This document shows positions 1 through 64,000 of a stretch of DNA of 64,000 nt, piece by piece (position 1 is the stretch's first letter; every line of letters starts with the position of its first letter). The position numbers and the translations under genes are program-made. Source of the DNA: Tsuneonella amylolytica (lineage in GTDB: Bacteria > Pseudomonadota > Alphaproteobacteria > Sphingomonadales > Sphingomonadaceae). Where the stretch lies: the NCBI RefSeq assembly GCF_003626915.1, contig NZ_CP032570.1:1-64000 (forward strand), in the 5' to 3' direction. The notes beneath the pieces are model-generated. The model was not told the origin of the DNA. It searched no databases and saw only the letters and a program-made list of their open reading frames with translations.

Positions 1-11
1 GCCACCTGTCC
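1..11 (-). tRNA. tRNA-Ser gene, 5' end only, cut by window edge
   Basis: Read on the minus strand, these bases are GGACAGGTGGC, the usual 5' acceptor and D-arm start of an alphaproteobacterial tRNA-Ser. The rest of the gene lies beyond the left edge, so neither the anticodon nor the integrity of the gene can be judged. The same start recurs 116 bp to the right. Confidence 0.5.
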
Positions 12-34
12 TACGGGAATTTCGGCTAGCGCCG
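1..34. repeat. Direct repeat, copy A (tRNA-Ser 5' end plus upstream)
   Basis: On the plus strand: gccacctgtcc, an 11-base spacer, then cggctagcgccg. The same arrangement with the same spacer length recurs at 117-150, a period of 116 bp. That is about one tRNA-Ser gene plus a short spacer, as expected for tandem duplication of the gene with its upstream region. Confidence 0.6.
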
Positions 35-37
35 AAC

Positions 38-127
38 GGCGGTATTGTCACCTACGGTGACGTCTCCGGAGCCTTCCGGCCCCTCCGACTCCAAGACCGC
101 TGCCTTAAACCACTCGGCCACCTGTCC
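38..127 (-). pseudogene. Degenerate tRNA-Ser-like copy
   Basis: On the minus strand the copy opens with a normal tRNA-Ser 5' half: acceptor strand GGACAGG, D-arm GCCGAGTGGTTTAAGGC, then GCGGTCTTGGA entering the anticodon arm. After that the match fails. The 3' side of the anticodon stem (an ACCGC-like strand) is absent, no TTCGAATC T-loop is seen, and no CCTGTCC strand closes the acceptor stem. The remainder can instead form two hairpins, GTCACC/GGTGAC and a GGAG/CTCC stem. I read it as a dead tandem duplicate. A structured RNA using the tRNA promoter is the alternative. The left boundary is approximate. Confidence 0.45.
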
Positions 128-150
128 GGTGAAAAGCGCGGCTAGCGCGG
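117..150. repeat. Direct repeat, copy B (tRNA-Ser 5' end plus upstream)
   Basis: On the plus strand: gccacctgtcc, an 11-base spacer, then cggctagcgcgg. It differs from copy A by one base in the right block and is unrelated in the spacer. The right block is itself a partial inverted repeat (GCGC/GCGC around CTAG) and lies just upstream of the minus-strand tRNA-like copy. Confidence 0.6.
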
Positions 151-200
151 CGAAATGCGGCTGTCACGCGGTCAATGGTGTTTGATCGTTCAGGATCGCT

Positions 201-1223
201 ATGCGACTAGGGGACATGCGGTTCAAATTACTTGCCTTCCTCGCTCTCGTCTTCGCCATGCCGGTTTCGGCGCAGGACATGTCGTTCGACGCCTACCTGC
301 AAATCCTGATTGCCCGTGCCCGTGCCGAAGGGGTGAGCGAGCCGACGATCCGGCGGATGACCTACGATCTCACGCCCAATCCTCGGGTGATCCAGCTCGA
401 CCGGGGGCAGCCCGGCACGCCTTCGTCGAGCGGCAGTTTCCCGCGTCTGCAAAGCTATCTCGACACGCACGTCGATGCGGCGCGGATCGGGGGCGGGCGG
501 CGCAACTACCAGGCGCTCGGTCCGCTCGCCCAGCAGCTGGAGGCGCGCTACGGTGTCCCCGCCAAGATGATGATCGCGATTTGGGGGCACGAGACCAACT
601 ACGGCAGTTATACCGGCGATTTCGATCTCGCCCGCAGCCTCGCGACGCTGGCGTGGGAGGGGCGCCGACGCGACCTGTTCGCGACCGAGTTCGTCGATCT
701 TCTCAAGATCGCCGACACCGGGGTCGACCGCTCCACGCTGAAGGGCAGCTGGGCAGGTGCATTCGGCTATCCGCAGTTCCTGCCCAGCATCTATCTGCGG
801 CTGGCTCAGGACGGCGATGGCGACGGTCGCAAGAACATCTGGAACAGCCGGTCCGACACCCTCGCCTCGATCGCCAATTACTTCCGCGATGCGGGCTGGC
901 GGCGCGGGCAGCCGTGGGGCGTGCAGGCGTATGTCCCGGCTGGGCTCGACTGGGCATCGCTGCGCTCGCCGATGAATTCGCCGGTGTGCGGCCGGGTGCA
1001 TGATCGGCACAGCAAGTGGAAGAGCGTCGCGGAATGGCGGCGCATGGGCGTGACGCCGCAGGCCCCACTCGCCGACGACGTCGTCGCCTCGCTGTTCCAG
1101 CCCGACGGTCCTGGAACGAGGGCGTGGCTCTTAACCACAAACTATCGGGTCATCCTCGAATACAACTGCTCGAATTACTACGCGATGAGCGTGGGATTGC
1201 TTGCAGATGAGATTGCCCGTTGA
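201..1223 (+). CDS. Lytic murein transglycosylase, MltB family
   Basis: This protein (340 aa) cleaves the MurNAc-GlcNAc bond of peptidoglycan to give 1,6-anhydro ends, acting in the periplasm. The N-terminus is a signal peptide (hydrophobic about residues 8-22, cleavage near VSA-Q). The SLT_2-type domain fills most of the rest. GHETNYG carries the likely catalytic Glu131, followed by the conserved GAFGYPQFLPS block. The C-terminal segment (about 280-335) resembles the small peptidoglycan-binding extension of family members. I chose the ATG at 201 because AGGA lies 5 bases upstream. An in-frame ATG at 216 is possible, but its GGGG is too close. The next gene overlaps its 3' end. Confidence 0.9.
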   Translation: MRLGDMRFKLLAFLALVFAMPVSAQDMSFDAYLQILIARARAEGVSEPTIRRMTYDLTPNPRVIQLDRGQPGTPSSSGSFPRLQSYLDTHVDAARIGGGRRNYQALGPLAQQLEARYGVPAKMMIAIWGHETNYGSYTGDFDLARSLATLAWEGRRRDLFATEFVDLLKIADTGVDRSTLKGSWAGAFGYPQFLPSIYLRLAQDGDGDGRKNIWNSRSDTLASIANYFRDAGWRRGQPWGVQAYVPAGLDWASLRSPMNSPVCGRVHDRHSKWKSVAEWRRMGVTPQAPLADDVVASLFQPDGPGTRAWLLTTNYRVILEYNCSNYYAMSVGLLADEIAR

Positions 1224-1848
1224 TGCCCGTAGCAGGATCGTAGTCCTCGGACTGCGCGCCGGTCGCGTGGCGCCGGAGCCGATCGCGACGCCGAAATCGC
1301 TTGTCGCCGTCTTACTGCGCAAGCTGCCCGCCGAAGGGGCGGCCAGCCTCGTCGCCCCCGCGCCGGTCCGCACGGCTGCAACGGCCTGCGAAAAACTGCG
1401 CGAGGTTGCGCCGGTCGCCAGCGCAACGCCAGTGGTCGTGCCGGCATCCGCGAAAATGGAAACCGCGCCGGGCACGGTTATTGCCTATCCCCTGCCGTCC
1501 CTTACCTCGCCTCCGACCGCGCCGGTCGCCATTGCCGCACCGACGCCTGCGCCATTCACGATCCCTCCGCGCATGCCGGTGGCCGCTACGCCAGCGACCC
1601 CTGCCAGGCAGCCGGGCGTGTCAGCGCCCCCGACCCCGAAGGACGCGTTCGTCGTTCAAGCCTGCACGTTTTCGGTTCGGGCCAATGCACAGAAGGTCGC
1701 CGATGCGCATGGCGGCCATGTCTCTGCTGCCGGAAAGTTTTACCGCGTCCTGACGGGGCCTTTCGCAAGCCGGGGACAGGCCGAGGCTGCGCTCGCCAAG
1801 GTGCGGGCCGCCGGTTATAGCGACGCGCGAGTCTATACCGCAGGTTGA
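1207..1848 (+). CDS. SPOR-domain protein, RlpA-like tail without DPBB domain
   Basis: The last about 70 residues (from about 142) form a SPOR domain, the fold that binds denuded septal peptidoglycan: a VQACTFSVRANA strand, FYRVLTGPFASR and RAAGYSDARVY. The region before it is Ala/Pro-rich and looks disordered. A gene between a lytic transglycosylase and DacA is often rlpA in related bacteria, but no double-psi beta-barrel is visible here. There is no convincing signal peptide from this start. The ATG at 1223, which would be coupled to the previous stop as TGATG, is out of frame and stops after six codons. Either the N-terminus has decayed or the true start is downstream (GTG 1267). Confidence 0.6.
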   Translation: MRLPVDARSRIVVLGLRAGRVAPEPIATPKSLVAVLLRKLPAEGAASLVAPAPVRTAATACEKLREVAPVASATPVVVPASAKMETAPGTVIAYPLPSLTSPPTAPVAIAAPTPAPFTIPPRMPVAATPATPARQPGVSAPPTPKDAFVVQACTFSVRANAQKVADAHGGHVSAAGKFYRVLTGPFASRGQAEAALAKVRAAGYSDARVYTAG

Positions 1849-1867
1849 ACCGCCGGCCTCCCGCCCG

Positions 1868-3052
1868 GTGGTGGGAGTGCAATTGGCCTTTCGTTTCCGA
1901 TCCATTATTACAGCCACCGCGCTGCTCGTCGCTACCGGCGCGGCGAGCGTCGATCGGGTCCTGCCTCCGCAACCCCGGTTCGCTCCACCGCCGCCCGAGA
2001 TACCGATTGCGTTGATGGTCGATCTGTCGTCGGGACAAACGCTCTATGCACGCGAGCCCGACCGACGCTTCATGCCGGCATCCATCACCAAGGTGATGAC
2101 GGTCTTCACCGCGTTCGAACTGATCGACGCCGGCAAGATCAAGCCGGACCAGTTGCTCCTTGTCAGCGACAAGGCGTTCGAGGACTGGCACGGGGTCGGC
2201 TCGACCATGTTCCTCGCGCATCGGCAGCGGGTCAGCGTCGACGCCCTGCTGCACGGCATCACGACCGTGTCGGCCAACGACGGCGCGGCGGTCCTCGCCG
2301 AAGGTCTCGCTGGTTCGGTCCCCAAGTGGATCGACATGATGAACGCCAAGGCGCGCGAGATCGGCATGCGCGACAGCCATTTCGGTACCCCGAACGGATG
2401 GATGGACGAAGGCCGGACCTTCGTGACTGCACGCGACCTCGCCACGCTGGCCGATACGATGATCACGCGCCATCCGGCGCTCTACAAGACGTACTTCGGT
2501 CACCGAACGTTGAAGTTCAACGGGTTCGAGCAGCGCAATCACGACCCGGTAACCGGCATCGTGGACGGAGCCGACGGGATCAAGACCGGCTTCACCAACC
2601 AGGCCGGGAACGGTTTCCTCGGTAGTGCGGAGCGGGACGGGCGGCGGCTGGTAATGGTGGTCGCCGGTGCGCCGGGTGGCCGGCTCTTGCGGCAGTCGGC
2701 GCGCGATTTCCTCGAATGGGGTTTTGCGAGTTTCGACGGCCATCGCCTCTTTCCCGCCGGGGCGACTGTAGGCGAGGCACGCGTCCAGGACGGAGCGGCG
2801 CGCTCGGTCCCCCTCGTCGCGGCACGCCCGGTGGGATACGATCTCCCCGCCGGTCAGACCGGCAAGGTGACGTTGGCGATCCGTTACGAGGGACCGCTCC
2901 GCGCGCCGATTGCCAAGGGAGAGGAAGTCGCGCACCTCGTCATCTCGGTCGACGGCGTGCGTCCGTCGCGCATCCCCCTTGTGGCGGCGGAGGCGGTGCC
3001 GGTGGCAAATCCGTTCCAACGGATGGTCAACGGGGTCGCGGGGCTGTTCTGA
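1868..3052 (+). CDS. dacA: D-alanyl-D-alanine carboxypeptidase, DacA family
   Basis: Penicillin-binding protein 5/6 type serine carboxypeptidase that trims the terminal D-Ala of peptidoglycan stem peptides in the periplasm. All three active-site motifs are present: SITK (Ser72-Lys75), SAN (135-137) and KTG (239-241). A C-terminal beta-rich domain follows (about 290-380). The N-terminus has a hydrophobic signal segment (about 12-27). The frame opens with GTG at 1868, but GGGAG at 1873-1877 would better serve TTG at 1883, giving a normal signal peptide, so the start is uncertain by about five codons. The C-terminus lacks an obvious amphipathic anchor. tmk starts 1 base after the stop. Confidence 0.92.
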   Translation: MVGVQLAFRFRSIITATALLVATGAASVDRVLPPQPRFAPPPPEIPIALMVDLSSGQTLYAREPDRRFMPASITKVMTVFTAFELIDAGKIKPDQLLLVSDKAFEDWHGVGSTMFLAHRQRVSVDALLHGITTVSANDGAAVLAEGLAGSVPKWIDMMNAKAREIGMRDSHFGTPNGWMDEGRTFVTARDLATLADTMITRHPALYKTYFGHRTLKFNGFEQRNHDPVTGIVDGADGIKTGFTNQAGNGFLGSAERDGRRLVMVVAGAPGGRLLRQSARDFLEWGFASFDGHRLFPAGATVGEARVQDGAARSVPLVAARPVGYDLPAGQTGKVTLAIRYEGPLRAPIAKGEEVAHLVISVDGVRPSRIPLVAAEAVPVANPFQRMVNGVAGLF

Positions 3053-3053
3053 G

Positions 3054-3689
3054 GTGGCGGGACGGTTCATCGCGTTCGAGGGCGGGGAGGGGAGCGGCAA
3101 GTCCACCCAGGCCCGCATGCTCGCGAGCTGGCTGGAGGAATGCGGCGTGTCTTGCGACCTCACGCGCGAGCCCGGCGGAACCGCGGGAGCCGAAGCGATC
3201 CGTGCGCTTCTGCTGGATCCCCCAGGCGAGGGATGGGGGGCGCAGGCCGAGGCGCTGTTGTTCGCCGCGGCCCGGGCCGATCACGTCGCGAGGCTCATTC
3301 TACCGGCAATCGAAGCCGGGCGATGGGTGGTGTGCGACCGGTTTCTCGATTCGAGCCGGGCCTATCAGGGCGGGGCAGGGGGCGTCGGCGATGCCGACGT
3401 GCGCGCCTTGCATGCGATAGGCAGCAGCGGTCTTCTGCCCGACCTTACCGTCCTTCTCACCGTTTCGCCCGAGGTTGCCGAAGCGCGCACGCACTCGCGT
3501 GATGGCGATGTGGTCGATGCCATCGGTGGCCGGCCCGCAGCATACCATGCTGCCGTTGCGGAAGCTTTCGCAACGATGGCCCTTGCAGAGCCGGCCCGGT
3601 TCGCGGTGATCGAGGGCGGGGAAGGGCCGGACGCAGTCCACGCTGCGGTGCGTGCTGCGGTCGCTCCCCTGCTCGAAGAGGCTGAATGA
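3054..3689 (+). CDS. tmk: Thymidylate kinase
   Basis: dTMP kinase makes dTDP from dTMP and ATP for DNA synthesis in the cytosol. At 211 aa it has the family's normal size. The P-loop GGEGSGKST lies at residues 10-18, a DR(Y/F) motif follows in CDRFLDSSRAYQG, and TREPGG is the conserved Arg segment. The start is GTG just after the dacA stop. The reading frame is open far upstream, but the family N-terminus (FIAFEG) fits this start. The stop overlaps the holB start as ATGA, so the two are translationally coupled. Confidence 0.95.
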   Translation: MAGRFIAFEGGEGSGKSTQARMLASWLEECGVSCDLTREPGGTAGAEAIRALLLDPPGEGWGAQAEALLFAAARADHVARLILPAIEAGRWVVCDRFLDSSRAYQGGAGGVGDADVRALHAIGSSGLLPDLTVLLTVSPEVAEARTHSRDGDVVDAIGGRPAAYHAAVAEAFATMALAEPARFAVIEGGEGPDAVHAAVRAAVAPLLEEAE

Positions 3690-4648
3690 TCTACGCCGGC
3701 CACGACGCCTTGTGGACGCAATGGCGCGAGGGACTGCGCGGCGCGCGGATGCATCACGCGTGGTTGCTCGCCGGCAAGAAGGGGCTGGGCAAGATGGCCT
3801 TCGCCATGGCGGCCGCGCGCGAGCTGGTCGCCGTACCCGGCGTTCCTCAACTCGACGGTCAGCACCCCGATGTGCTTGTCCTCACCGCCCTGCCCAAGGA
3901 CGAGAAAGAGGAGAAGAAGCGCGATGCCGGCGAACCTTACGAGACCAAGCGCAATATCGCGGTTGAGCAGATCCGCGCCGTGCAGCGCCGTCTCACGACG
4001 CGGCCGACGCTCGGCTCGCGGCGTGCGGTGATTATAGATCCGGCGGACGATCTCGAGAAGGGTTCGGCGAACGCCCTTCTGAAGAGCCTGGAGGAACCGC
4101 CTGCGGGCACGTTATTCCTCCTCGTCGCCCACCGTCCGGCCCGATTGCTGCCTACGATACGTTCGCGTTGCCGGGTTCTGCGCTTTCCCACGCTTCCGGA
4201 CGAGGAAGTCGACCGGGTGCTTGGACGCGAAGCGCCGGAAGCCGATGCGGCTACCCGCGCCGCAGCGGTTCTGGCGGCGGGCGGCTCCCCGGGCGCAGCG
4301 TTGGCGTTCGTGTCGCAGGATCTTGCCAGGCTCGATGCTCTTATGAGGCAGATCGTGCGGGAAGGTGACGCCCATTTCGCCTTGCGCGGACGTCTCGCCG
4401 CCGAGATCGGCACGCGTCCGGATCGCGAGCGGATCGCCGCAGTCCTCGATCTCGCGCGCTCGACGCTGGCGGGGATGACAACCGATGCGCCCCGCGAAAG
4501 GTTGCCCGCAATCGTCGAGGCGCACGCCGACCTCGTCGCGCTGGCCGGACAGGCGCCGACTTACAATTTCGATCCCGGATTGCTCGTCATGCAGATCGGC
4601 GGCTTGCTCGCCTCGGCGGCGGGGGCTAGCAGCCACGCCGATGCCTGA
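3686..4648 (+). CDS. holB: DNA polymerase III delta' subunit
   Basis: Clamp-loader subunit that helps place the beta clamp on primed DNA. The AAA+ fold is evident: the N-terminal HHAWLLAGKKGLGK is a P-loop-like segment (residues about 23-36), followed by a conserved EQIR, the IIDPADDLEKGSANALLKSLEEPP Walker B/sensor region (quoted here only as landmarks IIDPADD and LLKSLEEPP), and RSRCRVLRF near sensor 1. Length is 320 aa. No four-cysteine zinc module is apparent between the Walker motifs, as in several alphaproteobacterial versions. It overlaps tmk by 4 bases and metG by 8 bases, within a tmk-holB-metG-tatD run. Confidence 0.9.
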   Translation: MIYAGHDALWTQWREGLRGARMHHAWLLAGKKGLGKMAFAMAAARELVAVPGVPQLDGQHPDVLVLTALPKDEKEEKKRDAGEPYETKRNIAVEQIRAVQRRLTTRPTLGSRRAVIIDPADDLEKGSANALLKSLEEPPAGTLFLLVAHRPARLLPTIRSRCRVLRFPTLPDEEVDRVLGREAPEADAATRAAAVLAAGGSPGAALAFVSQDLARLDALMRQIVREGDAHFALRGRLAAEIGTRPDRERIAAVLDLARSTLAGMTTDAPRERLPAIVEAHADLVALAGQAPTYNFDPGLLVMQIGGLLASAAGASSHADA

Positions 4649-6197
4649 CCCCTATTATCTCACCACCGCGATCAGCTATCCCAACGGGCGGCCGCACATC
4701 GGCCATGCCTACGAAGCCATCGCTGCGGACGTCATCGCGCGCGCAAAGAAAGCGCAAGGGTACGATGTACGGCTTGTCACTGGAACAGACGAGCATGGCC
4801 TGAAGATGGCCCGCACCGCGCGCGACGCGGGAATGGACACGCTGGATTTCGCAAGCGAAATGTCGGGATATTTCCGGCAGATGTGCGATGCGCTTCATAT
4901 CGACTATACGGCTTTTCGTCGCACCACCGAGCCACAGCATCATTCGGCGAGCGAGACCATCTGGCGCGCCATGGAAGCTGCCGGCGACCTCTACCTCGAC
5001 CGCTACGAAGGGTGGTACAGCCCCCGCGACGAGGCATTCTACGACGAGAGCGAACTGACCGAAGGGGAGGGCGGCAAGATCTCCCCGCAGGGTACTCCGG
5101 TCGAATGGACAGTGGAGGAAAGCTGGTTCTTTCGCCTTTCGAAGTATCGCGACTATCTGATTGAGCTGAACTCAAAACCCGGTTTTCTCGAACCCGAGAG
5201 TCGGCGCAACGAAGTGCTCGCATTTTTGAAGAACAATGATCTGCGCGACCTGTCGGTCAGCCGCACCAGTTTCGACTGGGGCGTGCCGGTCCCGGGGAGT
5301 GACGGCCACGTCATGTACGTCTGGGTCGACGCGTTGACGACATACCTGACCGGGATCGGATTTCCCGACAGGGAAGGGGAGTTCAACCGTTTCTGGCCGG
5401 CGGACCTGCACCTGATTGGCAAGGATATCGTCAGGTTCCATGCGGTCTACTGGCCGGCCTTCCTGAAAAGCGCCGGGTTGCCGCCGCCTAAGGCGATATT
5501 CGGCCATGGGTTCCTGCTCCATCGCGGGGAAAAGATGTCGAAATCCACCGGTAACGTGGTCGATCCGCTGGAACTGGCGGAACGGTTCGGGGTCGACCAG
5601 CTGCGCTACTTCCTGCTGGCCGAGGTGCCATTCGGCAAGGATGGCAGCTTTTCGGCAGATGCCATCGTGACCCGGTGCAATGCCGAACTGGCAAACAGCT
5701 TCGGTAACCTCGCGCAGCGCAGCCTTTCCATGATTTTCAAGAACCTGGGCGGCGAATTGAACAATTTCGATGCAGGGTCCGACGACGCTGCGCTGCTCGA
5801 TGCCGTTGGCAAAGGCGTGCGCGAGCTGGTCAGCGGCTATGACGCGCTGGATTTCTCGACGGGCATCGAGGCGTGGATGCGGGCGGTGTTCGCCTGTAAT
5901 GCGTATGTCGATGAGCAGGCGCCCTGGACCCTCCGCAAAACCGATCCGGACCGGATGCGGGTGGTGCTCTTCACCTTGTTCGTGGCGGTGCGGGATCTTG
6001 CGATCGCGATCCGACCGGTAGTGCCGACGTCGGCGGACAAGTTGCTCGACCAGATGGGGATTGCGCCCGAAGCACGCGATTTCGCGGCGCTGGGCAACGC
6101 AGACTGGTACAACGCGTTGGTAGCCAGCGGCTTCACCTTGTCCCAGCCGGTCGGTGTGTTCCCACGCCTTGAAATGCCTGTCGAGGCATCGGCGTGA
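4641..6197 (+). CDS. metG: Methionyl-tRNA synthetase
   Basis: Class I aminoacyl-tRNA synthetase charging tRNA-Met. Signatures are HIGH as HIGH-like PHIGHAYE near the N-terminus and KMSKS in GEKMSKSTGN. At 518 aa it is the short form lacking the C-terminal dimerisation domain. I see no paired CxxC zinc knuckles in the connective peptide, so it fits the zinc-free MetG2-type enzyme common in alphaproteobacteria. ATG 4641 is chosen because family N-termini begin about six residues before YLTTAISYPNG. It overlaps holB by 8 bases and tatD by 4. Confidence 0.95.
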   Translation: MPDPYYLTTAISYPNGRPHIGHAYEAIAADVIARAKKAQGYDVRLVTGTDEHGLKMARTARDAGMDTLDFASEMSGYFRQMCDALHIDYTAFRRTTEPQHHSASETIWRAMEAAGDLYLDRYEGWYSPRDEAFYDESELTEGEGGKISPQGTPVEWTVEESWFFRLSKYRDYLIELNSKPGFLEPESRRNEVLAFLKNNDLRDLSVSRTSFDWGVPVPGSDGHVMYVWVDALTTYLTGIGFPDREGEFNRFWPADLHLIGKDIVRFHAVYWPAFLKSAGLPPPKAIFGHGFLLHRGEKMSKSTGNVVDPLELAERFGVDQLRYFLLAEVPFGKDGSFSADAIVTRCNAELANSFGNLAQRSLSMIFKNLGGELNNFDAGSDDAALLDAVGKGVRELVSGYDALDFSTGIEAWMRAVFACNAYVDEQAPWTLRKTDPDRMRVVLFTLFVAVRDLAIAIRPVVPTSADKLLDQMGIAPEARDFAALGNADWYNALVASGFTLSQPVGVFPRLEMPVEASA

Positions 6198-6973
6198 GGC
6201 TGATCGACAGCCATTGCCATCTTGAATACGAAGGCGTCGTTGACGACCGGGATGGCGTTCTTGCCAGAGCGCGAGCGGCGGGCGTCACCGGCATGCTCAA
6301 CATCTCCACTCGCCGGCGCGAGTGGGACAAGGTCGTCGGCACGGCGGAAAGCCAGCCCGACGTCTGGGCAAGCGTCGGCATCCATCCCCACGAGGCCGAT
6401 CAACACGCCGATCTCGGGCGGGAAGAACTGCTTGCGGCCGCGGCCAATGCAAAGGTCATCGGCATCGGCGAAAGCGGGCTCGACTACTACTACGACAAGT
6501 CCGACCGCGCCGTTCAGCGCGACCTGTTCCGGATGCATATCGGCGTCGCGCGCGAGACGGGCCTGCCGATCATCATCCACACCCGCGATGCCGAAGCCGA
6601 CACGTCCGCGATCCTGGCCGACGAAATGGAGAAGGGCGCTTTCCCGGCGTTGATCCACTGTTTCACCGCGTCCAAGGCATTCGCGCGCACCGTCCTCGAC
6701 CTCGGTCTGACGATTTCCCTGTCTGGCATCGTCACGTTCAAGAACGCCCGGGAACTGCAGGAAATCGCGGCAGGTCTGCCGGCCGATCGCCTGCTAGTGG
6801 AAACCGACAGCCCGTTCCTCGCGCCCATCCCGCACCGCGGCCGCCCGTGCGAGCCGGCCTTCGTGCGTGACACGGCGCAGTTCGTCGCCGATCTACGCGG
6901 GCAAGCTGTCGAGGAGCTGGCTGAAATAACGACCGACAACTTCTTCGGTCTATTCTCGAAAGCTGCGGCGTGA
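6194..6973 (+). CDS. TatD-family metal-dependent hydrolase
   Basis: A TIM-barrel amidohydrolase-superfamily protein. Relatives have 3'-5' exonuclease or DNase activity. Metal-ligand landmarks are IDSHCHLE at the N-terminus, GESGLDYYYD, the HTRDAEAD segment, LIHCFTAS and ETDSPFL near the C-terminus. The start is GTG overlapping the metG stop (GTGA). Position directly after metG is a widely conserved arrangement. Length, 259 aa, is normal. The exact substrate cannot be read from the sequence. Confidence 0.9.
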   Translation: MRLIDSHCHLEYEGVVDDRDGVLARARAAGVTGMLNISTRRREWDKVVGTAESQPDVWASVGIHPHEADQHADLGREELLAAAANAKVIGIGESGLDYYYDKSDRAVQRDLFRMHIGVARETGLPIIIHTRDAEADTSAILADEMEKGAFPALIHCFTASKAFARTVLDLGLTISLSGIVTFKNARELQEIAAGLPADRLLVETDSPFLAPIPHRGRPCEPAFVRDTAQFVADLRGQAVEELAEITTDNFFGLFSKAAA

Positions 6974-7737
6974 AGCTGATCATGCTCGGCTCGGGCACCT
7001 CGACCGGGGTGCCGCGGATCGGAGAGGACTGGGGCGAGTGCGACCCCGCCGAACCGAAGAACCGGCGCAGCAGAGTGTCGATTGTCGTCGAGAGCAAGGC
7101 GGGGCGCCGCATACTCATCGATACGTCGCCGGATCTGCGCAATCAGTTGCTCGCGAACCGGATCGCCAGCGTCGACGCAGTGTTCTGGACGCACGATCAC
7201 GCCGACCACTGCCATGGCATCGACGACCTCAGGGTCATGCGTTACGACCGCTCGGGACCGCTGCCGGCCTACGCGGTCGGGGAAACCGCTCGAAGGCTTC
7301 GGGCACGTTTCGGCTACGTCTTCGCGGGCGAGCATGGCTATCCCACCATCGCCAATCTCAATACGCTGGATACGATCCGCATGTGTGCAGGCTTCGGCGT
7401 CAAGCACTGCCAAATGCCGCATGGACCCGCGCAATCGACGGCGTATGTTTTCGATGCGGACGGAAAATCAGTAGGTTACGCAACGGACTTCAGTGAAATC
7501 GTTTCGCCGATGCTGGACATTCTGGCGGGTGTCGACCTGCTGGTTGTCGATTGCCTGCGCCGCCGTCCGCATCCGACGCACGCTCATCTAGAAATGGCGC
7601 TCGATCTCGCGCGCCGGTGCAAGGCGCACAAAACGGTCCTGACGCATCTCGACAAGTCGATGGATTATGCCGCGCTTTCAGCCGAAGTCCCGGCCGGGGT
7701 TCAGGTCGGATACGATGGCCTGGTAGTCGAGCTATGA
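6970..7737 (+). CDS. MBL-fold metallohydrolase, PhnP-like
   Basis: Metallo-beta-lactamase fold hydrolase of the PhnP / RNase Z-like group. The metal site is plain: THDHADHCHG, with later ligands in the ATDFSE segment and near THLDKSMD. The early LGSGTSTGVPRIG and the CDPAEPKNRR Cys/Asn segment are typical of the group resembling phosphoribosyl cyclic phosphodiesterase. There is no phn operon here, so a role in phosphonate use is unlikely. A cyclic phosphodiester or nucleotide substrate is only inferred. GTG start overlaps the tatD stop, and the 3' end overlaps the next small gene. Confidence 0.87.
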   Translation: MKLIMLGSGTSTGVPRIGEDWGECDPAEPKNRRSRVSIVVESKAGRRILIDTSPDLRNQLLANRIASVDAVFWTHDHADHCHGIDDLRVMRYDRSGPLPAYAVGETARRLRARFGYVFAGEHGYPTIANLNTLDTIRMCAGFGVKHCQMPHGPAQSTAYVFDADGKSVGYATDFSEIVSPMLDILAGVDLLVVDCLRRRPHPTHAHLEMALDLARRCKAHKTVLTHLDKSMDYAALSAEVPAGVQVGYDGLVVEL

Positions 7738-7904
7738 GCGAGATCGGCATGGTCCAGATCGTCGCGCTGTGCGCTTGGCTCGTTCTTGCCGGCAGCGCGG
7801 TTGCGAGCTTCAAATTGGGCTGGAAAGAGAATGTCCGGCTGGCACTGGTATGGGCCGGCATTTTTGTGGCGGTCGCGTTGATGTTTTCGTTGGCTATGGG
7901 GTGA
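7734..7904 (+). CDS. Small inner-membrane protein, unknown
   Basis: This 56-residue protein starts ATGA-coupled to the preceding hydrolase stop. Two hydrophobic helices (about residues 7-25 and 36-54) flank a short basic/polar loop (KLGWKEN), which predicts a two-pass membrane hairpin. No family is recognised. Coupling and hydrophobic pattern argue that it is a real gene and the last member of the tmk-holB-metG-tatD-MBL run. An AT-rich gap follows it. Confidence 0.65.
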   Translation: MSEIGMVQIVALCAWLVLAGSAVASFKLGWKENVRLALVWAGIFVAVALMFSLAMG

Positions 7905-7924
7905 AGCGCCTATCCACCCCCAAA

Positions 7925-7959
7925 TTGTCATTTAACATAATATATATTATCATCCTAAT
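7925..7959 (+). promoter_or_regulatory. AT-rich promoter-like region of mazG
   Basis: This is the most AT-rich stretch in the neighbourhood. TTGTCA (7925-7930) is -35-like. Overlapping -10-like hexamers follow in a symmetric run of A/T (TATATT 7943-7948, TATTAT 7945-7950, TATCAT 7949-7954, the last 18 bases from the -35). The mazG ATG is at 7960, so the transcript would be nearly leaderless. No Shine-Dalgarno sequence is seen before that ATG. Confidence 0.45.
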
Positions 7960-8721
7960 ATGTCGAACCAGTTACAACGTCTCCTCGTCATTATGGCCAC
8001 CCTTCGCGATCCGATGCGCGGTTGCGATTGGGATCGCGCGCAGCGGTTCGAGACGATCGTGCCGCACACGATCGAAGAAGCGTACGAGGTCGCCGATGCC
8101 GTGGCCCGCGGCGACATCGACGATATCCGCGAGGAACTCGGCGACCTCCTGTTTCAGGTCGTCTTTCAGGCGCGGATCGCCGAGGAATTGGGGTTCTTCG
8201 ATTTCGACGCCGTGGCGCGATCGATTGCCGACAAGCTAGAGGCGCGCCATCCGCACATCTTCGGCGATGCCCAGGCACCAGCTGACGATCGCGAGGCTCG
8301 CTGGGAAGCACTTAAGGCCTCCGAACGTTCGGACAAAGGTGCCACGAGCGCGCTCGACGGGGTCGCCGCCGCGCTGCCGGCGCTGATGCGCGCCGACAAA
8401 CTCCAGAAACGCGCCGCTCGGGTCGGCTTCGATTGGCCGGATCGCGAGGGACCGGCAGAAAAGCTCGCCGAGGAGATGGCCGAGCTGGCTGCCGCCCCCG
8501 CCGACGAACGTGTGGAAGAGGCTGGCGACCTGCTGTTCACCGCCGTCAATGTGGTGCGCGCCTACGGGGTTGCGCCAGAAGATGCCTTGCGCGCCGCCAA
8601 CGCAAAGTTCGAGCGCCGTTTTCGCGCGATGGAAAAAATGGCCGGCAGCGATTTCGCGGCCCGCTCGCTCAAGGAGCAGGAAGCGTTGTGGCAGGCGGTA
8701 AAGGCCGCCGAACGCTCATAG
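7960..8721 (+). CDS. mazG: Nucleoside triphosphate pyrophosphohydrolase MazG
   Basis: Hydrolyses NTPs/dNTPs to NMP and pyrophosphate, a housekeeping and stress-related activity. It has two MazG domains. The first (about residues 15-115) has the EEAYEVADA...EELGDLLFQV metal motif. The second (about 155-240) has a weaker EEMAEL...EEAGDLLF version. Length, 253 aa, matches full bacterial MazG. It has its own AT-rich promoter region and ends convergently with hflX, sharing 6 bases (TCATAG serves both stops). Confidence 0.92.
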   Translation: MSNQLQRLLVIMATLRDPMRGCDWDRAQRFETIVPHTIEEAYEVADAVARGDIDDIREELGDLLFQVVFQARIAEELGFFDFDAVARSIADKLEARHPHIFGDAQAPADDREARWEALKASERSDKGATSALDGVAAALPALMRADKLQKRAARVGFDWPDREGPAEKLAEEMAELAAAPADERVEEAGDLLFTAVNVVRAYGVAPEDALRAANAKFERRFRAMEKMAGSDFAARSLKEQEALWQAVKAAERS

Positions 8722-10017
8722 CGTTTCGAACTGGCCGAGTTCCTTGGGGTTCAACCGCACGATAAGCCGCCGAAGCGGTCCATCGCTTCCGGATCCCGCA
8801 TCGACCTCCTCGAGTACCTCACCGTGGGCATGCAGCCAGGCAATCTGCTTCCCGGCCGCCGCGGGAAGCACGAACTCGCGTACGTGCGCGCCTTGCGTCA
8901 GCTGCGCGCCCAGTTCGACCAGCAGGGCATCAACCCCCTCGCCGGTCTCAGCGGAGATGACCGCGACGCTATCATCGTGTGTCGCAGCCTCGCGGATCGC
9001 CTCGGCCTCGTCAGGCGGCAGAAGGTCGACCTTGTTCCAGACCTCTAGGATGGGGATGCCCTCCCCCCCTTCCTCGCCGCCGGTGACACCGAGATCGCCG
9101 AGCACTTCGAGAACCTGCGTCTTCTGCGCCTGACTCGACGGGTTTGCGATGTCGCGCACGTGGAGGATGATGTCGGCGCCCGTCACTTCCTCCAGCGTCG
9201 CCCGGAACGCGGCGACGAGCTGGGTCGGCAGGTCCGAGATGAAACCCACCGTATCGGACAGAATTGCCTTTTCCACGCCCGGCAGCGCGATGGCGCGCAT
9301 CGTGGGGTCGAGCGTCGCGAAAAGCAGGTCCTCGGCCATGACTTCCGCACCGGTGAGGCGGTTGAACAGGGTGGACTTGCCAGCGTTGGTGTAGCCAACC
9401 AGCGCGATTACCGGCCACGGGGCCCTTCCCCGCCGGTCGCGGTGAAGTGCACGAGTGCGCCGCACGCTTTCGAGTTCCTTGCGCAGGCGGCCCATCCGTT
9501 GGCGGATCATTCGCCGGTCCGCCTCGATCTGCGTTTCGCCCGGACCGCCAAGGAAGCCGAAGCCGCCGCGTTGCCGCTCGAGGTGTGTCCAACTGCGCAC
9601 GAGCCGGCTCTGCTGATAATCGAGATGCGCCAGCTCGACTTGCAACCGCCCCTCGGCAGTCGCCGCGCGTTCGCCGAATATCTCCAGGATGAGACCCGTC
9701 CGGTCGATGACCTTGCGCTTGAGTTTGTCTTCGAGGTTTCGCTGCTGGATGGGGCTCAGCGCGCCATCGACGACGACGAGTTCCGCCTCGTTCTGCTCGC
9801 AGGCGATCGCGATGTTCTCGACCTGCCCCTGCCCGAACAGCGTGCCCGGCCGCACTTCGCGCACCGGTATGACCTGGGCATCTGCGACGACGATACCGAT
9901 CGCGAGCGCGAGCCCGCACGCCTCCTCCAGCCTCGCCTCGGCTGTGAGGTCGTGGTGGCGGCCGCGGATATCCGGGCACACGACGATGGCCCGCGCGCCG
10001 CGCGAGACCTCGCCCAT
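8716..10017 (-). CDS. hflX: GTPase HflX
   Basis: Ribosome-associated GTPase that splits stalled or heat-damaged 70S ribosomes in studied bacteria. The N-terminal nucleotide-binding domain holds the VDGALSPIQQRNLE segment. A glycine-rich GGFGFLGGPGETQ linker and helical region follow. The G domain has G1 GYTNAGKST, G3 DTVGF and G4 NKVD. Length is 433 aa. It lies 17 bases downstream of hfq on the same strand, the classic hfq-hflX pairing, so co-transcription is likely. Confidence 0.95.
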   Translation of the reverse strand: MGEVSRGARAIVVCPDIRGRHHDLTAEARLEEACGLALAIGIVVADAQVIPVREVRPGTLFGQGQVENIAIACEQNEAELVVVDGALSPIQQRNLEDKLKRKVIDRTGLILEIFGERAATAEGRLQVELAHLDYQQSRLVRSWTHLERQRGGFGFLGGPGETQIEADRRMIRQRMGRLRKELESVRRTRALHRDRRGRAPWPVIALVGYTNAGKSTLFNRLTGAEVMAEDLLFATLDPTMRAIALPGVEKAILSDTVGFISDLPTQLVAAFRATLEEVTGADIILHVRDIANPSSQAQKTQVLEVLGDLGVTGGEEGGEGIPILEVWNKVDLLPPDEAEAIREAATHDDSVAVISAETGEGVDALLVELGAQLTQGAHVREFVLPAAAGKQIAWLHAHGEVLEEVDAGSGSDGPLRRLIVRLNPKELGQFETL

Positions 10018-10034
10018 CAGATCGTCGTCGAAGC

Positions 10035-10622
10035 TCAGTCTGCGTCTTCTTCGAAATCGTCGCTCAAATCGACGTTGGTGGCAGGCTGGATCGTGGACAC
10101 GGCGTGCTTGTAGGCCAGCTGCACATAGCCGTCGCGTTCGAGCAGCATGCAGAACAGGTCGTATGCTGCGATCCGACCCTGCAACATCACACCGTTCACG
10201 AGGAACATGGTGACCTGCACTTCCGCCTCGCGCACGCGGCTGAGGAACACATCCTGCAACAGGCGCTGCTTGGCACCGGACCCCTGGCTGGCGAACTGCT
10301 CGGCGTCCACCGGGTTCGACGGCATGATGGTCGACACCGCGTGCTTGTAGACGAGCTGCGACTGGCCGTCGCGGCGCAGCAGGATCGAGAAATTGTCGAA
10401 CCAGGTGACAATGCCCTGCAGCTTCACGCCCTTGACGAGGAACATCGTCACAGGCGTCTTGTTCTTGCGCAGCAAGTTCAGGAACGCATCCTGAAGGCTC
10501 TGCTGACGGCCGCCGCCACCGCCACCCTTGACCGGCGAGGCGGATCGATCGTCATCTGACGATTGCTCTGCGGAGGTCGGGGCGGGTTTGGGGCGCGCAC
10601 TGAGGGTGCGGGATGTGGACAC
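10035..10622 (-). CDS. hfq: RNA chaperone Hfq with two tandem Sm domains
   Basis: Pairs small RNAs with mRNAs. The protein is 195 aa, about twice the usual length, because two complete Hfq Sm folds are fused. Domain 1 (about 41-102) has [15 protein letters not shown] and YKHAVST (92-98). Domain 2 (about 119-180) has [14 protein letters not shown] and YKHAVST (171-177). The N-terminus is a disordered tail with a GGGGGG run, and the C-terminus is acidic. Domain 1 keeps basic rim residues (LRKNK). In domain 2 the matching stretch is VREAE, so the rim patch is lost. The start is GTG with AGGAG 7 bases upstream. Such a protein should form a trimer of double units rather than a hexamer. Confidence 0.95.
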
Positions 10623-10796
10623 GTTACGGCTCCTGTTGTTGGCGGCCGCTGGTGCGGTCCGCGATCAGGTGGGAACGGCTTCCGCCAAGATATTCCCACC
10701 GGGTATCGCGACCGAATATGGCACGTCCGCCTCGAATCGCAAATGCATCGCGCGCATCGCCGTTCCGCAATGCGGCAAACTATTGCGCTACAACGC

Positions 10797-12173
10797 CTAC
10801 TCGTCGTCGCGGCGTTCGCCGAGGCCGAGCAGCTTGAGCTTGCGGTGCAGTGCGCTGCGCTCCATTCCGATGAAGCTCGCGGTCTTGGAGATGTTGCCCG
10901 AGAAGCGCCGGATCTGGATCGTGAGATACTCGCGTTCGAAGCTCTCGCGCGCCTCGCGCAGCGGCACGCCCATAAGCGCGGTTGCGCCCCCTCCCCCGCC
11001 GCCTTTGCCGCCCGATACCTCGCTCGGCAGCATGTCGGCCTCGACCGCGGACAGCCGTTCGCGGGGGGTCAGAATGATCGTGCGCTCGACCACGTTGCGC
11101 AGTTGGCGCACGTTGCCCGGCCAGTCGTAGGCTTGCAGGGCCGCAAGGGTTTCTTCCGTCAAAGTCGGCGGCGCGATGCCCTGTTCGGCGGCATAGCGGG
11201 TGAAGAAATGATCGGCGAGCGCGGGGATGTCGTCGCGGCGTTCGGCCAGCGAGGGGATCGTGACCGGCACCACGTTGAGCCGGTAGAATAGATCTTCGCG
11301 AAAGCGCTTCTCCTCCATCTCGCGCGCGAGATCACGCGACGACGAAGCGACCACGCGCACGTCCACGCCCAGTTGCCGGGTGCCGCCGACGCGCACGAAG
11401 CTCTGTTCGGTGAGGACCCGCAGGATGCGCGCCTGGGTCGACAGCGGCATGTCGGCCACTTCATCGAGATAGAGGGTACCGCCGTCGGCGAGTTCGAGCA
11501 GACCGGGGCGCACCAGTTTGCCGTCGGCTTCCTCGCCGAACAGCTCCTGCTCGAAACGTTCGGGCGTGATGCGCGCCGAGTTGACGATGACGAAGGCATT
11601 GTCCGCGCGCGGGCTCCAGGCATGGAGCAGTCGGGCCGCGACTTCCTTGCCGGCACCGGCGGGGCCGCTGATGAGCACCCGGCTGCCCGTACCCGCCACG
11701 CGTTTCAAAGTGGCGCGGACCGCGTTGATTGCGGCGGAATTGCCGGTGAACTCCTCGCCCTTGCCGAACCCCTCCCGCAAGCGCGTATTCTCGCGCCGCA
11801 GCCGCTCGGTCTCCGTGGCGCGCTGGACCAGAAGAAGCAGCTTTTCGGCCTCGAACGGCTTCTCAATGAAGTCCATCGCGCCGCGGCTGACGGCCGAGAC
11901 GGCGGTATCGATGTTGCCGTGGCCAGAGAAGATGATGACCGGCAGTTCTGGCTCGCGCTTCTTGATCTCGTCGAGAACTTCGAGCCCGTCCATCTGGCTG
12001 CCGTGGAGCCAGACGTCGAGCAGCACGAGGCTAGGCCGCCGTTCGTCGACTGCCGCGAGCGCGGTGGTGCTGTCGCCGGCGGTACGGCATTCGTAGCCCT
12101 CGTCGCTGAGGACGCCGGCAACCAGCTCGCGGATGTCGCGTTCGTCGTCGACGATCAGGATGTCGAGAGCCAT
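10797..12173 (-). CDS. ntrX: Nitrogen-assimilation response regulator NtrX
   Basis: Partner of the NtrY kinase. Order: receiver domain (Asp53 acceptor, EKPF Lys), AAA+ domain with Walker A GPAGAGKE (about 170-177) and Walker B LYLDEV, then a Fis-type HTH at the C-terminus (NISKTASFIGMERSALHRKL). The sigma-54 contact loop GAFTGA is absent. The equivalent stretch reads GEEADGKLVRPG. It may therefore act as a repressor or sigma-70 regulator rather than a sigma-54 activator (inference). ATG at 12173 has AAGGAG just upstream. The longer open frame is rejected. Last gene of the ntr operon. Confidence 0.93.
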   Translation of the reverse strand: MALDILIVDDERDIRELVAGVLSDEGYECRTAGDSTTALAAVDERRPSLVLLDVWLHGSQMDGLEVLDEIKKREPELPVIIFSGHGNIDTAVSAVSRGAMDFIEKPFEAEKLLLLVQRATETERLRRENTRLREGFGKGEEFTGNSAAINAVRATLKRVAGTGSRVLISGPAGAGKEVAARLLHAWSPRADNAFVIVNSARITPERFEQELFGEEADGKLVRPGLLELADGGTLYLDEVADMPLSTQARILRVLTEQSFVRVGGTRQLGVDVRVVASSSRDLAREMEEKRFREDLFYRLNVVPVTIPSLAERRDDIPALADHFFTRYAAEQGIAPPTLTEETLAALQAYDWPGNVRQLRNVVERTIILTPRERLSAVEADMLPSEVSGGKGGGGGGATALMGVPLREARESFEREYLTIQIRRFSGNISKTASFIGMERSALHRKLKLLGLGERRDDE

Positions 12174-12189
12174 GGGTACTCCTTGGAAA

Positions 12190-14418
12190 TCATTCGGCTG
12201 CCACCGACCTTTCGGCCAGCGGGTCGCGTGCGAAGCGTAAGGTGACGCGGGTGCCCGCCTCGCCATCGGAGGCGCCGGCAAAGGCCATGTCGCCGCCATG
12301 TTCCTCGACGATCTTGTTGACGATCGCGAGGCCGAGGCCGGTCCCCTTTTCGCGGGTCGTCACGTAGGGTTCGACGATACGTTCGCGGTCCTGCGGCAGG
12401 CCGACGCCGTTGTCCTCTACCGCGATTATCAGGCGTTCGTCGGTGGCCGACAGGCTCACGGCGATGCGCCCGCGATAGTCGGGCTCCGCCCCGCGCGCCC
12501 GCGCATCAATCGCTTCGGCTGCGTTCTTCAACACGTTGGTCATCGCCTGGCCCAACTGGTGCCGGTCGCAGGCAATCAGGATCGGCCCGTCGCTGTCCGA
12601 CGAGAGCGAATAGGAAACTTCTGGGTGCCCGACCTCCTGCAGGAACAGCGCCTGCTTGACGAGATCGTAGGCGTCCTCCGGCCGGAACACGGGCTTGGGC
12701 AGGCGGGCGAAGCTGGAGAACTCGTCGACCATTTTCCTGAGATCGCCGACCTGGCGCACGATCGTGTTGGTCAGTTCGTCGAACAGGTCGCCGTCGAGCT
12801 CGATCTGCTTGCGATACCGGCGCTTGAGGCGCTCCGTCGCGAGCTGGATCGGGGTGAGCGGGTTCTTGATCTCGTGCGCGATCCGGCGCGCGACGTCGGA
12901 CCATGCGGCCTGCCGCTGGTCGAGGATCTGGCGGGTAATGTCCTCGAACGTAATGACTTGCCCGCCCGGAGCCGGGGCGATCTTGACCGCCAGCGTCAGA
13001 AGTTCGCCGCCCTTCGACCAGTTGACGATGCCGCTGGCGAGCCGGGCTTCCACCATCGCGGCAAGCTGCGGGGCGATCTCTGCGATGGAGGCGGCGGCGG
13101 GCACCGGGCCCTTCTCGCCGAGCAACAGTTCCTGTGCAGAGCTGTTCATGAGCAGCACCCGCCCCTCGCGGTCGAGCGTGACGATGCCGGCAGAGATGCT
13201 CTCGATCACCGCTTCGATGAACGCCCGCCGCTCTTCGAGCTGGCGGTTCGCGCCGACGAGGGCTGTGGTCTGCTGCTCGATCTGGCCGACCATGCGATTG
13301 AACGCGCGGTTGAGCATGCCGATCTCGTCGGGGCCGGTGCGCCCCTCGACCCGGACGAAATCGCCCGCCCCGATCCGCCGAGCGGCCCCGACCAGTTCGC
13401 CCAGCGGCGCGACCTGCCGGTCGGCAAATCGCAAAGCGAACCAGACGGCGAGGATGACGAGGAAGATGCTGACGAAGAACAACGCGAGGTTGAAGCGAAG
13501 CTGCAGTGCCCGTGCGCGCTTGGTCAACACTTCGTAAGCCGCGCCGATCTCCTGCGCGTTGCGCCAGAGGCTGAATCCCAGCGCCTCGGTGTTACGCGCG
13601 GTGTAGAGGAAAATGCCTGCCCGCTGATCGATGGGCGCAAAGGCGACGATGCGTTGTTGGTCTCCGGAGACGACAACGGGTTCGCCGCTCAGGAGTCGGG
13701 GCAGCGCCTGCTCCGCGAACACGAGCGGCGCGTCTCCGGACTGCAGGTTGGCGATGGCGGCGGTGCGCAGCGTTCCGTCGGGCAAGCGCTGAAATATCGC
13801 GGACTCGGTCAGCTCGCGCGCCGGTAGTTGCTGCCCGTAGACGTCGGAGAAATCGGGGTCCGTCAGCTTGAAGCTGGAGAGATAATAGCCGACGTCGGCT
13901 GCCATCGCGATCGTCTGGCTCTGTACCTGGAGCTGGTTCTGTTCGTAGTATCCGCGCGCCAGGTTGTTCGCGTTCTGCATCATCCCGCGCGAGTTGTTGG
14001 AGAACCAGAAATCCACGCCCGACTGGAACAGGAACGCGGCGAAGGCGGCGACCAGCAGTGTCGGCACCGCCGCCACCATCGAGAAGAAGAAGACGAGGCG
14101 CACGTGCAGCCGCGCGGTCGTGCCGGCTGCCCGCCGCAGCGCCATGCGCCGGCCGATGAGCACGACCAGTGCCATCGCCGGAAGCAGCGTTGCGATCAGG
14201 AGCCCGGCCACCCGCCGCGATGGCAGCAGCTGCCCGTCGGGCGGCGCGCTGGCAAACGTGTACCAGGTGACCCAGACCATCGCCGCGAATGCGAGGAAGG
14301 CTGCGATCTCGAGAAAAAGAAAGACGTTCGCGCGCCGGCTCGCCACCATGAACCGCCGCCACCAGCGCGGGCTCCGGCGAGCCGTGAGGCTCGCATCTGC
14401 AGGAGGGGCACTGGTCAT
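12190..14418 (-). CDS. ntrY: Sensor histidine kinase NtrY
   Basis: Membrane sensor of the NtrYX pair, 742 aa. Hydrophobic segments lie at about 32-54, 70-90, 107-132 and 308-330, with an extracytoplasmic sensing region between about 133 and 307. A HAMP domain (about 330-385), a PAS domain (about 395-500) and the kinase core follow. The H-box [13 protein letters not shown] has His515. N-box NVLKNAAEA and G-box DNGVGLP and GTGLGLA are intact. It starts 70 bases after ntrC and is followed by ntrX after 16 bases. Confidence 0.93.
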   Translation of the reverse strand: MTSAPPADASLTARRSPRWWRRFMVASRRANVFLFLEIAAFLAFAAMVWVTWYTFASAPPDGQLLPSRRVAGLLIATLLPAMALVVLIGRRMALRRAAGTTARLHVRLVFFFSMVAAVPTLLVAAFAAFLFQSGVDFWFSNNSRGMMQNANNLARGYYEQNQLQVQSQTIAMAADVGYYLSSFKLTDPDFSDVYGQQLPARELTESAIFQRLPDGTLRTAAIANLQSGDAPLVFAEQALPRLLSGEPVVVSGDQQRIVAFAPIDQRAGIFLYTARNTEALGFSLWRNAQEIGAAYEVLTKRARALQLRFNLALFFVSIFLVILAVWFALRFADRQVAPLGELVGAARRIGAGDFVRVEGRTGPDEIGMLNRAFNRMVGQIEQQTTALVGANRQLEERRAFIEAVIESISAGIVTLDREGRVLLMNSSAQELLLGEKGPVPAAASIAEIAPQLAAMVEARLASGIVNWSKGGELLTLAVKIAPAPGGQVITFEDITRQILDQRQAAWSDVARRIAHEIKNPLTPIQLATERLKRRYRKQIELDGDLFDELTNTIVRQVGDLRKMVDEFSSFARLPKPVFRPEDAYDLVKQALFLQEVGHPEVSYSLSSDSDGPILIACDRHQLGQAMTNVLKNAAEAIDARARGAEPDYRGRIAVSLSATDERLIIAVEDNGVGLPQDRERIVEPYVTTREKGTGLGLAIVNKIVEEHGGDMAFAGASDGEAGTRVTLRFARDPLAERSVAAE

Positions 14419-14488
14419 CGTTGCTCGGTTACAACGACACTGTTGCCGATTTGCAAGCGCTTTTCGGCGACCCGCGCGCGCCCGGCGC

Positions 14489-15904
<1,416 letters not shown>

Positions 15905-15908
15905 CGGT

Positions 15909-16964
15909 TTATCCTTGTTTCGCCACCGGCAGATGGATGCGGAAATGGGTGAGGCCCGCCCGGTCGTCGCGCTCGTGGGCTATGCGCCCTTCCATGTCGC
16001 GCACCAGCCGCCGCACGAGAGCAAGGCCGAGGCCCTGCCCGCTTTTCTTCGAGCTCACGAACGGTTCGAACACGTGCTCGCGCAAAGCCGGCTCGATACC
16101 GGGGCCATTGTCCGATACCGTCAATTCGATCGGCAGGCGGACCGACCGGCCCGGGCGGATGGCGTTGTAGATGAGCCCACTGACGTAGCGGGTTCGGACG
16201 GTGACTTCGGCGTTCTCCCGCCCGGAACAGGCATCGCGCGCGTTGGCGACGAGGTTTATGACCACCTGTTCCAGCGCTCCGCGGCTGCCGAGTACTGCGG
16301 GAAGCGACGGGTCGAACTCCTCGACGATTGCCACGCCCTCGGTTCCCGCTGCTCGCATGGTCGCAAGCGCGCCGCGCACGGCTTCGTGCAGATTGAACGC
16401 CTCGTTCGGTTCCGCCCCCACCGCACCCAGCCGCTGCATGCGGTCGATCAGCGAGGCGATGCGGTCCACCTCGCCCGCGATCATGTCGGCCAGCGGCCGA
16501 TCCTTCGCATCGAGCTTGCGGGCGACGAGCTGGCCCGCTCCGCGAATGGCCGCCAGCGGGTTCTTGATCTCGTGTGCGAGCACTGCCGGGGCAGCGAGCG
16601 CGGCGGATCGATCGCCCTCCCCCATCTCTTCCTGTCCCGCGTCGCTCAGGGTCATCACGCGCCAGCCGGGATGGGTCGCCAGCGGCGAGATCGAGAGGTT
16701 TACCCTGCGCTCTCCCCCCCCGGTGCGTACAGCGACCCCGCGCGCGACCAGCGGCGCTGCGTCGTCCGGCGGCCGGCGGGTGATGCGTTCGTCGTCGATC
16801 ATCAGCACGTCGTAGATCAGCGATCCGACGAGGCGGTGCGCACTGCGTCCCAGCATCTCCTCGCTCGCCGGATTGGCTTCCGCGACGACGAGATCTGGGT
16901 CGAGCAGCAGGACGGCGAAGACCAGGCCCGCGATTTGGGTGCGCGGGTCGGGTGTACCGCTCAC
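15909..16964 (-). CDS. ntrB: Nitrogen sensor kinase NtrB
   Basis: Soluble two-component kinase/phosphatase for NtrC, normally controlled by PII. The N-terminal PAS domain (about 10-110) is followed by [14 protein letters not shown] with His131, N-box [10 protein letters not shown], and G-boxes DNGPGIEP and GQGLGLALV. Length is 351 aa from GTG at 16964. That GTG overlaps the dusB stop as GTGA, which fixes the start against a much longer open frame. No membrane segment is present. Confidence 0.94.
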
Positions 16965-17977
16965 GCAGCCGCTTGCCGCAGCATCGGCGTATAGAACCGC
17001 TCGATCTCGTCCAGCACGGTAGCGGGGTCGTCGATGAAGTTCGCCTTGTTCCGAAACTCGGCCGAGCCGTGCAGACCCTTCGTGTACCAGCCGAGATGCT
17101 TGCGGGCGATCTTCACACCCGTGTACTCGCCATAATGGTCGAGCATGGCGCGGTAGTGCTCGACCAGTGTCGCGAACTGCGCGTCGATGTCCGGGTCGGC
17201 GAGCGCTTCGCCGGTCTTCCACCAATGCATGACCTGGCCCAGCAGCCACGGGCGACCATATGCTCCGCGCCCGATCATCAACCCGTCGGCATTCGATTGC
17301 TCGAGGGCTGCGGCAGCGTCTCCGATCGAGCAGATGTCACCGTTGACAATGACCGGGATGGTCACCGCCTCCTTCACCTTGCGCACGAAGCGCCAATCGG
17401 CGCTGCCCTTGTACATTTGGTTTCGCGTACGGCCGTGAACGGTAATCATCCGCACTCCGAGATCCTCGGCGATGCGCGACAACTCGGGCGCGTTGAGACT
17501 GTCGTGGTCCCAGCCCATGCGCATCTTGACGGTGACCGGTACCGAGACCGCTTTCACCGTGGATTCCATCAGCTTTACGGCCAGCGGCACCTCGCGCATC
17601 AGCGCGCTGCCGGCGAACTGGCCCACGACCTTGCGGACCGGACAGCCGAAGTTGATGTCGATGATCGCCGCGCCGTTCGCTTCCTGCATCCGCGCCGCTT
17701 CCGCCATCGAGGCGGGATCGCAGCCGACGAGCTGCATCGACACGGGCTCCTCGATCGGATCCCACTCGGCTTTCTGGATCGACTGGCGGGTCGCACGGAT
17801 CGCTGCCTCGCTCGCGATCATCTCGGTCACGTTGAGGCCGGAGCCGTAGCGCCGCACCAGACGGCGGAACGGCAGGTCGGTCACCCCCGTCATCGGCGCG
17901 AGGACGACCGGCGTGTCGATCGCCACGGGTCCGACCATGATCGGGCGCACGGGCGGCGGAGGAGGAAGCGGGTTCAC
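16961..17977 (-). CDS. dusB: tRNA-dihydrouridine synthase DusB
   Basis: FMN enzyme that reduces uridine in the tRNA D-loop. TIM-barrel landmarks: [22 protein letters not shown] with the catalytic Cys, VTVKMRMGW and HGRTR, and [10 protein letters not shown] for the FMN phosphate. GTG at 17977 gives 338 aa with a proline-rich lead. ATG at 17938 (MVGPVAID) is an alternative. Neither has a strong ribosome site. It heads the ntrBC-ntrYX operon, the usual alphaproteobacterial position, and is divergent from ispDF. Confidence 0.9.
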
Positions 17978-18050
17978 TTGTCGATGCCTAAAATTTGGGC
18001 AGCGCATAGTGGATTGCTGCATTGCACGCAAGGCGGTAGCGCCTTGGCGC

Positions 18051-19187
18051 ATGTCGACCAACACCCGCTCCTTTGCCGCCGTCGTGGTCGCTGCCGGCAA
18101 AGGTCTGCGCGCCGAACAGCGGGTGCCGAAGCAATTCGCTATGTGGCGGGGCAAGCCGGTCGTCCGCCATTCGGTGGAAGCGTTGCTCGAGGCAGGCGCC
18201 GACCCCGTCGTGATTGCGATCCCGCCCGGCGGCGAAGCGCTCGCCGCCGCGGCGCTCGCCGACCTTCCCGTTCGTTTCGTTACAGGCGGAGCGACCCGGC
18301 AGCAGTCCGTTCTCGCTGCGCTGGAGTCGGTCGGCGAAGCCGCGACCGTCCTGATCCACGATGCCGCGCGCCCCGGCCTTCCACGATCGGTGATCGAACG
18401 CCTGCTCGCCGCGCTGGACGATTATCCCGGTGCGATCCCGGTCCTTCCCGTCGTCGACAGTCTTGCGATCGCCCAGGGTACCATCATGGCCGGGGTTGCC
18501 GATCGCGAAACCCTTCGCCGCGTGCAGACCCCGCAGACGTTCCGCTTTCCCGATATCCTCGCCGCCCACCGGGCATGGGCGGGAGAAGCCGGTGCAGGCG
18601 ACGATGCGCAAGTGCTCGCGGCTCATGGAGGCACTGTCGCGCTCGTCGATGGCGACGAGGCGCTGAAGAAACTGACATTCGCGGGAGATTTCGTGGACGA
18701 CTTGCCCTCCGTCCGTACCGGCAGCGGGTTCGACGTGCACCGCCTCGCTGCCGGGGAAGAACTCTGGCTGTGCGGGATCCAGCTCGATCATCCGTTCGGT
18801 CTCGCAGGTCATTCCGACGCCGATGTCGGCATCCACGCGGTCGTCGATGCGATCCTCGGTGCGGTCGGCGCAGGAGATATCGGCCAGCATTTCCCGCCCA
18901 GCGACCCGCAGTGGAAGGGCGCGCGCTCGTCGCGTTTCCTCGAACACGCCATCGGCCTCGCCGCCGAAGCCGGCTACCGGGTCGGCAATCTTGATGTCAC
19001 GCTGATTTGCGAAGCGCCTAAGATCGGTCCGCACCGCGATGCGATGCGCGCCCGTCTTGCCGAACTTGCCGGGACCGATGCATCCGCGGTAAATGTGAAG
19101 GCGACTACCACCGAAGGCCTCGGCTTTACCGGCCGCGGCGAAGGGATCGCCGCTCAGGCCGTAGCCACGATGATCCGCCATTCATGA
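18051..19187 (+). CDS. ispDF: Bifunctional IspD-IspF of the MEP isoprenoid pathway
   Basis: One chain with two enzymes. The IspD part (about 1-220, [19 protein letters not shown]) makes CDP-methylerythritol. The IspF part (about 221-378, [10 protein letters not shown] and [13 protein letters not shown] with zinc ligands) cyclises the phosphorylated product to MEcPP. The IspF substrate needs a separate IspE step, so the fusion joins non-consecutive enzymes, as is typical of alphaproteobacteria. Length is 378 aa. The ATG lies in a 73-base gap divergent from dusB. The 3' end overlaps a possible upstream ATG of the next gene. Confidence 0.95.
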
Positions 19188-19195
19188 GGTCGCCC

Positions 19196-19747
19196 ATGCA
19201 CCGTCTCGCCCCCGCCCTCGCTGCCCTTTCGCTGGCCGCTCTGCTGCCCGCCCAGGCCAACGCCCAGTCGCAGGCTGCCGCGGCCTGCCTCACCGAAGCG
19301 CAGCTTGCGAACGTCATCGTGTACGCAACCCCCGCGGTAGTAACTGGCGTACGCGGTAAATGCGCGCCTTCGCTCGCGTCTTCGGGCTTCCTGGCGACAA
19401 AGGGGGATGCGTTCGCTTCGAAGTATGTGGCGCTCCAGAATGCGACGTGGCCGTCCGCCAAGGGCGCATTGTTGACGGTCCTGGGCAGCAAGGCGGGGGG
19501 CAGTGCCCAAGGCAAGCAGATGCTGGGAATGGTTTCCCAGTTCCCCGATGAAACCGTCCGTCCCCTTGTTGATGGTCTCCTCGCCCAGCAGGTGGGCGAG
19601 ATGATCGCGGTCAAGGATTGCGGCAAGGCGGAGCGCGCGATGCAACTTGCGTCGGTGATGCAGCCGCGCGACAACGCGGCGTTGATGGCGTTCGTCCTTG
19701 TCAACAGCGGGTCGAAGGACCTGCCCGTATGCAAGCCGAAGGCATGA
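19196..19747 (+). CDS. Exported hypothetical protein with four cysteines
   Basis: 183 aa with a clear signal peptide (hydrophobic about 5-20, cleavage near ANA-Q at residue 23). The mature part has four cysteines (in ACLTE, GKCAPS, KDCGKA and PVCKPKA), fitting two disulfides in the periplasm. Otherwise it is helical and Ala-rich. No family is recognised. The start at 19196 is preferred over the coupled ATG at 19184 because GAGG lies 6 bases before it. It overlaps pncC by 4 bases. Confidence 0.75.
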   Translation: MHRLAPALAALSLAALLPAQANAQSQAAAACLTEAQLANVIVYATPAVVTGVRGKCAPSLASSGFLATKGDAFASKYVALQNATWPSAKGALLTVLGSKAGGSAQGKQMLGMVSQFPDETVRPLVDGLLAQQVGEMIAVKDCGKAERAMQLASVMQPRDNAALMAFVLVNSGSKDLPVCKPKA

Positions 19748-20241
19748 ACCAGCTGCTGCCCGACGCGATCGTCGATATCGCCCGCCGGGTGGTCGAGGAG
19801 AACGCGAAGATTGGCCGCCGCATCGTCACCGCGGAAAGCTGTACCGGCGGTCTTGTCGCGGCGGCTCTGACCGAGATTCCCGGTTCGTCGGCCGTCCTCG
19901 ACCGCGGCTTCGTCACCTACTCGAACGATGCCAAGCGCGACGATCTAGATGTGCCGGGCGAGCTGATCGAAACCTTCGGTGCCGTCTCGATCGCGTGCGT
20001 CTGGGCGATGGCGCAAGGGGCGCTCAAGAACTCGAACGCCGACGTGGCGGTCGCCATCAGCGGGGTTGCCGGGCCCGACGGCGGCACGGCGCTGAAGCCA
20101 GTGGGCACGGTCGTATTCGCGCGCGCCACGCGCGAGGAAGGCTCCGAACCCGAAGGGGAAATGCGGCAGTTCGACGGCGGTGACCGGTCATCGATCCGCC
20201 GTCAGGCGACGCTGGCGGCGCTCGAACTATTGTTGCCGTAA
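19744..20241 (+). CDS. pncC: CinA-family nicotinamide-nucleotide amidohydrolase
   Basis: PncC-type enzyme converting NMN to nicotinate mononucleotide in NAD recycling. The domain corresponds to the C-terminal CinA module alone (165 aa), with VTAESCTGGLVAAALTEIPG near the N-terminus and SGVAGPDGGT later. No N-terminal MocF/CinA domain is present. ATG overlaps the previous stop (ATGA). Its last 40 bases overlap the 3' end of the opposite-strand coq10 gene. Confidence 0.88.
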   Translation: MNQLLPDAIVDIARRVVEENAKIGRRIVTAESCTGGLVAAALTEIPGSSAVLDRGFVTYSNDAKRDDLDVPGELIETFGAVSIACVWAMAQGALKNSNADVAVAISGVAGPDGGTALKPVGTVVFARATREEGSEPEGEMRQFDGGDRSSIRRQATLAALELLLP

Positions 20242-20663
20242 AGGGCGTCGGCGCGCTTTTCGAACGCGGCGACCATCTTGCGGAAGGCCCGGTCGAAATA
20301 CTGGCCGGCCAGCGCTTCGAACACGGCGTTGCGGAACGTGAAGTCGACGCAGAAGTTGATCTCGCACCCGCCGTCCGGCATGGGACGGAACAGCCAGCGA
20401 TTGTCGAGATCCTTCATCGGCCCGTCGAGGTAGTGCACCTCGATCCTGTCGGGCCGTTGCTTGACGACGCGCGATGTGAACTTCTCGCGCAGGCTCTTGA
20501 AGCCGACGAGCATGTCGGCGACCATCTCGTCCTCGCCGTCGGACTTTACCCTTGTCGCGACCACCCACGGCAGGAACTCGTGGTACCGTCCGACGTCGGC
20601 GACCAGGTCGAACATCTGCTCGGCCGAATACGGCAGGCGGACAACTTCGTGGATGCCCGGCAT
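20202..20663 (-). CDS. Coq10/RatA-family START-like protein
   Basis: 153 aa protein of the polyketide-cyclase/START fold related to mitochondrial Coq10, which binds ubiquinone and is needed for efficient respiration. Landmarks: VRLPYSAEQMFDLVADV near the N-terminus, YHEFLPWV, LDGPMKDLDNRW and FDRAFRKMVAAFEKRA at the C-terminus. The alternative annotation, RatA toxin, is a homologue name and less likely here. It follows lipA by 13 bases on the same strand, the common alphaproteobacterial lipA-coq10 pairing. Confidence 0.88.
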   Translation of the reverse strand: MPGIHEVVRLPYSAEQMFDLVADVGRYHEFLPWVVATRVKSDGEDEMVADMLVGFKSLREKFTSRVVKQRPDRIEVHYLDGPMKDLDNRWLFRPMPDGGCEINFCVDFTFRNAVFEALAGQYFDRAFRKMVAAFEKRADALYGNNSSSAASVA

Positions 20664-20676
20664 CGGCGCCCCCGCC

Positions 20677-21615
20677 TTATCGCTTGGCGCGCGCGAGTTT
20701 CTCCTCGCGCGCGGCCTTCATGGCGGCGAAGTCGTCGCCCGCATGATAGCTCGACCGGGTGAGCGGACTGGCGGCAACCTGCAGAAAGCCCTTGGCCCGC
20801 GCGATCGCACCGAACGCCGCAAATGCCTTTGGGGTAACAAAGTCCTCGACCTTGGCATGGCGCGGGGTCGGCTGGAGATACTGACCCATCGTGATGAAAT
20901 CGACGTCGGCGCTGCGCATGTCGTCCATCACCTGATGCACTTCCAGCCGCTGCTCGCCGAGGCCGAGCATGATGCCCGACTTGGTGAAGATCATCGGATC
21001 GTGCGCCTTAACCTCCTCGAGCAGGCGAAGCGAGGCGTAGTAGCGCGCACCCGGACGGATGGTGGGATAGAGCCGCGGCACCGTCTCGAGGTTATGATTG
21101 TAGACATCGGGGCCGGCCGCACAGATCGCTTCTACGGCGGGACGCATCTTGTTGCGGAAATCCGGGGTGAGAATTTCGATCGTCGTGTTCGGCGTCTCGC
21201 GGCGCAACGCCTCGATGACCTTGACGAACTGGCTCGCCCCGCCGTCGGGCAGGTCGTCGCGGTCGACCGAGGTGACGACGATGTGCTCCAGGCCGAGCTT
21301 TGCCGCCGCGGTTGCAACGTGTTCGGGCTCGAGCGGGTCGACGATGCGCGGCATACCCGTCTTGACGTTGCAGAACGCGCAGGCACGCGTGCACACGTCG
21401 CCAAGGATCATCACCGTCGCGTGCTTCTTGGTCCAGCATTCGCCGATGTTGGGGCAGGCGGCTTCCTCGCACACGGTGTTGAGCGAAAGGTCGCGCATCA
21501 ACTGGCGCGTCTCGTGATAGCCCTTGCTCACGGGGGCTTTCACCCGAATCCATTCGGGCTTGCGCTGGCGGGGTTGCGACTGGGGGATGAAGGGGGCGGA
21601 CGCGAGGTCGTTCAT
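20677..21615 (-). CDS. lipA: Lipoyl synthase
   Basis: Radical-SAM enzyme inserting two sulfurs into protein-bound octanoate. Both iron-sulfur motifs are complete: the auxiliary cluster [12 protein letters not shown] (Cys49, 54, 60) and the radical-SAM CTRACAFC (Cys75, 79, 82). The C-terminal RSSYHAGD contains the conserved RSSY serine. 312 aa from ATG 21615. A 12-residue upstream extension is possible but unlike the family. Its product would be used by the lipoyl domain of PdhB in this window. Confidence 0.95.
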
Positions 21616-21674
21616 GCCCCGCCACTTAGGGATGACGCTTGAAACTGGCAATGCCGCGCGGCATGGGCCGGGTC

Positions 21675-22325
21675 ATGGCACAGCACGAAAGTCCGCTCGA
21701 CAACCTCCTGGATGGCTACCGCCGGTTCCGCGAAGGCGACTGGGCGGAGGAACGGGAACGCTGGTCGGCGCTGGCCGAGGGGCAGTCGCCGAAGACGATG
21801 GTGATTTCGTGTTCGGACAGCCGGGTCGATCCCTCGCAGATTTTCGACGTTACCCCGGGCCAGCTGTTCGTCGTGCGCAACGTCGCCGCGCTCGTTCCGC
21901 CGTTCGAGACGACCCCCGGGCAGCATGGCGTTTCCGCCGCGCTCGAATTTGCCGTGCAATTCCTCAAGGTTCGCGAGATCGTGGTGATGGGTCATGGCAT
22001 GTGCGGCGGCTGCCAGGCTGCCCTCACCCAGAACCTGCACGGTAATCGGCTGGGCGAAGGCGGCTTCGTGGCGAACTGGATCGACATGCTAGACGACGCG
22101 CGCGAGCCGATCGCGGAAACGCTGGGCACCACGGGGCGCGAGGCGGAACGTGCGATGGAGATGGCGGCGGTGAAGGTCAGCCTCGCCAACTTGCGCACCT
22201 TCCCCTGCATCCAGGAAAAAGAGCCGACCGGCGAAGTGACACTGCGCGGGGCGTACTTCGCGATCAGCGATGGCGTGCTGCACCTGCTCGACGAAGGGAC
22301 CGGGGAATTCGCGCCGGTTGCCTAA
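21675..22325 (+). CDS. Beta-class carbonic anhydrase
   Basis: Zinc enzyme interconverting CO2 and bicarbonate. Zinc and catalytic residues are evident: SCSDSRVDPS (Cys and the Asp-Arg dyad) and GHGMCGGCQA (His and Cys ligands). 216 aa is the normal length. The ATG at 21675 (MAQHESP) is chosen. The frame is open to TTG 21639, but the extra residues are not family-like. It is divergent from lipA. Confidence 0.92.
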   Translation: MAQHESPLDNLLDGYRRFREGDWAEERERWSALAEGQSPKTMVISCSDSRVDPSQIFDVTPGQLFVVRNVAALVPPFETTPGQHGVSAALEFAVQFLKVREIVVMGHGMCGGCQAALTQNLHGNRLGEGGFVANWIDMLDDAREPIAETLGTTGREAERAMEMAAVKVSLANLRTFPCIQEKEPTGEVTLRGAYFAISDGVLHLLDEGTGEFAPVA

Positions 22326-22353
22326 CCGGTTCGGCGGGCGCATTGGGGCGCGC

Positions 22354-23076
22354 ATGGACAACTCCGAGAACCTCAAGAATATCGCGCTGCTGATCGACGC
22401 TGACAACACCACGCCCGCCGGCATCGATCCGGTGCTGACCGTCATGGCCGAACTCGGCCAGGTCAACATCCGCCGGGCCTACGGCAACTTCGCCAAGCAG
22501 GGCCTCAGCAAGTGGGGCGAGATCACCAACAAATACGGGATCCGTCCGCAGCAGCAGTTCGACGTCTCGAAGGGCAAGAACGCCACCGACATGGCGATGA
22601 CGATCGATGCCATCGACCTGCTCAACCAGGGCAAGGTCGATGGCTTCGGCATCATGTCGAGCGACAGCGATTTCACGCCGCTCGTCACCCGGCTGCGGCA
22701 GGACGGGCTCGTCGTCTACGGCTTCGGCAGCGCCAAGACCCCGCAGGCCTTCAAGAGCGCCTGCACCCGTTTCATCGACATCGATCAGCTGATCCGCACA
22801 GCCTCGGCCGGCGATACCGCCCCGCCGGGATCGGCCGAGACGGCGGCGGCCGACACCGACCTTCAGGACCTCATCGGGGCGGCCTACAAGGAAGCCAAGC
22901 GCGACGACGCTGGCTGGGCCAAGTTGCAGCAAGTCGGCCAGATCGCCGGCAACCGGTCGAGCTTCGACGTGCGGAACTACGGCTTCAAGAGCCTGAGCGA
23001 AATGTTCAAGAGCCTCGGCAACTTCAAGGTGGAACGCCGCGACGATGGCCAGCTGTGGGTGAAGCGCCTGCGCTAA
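22354..23076 (+). CDS. NYN-domain ribonuclease-like protein with OST-HTH tail
   Basis: 240 aa. The N-terminal about 150 residues are a NYN (PIN-like) domain with the acidic metal-binding set: LLIDADN, KNATDMAMTIDA and SSDSDFTPLV. The C-terminal about 75 residues (LQDLIGAAYKEA to QLWVKRL) resemble an OST-HTH/LOTUS RNA-binding module. The family is predicted to process RNA in the cytosol. The substrate is unknown. A strong hairpin terminator follows 28 bases after the stop. Confidence 0.85.
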   Translation: MDNSENLKNIALLIDADNTTPAGIDPVLTVMAELGQVNIRRAYGNFAKQGLSKWGEITNKYGIRPQQQFDVSKGKNATDMAMTIDAIDLLNQGKVDGFGIMSSDSDFTPLVTRLRQDGLVVYGFGSAKTPQAFKSACTRFIDIDQLIRTASAGDTAPPGSAETAAADTDLQDLIGAAYKEAKRDDAGWAKLQQVGQIAGNRSSFDVRNYGFKSLSEMFKSLGNFKVERRDDGQLWVKRLR

Positions 23077-23105
23077 ACACACGCGGAATGTCGACCGGAC
23101 ACGAA

Positions 23106-23137
23106 AAAGGCGCGGACCTTGCGGCCCGCGCCTTTCT
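23106..23137. terminator. Bidirectional terminator hairpin
   Basis: A 13-bp stem with one A-C mismatch closes on a TTGC tetraloop (arms 23106-23118 and 23123-23135), flanked by A-rich sequence on one side and T-rich on the other. It sits between the convergent NYN and TPR genes and can end transcripts from both sides. The loop-closing core GGACCTTGCGG also occurs in the hairpin after hsp20. Confidence 0.75.
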
Positions 23138-23155
23138 TATCTTGCTTGGTAACGC

Positions 23156-24439
23156 TTACTGGGCGGCGGGCGCGGCCGGGGCGGCAGCCTGCTTGCCGTA
23201 GATCGACCACAGCTGCGCGATCGCCTGACGCGCGCCCTGCACCTTCAGGAAGTTCGCGTCGGCCTCGGCGTACTTGCCCTGGTCGAGTTGGGCGATGCCG
23301 AGGCGGGTGAGCACGCGCGCAGTATCGACGCCCGGACGCGACAGCGCAAGCTTGTACATCTCTTCCGCCTTTGCCGACTGCTGGTAGCCGAGATAGGCAT
23401 CGCCGGCGGCCATCGCGGCAGTCGCCGTGCCGCCCGAAGCGGTCGCGTTGGCTTGCAGCGTGGGGAGATCAGCCATGTCGGCCTTCACGCGCCCGGCGGC
23501 AATCGTGCGGGCTTCGTTTACCAGCGTGTCGTTCTGCTTGAGCAGGCCGGCAGCGATGCCAGCATCGATGATCCGTTGCGTTTCGCCCGGAAGACGGCGC
23601 GCATCGGACGCGGACAGGTAGTCGATGTAGTCGCGCTCGTTGCGCAGCGACTTGGTCCGCTGCGCCAGCCGCATCAGATCGAGCAATTCCTGGTCACCGT
23701 ACTCGCGGAGATTGCGCTGGATCGCGATGGCATCGCCCCAGCTCGTCGCAGACGGATAGTACTGCGCGTACATGCCGGCATACTTGAACGACTGCGGCTC
23801 GAGGTTCGCCTCGTAGGATCGCGCCAGCGCACGCTTCAGCCACGCCTCGGGAACGGGCTGTCCGGCGGCGACCTTCTTGGCGATCGCCTTGTCGATGTAA
23901 TCGAGGCCCTGCGTCGTCTGGTTCTGACCGAAATAAGTTTCGGCCAGCAGCAGTTCGGCATCGCCGGTGTAGCCCGCATCGATCGCCTGCTGCGCGCGGG
24001 CCTGCGCCTTCGCCCAGTCTTCGGCATTGTAGGCGAGCGACGCGGCGGCGTAGAGGTTCTTGGCGTAATCGGCGCCTTCCATCTTGCCGCTGTCGAGCAT
24101 CCAGTCGAGACCCTGACGCTGCAACGTTATGTCGTCGGTCTTGGCGCCCACCGAGTAGGTGATCTGGCCGGCCGCGAACTTGTCGTCCGGAGTGGACGCA
24201 GCCGCCTGCAAGGCCGGAAGCTGCGCTTTGAGCGGCGCGGCATCGCCGTTGTCGGTCAGAACTTTCGCGATCGGCTGATAAACCGCGACAAACGGCTTCG
24301 AGTAGTTCGCCTTCGGGGCCTTGGCCTCCTTCTTCTGGGCCATGGCCGGTGTTGCGACGGCGGTCATCGCCACGGCCCCGCCGGTGGCGAGCGCGAAGGC
24401 AAGGGTCAGCCGCGAGGCGGCGGCACGAAACTTGGGCAT
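23156..24439 (-). CDS. Exported TPR-repeat protein
   Basis: 427 aa with a signal peptide (hydrophobic about 11-30, cleavage near AMA-Q at 34). The rest is alpha-helical with TPR-like repeats, clearest at AYNAEDWAKAQARAQQAIDAG, LGYQQSAKAEEMYKLAL and LGIAQLDQGKYAEADANFL, read here as landmarks only. It ends in an Ala/Pro tail. A periplasmic scaffold or chaperone role is inferred from the fold. No enzymatic motif is seen. ATG 24439 has GGAG upstream. Divergent from gyrA. Confidence 0.8.
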   Translation of the reverse strand: MPKFRAAASRLTLAFALATGGAVAMTAVATPAMAQKKEAKAPKANYSKPFVAVYQPIAKVLTDNGDAAPLKAQLPALQAAASTPDDKFAAGQITYSVGAKTDDITLQRQGLDWMLDSGKMEGADYAKNLYAAASLAYNAEDWAKAQARAQQAIDAGYTGDAELLLAETYFGQNQTTQGLDYIDKAIAKKVAAGQPVPEAWLKRALARSYEANLEPQSFKYAGMYAQYYPSATSWGDAIAIQRNLREYGDQELLDLMRLAQRTKSLRNERDYIDYLSASDARRLPGETQRIIDAGIAAGLLKQNDTLVNEARTIAAGRVKADMADLPTLQANATASGGTATAAMAAGDAYLGYQQSAKAEEMYKLALSRPGVDTARVLTRLGIAQLDQGKYAEADANFLKVQGARQAIAQLWSIYGKQAAAPAAPAAQ

Positions 24440-24762
24440 AGAGTGATCTCCCACGTATGAACGTCGGCCCCTTGAAAACTGGCCGCGGCTGTCTGGCACA
24501 CGGCTAGTGCCGCGTCACACCGGACATTGCAAACGGTAGTAGGTTTGGGGCCGTGAATGCCCTTTGAACGGTGCCGTCAGCCTCCGCTCAGCGCTTTACA
24601 GAGGCGCTGTGCACAGTTGCCCCAGCACGTCGCCAATCTTATGTGGAAAACACGCGGGACGACCGGCGTGCGACCCTTGCCGAACTGGCGGGCCCGCCCC
24701 CCTTCCCCTAGGCTTTCTTGCAGCCCTCGCGCCCCGCGGCGCGTCATTAGAACGGCAGACAG
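24440..24762. other. 323-bp divergent intergenic region before gyrA
   Basis: It separates the divergent TPR and gyrA genes and must hold both promoters. An inverted repeat CAGCGC/GCGCTG lies at about 24589-24609. TTGCCC (24617-24622) followed by TCTTAT (24637-24642) is only 14 bases apart, so I do not call it a promoter. The last 100 bases are C-rich. No ORF with coding character was found. Confidence 0.4.
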
Positions 24763-27603
24763 TTGAGCGACGAAATCGATACCCTGAACCCGCCCGTCCC
24801 CAGCGGCGAATTCGCCCGCGTCGACATCGTCGACGAGATGAAGACGAGTTACCTCGATTACGCGATGAGCGTGATCGTCGCCCGCGCGCTGCCCGACGTG
24901 CGCGACGGGCTGAAGCCGGTTCACCGCCGCATCCTGTTCGCCAGTAACGAAGGCGGCTTCGTCGCCGGGCGCCCCTATCGCAAGAGCGCGAAGATCGTCG
25001 GCGACGTGATGGGTAACTATCACCCGCACGGCGATAGCGCGATCTACGATGCGCTCGCACGCATGGTGCAGCCGTGGAGCCTGCGCGTGCCCCTGATCGA
25101 CGGTCAGGGCAACTTCGGCAGCATGGATCCCGATCCGCCGGCCAGCATGCGTTACACCGAGGCGCGGCTGGCGCGGGTGGCGAACAGCCTGCTCGACGAT
25201 CTCGACAAGGACACCGTCGATTTCGCCGACAACTACGACGGGTCGCGGCGCGAGCCGACCGTGCTGCCGGCCCGCTTCCCCAACCTGCTGGTCAACGGCG
25301 CCGGTGGCATCGCGGTCGGCATGGCAACCAACATTCCGCCGCACAACCTCGGCGAAGTGATCGACGGCTGCCTCGCGCTGATCGACGATCCGCTGATGGC
25401 GCCCGAAGATCTGATGGCGATCATTCCGGGGCCCGACTTCCCCACCGCGCCACTGATCCTCGGCCAGTCGGGCGTGAAGGCTGCCTACATGACGGGGCGC
25501 GGCTCGATCCTGATGCGCGCTCGCCATACGATCGAGAAGGGCCGCGGCGACCGCGAGTCGATCGTGTTCACCTCCATCCCCTACCAGGTCGGCAAGTCCG
25601 GTCTCGTGGAGAAGATCGCCGATGCCGCCAAGGAGAAGCGGATCGAGGGCATCGCCGACATCCGCGACGAAAGTTCGAACCGCGGCGGCGTGCGCGTGGT
25701 TGTCGACCTCAAGCGCGATGCGACGGCGGACGTCGTGCTCAACCAGATCTGGCGGCACACCCCGGCGCAGGCGAGCTTCCCTGCCAACATGCTCGCGATC
25801 CGCGGCGGCCGGCCCGAAACGCTCGGCCTCAAGGACATCCTGCAGGCCTTCATCGCTTTCCGCGAGGAGGTGATAACCCGCCGCACCAAGTTCGAACTGA
25901 ACAAGGCGCGCGAGCGGGCGCACATCTTGCTGGGTCTCGTGGTCGCGGTCTCGAACCTCGACGAGGTCGTGGCGATGATCCGCGGTTCGTCGAATCCGGC
26001 CGACGCGCGGGCCAAGCTGCTCGCGAAGGAATGGCCCATCGGCGACATCGCGCAGTACATCGCGCTGGTCGAGGCGATCGAGCCTTCGGACGCGGAACAC
26101 GGCGGCACCTATCGCCTGTCCGAACGGCAGGTCCGCGCCATCCTCGAGCTCCGTCTGCATCGCCTCACCGCGCTGGGCCGCGACGAGATTGGCGACGAAC
26201 TCAAGGAACTCGCCACCGCGATCGAGGAGTACCTCTCGATCCTGGGCGACCGGGCGAAGCTCTACGAGGTCATGCGCGCCGAGCTGCGCGAAATACGCGA
26301 CCTCTACGCCACCCCGCGCCTCAGCGAGATTGCGCCCGCGTGGGACGGCATCGACGACGAAGACTTGATCGAACGCGAGGAGATGGTCGTTACCGTCACC
26401 CATGGCGGCTATATCAAACGCACTCCGCTCGATACCTTCCGGGCCCAGGCACGCGGCGGCAAGGGTCGCAGCGGCATGGCGACGAAGGACGAGGACGCCG
26501 TCGTCGAGCTGTTCGTCACATCTACGCACAACCCGGTGCTGTTCTTCACCAACACCGGGCGGGTCTACCGCCTCAAGGTCTGGAAGCTGCCCGAAGGCGG
26601 CCCGCAGACCAAGGGGCGCCCGATGGTCAACATCCTGCCCCTGGGCGACGAGGAACGCGTGACCAACGTGCTTCCCCTGCCCGAGGACGAGACGGAATGG
26701 GCCAAGCTCAATATCGTCTTCGCGACCGAACAGGGCATGGTGCGGCGCAATTCGATGGATGCGTTCACCAACGTGCCCACCGCGGGCAAATACGCGATGG
26801 GCTTCGTCGAGGGCAGCGGCGACCGCCTGATCGGGGTCGAACTGCTGACCGAAACGCAGGAAATCTTCCTTGCCTCCGATGGCGGAAAGGCGATCCGCTT
26901 CTCGGCCACCGATGCGCGCGAAACCAAGAGCCGCACCGGCATCGGCGTGCGCGGCATGAAGCTGCGGGACGGCCAGAAAGTCGTCTCGATGGCCGTGCTC
27001 GACGAAGGCGAATGGTCGACAGAGCAGCGCGACGCGTACCTGCGCACCGCGCCGTGGAAGGACAACGAAGCCGAAGCCGCGCTCGACCCGGACACCCTCA
27101 CGCGCATGGCCGATGGTGAGGAGTTCGTCCTCACCATCACCGCCAACGGGTATGGCAAGATATCCTCATCGTACGAATACCGCACCATCGGTCGCGGCGG
27201 CCAGGGTCTGACCAACATCGGCACTCCCGACAGCAACCCCGACCGCAACGGACCGGTCGTGGCGAGCTTTCCCGTCAGGCACGGGGCGCAGCTGATGTTG
27301 GTGACCGACCAGGCAAAACTCATCCGGATGCCGATCCAGTTGCGCCACCTTCTGCCGGCCGAGCATCCGGGCGGTTTCCGCATCATCGGTCGCGGTTCGG
27401 CGGGGGTGCGGATCTTCAATGTCGCGGCGGGCGAACACGTTGTGGGCGCCGCGCTGATCGACGAGACGGAAGAACCGGAAAACGAAGCCGAGGAGATGAT
27501 CGCGGAGGAGATCGTCGACCACGGTGGCAGTCTCAACCCGACGGTTCCCTACACCACGCCGCAGTCGGACGACGACATCGCGGACGAGCCGGACAGCGAC
27601 TGA
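24763..27603 (+). CDS. gyrA: DNA gyrase subunit A
   Basis: ATP-dependent type II topoisomerase subunit that cuts and rejoins DNA to introduce negative supercoils. Catalytic Tyr131 is in MRYTEARL. The quinolone region [12 protein letters not shown] keeps Ser92 and Asp96 (E. coli Ser83 and Asp87), so no target mutation is seen. Six beta-propeller blades form the C-terminal domain, with GyrA-box-like [10 protein letters not shown]. The tail is acidic ([14 protein letters not shown]). Length is 946 aa from a TTG start with no strong ribosome site. Ends convergently with the YhhN gene. Confidence 0.95.
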
Positions 27604-27614
27604 GCCGAGGTGCG

Positions 27615-27644
27615 GCGGGGGGTGACAACACTCTCGCCCCCCGC
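27615..27644. terminator. GC hairpin between gyrA and YhhN gene
   Basis: Perfect 8-bp stem GCGGGGGG/CCCCCCGC with a 14-base loop, directly after the gyrA stop and before the convergent stop of the next gene. No T-run follows on either strand, so termination efficiency is uncertain. Confidence 0.45.
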
Positions 27645-27658
27645 CCCAGCCCCGCCCG

Positions 27659-28303
27659 TCAGTTCTTGGCGCGCAGCTTGGAAATCACGCCGGTCGCGAT
27701 GAGCAACTGACCGGCGTAGTAGAGCGGCCAGACCAGCCATGCCGTGACCGCCTGCGGAAGTACCCCTCCCATGCGCGCGAAGATCAGGAGGTCGCTCGCC
27801 ACGAACAGTACGGCGCCGAGGCCGACCCGGTAGCGCCCGAAGCGACTGATCCACGCGCTGCCGGCCATCGCACCGAGTCCGAGACCGTAGAGCCCGACGG
27901 CGAACGATCCGCTGAGCAGCCATGCGGCGATCGGCGTCCCGAGCAGCAAAGCCGCGCCCGCCAGCGTCTGCGTTCGTGCCGGGTTCGGCCTGCGGTGGCG
28001 GAGGTAGAGCGCGATCGCGACAAGGTGGCCGGCCAGAAACACCGGACCGCCGATGCTCTCTCCCCACAGGTCCATCGCGACGTCGCCGAGCGCGCCCAGC
28101 GCCATGACGATCGCCAGCAGGGTTCCGCTCGCACCCACGCGCCGCCGCAGGGCGTAGATCGCCAGCGCGCCGGCCGACATCCCCTTCAGCGCCACGACGA
28201 ACAGTCCGCCGACCGGCGAATCGACCAGCGCGAAGTATCCTATCGCCGATGCAAGGCTCAGGAGGAGCCACGGCCGGTGTTCGATCAGCGTGCGTTTCGG
28301 CAT
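27659..28303 (-). CDS. YhhN-family membrane protein (lysoplasmalogenase-like)
   Basis: 214 aa with seven to eight hydrophobic helices and basic ends (MPKRTL, KLRAKN). The pattern GALGDVAMDLWG, GHLVAIALYL and DLLIFARM fits the YhhN/TMEM86 family, whose animal members hydrolyse lysoplasmalogen. Bacterial function is not settled. The conserved Asp residues inside helices are present. Inner-membrane location is inferred. It is convergent with gyrA and divergent from trmFO. Confidence 0.82.
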   Translation of the reverse strand: MPKRTLIEHRPWLLLSLASAIGYFALVDSPVGGLFVVALKGMSAGALAIYALRRRVGASGTLLAIVMALGALGDVAMDLWGESIGGPVFLAGHLVAIALYLRHRRPNPARTQTLAGAALLLGTPIAAWLLSGSFAVGLYGLGLGAMAGSAWISRFGRYRVGLGAVLFVASDLLIFARMGGVLPQAVTAWLVWPLYYAGQLLIATGVISKLRAKN

Positions 28304-28368
28304 CGTCCCCCCGTATCGCGCGACGGTTGCCCTTGAACTCGCCCCCGCGCAAGCTCTAGGCGGGCGGG

Positions 28369-29718
28369 GTGACTTACGACATTCATATCGTCGGCGGCGG
28401 GCTCGCGGGGAGCGAGGCTGCGTGGCAGCTGGGGAAGCGCGGTTTTCGTGTTCGCCTGTCCGAAATGCGCGGTGGAGGGGACACCACCCCCGCCCATCAG
28501 GGAAATGGCCTTGCCGAACTCGTCTGTTCCAACAGTTTCCGTTCGGACGACAGCGAGAAGAACGCCGTAGGCCTGCTTCACCACGAGATGCGCCGGCTCG
28601 ACAGTCTTGTCATGCGGGCGGGCGAGGAAGCCCGCGTGCCGGCCGGGTCGGCAATGGCGGTCGATCGCGACGTGTTTTCCGCCGCTGTCGAACGTGAACT
28701 GGCGGCGCTGCCCAACGTGGAGATCGTGCGCGAACGCATCGACGCTTTGCCCGGCAGCGGACCCGCCATCGTCGCCACCGGCCCGCTCACCGGCGCCGCG
28801 CTCGCCGGCAGCATCGCCGGTGCGACCGGGCAGGACAGCCTTGCCTTCTTCGATGCCATCGCGCCCATCGTCCACCGCGACAGCATCGACATGGACACCG
28901 CGTGGATGGCCGCGCGGTGGGATAAGGGCGGCAAAGACTACATCAATTGCCCGATGACACGCGACCAGTACGAGGCCTTCGTCCAAGGCCTCCTCGACGG
29001 CGAGAAGACCGAGTTCCGCGAGTGGGAAACCGACACGCCCTATTTCGATGGGTGCATGCCGATCGAGGTCATGGCCGAGCGCGGACCCGAGACTCTCCGT
29101 TTCGGCCCGATGAAGCCGGTCGGGCTCGACAATCCCCATGCCGCCACCCCCGAATATCCCAACGGGCGCTGGCCGCACGCGGTGGTGCAACTGCGGCAGG
29201 ACAACAAGCTCGGCACGCTATGGAACATGGTCGGCTTCCAGACCAAGCTGAAACACGCCGAACAGGTGCGGCTGTTCCGCACGATCCCGGGGCTCGAGAA
29301 TGCCGAGTTCGCGCGGCTCGGCGGCCTCCATCGCAACACCTTTTTGAACTCGCCGGTCGTGCTCGATCGGCAGCTTCGACTGAAGGGGAAGGAGCACGTT
29401 CGCTTCGCCGGGCAGGTCACGGGATGCGAGGGGTACGTCGAAAGCTCCGCGGTTGGCCTGATGGCGGGGCTGATGGCGGCAGCGGAATTGGCGGGCGAGG
29501 AATGGACCGCCCCGCCCCGCACGACCGCGCTGGGCGCGCTGCTGGCGCACATCACCGGCGATGCCGAGGCCGAGACCTACCAACCGATGAACGTGAATTT
29601 CGGTCTGTTCCCGCCGCTACCCGAAGTGAAGAAGAAGGCCCGCAAGGAGGCCTACACCGAGCGCGCCAAGGCCGATCTCGGCGAGTGGCTCGCCCTACGC
29701 GAACGCGTGCCCGCCTAG
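28369..29718 (+). CDS. trmFO: Folate-dependent tRNA (uracil-54-C5)-methyltransferase
   Basis: Makes ribothymidine-54 in the T-loop using methylene-tetrahydrofolate and FAD. The N-terminal FAD fold is [26 protein letters not shown] contains the conserved Cys53, and the later segment [12 protein letters not shown] is the family signature near the C-terminus. Length, 449 aa, is typical. GTG start at 28369. It overlaps the opposite-strand EF-hand gene by 4 bases (CTAG gives TAG on both strands). Confidence 0.95.
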
Positions 29719-30176
29719 CAGCGGCAGGCAGGCTTGCGCGAGGCGGGCTTGGGCGCGGTCGTGGCGAATTCGGCTATGTCGAGTTCGCGATTGGCATTCC
29801 GGTCGGCCTTCTCGAACCGGTCGACGGTCGCAACCGCCCATTCTTCGAAATCGAGTAGGTTGTTGCCGTCCTTGTCGAGCTTGCGAAACGCGTCGGAGCG
29901 GGTCGAAAGCATCTCGTTGCGCGTGATCCGCCGGTCGCGGTTGCGATCGTAGCGGAAGAAGCGCTGCTCCTCCTTGGTCAGTTCGGTCGCTTCCGGCGGC
30001 GCGGGGCCGCGGAAATCGCCCGGATCGGCGGTGGGCAGGTCTTCGGGCAAGGGCTTTTCCGGCTGCGCCATCGGCGGCGGCGCGCCCTGTTCGACCTGGG
30101 CGCGGCCCTGCCACCAAAATACGCCGATACCGGCAAGAACGAGGGCCAGCACCGCCCCCAGCACCAGTCTGTTCAT
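29715..30176 (-). CDS. EF-hand calcium-binding protein, membrane-anchored
   Basis: 153 aa. An N-terminal hydrophobic segment (about 4-22) acts as a signal anchor, followed by a Pro-rich spacer (to about 62). Three EF-hand loops follow: D77-E88, D101-E112 and D125-E136, each with Asp or Asn at the first, third and fifth positions and Glu at twelve. The C-terminus ends in CRC. A periplasmic calcium-binding role is inferred. No enzyme domain is present. It follows the synthase-like gene by 35 bases. Confidence 0.85.
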
Positions 30177-30211
30177 GGCCTGCGACCCCCGCCCATTATA
30201 GTCGTCATAGC

Positions 30212-30859
30212 CTAACGGCCGAACATGCCAAGCCGCATCGCCGCGAGCACGGCGCCCCGCCCGGCCAGCATCGGCTCGCCCCGAACCAGAGACCGGGCCG
30301 CCAGCCCGTCGAGTACCGCGACCCCGCGCAGATTGCGCGATATCGAGACAGGCGGCGGAAGCGCGCGTCCCATCGTACGGGCGACGACGCTTCCCGCACC
30401 ATGCGCGACCTCGGCCAGAGCCCAGCGCCTGCCGGCAACGGATGCTGCTTCGGCTTCGGCCTCGGCACCGATCATGCCCGCCAGCTCAGCCAATGCCGCC
30501 CCTCGCGCTTCGGCGAAAATGGTGATCGACCCCTCCATAGGCTCGTCGTCGCCGAGCATCTGCTCCCATCTGTCCACCAGCGCCGAAAGTGCCTCCTCGT
30601 GCTCCGCCCACGTCGATCCGATGGCACTGAGCAACGGTTCGCCGGCGGGCCGGTCATCCGCCACCTCCGCCAGCCGCTCGCGCCACCAGGCGAACTTGAT
30701 CTGAGCTAGCATCGCCTCGCGCGCCTGCCCGACGATCCCCGCCAGACGCGTGTCGAGCGCGAAAAGAGTGGCCAGCGGAGCACGGGTCGCCATCGGTTGC
30801 CAGGCAAGCGCAACCGCGAGGTGATCCGGCAAATTTCCGTTAACCATATGGTTTGACAT
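30212..30859 (-). CDS. Short squalene/phytoene-synthase-like protein
   Basis: 215 aa with the start of the squalene/phytoene synthase fold: FALDTRLAGIVGQAREAMLAQIKFAWWRE is the family's first helical block (quoted as landmarks FALDTRL and IKFAWWRE). It is shorter than real synthases (about 280-350 aa), and the second aspartate-rich DxxxD motif is not visible. It may be a non-catalytic homologue, like mitochondrial NDUFAF6, rather than a carotenoid enzyme. No crt genes are nearby. The start codon region overlaps the palindrome AACCATATGGTT and the promoter of the divergent pilus operon. Confidence 0.65.
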   Translation of the reverse strand: MSNHMVNGNLPDHLAVALAWQPMATRAPLATLFALDTRLAGIVGQAREAMLAQIKFAWWRERLAEVADDRPAGEPLLSAIGSTWAEHEEALSALVDRWEQMLGDDEPMEGSITIFAEARGAALAELAGMIGAEAEAEAASVAGRRWALAEVAHGAGSVVARTMGRALPPPVSISRNLRGVAVLDGLAARSLVRGEPMLAGRGAVLAAMRLGMFGR

Positions 30860-30881
30860 GGCGATTACCAGCTTTCGCTAT
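30840..30881 (+). promoter_or_regulatory. Promoter and CtrA-like motif of first TadG-E-E set
   Basis: TTAACCAT (30840-30847) matches the CtrA-type half-site known from alphaproteobacterial cell-cycle promoters, and is part of the perfect palindrome AACCATATGGTT (30842-30853). A perfect -35 hexamer TTGACA lies at 30853-30858, with CGCTAT at 30876-30881 after 17 bases as the -10. The first pilus gene starts 19 bases further on. The operator-like site is just upstream of the -35, a position suited to activation. It is also inside the 5' end of the divergent gene. Confidence 0.6.
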
Positions 30882-30900
30882 CGATTGGTCGAAGGACTCA

Positions 30901-32250
30901 ATGCGCAAGGTGCTTATGATCGGCAAACTCCGTCGCTTCGCGAACGAATTGGTGCGCTGTCGTTCAGGCAACGCGATGATGCTGACGGCCGTGGCGTTAC
31001 CCGGCCTTCTTGCAGGCGTGGGCTACGGCGCTGACACAGCGCAGATGTACATGATCCAGCGCGAATTGCAGCACGCTGCCGATCAGGGCGCCATCGCAGG
31101 TGCCTGGACGCTGGCCTACAAGGACACCGGTTCGACATATAACGGTCGGGCGACGAAGGAGTTCACGAACAACCTGAGCATGGCGAAAAAATATGTGGCT
31201 GCGCCGATCGTGCCCGTCATTACGCGCGGCAACTACAAGGGCGGCACCGAGAACACGGTGGTGCTGCGGGCATCGGTTTCGGTCAATCTGCCCTTCACCA
31301 AGCTCGTCCGGTCCACCCCCACCGTCATCGCGGTCAATTCCGAAGCGGCCTACGCCGCCGGCACCGTTCACCAGGCATGCCTGCGTACGCTCAAGAAGAA
31401 CGCCGACGGTACCTTCCAGATCGGCAACGGCGCGACCGTCATCGCGAACTGCGGGGTGATGGCGATCTCCTGTGCGCCAGGCGCGATCAAGATCGCGGAA
31501 AACGCGACCATCGACATCGCGAAGATCACGGCATGCAACAAGGATGCGGCGATAATTCCGTCAACCTACACCGGCGAACTCGTGCTGGATCAGGCGATCG
31601 GCAACTACACCAACGACCTGTTTGGCCCGGAACCGGCGGAAACCACCCCGCAGAAGACGTACGACTGCAAGAACGCGCCTCATAAAACTACCTACACGAT
31701 CAACCAAGGGTTGTATAAGTCCGGTATCAAGGTCGCCTGCGACACGTTTTTCAATCCCGGCATCTATTATGTCGAGACCGAACTCGACCTGACGGCCAAC
31801 GCGGTCGTCAGCGGCTACGGCGTGATGTTCGTTCTGCGCAAGGGTGCGACGCTCAAGCTCGGCGGCAGCGGGGCCAACGGAACGGGCGGCGGCGGCAACA
31901 TCAAGAGCAGCCTCAACCTCACCCCGCCGACCGCCTCGAAGCTGCTGGCGATGGGCTACACCGAGGACTTCGCGAAGAAGTACGAGAACGTCCTGATCAT
32001 CTCGGACAACACCGAGACCGAGGTCGACCACCAGATCAACGGAAACGCCGACCTGCACATCCAGGGCAAGATCCACCTGCCAAGCGGGAACGTGAAGGTG
32101 AACGGCAATGCCAAGGCGGCAGACGGGGTCTGCTTCCAGATCACGTCCTACACGCTGGAGGTCACCGGCGGCGCCTATCTCTACACCCTATGCAACGAAA
32201 CCGAGACGAACTCGCTGTCGGTCGTCGCGGGCGTGAGACTGATTTCGTGA
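30901..32250 (+). CDS. TadG-like pilus protein, no vWA domain
   Basis: 449 aa. The N-terminus has a TadG/TadE-type lead: basic stretch, CRSGNAMML, then a hydrophobic helix (about 25-45) and an AADQGAIAGAW helix. The middle is Cys-rich, with about nine cysteines. The C-terminal part (about 320-440) is Gly/Asn-rich with alternating residues (INGNADLHI, VKVNGNAKA, LEVTGGAYL), suggesting a beta-helix. No von Willebrand A domain is seen. ATG 30901 has AAGGA upstream. It heads a set of three overlapping genes, and probably sits at the cell surface or in the periplasm as part of a Tad-type apparatus. Confidence 0.75.
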   Translation: MRKVLMIGKLRRFANELVRCRSGNAMMLTAVALPGLLAGVGYGADTAQMYMIQRELQHAADQGAIAGAWTLAYKDTGSTYNGRATKEFTNNLSMAKKYVAAPIVPVITRGNYKGGTENTVVLRASVSVNLPFTKLVRSTPTVIAVNSEAAYAAGTVHQACLRTLKKNADGTFQIGNGATVIANCGVMAISCAPGAIKIAENATIDIAKITACNKDAAIIPSTYTGELVLDQAIGNYTNDLFGPEPAETTPQKTYDCKNAPHKTTYTINQGLYKSGIKVACDTFFNPGIYYVETELDLTANAVVSGYGVMFVLRKGATLKLGGSGANGTGGGGNIKSSLNLTPPTASKLLAMGYTEDFAKKYENVLIISDNTETEVDHQINGNADLHIQGKIHLPSGNVKVNGNAKAADGVCFQITSYTLEVTGGAYLYTLCNETETNSLSVVAGVRLIS

Positions 32251-32699
32251 CGGCATTCTTCCGTTCCCTTTTGCATTGCACGAAAGGCACGCCGGTCATC
32301 GAAACCGCGATCGTGGCGCCGGTTCTGGGCATCATGATGATGGGGACTTTCGAGATGGGCATGATCGTGCAGAAGCAGCAGGAACTCCAAAGCGCCGCCA
32401 CGGAAGCGGAGTCCATCATTCTTGCCGCCGCCGCAGGTGCGGGCGTCACCTCGACCAAGCTGAAGGAACTGCTCTCGACCTCGACCGGTCTGCCGCAGGC
32501 GAACATCGATCTCGTCGCCAGGAAAAGGTGCGGCAATGCGACCGATATGGTCGATCCAGCGGCAGCATGTCCCTCCGGCCAGCAAACCTACCAATTTATC
32601 GTCGCGACGTTTCGATCGTCCTACGCTCCCATATGGAAACAGTTCGGTCTGGGCTCGACGCTGAATTACTCGGTAAAGCGGACGGTACAGGTCGGATGA
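32247..32699 (+). CDS. TadE-like pseudopilin 1
   Basis: 150 aa pseudopilin. The lead FFRSLLHCTKG ends at a prepilin-peptidase type site, G followed by TPVIE with Glu at +5, then a hydrophobic helix TAIVAPVLGIMMMG. The C-terminal part has a Cys pair (KRCGNAT and ACPSGQQ) that may form a disulfide. The GTG start overlaps the stop of the upstream TadG-like gene (GTGA), and the 3' end overlaps the next gene (ATGA), so the three are translationally coupled. Confidence 0.78.
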   Translation: MTAFFRSLLHCTKGTPVIETAIVAPVLGIMMMGTFEMGMIVQKQQELQSAATEAESIILAAAAGAGVTSTKLKELLSTSTGLPQANIDLVARKRCGNATDMVDPAAACPSGQQTYQFIVATFRSSYAPIWKQFGLGSTLNYSVKRTVQVG

Positions 32700-33142
32700 A
32701 GAGCGCTCGGCATCTTGTTCGCGATGTTCGGGGCGCGACTATCGTAGAGTTCGCTTTGATCGCGCCGATCCTCGTCACGATGTTGCTCGGGGTGATCCAG
32801 ATCGGCACTTGGGTGCAGGGCTACAATGCGGTGCGCAACGTGGTGAACGAGACGAGCCGTTTCGCGACGGTCGAGTTCCAGCGCGGTAACAAGATCTCGG
32901 ACGAAGCGATCGCGACCCGCGCACGGCAGGTTGCCGTTAGCAACAAATATGCCTTGGTCGAGGCGGCACTCACGCCGACAGTGGTTCGCAAGACAACACA
33001 GGTGAGCGGCGTACGTCAAATGAATCTCAAGATCGTTTACCAGGCGCCGACTTTCGTGCCCTTCGTGGGCGAAGTGATCCCCGCAATTCAGTACAACCGG
33101 GACATCTACGTCTACGACGATAAGGCGGTCGCCGGAATCTGA
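32696..33142 (+). CDS. TadE-like pseudopilin 2
   Basis: 148 aa. Basic lead, then RG followed by ATIVE (Glu at +5), and helix FALIAPILVTMLLGVIQIG. The C-terminal region is beta-rich, with no cysteine seen. It completes the first TadG-E-E set. The start overlaps the previous stop as ATGA. A short hairpin follows 1 base after its stop. Confidence 0.8.
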   Translation: MKSARHLVRDVRGATIVEFALIAPILVTMLLGVIQIGTWVQGYNAVRNVVNETSRFATVEFQRGNKISDEAIATRARQVAVSNKYALVEAALTPTVVRKTTQVSGVRQMNLKIVYQAPTFVPFVGEVIPAIQYNRDIYVYDDKAVAGI

Positions 33143-33143
33143 T

Positions 33144-33193
33144 CGGGACAAGTCCCGTCGCCACAGCCCCAGTTGCCGAATTAACCATTATCG
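33144..33193 (+). promoter_or_regulatory. Gap between TadG-E-E sets: hairpin and CtrA-like motif
   Basis: Right after the stop comes the inverted repeat CGGGAC/GTCCCG (33144-33157), which could slow or end transcription. It has no T-run. TTAACCAT recurs at 33181-33188, only 5 bases before the TTG at 33194. If the next gene really starts at GTG 33233, the motif lies 45 bases upstream, similar to the 53 bases seen before the first set. No clear -35/-10 pair was found. Confidence 0.45.
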
Positions 33194-35197
33194 TTGAGCA
33201 AGACGTTAGCCGGCCCCCCTTACCGCGTTCGCGTGGCTTCGAGCGTTCTCCCGAATATCAAGCGCCTATTCCGGCTGATCGCGCATCTTGCCGGTGATCG
33301 ATCGGGCAACACGCTTGCTTTGATCGCTGCGGCGATCGCGCCCATCATGGCGATGGTCGGCGGCGGTGTGGATATGGGCCGCTCCTACCTCGCCCAGGCG
33401 CGATTGCAGCAGGCGTGCGACGCGGGGGTGCTGGCGGCACGCAAGCGTCTGGGTTCGGAAGCCCTGGTGACCGGCGCGATACCTGACGATGCGGGGACCA
33501 TCGGTCAGCGGTTCTTCAACATCAATTTCCGGCGCGACGCCTACGGATCGACGGGGCGCGAATTCGCCATGACGCTGGAAGACGACTACGCCATTTCGGG
33601 TGTCGCCAGGGCGACGATACCGACCACGATCATGCGCATTTTCGGGTTCGAGCAGATGCCGCTCGAGGTCAGCTGCATGGCGCAGATCAACTTCGCCAAT
33701 ACCGACGTCATGATGGTCCTCGACGTCACGGGTTCGATGTCCGAAACCAACCCCGGCGATACATCGTCCCGGATGGATACGATGAAGGCGACCATCCGCA
33801 ATTTCCACTCGCAACTTGCCGCCGCGAGCGGCGCGGAATCGCGCATTCGTTACGGCTTCGTGCCCTATTCGACGAACGTGAACGTCGGCGGCCTGCTGAA
33901 AGACGAATGGGTTGTCCCCAAATGGACCTACCAGTCGCGCGATTTGAAAACCGAAGAGGGGCCGGTTACGACCCGCACCTACAATCGCAACTGGACGGCA
34001 GTCAGCGGGACAAGAGGTGCTGCGAGCGTCGAGACGACCTATCCGGCGACATACCTCGAGGCGAAACCCGGCTATTCCTATCTCGACGCCTTCGAAAACC
34101 TGATCGTGGTGCCCGATCGGGCGGCGACCTATTCCTGTGACAGACCCAACCCGGCGAACTCGTTTTCATCGAACGATATCATAACGGGCTCGACCACCCA
34201 GCCCTATATCGGCCTGCCACCCGGCACGCGCAAAATCGAATACCATCGGCTGACGGAAAACGGCACGCGCTACTGGACGGACCGCAGCGGTGACACTTGC
34301 TACGTCAAGAAGCAGGTTTACGATGGTTTCGTCCAAACATACGAACGGGTGACCGATCCCCAGCTCAACCTCATCAGTCGATGGAACTACCGCCCGATCG
34401 AATACGACGTCGCCGATTGGCGCACGCGCGGCAACGGCTGCATCGAAGAACGCGATACCTACGAAATAGGCGACTACGCTTCGGTCGATCTGGCAAAGGC
34501 GATCGACCTCGATATCGACCGCGTCCCCACCGCGGGCGAGCCGGCGACGCAATGGCGACCGATGCGTCCCGATCTGGTCTATGCGCGTGCGATGCGGTGG
34601 AACAACACCGGCGCCTTTCAGGCCGAGCCGATCGTTACAAACGACGAATACGTAAAGCCGCAGTCGCTTGGCACCGCGGCCTGTCCCGCGGCCGCGCGCA
34701 AGCTGTCGACCATGACCAGGACTCAGCTGGACAGCTTTCTTGACAGTCTGCAACCGACCGGCAGCACCTATCACGATATCGGCATGATCTGGGGCGGGCG
34801 CCTGATCTCGCCGACCGGACTGTTCGCCAGCGAAAACGCGGACGTGGCGGGCAAGACCACCGGGCGCCATCTCATTTTCCTGACCGACGGTGAGACCGCC
34901 CCTCTCGACCTCAGCTACTCCAGCTATGGAATGGAGCCGATCGACCGGCGCCGATGGTCGAAGAGTTCCGTGCTTTCCTTGACCCAGACGGTGGAGAACC
35001 GCTTCGCTTTCGCCTGCAAGGAAGTGCGCAAGAGGAACGTCACCGTATGGGTCATCGGGTTCGGCACCGAGCTTAACGAAACGATGAAGGAATGCGCCGG
35101 CCCGGGCCGCTATTTCGAGGCAGCCGATGCGACCCATCTCAACGCGTCCTTTGCCGCGATCGCGAAAAGCATCGCTCGCCTTCGGATCGAACGATGA
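33194..35197 (+). CDS. TadG-like pilus protein with von Willebrand A domain
   Basis: 667 aa. The N-terminal TadG segment (GDRSGNTLALIAAAIAPIMA helix, about 35-55) precedes an AACDAGV-like helix (QQACDAGVLAARKRL). The vWA domain starts near 170. The MIDAS motif is DVTGSMS with Asp177, and the FLTDGETAP strand near 570 belongs to the same fold. A long Tyr/Thr-rich insert separates them. TTG at 33194 lacks a ribosome site. GTG at 33233 is an alternative that still keeps the whole domain. It heads the second TadG-E-E set and may sense adhesion or force. Confidence 0.85.
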   Translation: MSKTLAGPPYRVRVASSVLPNIKRLFRLIAHLAGDRSGNTLALIAAAIAPIMAMVGGGVDMGRSYLAQARLQQACDAGVLAARKRLGSEALVTGAIPDDAGTIGQRFFNINFRRDAYGSTGREFAMTLEDDYAISGVARATIPTTIMRIFGFEQMPLEVSCMAQINFANTDVMMVLDVTGSMSETNPGDTSSRMDTMKATIRNFHSQLAAASGAESRIRYGFVPYSTNVNVGGLLKDEWVVPKWTYQSRDLKTEEGPVTTRTYNRNWTAVSGTRGAASVETTYPATYLEAKPGYSYLDAFENLIVVPDRAATYSCDRPNPANSFSSNDIITGSTTQPYIGLPPGTRKIEYHRLTENGTRYWTDRSGDTCYVKKQVYDGFVQTYERVTDPQLNLISRWNYRPIEYDVADWRTRGNGCIEERDTYEIGDYASVDLAKAIDLDIDRVPTAGEPATQWRPMRPDLVYARAMRWNNTGAFQAEPIVTNDEYVKPQSLGTAACPAAARKLSTMTRTQLDSFLDSLQPTGSTYHDIGMIWGGRLISPTGLFASENADVAGKTTGRHLIFLTDGETAPLDLSYSSYGMEPIDRRRWSKSSVLSLTQTVENRFAFACKEVRKRNVTVWVIGFGTELNETMKECAGPGRYFEAADATHLNASFAAIAKSIARLRIER

Positions 35198-35781
35198 GAC
35201 GAGGTCGCACTCTCGCCGCCGACACGGCGGGCGCCGCGCTGGTCGAGTTCGCGATGGTGGCGCCGGTGCTGCTCGTCTTGCTGCTGGGGCTCTTCGAATT
35301 GGGTTACAACTACTACACCGCCGCCCAGTTGCAGGGCGCGGTGCAGAAGGCGGCGCGTGATTCCTCCACGGAGCGTGCGAACGCCGGTACGGAGGCCATC
35401 GACGACGCGGTGACCGCGGCGGTCCGCAGGATCGTGCCCAACGCGGGCCTCGAGTTCTCGCGCAAGGCCTATTCGACCTTCAGCGACGTCCATCGGCCCG
35501 AGGAGTTCACCGACCTGGACGAAAACGGAATCTGCAACGACGGCGAACCGTTCGAGGATGCCAACGGGAATGGCATCTACGACACCGATCGGGGCATCGC
35601 CGGCGGCGGCGGGGCGCGCGATGCGGTCCTGTACGTCGTACGTGTCAGTTACCGGCGCGCGTTTAACGTGAGCGGGCTTATCGGCCTGTCCGACCGGGTC
35701 GAAACCCAGACAACGACCGTTCTTCGCAATCAGCCTTGGGACGCCCAGCGTGTTCGCGCAGGCGTAGGGCACTGCGTATGA
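35194..35781 (+). CDS. TadE-like pseudopilin 3 with calcium-loop-like insert
   Basis: 195 aa. AG followed by AALVE (Glu at +5) precedes the hydrophobic helix FAMVAPVLLVLLLGLFELG. A central insert (about 107-135) holds DLDENGICNDGEPF and DANGNGIYDTD, dense with Asp/Asn and glycine as in calcium-binding loops. Such loops are not part of a standard TadE. The start overlaps the TadG stop as ATGA. Periplasmic or surface exposure is inferred. Confidence 0.78.
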   Translation: MRRGRTLAADTAGAALVEFAMVAPVLLVLLLGLFELGYNYYTAAQLQGAVQKAARDSSTERANAGTEAIDDAVTAAVRRIVPNAGLEFSRKAYSTFSDVHRPEEFTDLDENGICNDGEPFEDANGNGIYDTDRGIAGGGGARDAVLYVVRVSYRRAFNVSGLIGLSDRVETQTTTVLRNQPWDAQRVRAGVGHCV

Positions 35782-36467
35782 TCCGGCTTTCCGCATTGGT
35801 CCGACGCATCCTGCGGAGCCGATCCGGCACGGCACTGACCGAGTTCGCGCTCGCCGCGCCGGTTCTCATGGCCGCCGGGCTCTGGGGCGTGGAGACGGCC
35901 AATCAGGCGATCGTGCAAATGCGGATCAACCAAATCGCCGTGCTGGTCGCCGACAACGCCGCCCGGGTCGGCGAGAACTCCCTTCTGGGAGAAGCAAAGG
36001 TCTACGAAGCCGATATCAACGACGTTTTGTACGGTGCGCATGTACAGAACGGTTCGTCGTCAGACTTCTACGATCATGGCCGGGTCATCCTGTCCAGCCT
36101 GGAAGTCGTCCCGGATACCGAAGACACGCAATACATCCATTGGCAGAGATGTATGGGCAAGCTGACGTACGCCTCGTCCTATGGTGTAGCGGGTGACGGC
36201 AAGGACGGCAGGCTCGCCGGCCTCGGCCCCCCCGGCGAGGAGATCATCGCCTACAAGGGCGAAGCGGTCATGTTCGTCGAGGTCGCCTACGTCTATCAGC
36301 CGATCATCTCGGACGCATTCACTGCCGCCGGCACGCTCACCGCCACGGCAGCCTTCAACGTGCGCGAAAACCGCGACCTGACCGACGTGTACCAGAGCAA
36401 GCCGTCGGCTCCGGACCCCGTAGCCGACTGCACTCGGCACCAGAACATCGCCGAATACTACGGCTAG
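35778..36467 (+). CDS. TadE-like pseudopilin 4
   Basis: 229 aa, the longest of the four. RSRSG followed by TALTE (Glu at +5) and the helix FALAAPVLMAAGLWGVE. The rest is mixed alpha/beta with Cys in QRCMGKL and ADCTRHQ. It closes the second set. The start overlaps the previous stop (ATGA). The stop faces pdhB with a 9-base gap, with no obvious terminator between. Confidence 0.75.
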   Translation: MIRLSALVRRILRSRSGTALTEFALAAPVLMAAGLWGVETANQAIVQMRINQIAVLVADNAARVGENSLLGEAKVYEADINDVLYGAHVQNGSSSDFYDHGRVILSSLEVVPDTEDTQYIHWQRCMGKLTYASSYGVAGDGKDGRLAGLGPPGEEIIAYKGEAVMFVEVAYVYQPIISDAFTAAGTLTATAAFNVRENRDLTDVYQSKPSAPDPVADCTRHQNIAEYYG

Positions 36468-36476
36468 AACGGCCTG

Positions 36477-37868
36477 CTAGCGGTAGCAGACCTTCTTCGC
36501 CGCCTCGACGATGCGCGCAGCATCGATGAGCGCCAGCTTTTCGAGGTTCGCGGCATAGGGCAGCGGAACATCCTCGTCGCACACGCGCAGAACGGGCGCG
36601 TCGAGGTGGTCGAAGCCTTCCTCCATGCAGATCGTCGTCACCTCGGACGCGATCGAGCATGTCGGCCAGCCTTCCTCGGCGATGATGAGCCGGTTGGTCT
36701 TGGCCAACGAAGTCAGAATGGCGTCCTTGTCGAGCGGGCGCAGCGTGCGAAGGTCGATGACTTCGGCCTCGATACCCTCTCCCGCCAGCGTCTCGGCCGC
36801 TTCCAGCGCAAGGCCCACGCCGATCGAATAGCTGACGATGGTGACGTCGGTCCCTTCCCGGACGATGCGGGCCTTGCCGATGGGCAGCACCCATTCGTCG
36901 ACCTGCGGCACGTCGAAACTGCGGCCGTAGACCAGCTCGTTTTCGAGGAAGACCACTGGATCTTCGCTGCGGATCGCCGCGCGCAGAAGGCCTTTGGCGT
37001 CGGCCGCGTCGTAGGGCGCGATCACGATGAGGCCGGGAACGCTGGCGTACCACGGGCCGTAGTTCTGGCTGTGCTGTGCGCCCACGCGGCTCGCCGCCCC
37101 GTTGGGGCCGCGGAAGACCACCGGGCACCGCATCTGGCCGCCGGACATGTAGTTCGTCTTGGCCGCCGAGTTCACGATATGGTCGATCGCCTGCATGGCG
37201 AAATTGAACGTCATGAACTCGACGATCGGGCGCAGGCCGCCCATCGCGGCACCGGTGCCGATGCCGGCGAACCCGTATTCGGTGATCGGCGTGTCGATGA
37301 CCCGCTTGGGTCCGAACTCGTCGAGCAGCCCCTGCGTCACCTTGTAGGCACCCTGGTATTGCGCGACTTCCTCGCCCATCACGAACACGCGGTCGTCGGC
37401 ACGCATTTCCTCGGCCATCGCATCGCGCAACGCCTCGCGCACGGTCACGGTGGTCATCGCCGTGCCTTCGGGAATCTCGGGATCGCGCGCCGGTTCGGCC
37501 TGGGGCTCCCTGGCGATGGCCGGAGCATCGGGCTCGTCGCGCCCGACGTCCTTGCCCTCGCCCGGCACGTCCTCGACTTCGGCGAATGAGCCGGGCGCAG
37601 GTGCGGGCGCAGCGGCGTCCACGCCATCCTCGCCCTGCATCGTCGCGATGACTTCGCCGACCTTCACGTTCTCGGTCCCCTCGGGCACCACGATCCTGCC
37701 GATCGTGCCCTCGTCGACCGCTTCGAATTCCATCGTCGCCTTGTCGGTCTCGATCTCAGCGAGGATGTCGCCGGCGCTGACTTCGTCGCCTTCCTTGACC
37801 AGCCAGCGGGCGAGCGTGCCCTCCTCCATCGTCGGCGAGAGCGCGGGCATCTTGAGTTCGAGCGCCAT
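36477..37868 (-). CDS. pdhB: Pyruvate dehydrogenase E1 beta with N-terminal lipoyl domain
   Basis: 463 aa. The N-terminal lipoyl domain (about 1-80) carries Lys43 in ETDKATME. A Pro/Ala/Glu linker follows (about 85-140), then the transketolase-like E1 beta (from about 140), with [13 protein letters not shown] and [17 protein letters not shown] as landmarks. A lipoyl domain on E1 beta is typical of alphaproteobacterial PDH. It is translated with pdhA by a TGATG junction (1-base overlap). The E2 and E3 genes are not in the window. Confidence 0.95.
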
Positions 37869-38953
37869 CAGTACGACTCCACCAGGACGTCGGTGTAAAG
37901 CTCGGACGCCTCAGGCTCGGGCGAGCTTTCGGCGAAGTCCGCGCTTTCGGACACCTGCGTACGGATGCGCTTGTCGATGTCCTTGAGTTCGTCCTCGCTG
38001 CGGCCCATCTCGATCAGTTCCTTCTTCGCGCGCTCGATCGGGTCGTTGTGTTCGCGCTGGTCCTGCACTTCCTCGCGGGTCCGGTATTTGGCCGGATCGG
38101 ACATGGAGTGCCCGCGGTAGCGATAGGTGTTGAGTTCCATCAGCACCGGGCCGTTGCCCCCGCGCACGTGCCTGAACGCTACTTCGGCCGCCTGGCGCAC
38201 TTCCAGCACGTCCATGCCGTTCACGTCCATGCCGGGGATGCGGAAGGCGGTGCCGCGGCGGTAGAATTCGGTTTCGGCGGAGCTGCGCGCCGTGCTCGTG
38301 CCCATCGCGTACTGGTTGTTCTCCACCGCGAACACGATCGGCAGCTTCCACAGCGATGCCATGTTCATCGTCTCGTAGACCTGGCCCTGGTTGGCCGCGC
38401 CATCGCCAAAATAGGCAAGGCACAGGCCGCCGTCGCCGCGATACTGATGCGCCAGCGCGAGGCCTCCGCCCAGCGCGACTTGCGCGCCGACGATGCCGTG
38501 CCCGCCGTAGAACTTATGCTCGGTCGAGAACATGTGCATCGACCCGCCCTTGCCCTTGCTGATCCCGGCTTCGCGTCCGGTCAGTTCGGCCATGATGACC
38601 TTGGGGTCGATGCCGTAGGCCAGCATATGGCCGTGGTCGCGGTATCCGGTAATGACGCTGTCGAGACCTTCGGTCAGCGCAGACTGAAGGCCCACGGCGA
38701 CCGCTTCCTGCCCGATGTAGAGGTGACAGAACCCACCGATGAGACCGAGACCGTAGAGCTGGCCGGCGCGCTCCTCGAACCGGCGGATCAGCAGCATCTG
38801 TTCGTACAAGGCGAGGAGCTCGTCCTCACTCGGTTTGTAGCGGGGGTCGGCTTGGTGCGCGTCCTGCAGCGAATGGAGTGCGAAGTCGCGGTCTGCGGCT
38901 GTCTGGTCGGTGGGCGTCGCGGGGGCTTTGCCCTTGCTGGCAGTTTTGGCCAA
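37868..38953 (-). CDS. pdhA: Pyruvate dehydrogenase E1 alpha
   Basis: 361 aa thiamine-diphosphate enzyme subunit that decarboxylates pyruvate with PdhB. TPP binding motif [12 protein letters not shown] and ENNQYAMGT are present, plus the phosphorylation-loop-like [13 protein letters not shown] 38953 (start of AKTASKGK) is chosen because AGAGGA lies 8 bases upstream. The frame is open 30 codons further, which look non-coding. A disordered lead of about 40 residues is normal. Confidence 0.93.
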
Positions 38954-39086
38954 AGATCGGGTCCTCTGGTGTCTCGCCGGGGAGGTGGCGTCAGGCGTGG
39001 GCGCGTATGCCGTATGGGAAAGCAGCGCGCAACTTGCGTGCATACGAAATCGCCGGGACGGGAATTTGTGCCGGTTTTTCGGCGCG

Positions 39087-39410
39087 TCAGTCGGTCGGCG
39101 GGTCGAGCAGGATCACGACCTCGTCGGGGCTGACGACGTTCAGATCCCGGCGCAGCAATTCGCCCACCAGGTCGGGATCGGCATGGTTCGGGTTGAGCGC
39201 GTCGACCTGAACCTTGAGTTCGTCCCGCTCGTGCTTGAGCTCGGCCAGTTGAGCGCGGCGCTGATCCAGCAGGCGCAGGTTCTCGCCCCAAGCGAGCAGT
39301 CCGCTCGGCCCAGCGATGCCCAGCGCGCCGAGTACGAGCAGCGCCGCCAGCGCGATGCCCTGCGTCGCGCGTTCCTTGGGAGACGTGATTCTGTGGCCTT
39401 CGCGTGTCAC
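39087..39410 (-). CDS. FtsB-like septum formation initiator protein
   Basis: 107 aa. One membrane helix (about 17-38), then a coiled-coil-like stretch of charged heptads (NLRLLDQRRAQLAELKHERDELK as landmark) and a C-terminal DPDLVGELLRRDLNVVSPDEVVI block typical of the DivIC/FtsB family, which links FtsL and FtsQ in the divisome. GTG 39410 is the best start, though no ribosome site is clear. In alphaproteobacteria this gene often lies just before pdhA, as here. Confidence 0.82.
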   Translation of the reverse strand: MTREGHRITSPKERATQGIALAALLVLGALGIAGPSGLLAWGENLRLLDQRRAQLAELKHERDELKVQVDALNPNHADPDLVGELLRRDLNVVSPDEVVILLDPPTD

Positions 39411-39551
39411 GAAATCGACAGAATCACAGTTAACCCTTTCATTCAAGCGGTTTGTTCGCGGGAAGGTGGCGAGCGGTCCTACCCCTAGCGACCACGCCGC
39501 CGGAACCGCGGCCGGCCCGGCGCATACTTTATGTAAACGAGGGGCATTTTC
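39411..39551. other. 141-bp divergent gap before mscS
   Basis: Contains the start region of the FtsB-like gene and the promoter of mscS. A GC-rich inverted repeat (CCGCCGG...CCGGCCCGGCG) lies around 39490-39520, and an A/T stretch TACTTTATGTAAAC just before mscS is -10-like. TTAACCC occurs near 39430. No gene. Confidence 0.35.
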
Positions 39552-40460
39552 ATGACGACCGCAACCACTCCCGCTGCCACCCCCGCGGCCGTGAACCCGA
39601 TCGCCACCTTGCAGACCCATCTTGTGGAAATGGGACGCGAAGTCGTGCGCGCTCTGCCCAACATCGCGATCGCGCTGGTCGTCATCCTCCTGACGTGGCT
39701 CGTTGCGAAATACGCCGTGCGGATCGTCGACAGGCTTACCGGCAAGACCAAGCTCCGCCCCAGTCTCAAGAACCTGTTCGATACGCTGGCCAAGCTCGCC
39801 ATCTGGCTGATCGGGCTGATGATCGCGCTCATCATCGTCATGCCGGGGTTCACACCCGCCAGCCTCATCGCCGGGCTTGGCATCGGCGCGGTCGCGATCG
39901 GGTTCGCGTTTCAGGACATCTTCGAAAACTTCCTGGCGGGCGTCCTCATCATGATCCGGGAGAAGATGCGGATCGGCGACGTGATCGAGTGCGAAGGAAT
40001 CGTCGGAAAGGTCGAGCACATCACGCTGCGCGAAACGCACGTGAGGAAGCTGTCGGGCGAACTCACCGTCGTGCCCAATTCCATCCTGTTCAAGAACCCG
40101 GTCGAAATCCTCACGGACGGGACAGAACGCCGGCACGAAGTGGTCGCCGGCGTGTCCTACGACACCGATCTCGACCAGGCCGCCGACGTCATCCGCGCCT
40201 CGGTAGAGAGGGTCGAAGGCGTCCTCGTGGACAAGGGGATCGACGTGTTCGCGCAAGAGTTCAATTCGAGCTCTATCGATTTCAAGGTCCGCTGGTGGGC
40301 GGGTTCGACTCCGCGCAACATGTGGGAAACCCGCGACCGCGTGATCCGTGCGATCAAGCGGGGACTCGACGATGCGGGCATCGAGATCCCGTTCCCCTAC
40401 ATCACGCATACCTTCAAGGAGCGGGTTCCGCTGGGCCGCGAGCCGGGCGAGCAAGCCTGA
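39552..40460 (+). CDS. Small-conductance mechanosensitive channel, MscS family
   Basis: 302 aa. Three hydrophobic helices lie at about 35-55, 75-98 and 103-132. The third is the Gly/Ala-rich pore helix GLGIGAVAIGFAFQDIFENF. The beta domain follows (RIGDVIECEGIVGKVEHI as landmarks), then the alpha/beta cytoplasmic domain. It releases solutes on osmotic downshock in the inner membrane. The first 15 residues are Thr/Ala/Pro-rich. Divergent from the FtsB-like gene. Confidence 0.92.
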   Translation: MTTATTPAATPAAVNPIATLQTHLVEMGREVVRALPNIAIALVVILLTWLVAKYAVRIVDRLTGKTKLRPSLKNLFDTLAKLAIWLIGLMIALIIVMPGFTPASLIAGLGIGAVAIGFAFQDIFENFLAGVLIMIREKMRIGDVIECEGIVGKVEHITLRETHVRKLSGELTVVPNSILFKNPVEILTDGTERRHEVVAGVSYDTDLDQAADVIRASVERVEGVLVDKGIDVFAQEFNSSSIDFKVRWWAGSTPRNMWETRDRVIRAIKRGLDDAGIEIPFPYITHTFKERVPLGREPGEQA

Positions 40461-40510
40461 CAAGTATTTCTGCGGTGACCATCGCACTGCCGGCGGTCTA
40501 GGCGTCCGGC

Positions 40511-41707
40511 ATGGCGACCGCTCCCGACCCGACCGCGCACTACCTGACGCCCGCGGGTGAGCGAGCCCTTGCGGTCGTCATCGCGGTGGTCACGGCCAAC
40601 GCGTATTACATCCACCCGATCATCCGCGAGGTCGCGCTCCATTTCGGGGTGAGCGATGCGGCTATCGGACTGGTGCCGGCGCTCAACCAGCTGGCGCTGG
40701 CGCTCGGCATCCTGCTTTTGCTGCCGTTGGGAGACCGCTTTTCCAACCGGACGCTGACGATCGTATTCGTCACCGGGCAGACCGTTTCTCTCGCCCTGAT
40801 GACGGTTGCGGAGGCGTACTCCATTTTTGTCGCTGCCTCGACCCTGCTGGGTTTTTTCACCATAGCGCCCTACCTGCTCCCGGCATACGCTTCGAAGCGG
40901 GTGGCGCCTGAACGGCTCGGCCAGGTGACCGCCATGCTGACGGCGGGCGTCATCTTCGGGATCCTCGTGGCCCGGGTCGGGGCCGGCATCGTCACCGAAC
41001 AATTCGGATGGCGGGCCGTATATTGGATCGCGACCGCGCTGATGGTGGCGGTGACGATCGCGCTGCCATTCCTGATGGACCGCCCACGTGCCGCCCGCGA
41101 GCGGCAAACGCCGTATCTCGAACTCCTGCGTTCGCTCGGCCCGCTGATGAACCGGCACCGCGAGGTGCTTGTTTCCGGCATCATCCAGGCGCTGAATTTC
41201 GCGAGTTTCATCGCGCTCTGGCTGGGCCTTGCCCTGCACCTGACGAGCCCGGAACTCGGCTACGGCGTGGATACGGTCGGCTATCTCGCCGGGGTGGCCG
41301 CAATCAGCGTCTTTTCCACTCCGCGCCTCGGCCGCCTCGCCGATCGCATCGGCCCGCTGAAGGCACGGGCGATCTTCTCCGTCGTGCAGCTTGCCGGGAT
41401 AGCGCTGTTCTATCCGCTCGGGAGCAGCGTGTGGACCATTCTCGTCCCGCTGGCCCTGGTCAATCTGGTCGGGCCCGGCATCGACGTGGCGGGCCGCATG
41501 ACCTTCCTTGCCCTCCCGCCCGAACGCCGCACCCGCCTGACGACCATTTACGTCGTGCTGATGTTCATCGGCGGCGGCATCGGAAGCCTGCTGGGAACCT
41601 GGACCTACGATCACGGGGGATGGGCCGGAACGTGCGCGTTGCTGGCCGCGATCGCGCTCGTCTCCACGGCGATCAGCCTGCTCGCAGCCAAGCGGTCCGC
41701 AAGCTGA
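40511..41707 (+). CDS. Major facilitator superfamily transporter
   Basis: 398 aa with about 12 predicted helices. Motif-A-like residues follow helix 2 (LPLGDRFSNRTL), with a cytoplasmic loop (RPRAARERQTPYLE) between halves. The type fits drug- or sugar-efflux MFS families, but the substrate is not readable. ATG 40511 is chosen. Its stop is 2 bases from the CCA end of the tRNA-Arg on the other strand. Confidence 0.85.
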   Translation: MATAPDPTAHYLTPAGERALAVVIAVVTANAYYIHPIIREVALHFGVSDAAIGLVPALNQLALALGILLLLPLGDRFSNRTLTIVFVTGQTVSLALMTVAEAYSIFVAASTLLGFFTIAPYLLPAYASKRVAPERLGQVTAMLTAGVIFGILVARVGAGIVTEQFGWRAVYWIATALMVAVTIALPFLMDRPRAARERQTPYLELLRSLGPLMNRHREVLVSGIIQALNFASFIALWLGLALHLTSPELGYGVDTVGYLAGVAAISVFSTPRLGRLADRIGPLKARAIFSVVQLAGIALFYPLGSSVWTILVPLALVNLVGPGIDVAGRMTFLALPPERRTRLTTIYVVLMFIGGGIGSLLGTWTYDHGGWAGTCALLAAIALVSTAISLLAAKRSAS

Positions 41708-41708
41708 T

Positions 41709-41785
41709 TGGTGCGCCCGACAGGATTCGAACCTGTGGCCCCCAGATTAGGAATCTGATGCTCTATCCTGCTGAGCTACGGGCGC
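41709..41785 (-). tRNA. tRNA-Arg(CCT)
   Basis: On the minus strand it reads GCGCCCG...CGGGCGCACCA, with a 7-bp acceptor stem, D-arm AGCTCAGCAGGATAGAGC, and a T-arm with TTCGAATC. The anticodon loop TTCCTAA gives CCT, reading AGG arginine codons. The CCA end is encoded. 77 bases long. It sits just beside the convergent MFS gene. Confidence 0.95.
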
Positions 41786-41823
41786 GCCGGGGCTGCGTTA
41801 CGCCACGAGCATTCGCGTGACAA

Positions 41824-42285
41824 TCAGTTGATCTCGTCGGGAGGGGCGACGGGAAACGGCAGCGGCGCCACCGGCACGCCCTCCTCCACCAGCGCTTTCG
41901 CCTCTTCCGCCGTGGCCCGACCGTGAACGACGGCATGCTCCCGCTCGCCGTAGTGCATCGCACGGCTCGTCTCGGCGAACTTGTCGCCGACGTAGGTGCT
42001 GCTTTCGAGCGCCCTGGCCTGCGCTGCGGCGAGCGCCTGCATCGCCGCGACGACTTTCGGGGGAAGCGCGTTGGCCACCGGCGTGTGCGCCTGATCGGCG
42101 GATGCGCGGCTGCGATTACCCTTGGCACCCACGGCGGGCGCCATCGGTGCCTTGTCCACCGCGGTGTCGCCGCAGGTGGGGCACGAGACGAGCCCGCGTT
42201 CGCGCTGGCTCGCGTAAGCATCCGACGAGGCGAACCACGCTTCGAACCGGTGGCCCGAGCGGCAGGAAAGGTCGAACACGATCAT
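41824..42285 (-). CDS. DUF1178 family protein
   Basis: 153 aa. The N-terminus MIVFDLSCRSGHRFEAWF and SCPTCG match the DUF1178 family, with a likely metal-binding site formed by one Cys-x3-H pair and a CxxC. The Ala/Lys-rich middle is helical. The function is unknown. It follows the nitrilase-family gene by 8 bases, so it belongs to a grxC-nit-DUF1178 operon. Confidence 0.88.
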   Translation of the reverse strand: MIVFDLSCRSGHRFEAWFASSDAYASQRERGLVSCPTCGDTAVDKAPMAPAVGAKGNRSRASADQAHTPVANALPPKVVAAMQALAAAQARALESSTYVGDKFAETSRAMHYGEREHAVVHGRATAEEAKALVEEGVPVAPLPFPVAPPDEIN

Positions 42286-42293
42286 CGCCTGCG

Positions 42294-43112
42294 CTAGTTG
42301 GCGATGCTACGTCGGTTGGCAAGGCTGGGAAGCTGCGCGCGCACATCGGCGGTGCGGGCCGGGTCGATATCGGCAAATCCGACTCCGGCGTCCTCGCCGC
42401 CCATATCGAGCACGACCTCGCCCCAGGGATCCACCACGAGACTGTGGCCATAGGTCCGGCGCCCGTCCTCGTGCTCGCCCACCTGTGCCGCCGCGATTAC
42501 CCATGCGCTTGCTTCGACCGCGCGGGCGCGCTGCAGGAGGTGCCAATGCGCTTCGCCGGTGGGGACGGTGAAGGCAGCGGGAATGGCGATCGCATCGCAG
42601 CGCCGTTGGCCGAGTGCTTCGAACAAAGCGGGGAAGCGCAAGTCGTAGCAAACCGTCAGACCGAGCCGGCCGACCGGCGTATCGTCGGCCGTAACAACCT
42701 CGCTGCCAGGCTCGAACGCGTTCGATTCCCGCCAGCTTTCGCCGCTGGCGAGATCGACATCGAACATATGGATCTTGTCGTACCGCGCCGCAATCGAACC
42801 GTCGGGCGCAACCAGCAGCGACCGGTTCGCCCACCGGCCGCCCACCCCTTGCACCGCCAGCGATCCAAGCCCGATCCACAGGCCGGTCTCGATCGCGGCT
42901 GCCTGCGCCGATGCGAGGACGGGGTTGTCCTCCTCGGCCACGATCTCGTTCGCCGCCCGGCTGCGATCGCGGTCGAGCATGCCGGTCATTTCGGGGGTGA
43001 AAAGCATCTCCGCCCCGCCCCGCGCACCTTGCACCGCCGCCTCGTAGAGCGTTGCCGCATTGGCCCCAGGCTGGATGCCCGCGGTCATCTGCAGCACGGC
43101 AATACGCGTCAC
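42294..43112 (-). CDS. Carbon-nitrogen hydrolase (nitrilase/omega-amidase type)
   Basis: 272 aa. The catalytic triad Glu41 (FTPEMTG), Lys113 (RYDKIHMFD) and Cys155 (VCYDLRFP) is complete. Order and length fit the Nit1/Nit2 branch, whose members remove deaminated glutathione or other omega-amides. GTG at 43112 overlaps the grxC stop (GTGA), fixing the start and suggesting coupling to the glutathione system, which is consistent with the Nit1 idea (inference). Confidence 0.9.
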   Translation of the reverse strand: MTRIAVLQMTAGIQPGANAATLYEAAVQGARGGAEMLFTPEMTGMLDRDRSRAANEIVAEEDNPVLASAQAAAIETGLWIGLGSLAVQGVGGRWANRSLLVAPDGSIAARYDKIHMFDVDLASGESWRESNAFEPGSEVVTADDTPVGRLGLTVCYDLRFPALFEALGQRRCDAIAIPAAFTVPTGEAHWHLLQRARAVEASAWVIAAAQVGEHEDGRRTYGHSLVVDPWGEVVLDMGGEDAGVGFADIDPARTADVRAQLPSLANRRSIAN

Positions 43113-43375
43113 GCGGCGTCCAGCATCGGGTCGAGCCTGCCCGCCCCGTCCAGCGCGAACAGGTCGTCGCAGCCGCCCACATACGTGTCGCCGATGAAAA
43201 TCTGCGGGACGGTGCGCGCCCGCGGCGCCCGTGCCATCATCTCGTCCCGCTTTGGCCCGCCCATCGTGACGTCGTGTTCGGTGTAGGCGACGCCCTTCTC
43301 GTCGAGAAGGCGCTTGGCACGATAGCAGTAGCCGCACCCGAACTTGGTGTAGATCTCGATATTCGGGGCAGCCAT
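43109..43375 (-). CDS. grxC: Glutaredoxin 3
   Basis: 88 aa thioltransferase using glutathione. Active site CGYC (Cys14, Cys17), the TVPQIFIGD cis-proline segment and the GGCDD glutathione-binding turn are present. ATG 43375 is preferred because AAGGA lies 7 bases upstream. An in-frame ATG at 43381 is possible. First gene of the grxC-nit-DUF1178 operon, divergent from hsp20. Confidence 0.95.
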   Translation of the reverse strand: MAAPNIEIYTKFGCGYCYRAKRLLDEKGVAYTEHDVTMGGPKRDEMMARAPRARTVPQIFIGDTYVGGCDDLFALDGAGRLDPMLDAA

Positions 43376-43441
43376 TTTCATTCCTTCGTGTTGCGCGCGC
43401 GGCCGCTTGAACCGGGGAAGCGCGCTCCTATCTCGGCAGCG

Positions 43442-43535
43442 TTACCGCGCCGGTTTCCGGGCGGCAACGCATAGTCCGGCGGGCGCCGGTACCGGGCCCG
43501 TCACAGTTCAAATTGCTCATCGGAGGATTTGTTTC
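43442..43535 (+). promoter_or_regulatory. ROSE-type RNA thermometer in hsp20 leader
   Basis: The leader folds into GC-rich hairpins (about 43442-43500) and a last weak stem that hides the ribosome site. Bases 43509-43514 and 43516-43518 pair with 43526-43531 and 43523-43525: C-G, A-T, A-T, A-T, T-A, T-G, a bulged G43515, then C-G, T-A, C-G, with loop ATCG. The left arm contains TTGCT, the conserved anti-Shine-Dalgarno of ROSE elements with its bulged G, and the right arm contains the GGAGGA of hsp20. Melting at heat-shock temperature would expose the site. Confidence 0.8.
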
Positions 43536-44009
43536 ATGTCGCGTCTCGATTTCACCCCCTACCGTCGCACCACCGTCGGATTCGACAAGCTGTTCGACCT
43601 GCTCGAAAGCCAGGTCCGCAACAACGCCGGCGACAACTATCCGCCGTTCAATATCGAGCGAACCGGTGACGACGACTATCGCATCACCCTCGCTGTCGCG
43701 GGCTTCCGCGCGCAGGATATCGACATCACCGCGCAGCAGAACCTGCTCGTGGTCCAGGGCAAGAAGCGGCCGGAACTCCAGCAGGGCGAGATGCTGCACA
43801 TCGGCATCGCCAATCGCGGTTTCGAACGCCGCTTCGAACTCGCCGACTTCGTCAGGGTCGACGCCGCCGACATGGCCGACGGCCTGTTGACGATCGACCT
43901 CGTGCGCGAGGTGCCCGAGGCGATGAAGCCGAAGAAGATCCACGTCGGCGGTCAGCCGTCGCTCGAGGTCGTCGATGACACCCCGGCGAAGGACGCCGAC
44001 GCCGCCTGA
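43536..44009 (+). CDS. Small heat-shock protein, Hsp20/IbpA type
   Basis: 157 aa alpha-crystallin-type chaperone that holds unfolded proteins. The N-terminal FDKLFDLLES and YPPFNIERTGDDDYRI lead into the alpha-crystallin domain (about 35-125). The C-terminal tail lacks an I-x-I/V triplet. The start ATG 43536 has GGAGGA 8 bases upstream. Expression is likely heat-controlled at translation by the leader described above. A strong hairpin follows the stop. Confidence 0.93.
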   Translation: MSRLDFTPYRRTTVGFDKLFDLLESQVRNNAGDNYPPFNIERTGDDDYRITLAVAGFRAQDIDITAQQNLLVVQGKKRPELQQGEMLHIGIANRGFERRFELADFVRVDAADMADGLLTIDLVREVPEAMKPKKIHVGGQPSLEVVDDTPAKDADAA

Positions 44010-44046
44010 CCCGGCGGACCGATTTCACTGGATGTCGAAACGATTC

Positions 44047-44072
44047 GGGGGCGGACCTTGCGGTCCGCCCCC
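44047..44072 (+). terminator. Perfect hairpin after hsp20
   Basis: 11-bp perfect stem GGGGGCGGACC/GGTCCGCCCCC with a TTGC loop, 37 bases after the hsp20 stop. No T-run follows. Its core is shared with the hairpin at 23106-23137. Confidence 0.6.
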
Positions 44073-44264
44073 ACGACGGTGAACGCCGTCTCGTGCGAAT
44101 CTGACCGTCCGGGTCGCAGAAGACGATCAAATTCGCATCAAGCTCGGGCAACCCAAGCTGGTTGCGTGGCTCTCCACTTAGCAAAAGATAAGCTTTGTAC
44201 CAGCCCCAGCACAATGTTGGTTGGCCCTCCGGCGCAACATATATTCCGATCCGATGCCAGTGGC
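44073..44264. other. Lower-GC intergenic stretch, possible decayed ORF
   Basis: This gap between hsp20 and pyrG is less GC-rich than the genes around it. On the minus strand (about 44120-44330) a protein-like segment is open (for example RIGIYVAPEG, LCWGWYKAYL, LDANLIVFCD), but it runs through the hsp20 terminator and gene without a stop of its own and has no good start. I record it as a possible remnant, not a gene. Confidence 0.3.
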
Positions 44265-44268
44265 TTGT

Positions 44269-44297
44269 AAAAAATAACCCCCGGTCCCGACACGGGG
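44269..44297 (-). terminator. Rho-independent terminator of pyrG
   Basis: On the minus strand, just after the pyrG stop, CCCCG pairs with CGGGG around a 9-base loop that has a weak inner GTC/GAC pair. Then comes GTTA and a run of six T. This fits an intrinsic terminator for the tpiA-secG-pyrG operon. Confidence 0.6.
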
Positions 44298-44302
44298 CAA
44301 AA

Positions 44303-45937
44303 TCACACCAGGCGTGATTGCCGCACTGCGGCTTCAACGAAACCGGCGAAAAGCGGGTGCGGATCGAATGGCTTGCTCTTCAGCTCGGGGTGGAACTGCA
44401 CGCCTACGAACCAAGGGTGATCGGGTCGCTCGACGATCTCGGGGAGCAGGCCATCGGGCGACATGCCGGAAAACACGAGACCGTCCCGCTCCAGCGCCGG
44501 ACGATAGGCGGAATTCACCTCGTACCGATGGCGATGCCGCTCGCTGATAGTGGTCGCCCCGCCGTAGATCGTGCTGACATGACTGTTACCTGCCAGCTTC
44601 GCCTCGTAGGCGCCGAGCCGCATGGTTCCGCCGAGGTCGCCGCCTTGCTCGCGCTTCTGCAGGCCCTCCTCGCTCATCCATTCCTCGATGATGCCGACGA
44701 CCGGCTCTTCGGTCGGACCGAACTCGGTCGAGCTCGCCTGCGCATGGCCGGCGGCCCGCGCCCCTTCGATGCAGGCCATCTGCATGCCGAGGCAGATGCC
44801 AAGGAACGGTACCTTACGTTCCTTGGCGAAGCGGACCGAGGCGATCTTGCCCTCGCTCCCCCGCTCGCCGAACCCGCCGGGCACCAGGATACCGTGCAGC
44901 GGCTCGAGCCGAGCCGCGATCTCGTCGTCGCCCTGTTCGAACACCTCGGCGTCGATCCAGCGGAGATTGACCTTGACCCGGTTGGCCATGCCGCCGTGAA
45001 CCAGCGCCTCGTTCAGCGACTTGTAGGCATCCTGCAGGCCGACGTACTTGCCGACGACGCCGATCGTGACCTCGCCTTCGGGGTTCTCGAACCGGTCGAC
45101 GATGTCGTCCCAGCGCGACAGGTCGGGCGCCGGTGCATCGGTGATACCGAAACCGCGCAGGACCTCGGTGTCGAGGCCTTCGCGGTGGTACTGTAACGGC
45201 ACCGCGTAGATGCTGGTCGCGTCGAGCGCAGGGATGACCGCTTCCATGCGCACATTGCAGAAGTTCGCGATCTTGCGCCGCTCGCCATCGGGAATCGGAT
45301 GCTCGGCGCGGCACAGGAGGACGTCGGGCTTGATACCCAAACTGGCGAGTTCGCGCACCGAGTGCTGGGTCGGCTTCGTCTTCAGCTCGCCGGCCGCCTT
45401 GATGTAGGGGACGAGTGTGACGTGCACGGACAGCGTCTGCAGCGGCTCCAGCTCGTTACGCAGCTGGCGGATCGCTTCCATGAACGGCAGCGATTCGATG
45501 TCACCCACCGTGCCGCCGATCTCGCACAGGATGAAATCGTGGTCGCCCTGGTCGGCCAGCGCGAAGGCCTTGATCGCGTCGGTGACGTGGGGGACGACCT
45601 GCACCGTCGCGCCGAGGTAGTCGCCGCGCCGTTCCTTGGCGATAATGTCGCGATAGACCCGCCCCGAGGTGACGTTGTCGGCCTGCCGCGCGGAAACGCC
45701 GGTAAAGCGTTCGTAGTGCCCCAGGTCGAGGTCGGTCTCCGCGCCGTCGTCGGTCACGTAGACCTCGCCGTGCTGATAGGGGCTCATCGTCCCCGGATCG
45801 ACGTTGAGATAGGGGTCGAACTTGCGGATGCGGACCTTGTACCCGCGCGCCTGCAGCAACGCGGCGAGCGATGCCGCCATGAGACCTTTGCCGAGCGAGG
45901 AGACCACGCCGCCGGTGATAAATATATACCGCGCCAT
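44303..45937 (-). CDS. pyrG: CTP synthase
   Basis: 544 aa enzyme making CTP from UTP, ATP and glutamine. The synthetase domain (1-about 270) opens with [14 protein letters not shown]. The glutaminase domain has the nucleophile in [11 protein letters not shown] and the oxyanion loop PGGFGERG, with His and Glu near VQFHPE. It lies last in tpiA-secG-pyrG on the minus strand and is followed by an intrinsic terminator. Confidence 0.97.
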
Positions 45938-46026
45938 GGGAGTCGGGCCTTAAGGGTGAACGGGCATGGGGCGCAAGCGCGGATGTGCGGCGACGGGCCG
46001 CAATCCACAGCCGGCGTGGGGTCGGC

Positions 46027-46377
46027 TCAGCGGGTGACGTCGGCCAGCGGGTCGTCGGCCGGAGCCGGCGACGCGGGCGCGGCCGGCGCAGTCTGCACCG
46101 GACCGGTGCGGTCGAGCGTCGACTCGACGGAGGTCGTGCCGCCACTGGTCGCCTTGGTCGCCAGGGCAGCCAGCGCGATCGACAGGGCGACGAAGACGAT
46201 CGCCAGCCAGCGGGTCGAGCGCGTCAGGAAATCCGCCGCACCGCGCGCGCTCATCATGCCGCTGGGGCTGCCGCCGATGCCCAGCCCGCCGCCTTCCGAC
46301 CGCTGGACGAGGATCACCCCGACGAGCGCTGCGGCGACGATCGCCTGGACGACGAGGAGGAACAGGAAAAGCGACAT
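46027..46377 (-). CDS. secG: Preprotein translocase subunit SecG
   Basis: 116 aa. Two membrane helices (about 3-23 and 52-72) are joined by the SecG loop QRSEGGGLGIGGSPSG. The Ala/Pro-rich C-terminal tail is variable. It stabilises SecYEG during export. ATG 46377 is used, and the upstream frame adds nine codons with no ribosome site. Between tpiA (81-base gap) and pyrG (89-base gap). Confidence 0.93.
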   Translation of the reverse strand: MSLFLFLLVVQAIVAAALVGVILVQRSEGGGLGIGGSPSGMMSARGAADFLTRSTRWLAIVFVALSIALAALATKATSGGTTSVESTLDRTGPVQTAPAAPASPAPADDPLADVTR

Positions 46378-46458
46378 GACGGAAGAACTCTGGTTGAAAT
46401 GCACCGCGCACTTAGGCGTGGCGGCGCGTTACGGCAAGGTCGGGGGCTGATAACGCCG

Positions 46459-47223
46459 TCAGGCGTCCTGCATGTCCACCGCGGCCATCACGATGCCGAG
46501 AAAGCTTTCAGCCGTCAGGCTCGCCCCGCCGACGAGCGCGCCGCCGACCTCGTCGGTCGAAAGCAATTCGCGCGCATTGTCGGGCTTTACCGAACCTCCG
46601 TAAAGGATGCGGACGAGGCTACCCTCTTCCTCGCCGTAGCGGGCGATGAGAAGAGCGCGGATCGCGCGATGCATTTCGGCGACGTCCTCGACGGTGGCGG
46701 TGCGACCGGTGCCGATCGCCCAGATCGGTTCGTAGGCGACCGCGAGGCGCTCGCCGGCGTTGTCGATCGTATCGGGCAGCGAGCCTTCGAGCTGCGCGGT
46801 AACGTGGGCGACCGCCCCGCCCGCCTCGCGCGTCGCCAGCGTCTCTCCACAGCACACGATGAGTTTCAGCCCGGCATCGAGCGCGGCCGCGGCCTTCGCC
46901 TGCACATCGGCATCGGTCTCGCCGTGCCCTTCGCGTCGTTCGCTGTGCCCCAGAATGACGAACTTGGCGCCCGCGTCCGCAACCATGGCCGCCGACACGT
47001 CCCCGGTGAACGCACCGTCGGCTTTGGCGTGGCAATCCTGCGCGCCGATGCCGATCTGCTCGGCCTCGCGGTGCACGGCGTGGATCAGGGTAAAGGGAGG
47101 TGCCAGCGCGACCTCCACCTTCATCAAGCGCTGCGCCGAACGGTCGATCGCACGCGCTTCGGACAGCATGGCGCGCGTGCCGTTCATCTTCCAGTTGCCG
47201 ACGATATAGGGCCGCAGGGCCAT
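46459..47223 (-). CDS. tpiA: Triosephosphate isomerase
   Basis: 254 aa glycolytic enzyme interconverting dihydroxyacetone phosphate and glyceraldehyde 3-phosphate. Active-site residues are Lys12 in NWKMNG, His in GHSERR and Glu in YEPIWAIGTG, with the phosphate loop GGSVKPDN. ATG 47223 (MALRPY) fits the family. The longer frame is rejected. Divergent from the PpiD-like gene. Confidence 0.96.
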   Translation of the reverse strand: MALRPYIVGNWKMNGTRAMLSEARAIDRSAQRLMKVEVALAPPFTLIHAVHREAEQIGIGAQDCHAKADGAFTGDVSAAMVADAGAKFVILGHSERREGHGETDADVQAKAAAALDAGLKLIVCCGETLATREAGGAVAHVTAQLEGSLPDTIDNAGERLAVAYEPIWAIGTGRTATVEDVAEMHRAIRALLIARYGEEEGSLVRILYGGSVKPDNARELLSTDEVGGALVGGASLTAESFLGIVMAAVDMQDA

Positions 47224-47392
47224 GGGCTTGCCTTGTGATTGGAATGTGGTCGGGAGCCCCGCCATAGCCATGCCGATGCCGCCGCGCCTAGCCCTCATTT
47301 CGCACTTGCATCAAAAGCGGCCACCGACTGTTGCGGCAACGCCGCAGCGCCTCTAGTGCGGGGCGGATCGCAACCAGTGCAAACGGACCGAC
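47224..47392. other. 169-bp divergent gap with hairpin
   Basis: Lies between tpiA and the ppiD-like gene and holds both promoters. A perfect inverted repeat TGCGGC-AAC-GCCGCA (47331-47345) stands 47 bases before the ppiD-like start, in its presumed leader. No clear -35/-10 pair and no coding ORF. Confidence 0.4.
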
Positions 47393-49330
47393 ATGCTCCA
47401 GTTCTTCCGCAACATCTTCAAGTCCAAGATCGGCCTTGCTTTCACGATCGCCTTTATCGGCCTGATCGGCATCGCCTTCGCCGTCAGCGACGTGGCGTCG
47501 AGCGGGACCTTCGGCGGCGTGGCGGGCGGCGACAACGTGGCGGTCGTGGGCGACGAGAAGATCGGCTCGGGCGAATTCAGCCAGGCCGCCACCACTGCGG
47601 TCGATCGTCTGCGTCAGGAAGATCCGACCCTGTCGATGACCGCCTTCATCGCGCAAGGCGGCCTTGCCGACGTGCTCGACCAGATGATCGACCAGCGCGC
47701 GCTGAGCTGGTGGGCGAACGAGCATGGGCTGCAGGCCGGCGACAATCTGGTGAACAGCGAGATCCGCCGCATCCCCGCCTTTGCGGGACCCGACGGCAAT
47801 TTTTCCGACGCCCTGTATCAGCAGGCACTGGCCCAGCAGCAATTGTCGGATACGACCGTTCGCCGTGAGCTGCGCGACGGGTTGCTGGCGCAGCAGGTAC
47901 TCGTACCCGCTGCCTTCGGCGCGAAGATGCCGAACAAGTTCGCACTGCGCTATGCGGCGCTCAGCAAGGAGCGGCGCACGGGCGGGATAGCGGTGCTGCC
48001 GAGTTCGGCCTTCGCGCCGACCGCGGCGCCGACCCAGGCGCAGCTCACCACATTCTACAATGCCAACCGCGCGTTGTTCATTCGCCCCGAGCGCCGCGTG
48101 CTGCGCTACGCCGAATTCGGTGCCGAAGCGCTCGGTGACCAGACCCCGAGCGCGAACGAGATCGCCGCACGCTACAACCGCGACAAGGCGGAAAAGTACG
48201 CGGGGCGCGAGGAACGCAGCTTCACCCAGCTCATCGTTCCCACCAAGGCAGCGGCCGATGCGATCGCCGCCCGCGGCGCAGGTGCGCTGGAGAATGCCGC
48301 TCGCGAAGCGGGCCTCGCGTCCAGCAAGATCGCCGCGACCGATCGCCAGTCGTATGCCGGTACGTCCTCGAACGCGGTCGCGGCCGCAGCCTTCGGCGCA
48401 CCCCGGGGCAGCATTGCGCCCACGGCGCGGGGCGGGCTCGGGTATTATGTCGTCCGGGTGGATTCGGTCTCGCAGAACCCCACCCGTACGCTCGAGCAGG
48501 TGCGGGGCGAAATCGCTGCCGACCTCAAGCGGGAAAAGACGACGCAGGCTCTGTCGGAGCTCGCGACCGACGTGGAGCAGCGGATCGACGAAGGCAGCGC
48601 GCTCAGCGACATCGCGGCATCGATGAAGGCCCAGATCGAGACAACGCCCGCCATTACCGCCGACGGCCGCGTCTATGGCGCCGGGGATCAGATGGTCGCG
48701 CAGACGCTGATGCCGGCGCTCGATGCGGCGTTCGAGATGGAAGAAGGGCAGCCGCAGATCACGGCGATCCCGAACACCGACCGCTTCATGGTGTTCGAAA
48801 CCGCGCGCATCACGCCCTCGGCCGCCGCGCCGCTGGCAGAAATCCGCGACGACGTGACATCGGCGTGGCGCCGCGATGCCGGTTCGAAAGCGGCACGTGC
48901 CGCGGCGGACCGCGTTCTCGCGCGGGTCGGCAAGGGGCAGACGCTTGCCGCAGCGCTGGCCGCCGAGAAGGTTTCGCTGCCGTCCATCGACCGGGTCGAC
49001 ATGACCCGCGAGGAACTGGTGCGTCAGGGCCAGCGCGTTCCGCCGCCCTTCGCCCTGCTGTTCTCGATGGCCAAGAACAGCGTCAAGAAGCTGGAAGCAC
49101 CGGCGGATGCGGGATGGTACGTCGTGAGCGTGGAGACGGTCGAGCCGGGCAAGATCCAGCCCAACGACCCCATCCTGGCACAGGCGCGCACGAGCCTGGG
49201 CCAGCTTCTCGGCCGCGAATACGGCGACGCGATGCGAGCCGCTGTGCGCAAGGAAGCCGAGGTCGAACGCAACCAGACGGCTATCGACGCGGTGCGCACG
49301 CAGCTCACCGGCGGCGATGCCGCCCAGTAG
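47393..49330 (+). CDS. PpiD/SurA-like peptidyl-prolyl isomerase
   Basis: 645 aa envelope foldase. The N-terminus has a short cytosolic lead and one membrane helix (FTIAFIGLIGIAFAV, about 14-32), then a SurA_N_3-type chaperone region (about 35-190), and a parvulin domain in the middle (about 225-370; weak central motif, so catalysis is uncertain). A further helical part follows. This layout matches PpiD, anchored in the inner membrane at the Sec exit. trpE follows 11 bases after the stop. Confidence 0.88.
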   Translation: MLQFFRNIFKSKIGLAFTIAFIGLIGIAFAVSDVASSGTFGGVAGGDNVAVVGDEKIGSGEFSQAATTAVDRLRQEDPTLSMTAFIAQGGLADVLDQMIDQRALSWWANEHGLQAGDNLVNSEIRRIPAFAGPDGNFSDALYQQALAQQQLSDTTVRRELRDGLLAQQVLVPAAFGAKMPNKFALRYAALSKERRTGGIAVLPSSAFAPTAAPTQAQLTTFYNANRALFIRPERRVLRYAEFGAEALGDQTPSANEIAARYNRDKAEKYAGREERSFTQLIVPTKAAADAIAARGAGALENAAREAGLASSKIAATDRQSYAGTSSNAVAAAAFGAPRGSIAPTARGGLGYYVVRVDSVSQNPTRTLEQVRGEIAADLKREKTTQALSELATDVEQRIDEGSALSDIAASMKAQIETTPAITADGRVYGAGDQMVAQTLMPALDAAFEMEEGQPQITAIPNTDRFMVFETARITPSAAAPLAEIRDDVTSAWRRDAGSKAARAAADRVLARVGKGQTLAAALAAEKVSLPSIDRVDMTREELVRQGQRVPPPFALLFSMAKNSVKKLEAPADAGWYVVSVETVEPGKIQPNDPILAQARTSLGQLLGREYGDAMRAAVRKEAEVERNQTAIDAVRTQLTGGDAAQ

Positions 49331-49341
49331 CGGCGGCGACA

Positions 49342-50853
49342 CTGACGCTAGCCTCCCCCGAGCACGCCGCAGAGGCGCGCGCCGCGCTGGCCGCCGGACA
49401 GCCGTCTCTCGTCTGGCGCAAGGTCGTGGCCGATACGCAGACGCCTGTGGGCGCGGCACTGAAGTTGATCGAGCCGGAACGCGGGGACTTCCTTCTCGAA
49501 TCGGTCGAAGGCGGCGCGGTTCGCGGGCGCTACAGCCTGCTAGGGCTCGATCCTGACCTCGTGTTCCGGGCGGAAAACGATCAGGCGCGCATCAACACCG
49601 CGTGGGGCACCGACCGCGAGGCATTCGCGAACGCGGGCGCTACCCCGCTTGCCGCTCTCCGCTCGCTGGTCGAGGACTGCCGCATCGACGTGCCGGACGG
49701 TCTGCCGCCCATTGCCTGCGTCGTGGGCTACTTCGGGTACGAGACGATCGGCCTCGTCGAAAACCTGCCGCGCGCGGCGGGTGCGGGGCTCGGTCTGCCG
49801 GACATGCTGTTCGTCCGCCCGACGCTGATTCTGGTCTTCGACAACCTTGGCGAAGAACTTTTCGCGATCGCGCCGTTGTGGCCGGGCCAGAGCGACCCCG
49901 ACCGGGCGGTCGATGCGGCCGGCGAGCGGATCGACGAGGCGCTGCGCCGTTTGGCCGGACCCGTTCCGGCGGCGCCGGCTGCGGCGGATCTTCCGGACAT
50001 GATCCCGCATTCCTCCACCTCCGGCGAGGATTTCGCCGACATGGTCGGGCGGGCCAAGGAATACATCGAGGCGGGCGACGTGTTCCAGGTCGTGCTGTCG
50101 CAGCGGTTCTCGTGCCCCTTCCCCCTGCCCCCGCTCGCGCTCTATCGCGCGCTCAGGCGGGTCAATCCGAGCCCGTTTCTCTATTTCCTCGACCTGCCCG
50201 GCTTCGCGGTCGTCGGATCGAGCCCGGAAATCCTCGTGCGCGTGCGCGGCGGCGAAATCACCATCCGTCCGATCGCGGGAACCCGTCCGCGCGGTGCCAC
50301 TTTCGAGGCGGATCGGGCGGCGGAAGCCAGCCTGCTCGCCGACGCGAAGGAACGCGCCGAGCACCTCATGCTGCTCGACCTCGGACGCAACGACGTCGGC
50401 CGGGTCGCGGCCCGGGGAAGCGTCAAGGTAACCGACAGCTTCTCGATCGAACGCTACAGCCATGTCATGCACATCGTCAGCAACGTCGTCGGCCGGCTCG
50501 AAGCGAAGCACGATGCGCTCGACGCCCTGTTCGCCGGATTCCCGGCAGGTACCGTGAGCGGCGCCCCCAAGATCCGAGCCTGCGAGATCATCGCCGAACT
50601 GGAGGCCGATGCACGCGGCCCCTATGCCGGCGGGGTCGGCTATTTCGCGCCCGACGGCACGCTCGACAGTTGCATCGTTCTGCGCACCGGGGTCGTGAAG
50701 AACGGCGTCCTGCACGTCCAGGCAGGGGCCGGGATCGTCGCCGACAGCGACGCGGTCTACGAACAACGCGAGTGCGAAGCGAAGGCGGGCGCCCTGTTCG
50801 CTGCCGCCCGGGAAGCTGCGCGCGTGGCAATGGAGCCGGGGTTCGGTCAATGA
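49342..50853 (+). CDS. trpE: Anthranilate synthase component I
   Basis: Makes anthranilate from chorismate with TrpG. The chorismate-binding domain shows PIAGTRPRGAT, LLDLGRNDVGRVA and FPAGTVSGAPKIRA. The N-terminal part holds LLESVEGG with the tryptophan-feedback LLES motif. There is no ATG, GTG or TTG in a fitting place: family N-termini begin as (M)TLASPEHAA, and the codon in that position is CTG (49342). Upstream in-frame codons belong to the shifted ppiD tail. 503 aa from CTG. Next gene overlaps as ATGA. Confidence 0.88.
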   Translation: MTLASPEHAAEARAALAAGQPSLVWRKVVADTQTPVGAALKLIEPERGDFLLESVEGGAVRGRYSLLGLDPDLVFRAENDQARINTAWGTDREAFANAGATPLAALRSLVEDCRIDVPDGLPPIACVVGYFGYETIGLVENLPRAAGAGLGLPDMLFVRPTLILVFDNLGEELFAIAPLWPGQSDPDRAVDAAGERIDEALRRLAGPVPAAPAAADLPDMIPHSSTSGEDFADMVGRAKEYIEAGDVFQVVLSQRFSCPFPLPPLALYRALRRVNPSPFLYFLDLPGFAVVGSSPEILVRVRGGEITIRPIAGTRPRGATFEADRAAEASLLADAKERAEHLMLLDLGRNDVGRVAARGSVKVTDSFSIERYSHVMHIVSNVVGRLEAKHDALDALFAGFPAGTVSGAPKIRACEIIAELEADARGPYAGGVGYFAPDGTLDSCIVLRTGVVKNGVLHVQAGAGIVADSDAVYEQRECEAKAGALFAAAREAARVAMEPGFGQ

Positions 50854-51671
50854 GAATGGCTCTGCCCTGCGCGATCCTGCTGCTGGCAGCCGCGTGCAAC
50901 CAGCAACCCGCAGGCGAGGCGGTGACCCGTGTCGATCTAGACAATCCGGGGGCCGATCTTGCCCCCACCCCCGCGCCTACGCCGAGCGCTTCCGCTGCAT
51001 CGGCGTGCCGGACGGTCACGTTCGAGGATGCGCGGCTGACCGATTGCATCGCCGATCCGGCGCAGCACACGATCACCACCATCGTCGGAAATCCGCCCTA
51101 TCGCGGCTTCAAGACGCTGTCCGAAGCGCAGCCGGATTTGGCCCAGCGTCTCGCCTTCGCTGTCAACGCGGGTATGTTCGACGGCGACGGGAAGCCGATC
51201 GGCTACTACGTCAAGGGCGGCGACCGGGGCAAGGAACTGAACCGGGCCGACGGGGCCGGCAACTTTCACCTGAAACCCAACGGCGTGTTCTTCGGCAGCG
51301 CAGGCAAATGGCGCGTGCTGTCCGCCGATGCCTTCTACAGCACGGTGGGCGATCGGCCGCAGTTCGGCACCCAGTCCGGCCCGATGCTGGTCGTCGACGG
51401 CAAGCTCCACCCCGAGATTACCGACGACGGGCCCAGCCGGACCATCCGCAACGGCGTGGGGATCGATCCGTCGGGCCGAGCGCATTTCGTCGTCAGCGAA
51501 GGGCCGGTGAGCTTCGGCAAACTCGCGCGTTATTACCGCGATGTGGTGAAATCGCCGAACGCGCTCTACCTCGACGGCTCGGTTTCCGCGTTGTGGGATC
51601 CGGCGAGCGGACGCATGGATGCGAGCGCGCCGATCGGCCCCATGCTCCTGATCGAAAAGAAAGCCCCATGA
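50850..51671 (+). CDS. Phosphodiester glycosidase (NAGPA-like) lipoprotein
   Basis: 273 aa. The N-terminus is a lipoprotein signal (ILLLAAAC, lipobox Cys near residue 16), then a Pro/Thr linker (to about 45). The domain shows FAVNAGMFD, NGVFF, QSGPMLVVDG, IRNGVGID and YLDGSVSALWD, as in the phosphodiester glycosidase family (mammalian uncovering enzyme; bacterial YigE-like). It may act on envelope sugars. ATGA coupling with trpE and pip. A link to tryptophan synthesis is not apparent. Confidence 0.85.
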   Translation: MRMALPCAILLLAAACNQQPAGEAVTRVDLDNPGADLAPTPAPTPSASAASACRTVTFEDARLTDCIADPAQHTITTIVGNPPYRGFKTLSEAQPDLAQRLAFAVNAGMFDGDGKPIGYYVKGGDRGKELNRADGAGNFHLKPNGVFFGSAGKWRVLSADAFYSTVGDRPQFGTQSGPMLVVDGKLHPEITDDGPSRTIRNGVGIDPSGRAHFVVSEGPVSFGKLARYYRDVVKSPNALYLDGSVSALWDPASGRMDASAPIGPMLLIEKKAP

Positions 51672-52633
51672 CAGCCAGCACCGACCAGCGCCGCACCCTC
51701 TACCCAGAAATCGAACCGTACGAGAGCGGGCATCTCGACGTCGGCGAAGGCCACTCGCTCTACTACGAACGGGTGGGCACGCCTGGCGCGAAGCCGGCGG
51801 TCTTCCTGCACGGCGGGCCCGGCGGCGGGATGAGCCCCGCCCATCGCCGTCAGTGGGACCCGGACCGCTACGACGTCCTGCTGTTCGACCAGCGCGGCTG
51901 CGGCAAGTCGCTCCCCTTCGCGGAGATCGAGAACAACGATACCTGGCGCATCGTCGACGATATCGAGCGCCTGCGCGAAATGTGCGGGCACGATGCCTGG
52001 CAGGTCTTCGGCGGCAGCTGGGGCGCGACCCTCGCCCTCGCCTACGCGCAGAAGTATCCCGAACGCACGACCGAGATCATCCTGCGCGGCGTGTTCCTCG
52101 CCCGCGCGAAGGAGAAAGGCTGGCTCTACGAATACGGCGCCAGCGAGGTCATGGCCGAGCAGTGGGACAGCTTTTCCGGCCACATCCCCGAAAGCGAGCG
52201 CGGCAATCTCGTGCAGGCGTATTACGACAGGCTGACCAGCGAGGACGAAGGCGTCCGGCTCGCCGCCGCGAAAGAATGGTCGCTGTGGGAAGGCAACGTG
52301 GCAACGCTGCTGCCCAACCCGACGTTGCTGTCCGACTTCGAGGATCCGGCGAAGGCCGTCCCGTTCGCGCGCATCTGCGCCAAGTTCTTCCTCGAAGACT
52401 TCTACCTCGAGGAAGCGCAGCTGCTTCGCGACGTCGACCGGATCAAGGGCATCCCCGGCATCATCGTCCAGGGCCGCCACGACATCTGCACCCCGCCCAC
52501 TTCGGCGTGGGAGCTTAAAAAGGCCTGGCCGGAGGCGGAGCTGTGGTTCGTCCATGATGCAGGGCACAGCGCGGGCGAGCCCGGGATCGTCGACGGCCTG
52601 GTGCGCGCGACGGATGCGTTCGCCGACCGATGA
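51668..52633 (+). CDS. pip: Prolyl aminopeptidase
   Basis: 321 aa alpha/beta-hydrolase that removes N-terminal proline from peptides. HGGPGGG is the oxyanion region, [11 protein letters not shown] carries the catalytic Ser, GRHDICTP the Asp, and [10 protein letters not shown] the His. No signal peptide, so cytosolic. Start and stop both overlap neighbours as ATGA. It lies between trpE and trpG without a known pathway link. Confidence 0.93.
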
Positions 52634-53229
52634 CGCAAGGCCGCCAGATTCTCGTCGTCGACAATTACGACAGCTTCACCTTCAACCTGGTCCATTACCT
52701 GATGGAGCTTGGGGCCGAGGTGCGGGTGGAGCGCAACGACGCGCTGACCGCCGCCGAAGCGGTCACTAGCGGCGCGGCGGGGATTCTCATCAGTCCCGGG
52801 CCGTGCACCCCCAATGAAGCCGGGATCAGCCTCGATCTCGTCGCGGCCTGCGCAGACGAGCGGCTGCCGCTTCTAGGCGTATGCCTCGGCCATCAGGCGA
52901 TCGGGCAGTACTTCGGCGGCCGCGTCGTGCGCGGCGGGCTGATGCACGGGAAGACCAGCCCGGTGAGCCACGACGGATCGGGCGTCTTCGCCGACCTGCC
53001 CTCTCCGTTCGAAGCGACGCGCTACCACAGCCTCGTGGTCGAGAATGTGCCGGAGGTCCTCTCGGTTAACGCCACCAGCGACGATACCCATGTAATGGGA
53101 TTCCGCCATCGCGATCTCCCCATCCACGGCGTGCAGTTCCATCCCGAGAGTATTGCCACCCAGCACGGTCATGCCCTCCTTGGTAACTTCCTGACGCTGT
53201 GCGGCATCGAACCAGAGAACGTTCGGTGA
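52630..53229 (+). CDS. trpG: Anthranilate synthase glutaminase component
   Basis: 199 aa class I glutamine amidotransferase giving ammonia to TrpE. Catalytic Cys in [13 protein letters not shown], His-Glu in QFHPESIAT, and the N-terminal [11 protein letters not shown] are all intact. It may also serve PabA function, as in other bacteria with one copy (inference). Overlaps pip (ATGA) and trpD (GTGA). Confidence 0.95.
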
Positions 53230-54218
53230 AGCACCTGCCGCTGGCCGTGCCGCACATGAGCGAGAGCGAGGCCGAGGAAGTCTTCGGGTGGATCCTCGAC
53301 GGGGACGCCACCGACGACGAAATCGGGCGCTTCCTGCTTGCCATGACCGAACGCAGCGAGACGGCCGACGAGATCGCGGGTGCCGCCCGCGCGCTTCGGG
53401 CCCGCTACATCCCGGTACAGGGACCCGACGATGCGATCGACGTCTGCGGCACCGGGGGCGACGGGCATCACACCCTCAACGTCTCGACCGCGACGGGCCT
53501 CGTCGTGGCGGCCTGCGGGGTTCCGGTGGCACGGCACGGCAACCGCGCGATCTCCTCACTGTCCGGCGTGGCCGACACGCTGGAGGTTCTCGGCCTCGAC
53601 ATGGCGGCTGCCGGGCGAACGGCCGAGAAAACGCTGGCCCAAATCGGCATCTGCTTCCTCTTCGCGCCGAACCACCACCCCGCGATGGTGCGTATCCAGC
53701 CCATTCGCAAGGCTCTGGGCCGGCGGACCATCTTCAATCTCATGGGCCCGCTCTCGAACCCGGTTGGCGTGACGCGGCAGCTCATCGGGATCGCGCGGCC
53801 GGGTTACGTTTCGATCTATGGCGATGCCACGGCCCGGCTCGGCACCATGCGGACCCTCATCGTCTCGGGCGATGAAGGACTGGACGAACTGAGCCTTGCG
53901 GGCGGCAACGAGATGGCGGACGTGACCGGGCACGATTTCGCCATGCGGCGGGTCGATGCGCCGATGGCAGGTTTGGCGCATTCGCCGCTCGAAGCGATCC
54001 GTGGCGGCGACCCGCACCACAATGCGGCCGCGCTTTCCGCCCTCCTCGATGGCGCTCCGGGGGCCTACCGCGACACCGTGCGGTTCAATTCCGCCGCCGC
54101 ACTGATCGTGGCGGGCCGAACCGAAAGCTGGGAAGAAGGCGCCGAGATGGCCGCGGCGGCGATCGATTCCGGAGCGGCCCGGCGATTGCTCGCACGGTGG
54201 ATAGAAATGGCGCGATGA
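53226..54218 (+). CDS. trpD: Anthranilate phosphoribosyltransferase
   Basis: 330 aa enzyme adding phosphoribose to anthranilate. Landmarks: [17 protein letters not shown] for the PRPP site, HGNRAISS with conserved Arg, and [12 protein letters not shown] at 53226 overlaps the trpG stop. An 11-base gap leads to trpC. Confidence 0.95.
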
Positions 54219-54229
54219 GGCGACTTTAA

Positions 54230-55021
54230 GTGAACAAGCTCGACGAAATCTGCGCGACCAAGCGCGAAGAGGTGGCAGAGCGCAAGGCGCTGGCGACGAT
54301 GAGCGATCTCGACCGTCTTGCCGGCGACCAGACGGCTCCGCGGGGCTTCCGCGCCGCGCTCGAGGTTAAAGCATCCCGCGGGTTCGCGCTCATCGCCGAG
54401 ATTAAGAAAGCTTCGCCCTCGAAAGGTCTGATCCGCAAGGACTTCCGACCTGCGGAACATGCCGCGGCTTACGAGCAAGGCGGCGCCGCCTGTCTGTCCG
54501 TCCTCACCGATGCGCCTTATTTCCAGGGGCACGAAGATTACCTCGCCGATGCCCGCCGCGCGTGCGGATTGCCGGTCCTGCGCAAGGACTTCATGGTCGA
54601 TCCCTGGCAAGTCGCGGAAGCGCGCGCGATCGGGGCGGATGCGATCCTGATCATCGTCGCCGCGCTCGACGACGGTGTTATGACCGAGATCGAGGCAGCC
54701 GCGATGGACCGCGGAATGGATGTACTGGTCGAGGTGCACGACGAAGCAGAGATGGAACGCGCCCTTCGGTCGCTGCGATCGCGTCTGATCGGGATAAACA
54801 ATCGCGATCTCAAGACTTTCCGCACCGATCTTGCCACCACCGAACGGCTCGCGCCACTGGTTCCTGACGGCACGTTGCTGGTGGGCGAAAGCGGTATCGC
54901 TTCTCACGCCGATTGCGAACGGCTCGCGCGGATCGGTGTTCGCACGTTCCTCGTGGGCGAAAGTCTGATGCGGCAGGACGATGTGGCGGCCGCCACCCGG
55001 ACACTGCTGGGGGCGGCATGA
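54230..55021 (+). CDS. trpC: Indole-3-glycerol-phosphate synthase
   Basis: 263 aa TIM-barrel enzyme closing the indole ring. Landmarks: [37 protein letters not shown] and INNRDLKTF, with GESGI near the end. GTG 54230 follows a weak ribosome site. The 3' end overlaps moaC as ATGA. trpA, trpB and trpF are not in the window. Confidence 0.96.
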
Positions 55022-55491
55022 GCGGTCTCACCCATCTCGACGACAGCGGTGCCGCGCGAATGGTGGGTGTGGGCGGGAAGCAGCCAACCGCACGTTCGGC
55101 GACCGCCGAAGGGCGCATCCGGATGACCTCTACAGCGCTCGAGGCCGTACGCCAGGGTAGCGGCCCGAAGGGCGATGTTCTGGCGGCCGCGCGTATCGCC
55201 GGGATCATGGCCGCCAAGAGGACGGCCGATCTCATCCCGCTCTGCCATCCGCTCGCTCTCGATGCTGTCACCGTCGAGTTTCAGTTCGAGCCGGAAGCGG
55301 TTCGCGTTTCCGCTACCGCCTCCCTCACGGGCCGCACCGGCGTGGAAATGGAAGCAATGACAGCAGCTTCCGTGGCGCTCCTGACGGTTTACGACATGGC
55401 CAAGGCCGTCGACAAGGGCATGATCATCGACGGCGTACGACTGCTCGCGAAATCGGGCGGCAAGTCGGGCGACTGGCGCGCCGAGGCATGA
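55018..55491 (+). CDS. moaC: Cyclic pyranopterin monophosphate synthase
   Basis: 157 aa enzyme of molybdopterin synthesis acting after MoaA. Landmarks: [33 protein letters not shown] and KAVDKGM, all family signatures. It is ATGA-coupled to trpC and to moeA. MoaA and other moa genes lie elsewhere. Confidence 0.96.
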
Positions 55492-56663
55492 ACCCGCCGC
55501 TTCCGCTGGAAGAGGCGCAGAGCCGGCTGATCGATGCCGCCTCCCCGCTTGCAACCGAGCGCGTGGCCATCGAGAATGCCATCGGCCGGTTTCTTGCAGA
55601 ACCGCTCGTTGCGAACCGCACCCAGCCTTGGGCGGACCTCTCGGCGATGGACGGGTTCGCGACGTCCGGACCCGGACCGTGGCGGATCGTTGGCGAAAGC
55701 GCTGCGGGCCACCCTTTCGCACGCGCGATGGCGAATGGAGAGGCTGCGCGTATCTCGACCGGGGCTGCGGTGCCGGACGGCGCCGATGCGATCCTTCTGG
55801 TCGAGGATACGGCGATCGACGGCGCCATGGTTTCGGCGGCCGCCCCGCCGTCTGCGAAACACATCCGGCGTCGCGGCTTCGACTTTCGCAGCGGCGACGA
55901 ACTGCTGAGCGCAGGAGTCCGCATCGGGCCGGCGCAACTCGCACTGGGGCTCGCAGCGGGCATCGAGCACTGCGCAGTGCGCCGCCGCCCGCGCGTTGCG
56001 ATCCTCGATACGGGCGACGAACTGGCGACCTCGCTTGACGACCCGCGCCCCGATGCCCTTCCGGCCAGCAACGGGCCCATGCTGGCGGCCATGATCGCCG
56101 GTCTCGCGGATGCCGAACGAGTGGGGCCGGTGCCCGACGATCATGCGAAATTGCTGGCGGCGTTCGAAAACGCGAGCGACGCCGACGTCATCGTGACGAC
56201 CGGCGGCGCTTCGGTGGGCGAGCACGACCTCGTGCGTCCTGTGTTGGAGGACTGGGGCGCGCGGATCGATTTCTGGCGGGTGGCGATCCGGCCGGGAAAA
56301 CCGCTCATGATCGGTCGACGCGGCTCGCAATGGATCGTGGGTTTGCCGGGCAATCCCGCCTCGGCATTCGTCACCGCATTCTTGTTCGTCCTTCCCGTGC
56401 TTCGCAGGCTCGGCGGGGCATCGGCGGACGAAGCCTCGCCTAAGGCTCTGCCGGCGATCCTCGCGGACGGCGTGCCCGCCGGCGGAAGGAGGCGCGAATT
56501 CCTCCGCGGCATCCGCAAGGGCGCGACGGTCGTTCCGATTGCCGAGCGCGATAGCAGTGCGCTGCGCGCATTGGCGGCGGCCGATTGCCTTATCGACCGT
56601 CCCGCCAATGCGGATGCCTTGACTGCCGGGGCGCCTGTCGCGGTCTATCCGCTAGACGCTTGA
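55488..56663 (+). CDS. moeA: Molybdopterin molybdotransferase
   Basis: 391 aa enzyme inserting molybdate into adenylated molybdopterin. Landmarks: [36 protein letters not shown] and [12 protein letters not shown], with [10 protein letters not shown] near the C-terminal domain. Last of the trp-moa gene string. lexA follows after 68 bases with its own operator. Confidence 0.95.
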
Positions 56664-56687
56664 CGCCGCTAACGAAGTTTCCTAATT

Positions 56688-56714
56688 GTTCCGCGTTCGT
56701 TCCCGAATTGGAAC
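56688..56714 (+). promoter_or_regulatory. LexA operator (SOS box) upstream of lexA
   Basis: GTTC-N7-GTTC, the alphaproteobacterial SOS box, is exact at 56688-56702. The second GTTC also starts an inverted repeat GTTCC-N6-GGAAC (56699-56714). Both end 17-29 bases before the lexA ATG, so LexA bound here would block transcription of its own gene. Confidence 0.8.
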
Positions 56715-56731
56715 GCTTGTGGAGTAGCCGG

Positions 56732-57415
56732 ATGCTCACCGCCAAGCAACGCGAATTGCTGCAGTTCATCACCACCCGCCTCGAGGATGACGGAATCTCG
56801 CCGTCCTTCGAGGAGATGAAGGAGGCGCTCGACCTCAAGAGCAAGTCCGGCGTCCACCGTCTGATTTCCGCACTAGAGGAGCGCGGCTTCATCCGCCGCC
56901 TTCCCAACCGCGCCCGCGCGCTGGAAGTCGTGCGGCAACCCGAGGACATGGTCGCCGTGCCGAGGGCCAAGGCCAACGACAACGTCGTGCCGCTGCGCGC
57001 GCCGGCTCCTTCGCGGCCGCGACCGGCTAACGACATCGTCGAGCTACCTCTCCACGGGAAGATCGCTGCGGGCGTACCGATCGAGGCACTCGAGAGCGAT
57101 CGCACCCTGCCCGTCCCCGCCGCGCTTCTGGGTCCCGGCGATCACTACGCGCTGGAGGTTTCGGGCGACTCGATGATCGAAGCCGGCATCTTCGACGGCG
57201 ATTTCGCGCTCGTGAAGAAGACCGATGTCGCCCGCGATGGCGAGATCGTCGTTGCGCTCGTCCGCGACGAAGAAGCGACCCTCAAATACCTTCGCCGCGA
57301 GAACGGGATGATCCGGCTCGACCCCGCCAACGGGGCCTACGAACCGCAGGTGTACCGGGCGAACGAGGTGCAGGTGCAGGGCAAGCTGGCCGGCCTTCTC
57401 CGCCGCTACCACTGA
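56732..57415 (+). CDS. lexA: SOS repressor LexA
   Basis: 227 aa. The N-terminal winged HTH (1-about 70) binds SOS boxes. The protease domain has the cleavage bond Ala113-Gly114 in IAAGVP, Ser147 in GDSMIE and Lys185 in ATLKYL. RecA-activated self-cleavage induces the SOS genes. ATG 56732 gives the family N-terminus [10 protein letters not shown]. The stop faces the comEC stop after 3 bases. Confidence 0.97.
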
Positions 57416-57418
57416 TCG

Positions 57419-59641
57419 CTATCGGTATCGCTCGGCCGCATTGCGGCGGGCGGTCCACCACGGATGGTCGCCCTGCCGGGCGGCCACCGTCGTGAGGCGC
57501 GGCGGGTCGAGCGTTATCGCCAGCCCGCCGTTCGCATCCAGAAACCGGCGATCGGCCTTGAGCCAGCGCGGCCGGCAGCTGGCGGGCAGCCAGCGGTCGG
57601 CGACGACGATGTCCGACCGTTCGCATGCCGCCGCCAGCGCGCGTTCCTCGATCCGCGACCTGCTTCGGGCGAGCAGCACGGTCCAGGTTTTCCCTCCGCG
57701 ATCGATCGCCAAGGCGCAGAAGTCGGCGCTGCACCGCGCGCCGGGCCAATCGGCGATCGCCAGCGGATCGCCCTTCATACCGGCCATTTCGAGCAGATTG
57801 TCGCGCGCATAGTCGCTCCGCCCTTCGCGCAGGACGAGCAGGCGATCGCCCTCGCCGGCGATACCGACATGTCGGCCATCGCCCGAAACCAGCATGTCGG
57901 GCGTCGGCGTGACCAGCAACATGCCGCCGGCTATCGCAATCGAAACGAAACCCCACAGGCGCCGCCGCCCCTTCCACAGCGCCAGCCAAAGAAGGCCGGC
58001 TATGAACAGTGCGTACGTTCCCCACCCCATCTGCGGCATGAGACGAACCGCCCCCGGCTGTGCGGCGGTGTAATGCGCGATACCGAGGAGGAGATCGAGC
58101 GATTGCCCGGCCAGCCACCACACCGGCCCGCCGAGCCCGAACAGGTCGAGCACGAGCGCAAGCGCGATCAGCGGCATCGACGCAACCGTCACCAGCGGAA
58201 TGGCGACGACGTTCGCGATCGCGCCGTAGAAGCCGGCGCGGTGGAAGTGGAACAGCACGATCGGCATCAAGGCCAGTTCGATGACCACGCCCGTCAACAG
58301 CAGCATGGCGGCGCGGCGTCCTGTCCTGGACAGCCAGCTTTCCTCGCGCGGGACGAGGAACGCGCGGATCGGCGCGGCCTCGTGGAGGGCGACGATCGCG
58401 ACGACCGCGGCGAAGCTCATCTGGAAGCTCGGCCCCATCAGGGCCTCGGGCCAAATGAGCAGGACGGCGAAAGCCGCAGTGGCGACCATCCGCATGGAAA
58501 GCGCCTCGCGCCCCATCGCCAGCGCGGCGAGCACGAGCAGGGCGCCGATCACGCTGCGCACCGTCGGCACCTCGGCCCCTGTCAGCAGCGTGTAGGCGAT
58601 GCCGGCGCCCGCACCGCACACGGCGGCGACCAAGGGCAGGCGGATCCGAAGCACCAGCCAAGGCCACAGCGCCAGCAGCCTCAAGGCCAGAACATAGGCC
58701 GCCGCAATCACCGCGCTCACGTGTACGCCGCTGATCGACAGCAAGTGGGTAAGGCCGGAATCGCGCATGGCGACTTCGTCGGCTTCGGCGATCCCGCCCC
58801 GGTCACCGCTGGCGAAGGCGGCGGCGATGCTTCCCGCCGATCCGTCGAGCCTCGAGCGGACGTGCGCCGACAAGGCTCGCTGGATGCTAGCGACGCTTCC
58901 CCCGGTCGCCGTAGGTTCCACCACCTCGATGTCGCCGATGGCGCTTCCCGTCGCGGCGAGGCCCGCGAACCAGGCCGTGCGCGCGAAATCGTAGGCGCCG
59001 GGGACCATCGGCGGGGCAGGTGGCATCAGCCGCGCGCGCACCCTCACCCTTGCGCCTTCGGCTACCGTCGCGGGCATCGCTTGCGTCGGTACGTTGAGCC
59101 GCACCTTACGCGCCGTTCCGGTTTCGGCGTCGCGATAGGCGAGGACGAGCCGAACCCGGCCTTCCGCAGGCTGGTTCTGGCGTGAAAGCACTCGGCCGTC
59201 GATCCAGCTCACGCCAGGCCGGGCAAGAGGCTCCGCGCCGACCGTCGCCGAGCGCATCCAGATCGCACCGGTGCCGAGCGCGATCAACAAGGCGACGGCA
59301 GTCACGGCGGCGTGCAGATGTGCACGCCCATCATGCCCGCGCCATGCCGCTTGCGCCCCGATGGCAATCAAAACGCTCGCGCCGATCATGGCCAGCCAAG
59401 CGACCGGTCCGGGCAGGACGAACCATGCGCCGACCCCCCCGGCGAAGGCGACCGTCATCCACGGTGCCCGGTCGAATCCCGCCGTGGCCAGAAACGCTTC
59501 CGCCCGGTCGGCGAAACCTGCGGGGAGGCTGGACAAGGGCGCGCCCATGGGCCAAGACTGCTGCAATGCAGCATCGCCCGGTGGAGCCCCCTGCTCCTCA
59601 CCCCCGGAGAGGGGCACCAGCGGCGCGGTACCGATCGCCAT
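57419..59641 (-). CDS. ComEC/Rec2-family DNA-uptake channel protein
   Basis: 740 aa membrane protein with about ten helices. A DUF4131 region (about 60-200) leads, then the competence domain (LLSISGVHVSAVIAA, EVPTVRSVIGALL as landmarks). A C-terminal MBL-like part is present but reduced (ends near 740, with no HxHxDH seen). It imports single-stranded DNA across the inner membrane in competent bacteria. Whether this host is competent cannot be said. ATG 59641 is preferred over 59677. Confidence 0.88.
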   Translation of the reverse strand: MAIGTAPLVPLSGGEEQGAPPGDAALQQSWPMGAPLSSLPAGFADRAEAFLATAGFDRAPWMTVAFAGGVGAWFVLPGPVAWLAMIGASVLIAIGAQAAWRGHDGRAHLHAAVTAVALLIALGTGAIWMRSATVGAEPLARPGVSWIDGRVLSRQNQPAEGRVRLVLAYRDAETGTARKVRLNVPTQAMPATVAEGARVRVRARLMPPAPPMVPGAYDFARTAWFAGLAATGSAIGDIEVVEPTATGGSVASIQRALSAHVRSRLDGSAGSIAAAFASGDRGGIAEADEVAMRDSGLTHLLSISGVHVSAVIAAAYVLALRLLALWPWLVLRIRLPLVAAVCGAGAGIAYTLLTGAEVPTVRSVIGALLVLAALAMGREALSMRMVATAAFAVLLIWPEALMGPSFQMSFAAVVAIVALHEAAPIRAFLVPREESWLSRTGRRAAMLLLTGVVIELALMPIVLFHFHRAGFYGAIANVVAIPLVTVASMPLIALALVLDLFGLGGPVWWLAGQSLDLLLGIAHYTAAQPGAVRLMPQMGWGTYALFIAGLLWLALWKGRRRLWGFVSIAIAGGMLLVTPTPDMLVSGDGRHVGIAGEGDRLLVLREGRSDYARDNLLEMAGMKGDPLAIADWPGARCSADFCALAIDRGGKTWTVLLARSRSRIEERALAAACERSDIVVADRWLPASCRPRWLKADRRFLDANGGLAITLDPPRLTTVAARQGDHPWWTARRNAAERYR

Positions 59642-59670
59642 GATTGCAACGGATAAGGACGAGATTTCGG

Positions 59671-61092
59671 ATGGCAAGCGCTAGCGCGAAAGTGGTCACC
59701 CGCTTCGCCCCCTCGCCTACCGGATTCCTGCATATCGGCGGCGCCCGCACCGCGCTTTTCAACTGGCTTTATGCCCGCCATCATGGCGGCACTTATCTGC
59801 TACGGATCGAGGACACCGACCGCGCCCGCTCGACCGAACCTGCGATCGAGGCGATCTTCGACGGTCTGCGCTGGCTCGGGCTCGACGGCGACGAGCCTGC
59901 GACCTTTCAGTTCGAACGCTCCGCCCGGCATGCGGAAGTTGCACACGAATTGCTGGCGAAGGGCGCGGCCTACCGCTGCTACCTCACCCCCGAAGAACTC
60001 GCGGAGCGGCGCGCCGCGGCGCAGGCGGAGCGGCGGACCTTCCGGATCGACAGCGAGTGGCGCGATGCCGACCCCGCGACCTGGCCTGCAGATGCGCCGT
60101 ACGTGGTCAGGATCAAGGCCCCGCGCGAAGGCGAGACGACCATCGCCGACGAGGTGCAGGGCTCCGTCACCGTCGCGAACTCGGAGATCGACGATTTCGT
60201 CCTGCTCCGGTCCGACGGTACGCCGACCTACATGCTCGCGGTCGTCGTCGACGATCACGACATGGGCGTCACCCACGTCATCCGCGGCGACGACCACCTC
60301 AACAACGCGTTCCGGCAGATCGTCATCCTGAATGCGATGGGATGGCCGGTGCCGACCTACGCGCACGTCCCGATGATCAACGGTGCCGACGGCGCAAAGC
60401 TGTCGAAGCGGCATGGCGCCATCGGGGTCGATGCCTACCGAGACGAGATGGGGCTGCTGCCCGAAGCGGTGTTCAACTACCTCCTCCGCCTGGGCTGGGG
60501 CCACGGCGACCGGGAGGAGATCACCCGCGAGGAAGCCATCGAGCTGTTCGACCTCGCCGGCGTAGGCAAGAGCCCGAGCCGCTTCGACATCAAAAAGCTC
60601 GAAAACCTCAACGGCCACTACATTCGCGAGGCGGACGACGCGCGTCTTGCCAGTCTCGTCGCGCCCCGGATGGGGCCGCATGCCGACGAGGCCCTTCTCG
60701 CCCAGGCCATGCCGCAGCTCAAACTGCGCGCAAAGACCCTCGACGAGCTCGCCGCGGGTGCGGCGTTCCTGTTCAAGGAGCGCCCGCTTGCCCTCGACGA
60801 GAAGGCGGCCGGTTTGATGACCGACGACGCGCGGGACCTGCTTGCCCGCATTTCCGCGCGGCTTGTCGGCGAGGCGGACTGGACCGTTCCGGCGCTGGAG
60901 GCGAACCTCAAGGCCTTCGCCGAGGACCTCGGCCTCGGGCTCGGCAAGCTCGCCCAGCCGATGCGCGCGGCGCTGACCGGCACGACCACTTCACCCGGAA
61001 TTTTCGACGTACTCGCCCTGCTGGGGCGCGATGAATCGCTGGCGCGTCTTGACGCGCAGGCGGCACGCGCCGAAGCGGGCCCGGCAAACTAA
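59671..61092 (+). CDS. gltX: Glutamyl-tRNA synthetase
   Basis: 473 aa class I synthetase. FLHIGGART is the HIGH motif, and AKLSKRHGA is KMSKS. The [17 protein letters not shown] region and the C-terminal anticodon-binding domain are typical. ATG 59671 fits the family. AAGGA lies 11 bases upstream. The stop TAA lies within the ribosome-site region of gltA, so the pair may be read together. Confidence 0.96.
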
Positions 61093-61103
61093 GGAGACCG
61101 ACG

Positions 61104-62390
61104 ATGGCCGACAAAACGGCGACCCTTAATTACGGCGGCACGGACACGACCCTGCCCGTCCTCGAAGGCAGCGTCGGGCCCGAGGTCATCGACATTCGCA
61201 AGCTCTACGGCCAGACCGGGGCCTTCACCTACGATCCCGGCTACAAGTCGACCGCGAGCTGCGAGAGCGCGCTCACCTACATCGACGGCGACGAAGGCGT
61301 GCTGCTCCATCGCGGCTATCCCATCGGCCAGCTGGCCGAACAGTCGACCTTCATGGAAGTCAGCTACCTGCTGCTGAACGGCGAGCTGCCGACGCAGGAC
61401 GAGCTCGACGACTTCACCTACACGATCACGCGTCACACGATGATCCACGATCAGATGCGGCAGTTCTATCAGGGCTTCCGCCGCGATGCGCACCCGATGG
61501 CGATCATGTGCGGCGTGGTCGGCGCACTGAGCGCGTTCTATCACGACAGCACCGACATCTCCGACCCGGAACAGCGCAAGATCGCCAGCCACCGGCTGAT
61601 CGCCAAGATGCCGACGATCGCGGCGATGGCATACAAGTATTCGGTCGGGCAGCCGTTCCTCTATCCCGACAACTCGCTGAGCTACACCGGCAATTTCCTG
61701 CGAATGACTTTCGGCGTCCCGGCCGAGGAATACGAGGTGGTGCCGGCGGTCGAGAAGGCGATGGACCGGATCTTCATCCTCCACGCCGACCACGAACAGA
61801 ACGCCTCGACCAGCACCGTGCGCCTCGCCGGTTCCTCGGGCGCCAATCCGTTCGCGTGCATTTCGGCCGGTATCGCCTGCCTGTGGGGACCGGCGCATGG
61901 CGGCGCGAACGAAGCGGCGCTCAACATGCTGCGCGAGATCGGCACGCCCGACAAGATCCCGCATTACATCGACCGCGCCAAGGACAAGAACGACCCGTTC
62001 CGCCTGATGGGTTTCGGCCACCGTGTGTACAAGAACTACGATCCGCGCGCGACGGTAATGCAGAAGACGGTGCGCGAGGTGTTCGATGCGCTGAAGGTCG
62101 ACGATCCGCTGTTCGAAACCGCGCTGCGGCTCGAGGAACTGGCGCTGAAGGACGACTACTTCATCGAAAAGAAGCTGTTCCCGAACGTCGATTTCTACTC
62201 GGGCGTTATCCTCTCGGCGATCGGATTCCCGACGACGATGTTCACCGCGCTCTTCGCCCTCGCCCGCACGGTGGGCTGGGTCGCGCAGTGGAACGAGATG
62301 ATCAGCGATCCCGCGCAGGTCATCGGCCGTCCGCGCCAGCTCTACACCGGACCGACCCAGCGCGACTACGTGCCGGTCGATCAGCGCTAG
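61104..62390 (+). CDS. gltA: Citrate synthase
   Basis: 428 aa, type II hexameric-size enzyme condensing acetyl-CoA with oxaloacetate. Landmarks: [20 protein letters not shown]-like [27 protein letters not shown] with His and the adjacent Arg, and an Asp in NVDFYSG. AAGGAG lies 7 bases before the ATG. Feeds PDH-derived acetyl-CoA into the TCA cycle. Confidence 0.97.
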
Positions 62391-62402
62391 GGCGACTGGT
62401 CT

Positions 62403-62606
62403 ATGCGCGCCCTGCGGCTGCTCGCCCAGATCCTCGGGGTCGCGCTCGTCCTCGCGGGCGGATTGTGGGCCTTGCAGGGGCTGGGGCTGGTCATGTGGCC
62501 GGCCGAAAGCTTCATGCTCGCCGAGCGCAAGTGGGCGCTCTACGGCGGCATTACCGTGGTGATCGGCGTCGTGCTGTTCTGGTGGGGCAGCCGACGCCGG
62601 GTCTAG
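62403..62606 (+). CDS. Small two-helix membrane protein
   Basis: 67 aa with hydrophobic helices at about 7-32 and 45-62 and basic ends (MRALR, GSRRRV). No domain is recognised. It starts 12 bases after gltA, so co-transcription is likely. Its stop faces the histidine kinase stop with a 1-base gap. Confidence 0.65.
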   Translation: MRALRLLAQILGVALVLAGGLWALQGLGLVMWPAESFMLAERKWALYGGITVVIGVVLFWWGSRRRV

Positions 62607-62607
62607 G

Positions 62608-63990
62608 CTAGGCGCGCGGCAGCGTGAGGGTGAAGGTCGCGCCCTTCCCCGGCTCGCTCGCCACGGTCAGGTCCCCGCCCATCGCGCGCGCCAGTCGGCG
62701 CGAAATGTAGAGGCCCAGCCCCGATCCGCCATCGTTGTTGCGGCCAAGTCGTTCGAACTTCTCGAAAACGGCCTCGTGTTGGTTTTCGGCGAGGCCGGGA
62801 CCTTCGTCCGTCACGCTGATTGCCGCGCGTGCGCCGGCATCGTCCAGCGACAACGTAACGGTCGATCCTTCGGGCGAATAGCGGACCGCGTTGCCGACGA
62901 GGTTGAGCAGGATCTGCAGGACCCGCCGGAACTCCGCGATCGCCGACAGGCTCTCGCCCTCGCCCGGCGCCACGAGATCGATGCCGCGTTCGCGCGCGCG
63001 GACGCCGAGAATGCCGACCGCCCGCTGCGCGACATCCGACAGGTCTATACGGTCGGGCGCGGTGGCGAAATCTTCGGCCTCCACCACCTCCAGATCGGAC
63101 AGGTCCTCGATCAGCGCGAGGAGGTGCTGGCCAGCCGCGGCGATGTCGGCGGCGTAGTTGCTGTACTCGTCGGCCAGCGGCCCGGCGAGACGCGAACGGA
63201 TCGTCTCGGCGTTAGCGATGATCCGCGCGATGGGCTGGCGCAGGACGGGCGTCAGTTCGCGGCCGAACGAATGGCCGGACTTCACGCCGGGTTCGGGCGC
63301 GCGCGGCGTCGCTTTGGCCATCGGCACATCGGCGACGAGCAGCAGCTCGAACCCGCCGCTCGCGCCATCGGGTTGCCCGATCGGAACGAGCGTGACCGTC
63401 CACCGCCGGTCCGATCCCGGAACGGTGCACTCCGCGCCGTCGAGCAACCGCCAGTGCACGGGCTGCCGATGGGCGACCGCGGGAAACTCGACATGCTCCG
63501 ACCACGGCCTGCCGGGCTCGTCGCGCATCGCCCTGGCAAGGTCGGCAAGGTCGGGCGCGTGCGCGTCCACCGCGAGAACCCGCTGCCGGCCATCGAGCCG
63601 GGCGACCAGTTCGGCAAGGCCGCGATCGATCTCGAGCTTTCGGTCGTTGACCTCCTCTTCCGACAAGGGCGCGCGCGGGGCGGTCTGCCACGCACCGACC
63701 GCTATCGAGCAGCCGCCGTCGGTCCCGTTGGCCTCGTCGCCGTTGTCGGGCGCAATCTCGACCCAGGCGCGGACGGTATCTTCGCCGTCGAACGCCTCGA
63801 TCGTGCGGGCCAGCCTGAGGCCGAGCGTCCGGGCCTTGCGCACCACCTCGAGGAGTTGCGGCACGGCGAGCGTTCCGGGCAGCTCGCCCCCGCAGCGGCG
63901 CTGGAGACCGGCCAGCGGCTCGTCGGCCGACACCAGGCGATCGAGCGCGTCGGTGCGCGCGCGGGCGATGACGGCGTGAGCGGAAGCCAT
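62608..63990 (-). CDS. Histidine-kinase-like protein lacking the phosphoacceptor His
   Basis: 460 aa, soluble. A large N-terminal sensor region (about 1-225, PAS-like in part) precedes a DHp-like helix pair (about 240-300) and a normal HATPase domain (about 345-460) with N-box NLVGNAVRYS, G1 DEGPGLA and G2 GSGLGLYIS. The H-box reads TPVLRQPIAR where HELRTPL is expected. The residue in the His position is Pro248. It may be a scaffold or regulator of another kinase rather than a phosphate donor (inference). Start ATG 63990 is complete inside the window. Confidence 0.85.
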   Translation of the reverse strand: MASAHAVIARARTDALDRLVSADEPLAGLQRRCGGELPGTLAVPQLLEVVRKARTLGLRLARTIEAFDGEDTVRAWVEIAPDNGDEANGTDGGCSIAVGAWQTAPRAPLSEEEVNDRKLEIDRGLAELVARLDGRQRVLAVDAHAPDLADLARAMRDEPGRPWSEHVEFPAVAHRQPVHWRLLDGAECTVPGSDRRWTVTLVPIGQPDGASGGFELLLVADVPMAKATPRAPEPGVKSGHSFGRELTPVLRQPIARIIANAETIRSRLAGPLADEYSNYAADIAAAGQHLLALIEDLSDLEVVEAEDFATAPDRIDLSDVAQRAVGILGVRARERGIDLVAPGEGESLSAIAEFRRVLQILLNLVGNAVRYSPEGSTVTLSLDDAGARAAISVTDEGPGLAENQHEAVFEKFERLGRNNDGGSGLGLYISRRLARAMGGDLTVASEPGKGATFTLTLPRA

Positions 63991-64000
63991 GATCAGTACG

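Follow-up and report, generated by a model that had tools for sequence, protein, structure and literature searches.

Six genes of Tsuneonella amylolytica probably encode two alternative minor-pilin tip modules of a core Tad machine whose own genes are dispersed over the same chromosome, and we place the probability of this reading at about 0.68. The model is built on homology, gene order, the presence of the machine, the old paralogy of the two sets, their separate and joint occurrence in other genomes, and predicted folds. The window is the whole stretch of DNA analyzed, 64,000 nucleotides that comprise positions 1–64000 of a single 2.786-Mb contig. The six genes lie on the plus strand at window positions 30901–36467 and are flanked on both sides by genes of the opposite strand. 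They form set 1 (TadG1, TadE1, TadE2) followed by set 2 (TadG2, TadE3, TadE4), where a slash marks the predicted prepilin site.

30901–32250, plus strand: TadG1; pilin module at about residues 24–155 and C-terminal beta-solenoid head at about 156–436, without a vWA domain; PF13400 E 2.7e-7.
32247–32699, plus strand: TadE1 minor pilin; site G/TPVIE; PF07811 E 5.2e-10; own clade; GTG start overlaps the TadG1 stop (GTGA overlap).
32696–33142, plus strand: TadE2 minor pilin; site G/ATIVE; PF07811 E 9.2e-13; own clade; ATGA overlap.
33194–35197, plus strand: TadG2; pilin module and vWA domain split by a beta-rich insertion; PF13400 E 6.5e-11, VWA PF00092 E 2.1e-5.
35194–35781, plus strand: TadE3 minor pilin; site G/AALVE; PF07811 E 1.4e-13; own clade; ATGA overlap.
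35778–36467, plus strand: TadE4 minor pilin; site G/TALTE; PF07811 E 0.033; clade with other TadE4 proteins; ATGA overlap.

The first-pass annotation of this DNA described six overlapping genes in two TadG-TadE-TadE sets. Their place and order and the overlaps within each set hold, but the two sets do not overlap each other. With refined starts, neighbors inside each set overlap by 4 bp and a 51-bp gap separates set 1 from set 2. The 4-base overlaps suggest translational coupling within the sets. The HMM searches that the annotation had proposed placed five of the six proteins above the curated Pfam cut-offs for TadE (PF07811) or the TadG-type family (PF13400). TadE4 falls below its cut-off, yet it groups with the TadE4 proteins of other genomes with support of 100/99; its position in set 2 is TadF-like. 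All four TadEs have the Gly, four residues and Glu that had been noted (GTPVIE, GATIVE, GAALVE, and GTALTE) ahead of a hydrophobic helix. The shared RSGN or CRSGN reported before the helix of the TadG-like proteins is seen as CRSGN and DRSGN, and both proteins have the Gly ahead of the helix, without a Glu at +5. PF00092 matches TadG2 only, which agrees with the earlier restriction of the vWA domain to the second TadG-like protein. The Pfam models and cleavage sites thus uphold the assignment of these genes to TadG/TadE-type minor pilins in two specialized sets. The TadG-TadE-TadE arrangement is far beyond chance, because TadE genes lie downstream of TadG1 in all 64 TadG1 loci with sufficient flank among the matches listed. 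A promoter scan of the region found no promoter-like site, and a terminator scan gave a single terminator-like site, on the opposite strand; shuffled sequences gave more. Clustering of the neighboring genes yielded no functional lead, and several of the clusters were wrong-frame open reading frames.

The sets had been described as lacking Tad machinery. This is correct for the window, which contains no Tad motor, CpaB, or Flp, but not for the genome, which has two Tad machines on the same chromosome. One is compact and is termed locus A (genome 484.9–495.8 kb, minus strand; L010 8858–19770). Its order is Flp-like genes, CpaB, CpaC, a small open reading frame in the place of CpaD, TadG, TadE, TadE, CpaE, TadA, TadB, and TadC. 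The second machine is dispersed: CpaA-CpaB-CpaC-CpaD-CpaE-TadB-TadC lie together at 2,220.5–2,227.8 kb, tadA maps near 935 kb, and flp maps near 2,546.9 kb. The proposed check for tadA and flp elsewhere in the genome therefore located both, in addition to locus A. No TadG or TadE gene was found at the dispersed machine's own loci. Every PF07811 and PF13400 match of the genome falls either in the window or in locus A, which leaves the dispersed machine without another candidate minor-pilin set. Two further matches were recorded. A T2SSE-family ATPase at genome 974.0–975.1 kb (L009) is 36% identical to TadA over residues 117–409; it is perhaps VirB11-like and lies in no Tad locus seen here. A Flp-like match at genome 2663069–2663197 (L015) scores slightly under the curated cut-off, and no tad genes were seen nearby.

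TadE/F/G genes usually, though not universally, lie within a tad operon. Because gene position varies, a location outside the operon does not exclude membership in a Tad system. Motor, platform, secretin, CpaB, peptidase, and Flp are all encoded in the same genome as the six genes; the six genes are not inside a tad operon in this genome, and their counterparts in relatives of other families are. In those families, the two set-2 TadE genes immediately follow TadC in operons with the order CpaA-B-C-D-E-TadA-B-C (G025, G029, G030, and G036). The cpaA-E/tadABC operon adjoins the whole of set 2 in G027 and G039, and it adjoins set 1 in G033 and likewise in G023, where CpaD was not detected. Adjacency to full tad operons in relatives, as ordinary extra copies, was named by the first-pass annotation as a finding that would count against its own reading, and full operons do adjoin both sets. 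The sets thus belong to an ordinary Tad system and have become separated from its motor genes. In the CpaC and TadB trees, the dispersed machine joins the operons of the other families and locus A stands apart (quick FastTree trees, midpoint-rooted and without support values). G002 and G012 resemble this genome in having neither TadA nor TadG/E genes at their cpa locus. TadE, TadA, and CpaB are all present in the same 38 of 40 relatives, and the remaining two lack all three. The set-1 and set-2 genes beside the equivalent operon in relatives make relocation the most likely history of the six genes, which would encode the minor pilins of the dispersed machine, a judgment drawn from sequence comparison. 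Since hundreds of kilobases separate the tadA, flp, and tip genes, the argument for their joint use comes from comparison among genomes.

The phylogenies separate the two sets. The TadG1 clade (18 rows, support 100/99) and the TadG2 clade (27 rows, support 99/96) each span several families of the order, and the TadG of locus A falls in a clade of its own (6 rows, support 100/100). TadE1, TadE2, TadE3, and TadE4 also form separate clades. Separate clades that span several families mean that the sets diverged before the families did, and on the evidence of these trees the two sets are old paralogues. A recent local tandem duplication is rejected as the source of the duplicated TadG-TadE-TadE unit that the annotation had inferred, since the TadG1 and TadG2 clades and the four TadE clades each span families. 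The deep pairing of the TadEs, which bears on whether the older event copied a whole TadG-TadE-TadE unit, has little resolution: TadE1 with TadE3 has support of 47/20, and neither TadE1 with TadE4 (p-AU 0.46) nor TadE1 with TadE2 (p-AU 0.31) is rejected. The full TadE tree hinted at TadE1 with TadE4, and this pairing was lost in a smaller set.

The distribution of the sets was surveyed in 89 genomes of the family, with TadG1 scored as present at E below 1e-50, a cut of our own. TadG1 is present in 25 genomes and TadG2 in 63. Both sets occur in 16 genomes, set 1 only in 9, set 2 only in 47, and neither in 17. A cpaB match accompanies the sets in 71 of the 72 set-bearing genomes (Fisher p 1.3e-4, with related genomes treated as independent). 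Genome G095, a fragmented assembly, has a partial TadG1 match and no cpaB match. Eleven genomes have cpaB and neither TadG type at the thresholds used, and some of these carry other, longer TadG-like genes. Eight genomes combine both sets with a single cpaB match. The same range is found within the genus, where G001 and G004 have set 2 only and G005 has set 1 only, each with one cpaB. Interchangeable tips predict just this pattern, in which a machine is accompanied by one or two sets. The sets occur singly or together across the family and outnumber the machines, which makes the "alternative tip complexes" suggested by the first-pass annotation the best fit.

Several loci depart from the common arrangement. 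G007 has an additional, diverged copy of set 1 elsewhere in the genome (L092 5752–8374). G012 has the reversed order, set 2 and then set 1, plus a third, separate set 2 (L096 5225–11108 and L113 6557–10022), with one cpaB match. Two consecutive TadG2 genes occur at L191 9013–15552, G079:C1:1138590–1142548, and G090:C120:1641–5584; in L191 a lone TadE3-TadE4 pair follows them, an arrangement in which both vWA heads might use the same TadEs.

A different use of the same genes would be co-assembly, with both sets contributing to a single enlarged complex at the tip (or base) of one pilus, which would contain as many as six minor pilins and two heads. The tandem arrangement suggests co-expression and gives this idea its appeal. 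The two sets form one short operon here with the 51-bp gap between them, tandem sets occur in 6 of the 11 genus genomes examined, and set 2 lies directly downstream in 26 of 64 TadG1 loci among the matches listed from a scan of 84,980 species genomes that returned at least 80 TadG1 loci. However, the many genomes that have the machine and a lone set (9 with set 1 only and 47 with set 2 only) argue against a joint complex, as do the location of the sets on different contigs in G033 and their reversed order in G012. We consider co-assembly unlikely.

The sets might also serve locus A, whether in place of the dispersed machine or in addition to it. Locus A is patchy in the genus and is present in this genome, where it could use or share the sets, and in five relatives. 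It encodes its own TadG-TadE-TadE, however, in clades apart from both sets, and the sets are present in genomes without locus A (G002, G005, G010, and G012), which makes service to locus A quite improbable. A surface system separate from Flp pili, as had been proposed, or a group of functionless relics would fit the detachment of the genes from the motor genes in the family, but we give this very little credence given two Tad machines and Flp in the genome, the near-complete co-occurrence with cpaB, the intact frames and start-stop overlaps, the invariant MIDAS and conserved cysteines across many genera, and the full tad operons that adjoin the sets in other families.

TadG2 is CpaL-like: besides the pilin module it has a vWA domain that a beta-rich insertion divides in two, and its MIDAS is complete. 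The MIDAS residues D177, T179, S181, T525, and D565 do not vary among 23 homologues; those of Caulobacter CpaL are D160/T162/S164/T470/D515 (PMC12607857). The TadG2 model has a pLDDT of 82.8 with a poorly predicted N-terminal helix. Its nearest structure is PilB, a minor pilin from Streptococcus sanguinis (Z 18.7, 293 residues, rmsd 8.2 Å), followed by Mfa5 (Z 17.9) and SpaC (Z 17.4). PilB, Mfa5, and SpaC are among the structures reported as nearest to CpaL (PMC12607857), so the two proteins have these neighbors in common along with the split vWA domain and the complete MIDAS. The CpaJ-CpaK-CpaL system of Caulobacter crescentus has two small minor pilins and a vWA pilin (PMC12607857, PMC13170226), which is the layout of set 2. 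Only set 2 matches it, because set 1 lacks a vWA domain, and here the genes are far from the machine and beside a second set.

The predicted structure of TadG1 is a pilin whose head is a beta-solenoid resembling those of ComZ and ice-binding proteins. In the AlphaFold2 model (pLDDT 89.3) short strands stack into a ladder behind the pilin module. The head (residues 156–432) aligns with FfIBP-type ice-binding proteins with Z 14.6 over 188 residues (rmsd 2.9 Å), and whole TadG1 aligns with the competence pilin ComZ with Z 11.2 over 304 residues (rmsd 7.8 Å); other beta-helices give Z of 8.6 or less. The top Foldseek row is also ComZ, with E 1.6e-3 and a probability of 0.89 that are modest by themselves. 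A profile search of PDB sequences with TadG1 gave no ComZ match up to E 1 and nothing else of use. TadG1 has no match to a Pfam ice-binding family, and Pfam gives only weak DUF7305 matches to the head in 6 of 54 homologues. The relationship is therefore a resemblance of fold and not membership in either family. Cysteines 160, 184, 256, 411, and 431 each persist in 51 or more of the 54 homologues and cysteine 280 in 37, so disulfide bonds are likely. The heads are mostly acidic, with a mean net charge of −12 over the 54 homologues.

ComZ of Thermus thermophilus (PDB 6QVI) likewise combines a pilin module with a large beta-solenoid whose nearest fold is FfIBP, a match that its authors found independently, and a tip position was argued for it (PMC6561018). 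Its pairing with a small minor pilin is a further likeness to the TadG1 set, but the ComZ pilus is a non-Tad competence pilus. The DUF3494-type ice-binding proteins FfIBP and LeIBP have the fold of the TadG1 head and are not pilins, and the common fold does not show ice binding. ComZ binds DNA and is a tip DNA-receptor pilin (PMC6561018). Tad pili contribute to DNA uptake in Micrococcus (PMC4322843), and, to judge by the title of a study, in Liberibacter (PMC8513845). By analogy, set 1 could act as a DNA receptor. The evidence here does not support this role: the heads are mostly acidic, and ComEC occurs almost throughout the family. The co-occurrence of ComEC is uninformative as a test of DNA uptake, since 85 of the 89 family genomes carry it. 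A ComEC core domain is encoded at window 57965–58810, at a distance from the set that is similar in many relatives; it is near the set also in genomes without set 1, so this is probably regional synteny only. It is a doubtful proposal at present that one Tad machine has two alternative tips with different tasks, in which the vWA tip contacts surfaces and the ComZ-like beta-solenoid tip captures ligands, soluble or polymeric, for example DNA or a polysaccharide. If true, set 1 would give a Tad pilus a receptor tip comparable to the competence tip formed by ComZ, though of separate origin.

In the scheme that we infer for the heterotrimers, their tip position, the alternation between tips, and their ligands, the peptidase CpaA would cleave the leaders after Gly. 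One TadG and its two TadEs would then join through their N-terminal helices into a heterotrimer on the TadB/TadC platform. This heterotrimer would prime the polymerization of Flp and be carried outward as the pilus tip, where the TadG head would determine what the pilus contacts. Set 2 would supply a vWA/MIDAS tip for surface grip, contact, or force sensing, and set 1 would supply a beta-solenoid tip of the ComZ/ice-binding-protein type. Surface grip or force sensing has been proposed for CpaL (PMC12607857). The mechanism is drawn by analogy from CpaJ-CpaK-CpaL and KilLMN, with TadG-TadE-TadE taken as equivalent to CpaL-CpaJ-CpaK and KilN-KilL-KilM.

The KilLMN proteins of Myxococcus xanthus provide the precedent for several TadE/TadF/TadG-like trios on one Tad pilus, as four such complexes serve a single pilus (PMC12075869). 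The Kil trios are in separate clusters and have large pilins with differing heads (PMC12075869); the heads also differ here, and the two sets stand in tandem. The Kil heads serve predation and the KilN4 head is reported to have no PDB match (PMC12075869), whereas the heads described here are a vWA domain and a beta-solenoid. The tad-1/tad-2 competence pilus of Micrococcus luteus is another case in which the minor-pilin and motor genes of one Flp pilus lie in separate, cooperating islands (PMC4322843). That system is actinobacterial, both of its islands have motor genes, and it was assayed for transformation (PMC4322843). In the searchable literature, which includes few subscription journals, we found no description of a Tad tip with a beta-solenoid head or of Sphingomonadales Tad tips. 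The system would thus consist of Tad tip modules that are detached from the motor genes and stand in tandem, one with a beta-solenoid head.

Genetic evidence for exchangeable Tad tips has so far come from Myxococcus, and these data suggest that such tips extend to the Sphingomonadales, including Tsuneonella, Novosphingobium, Aurantiacibacter, and others. Their tip genes lie away from the motor genes and would be missed by operon-based annotation. The repertoire of Tad heads would gain a beta-solenoid similar to ice-binding proteins and to the DNA-receptor tip found in a different class of pilus. Genera with set 1 only, set 2 only, or both exist, and a clear genetic test of tip exchange is therefore possible within the group.
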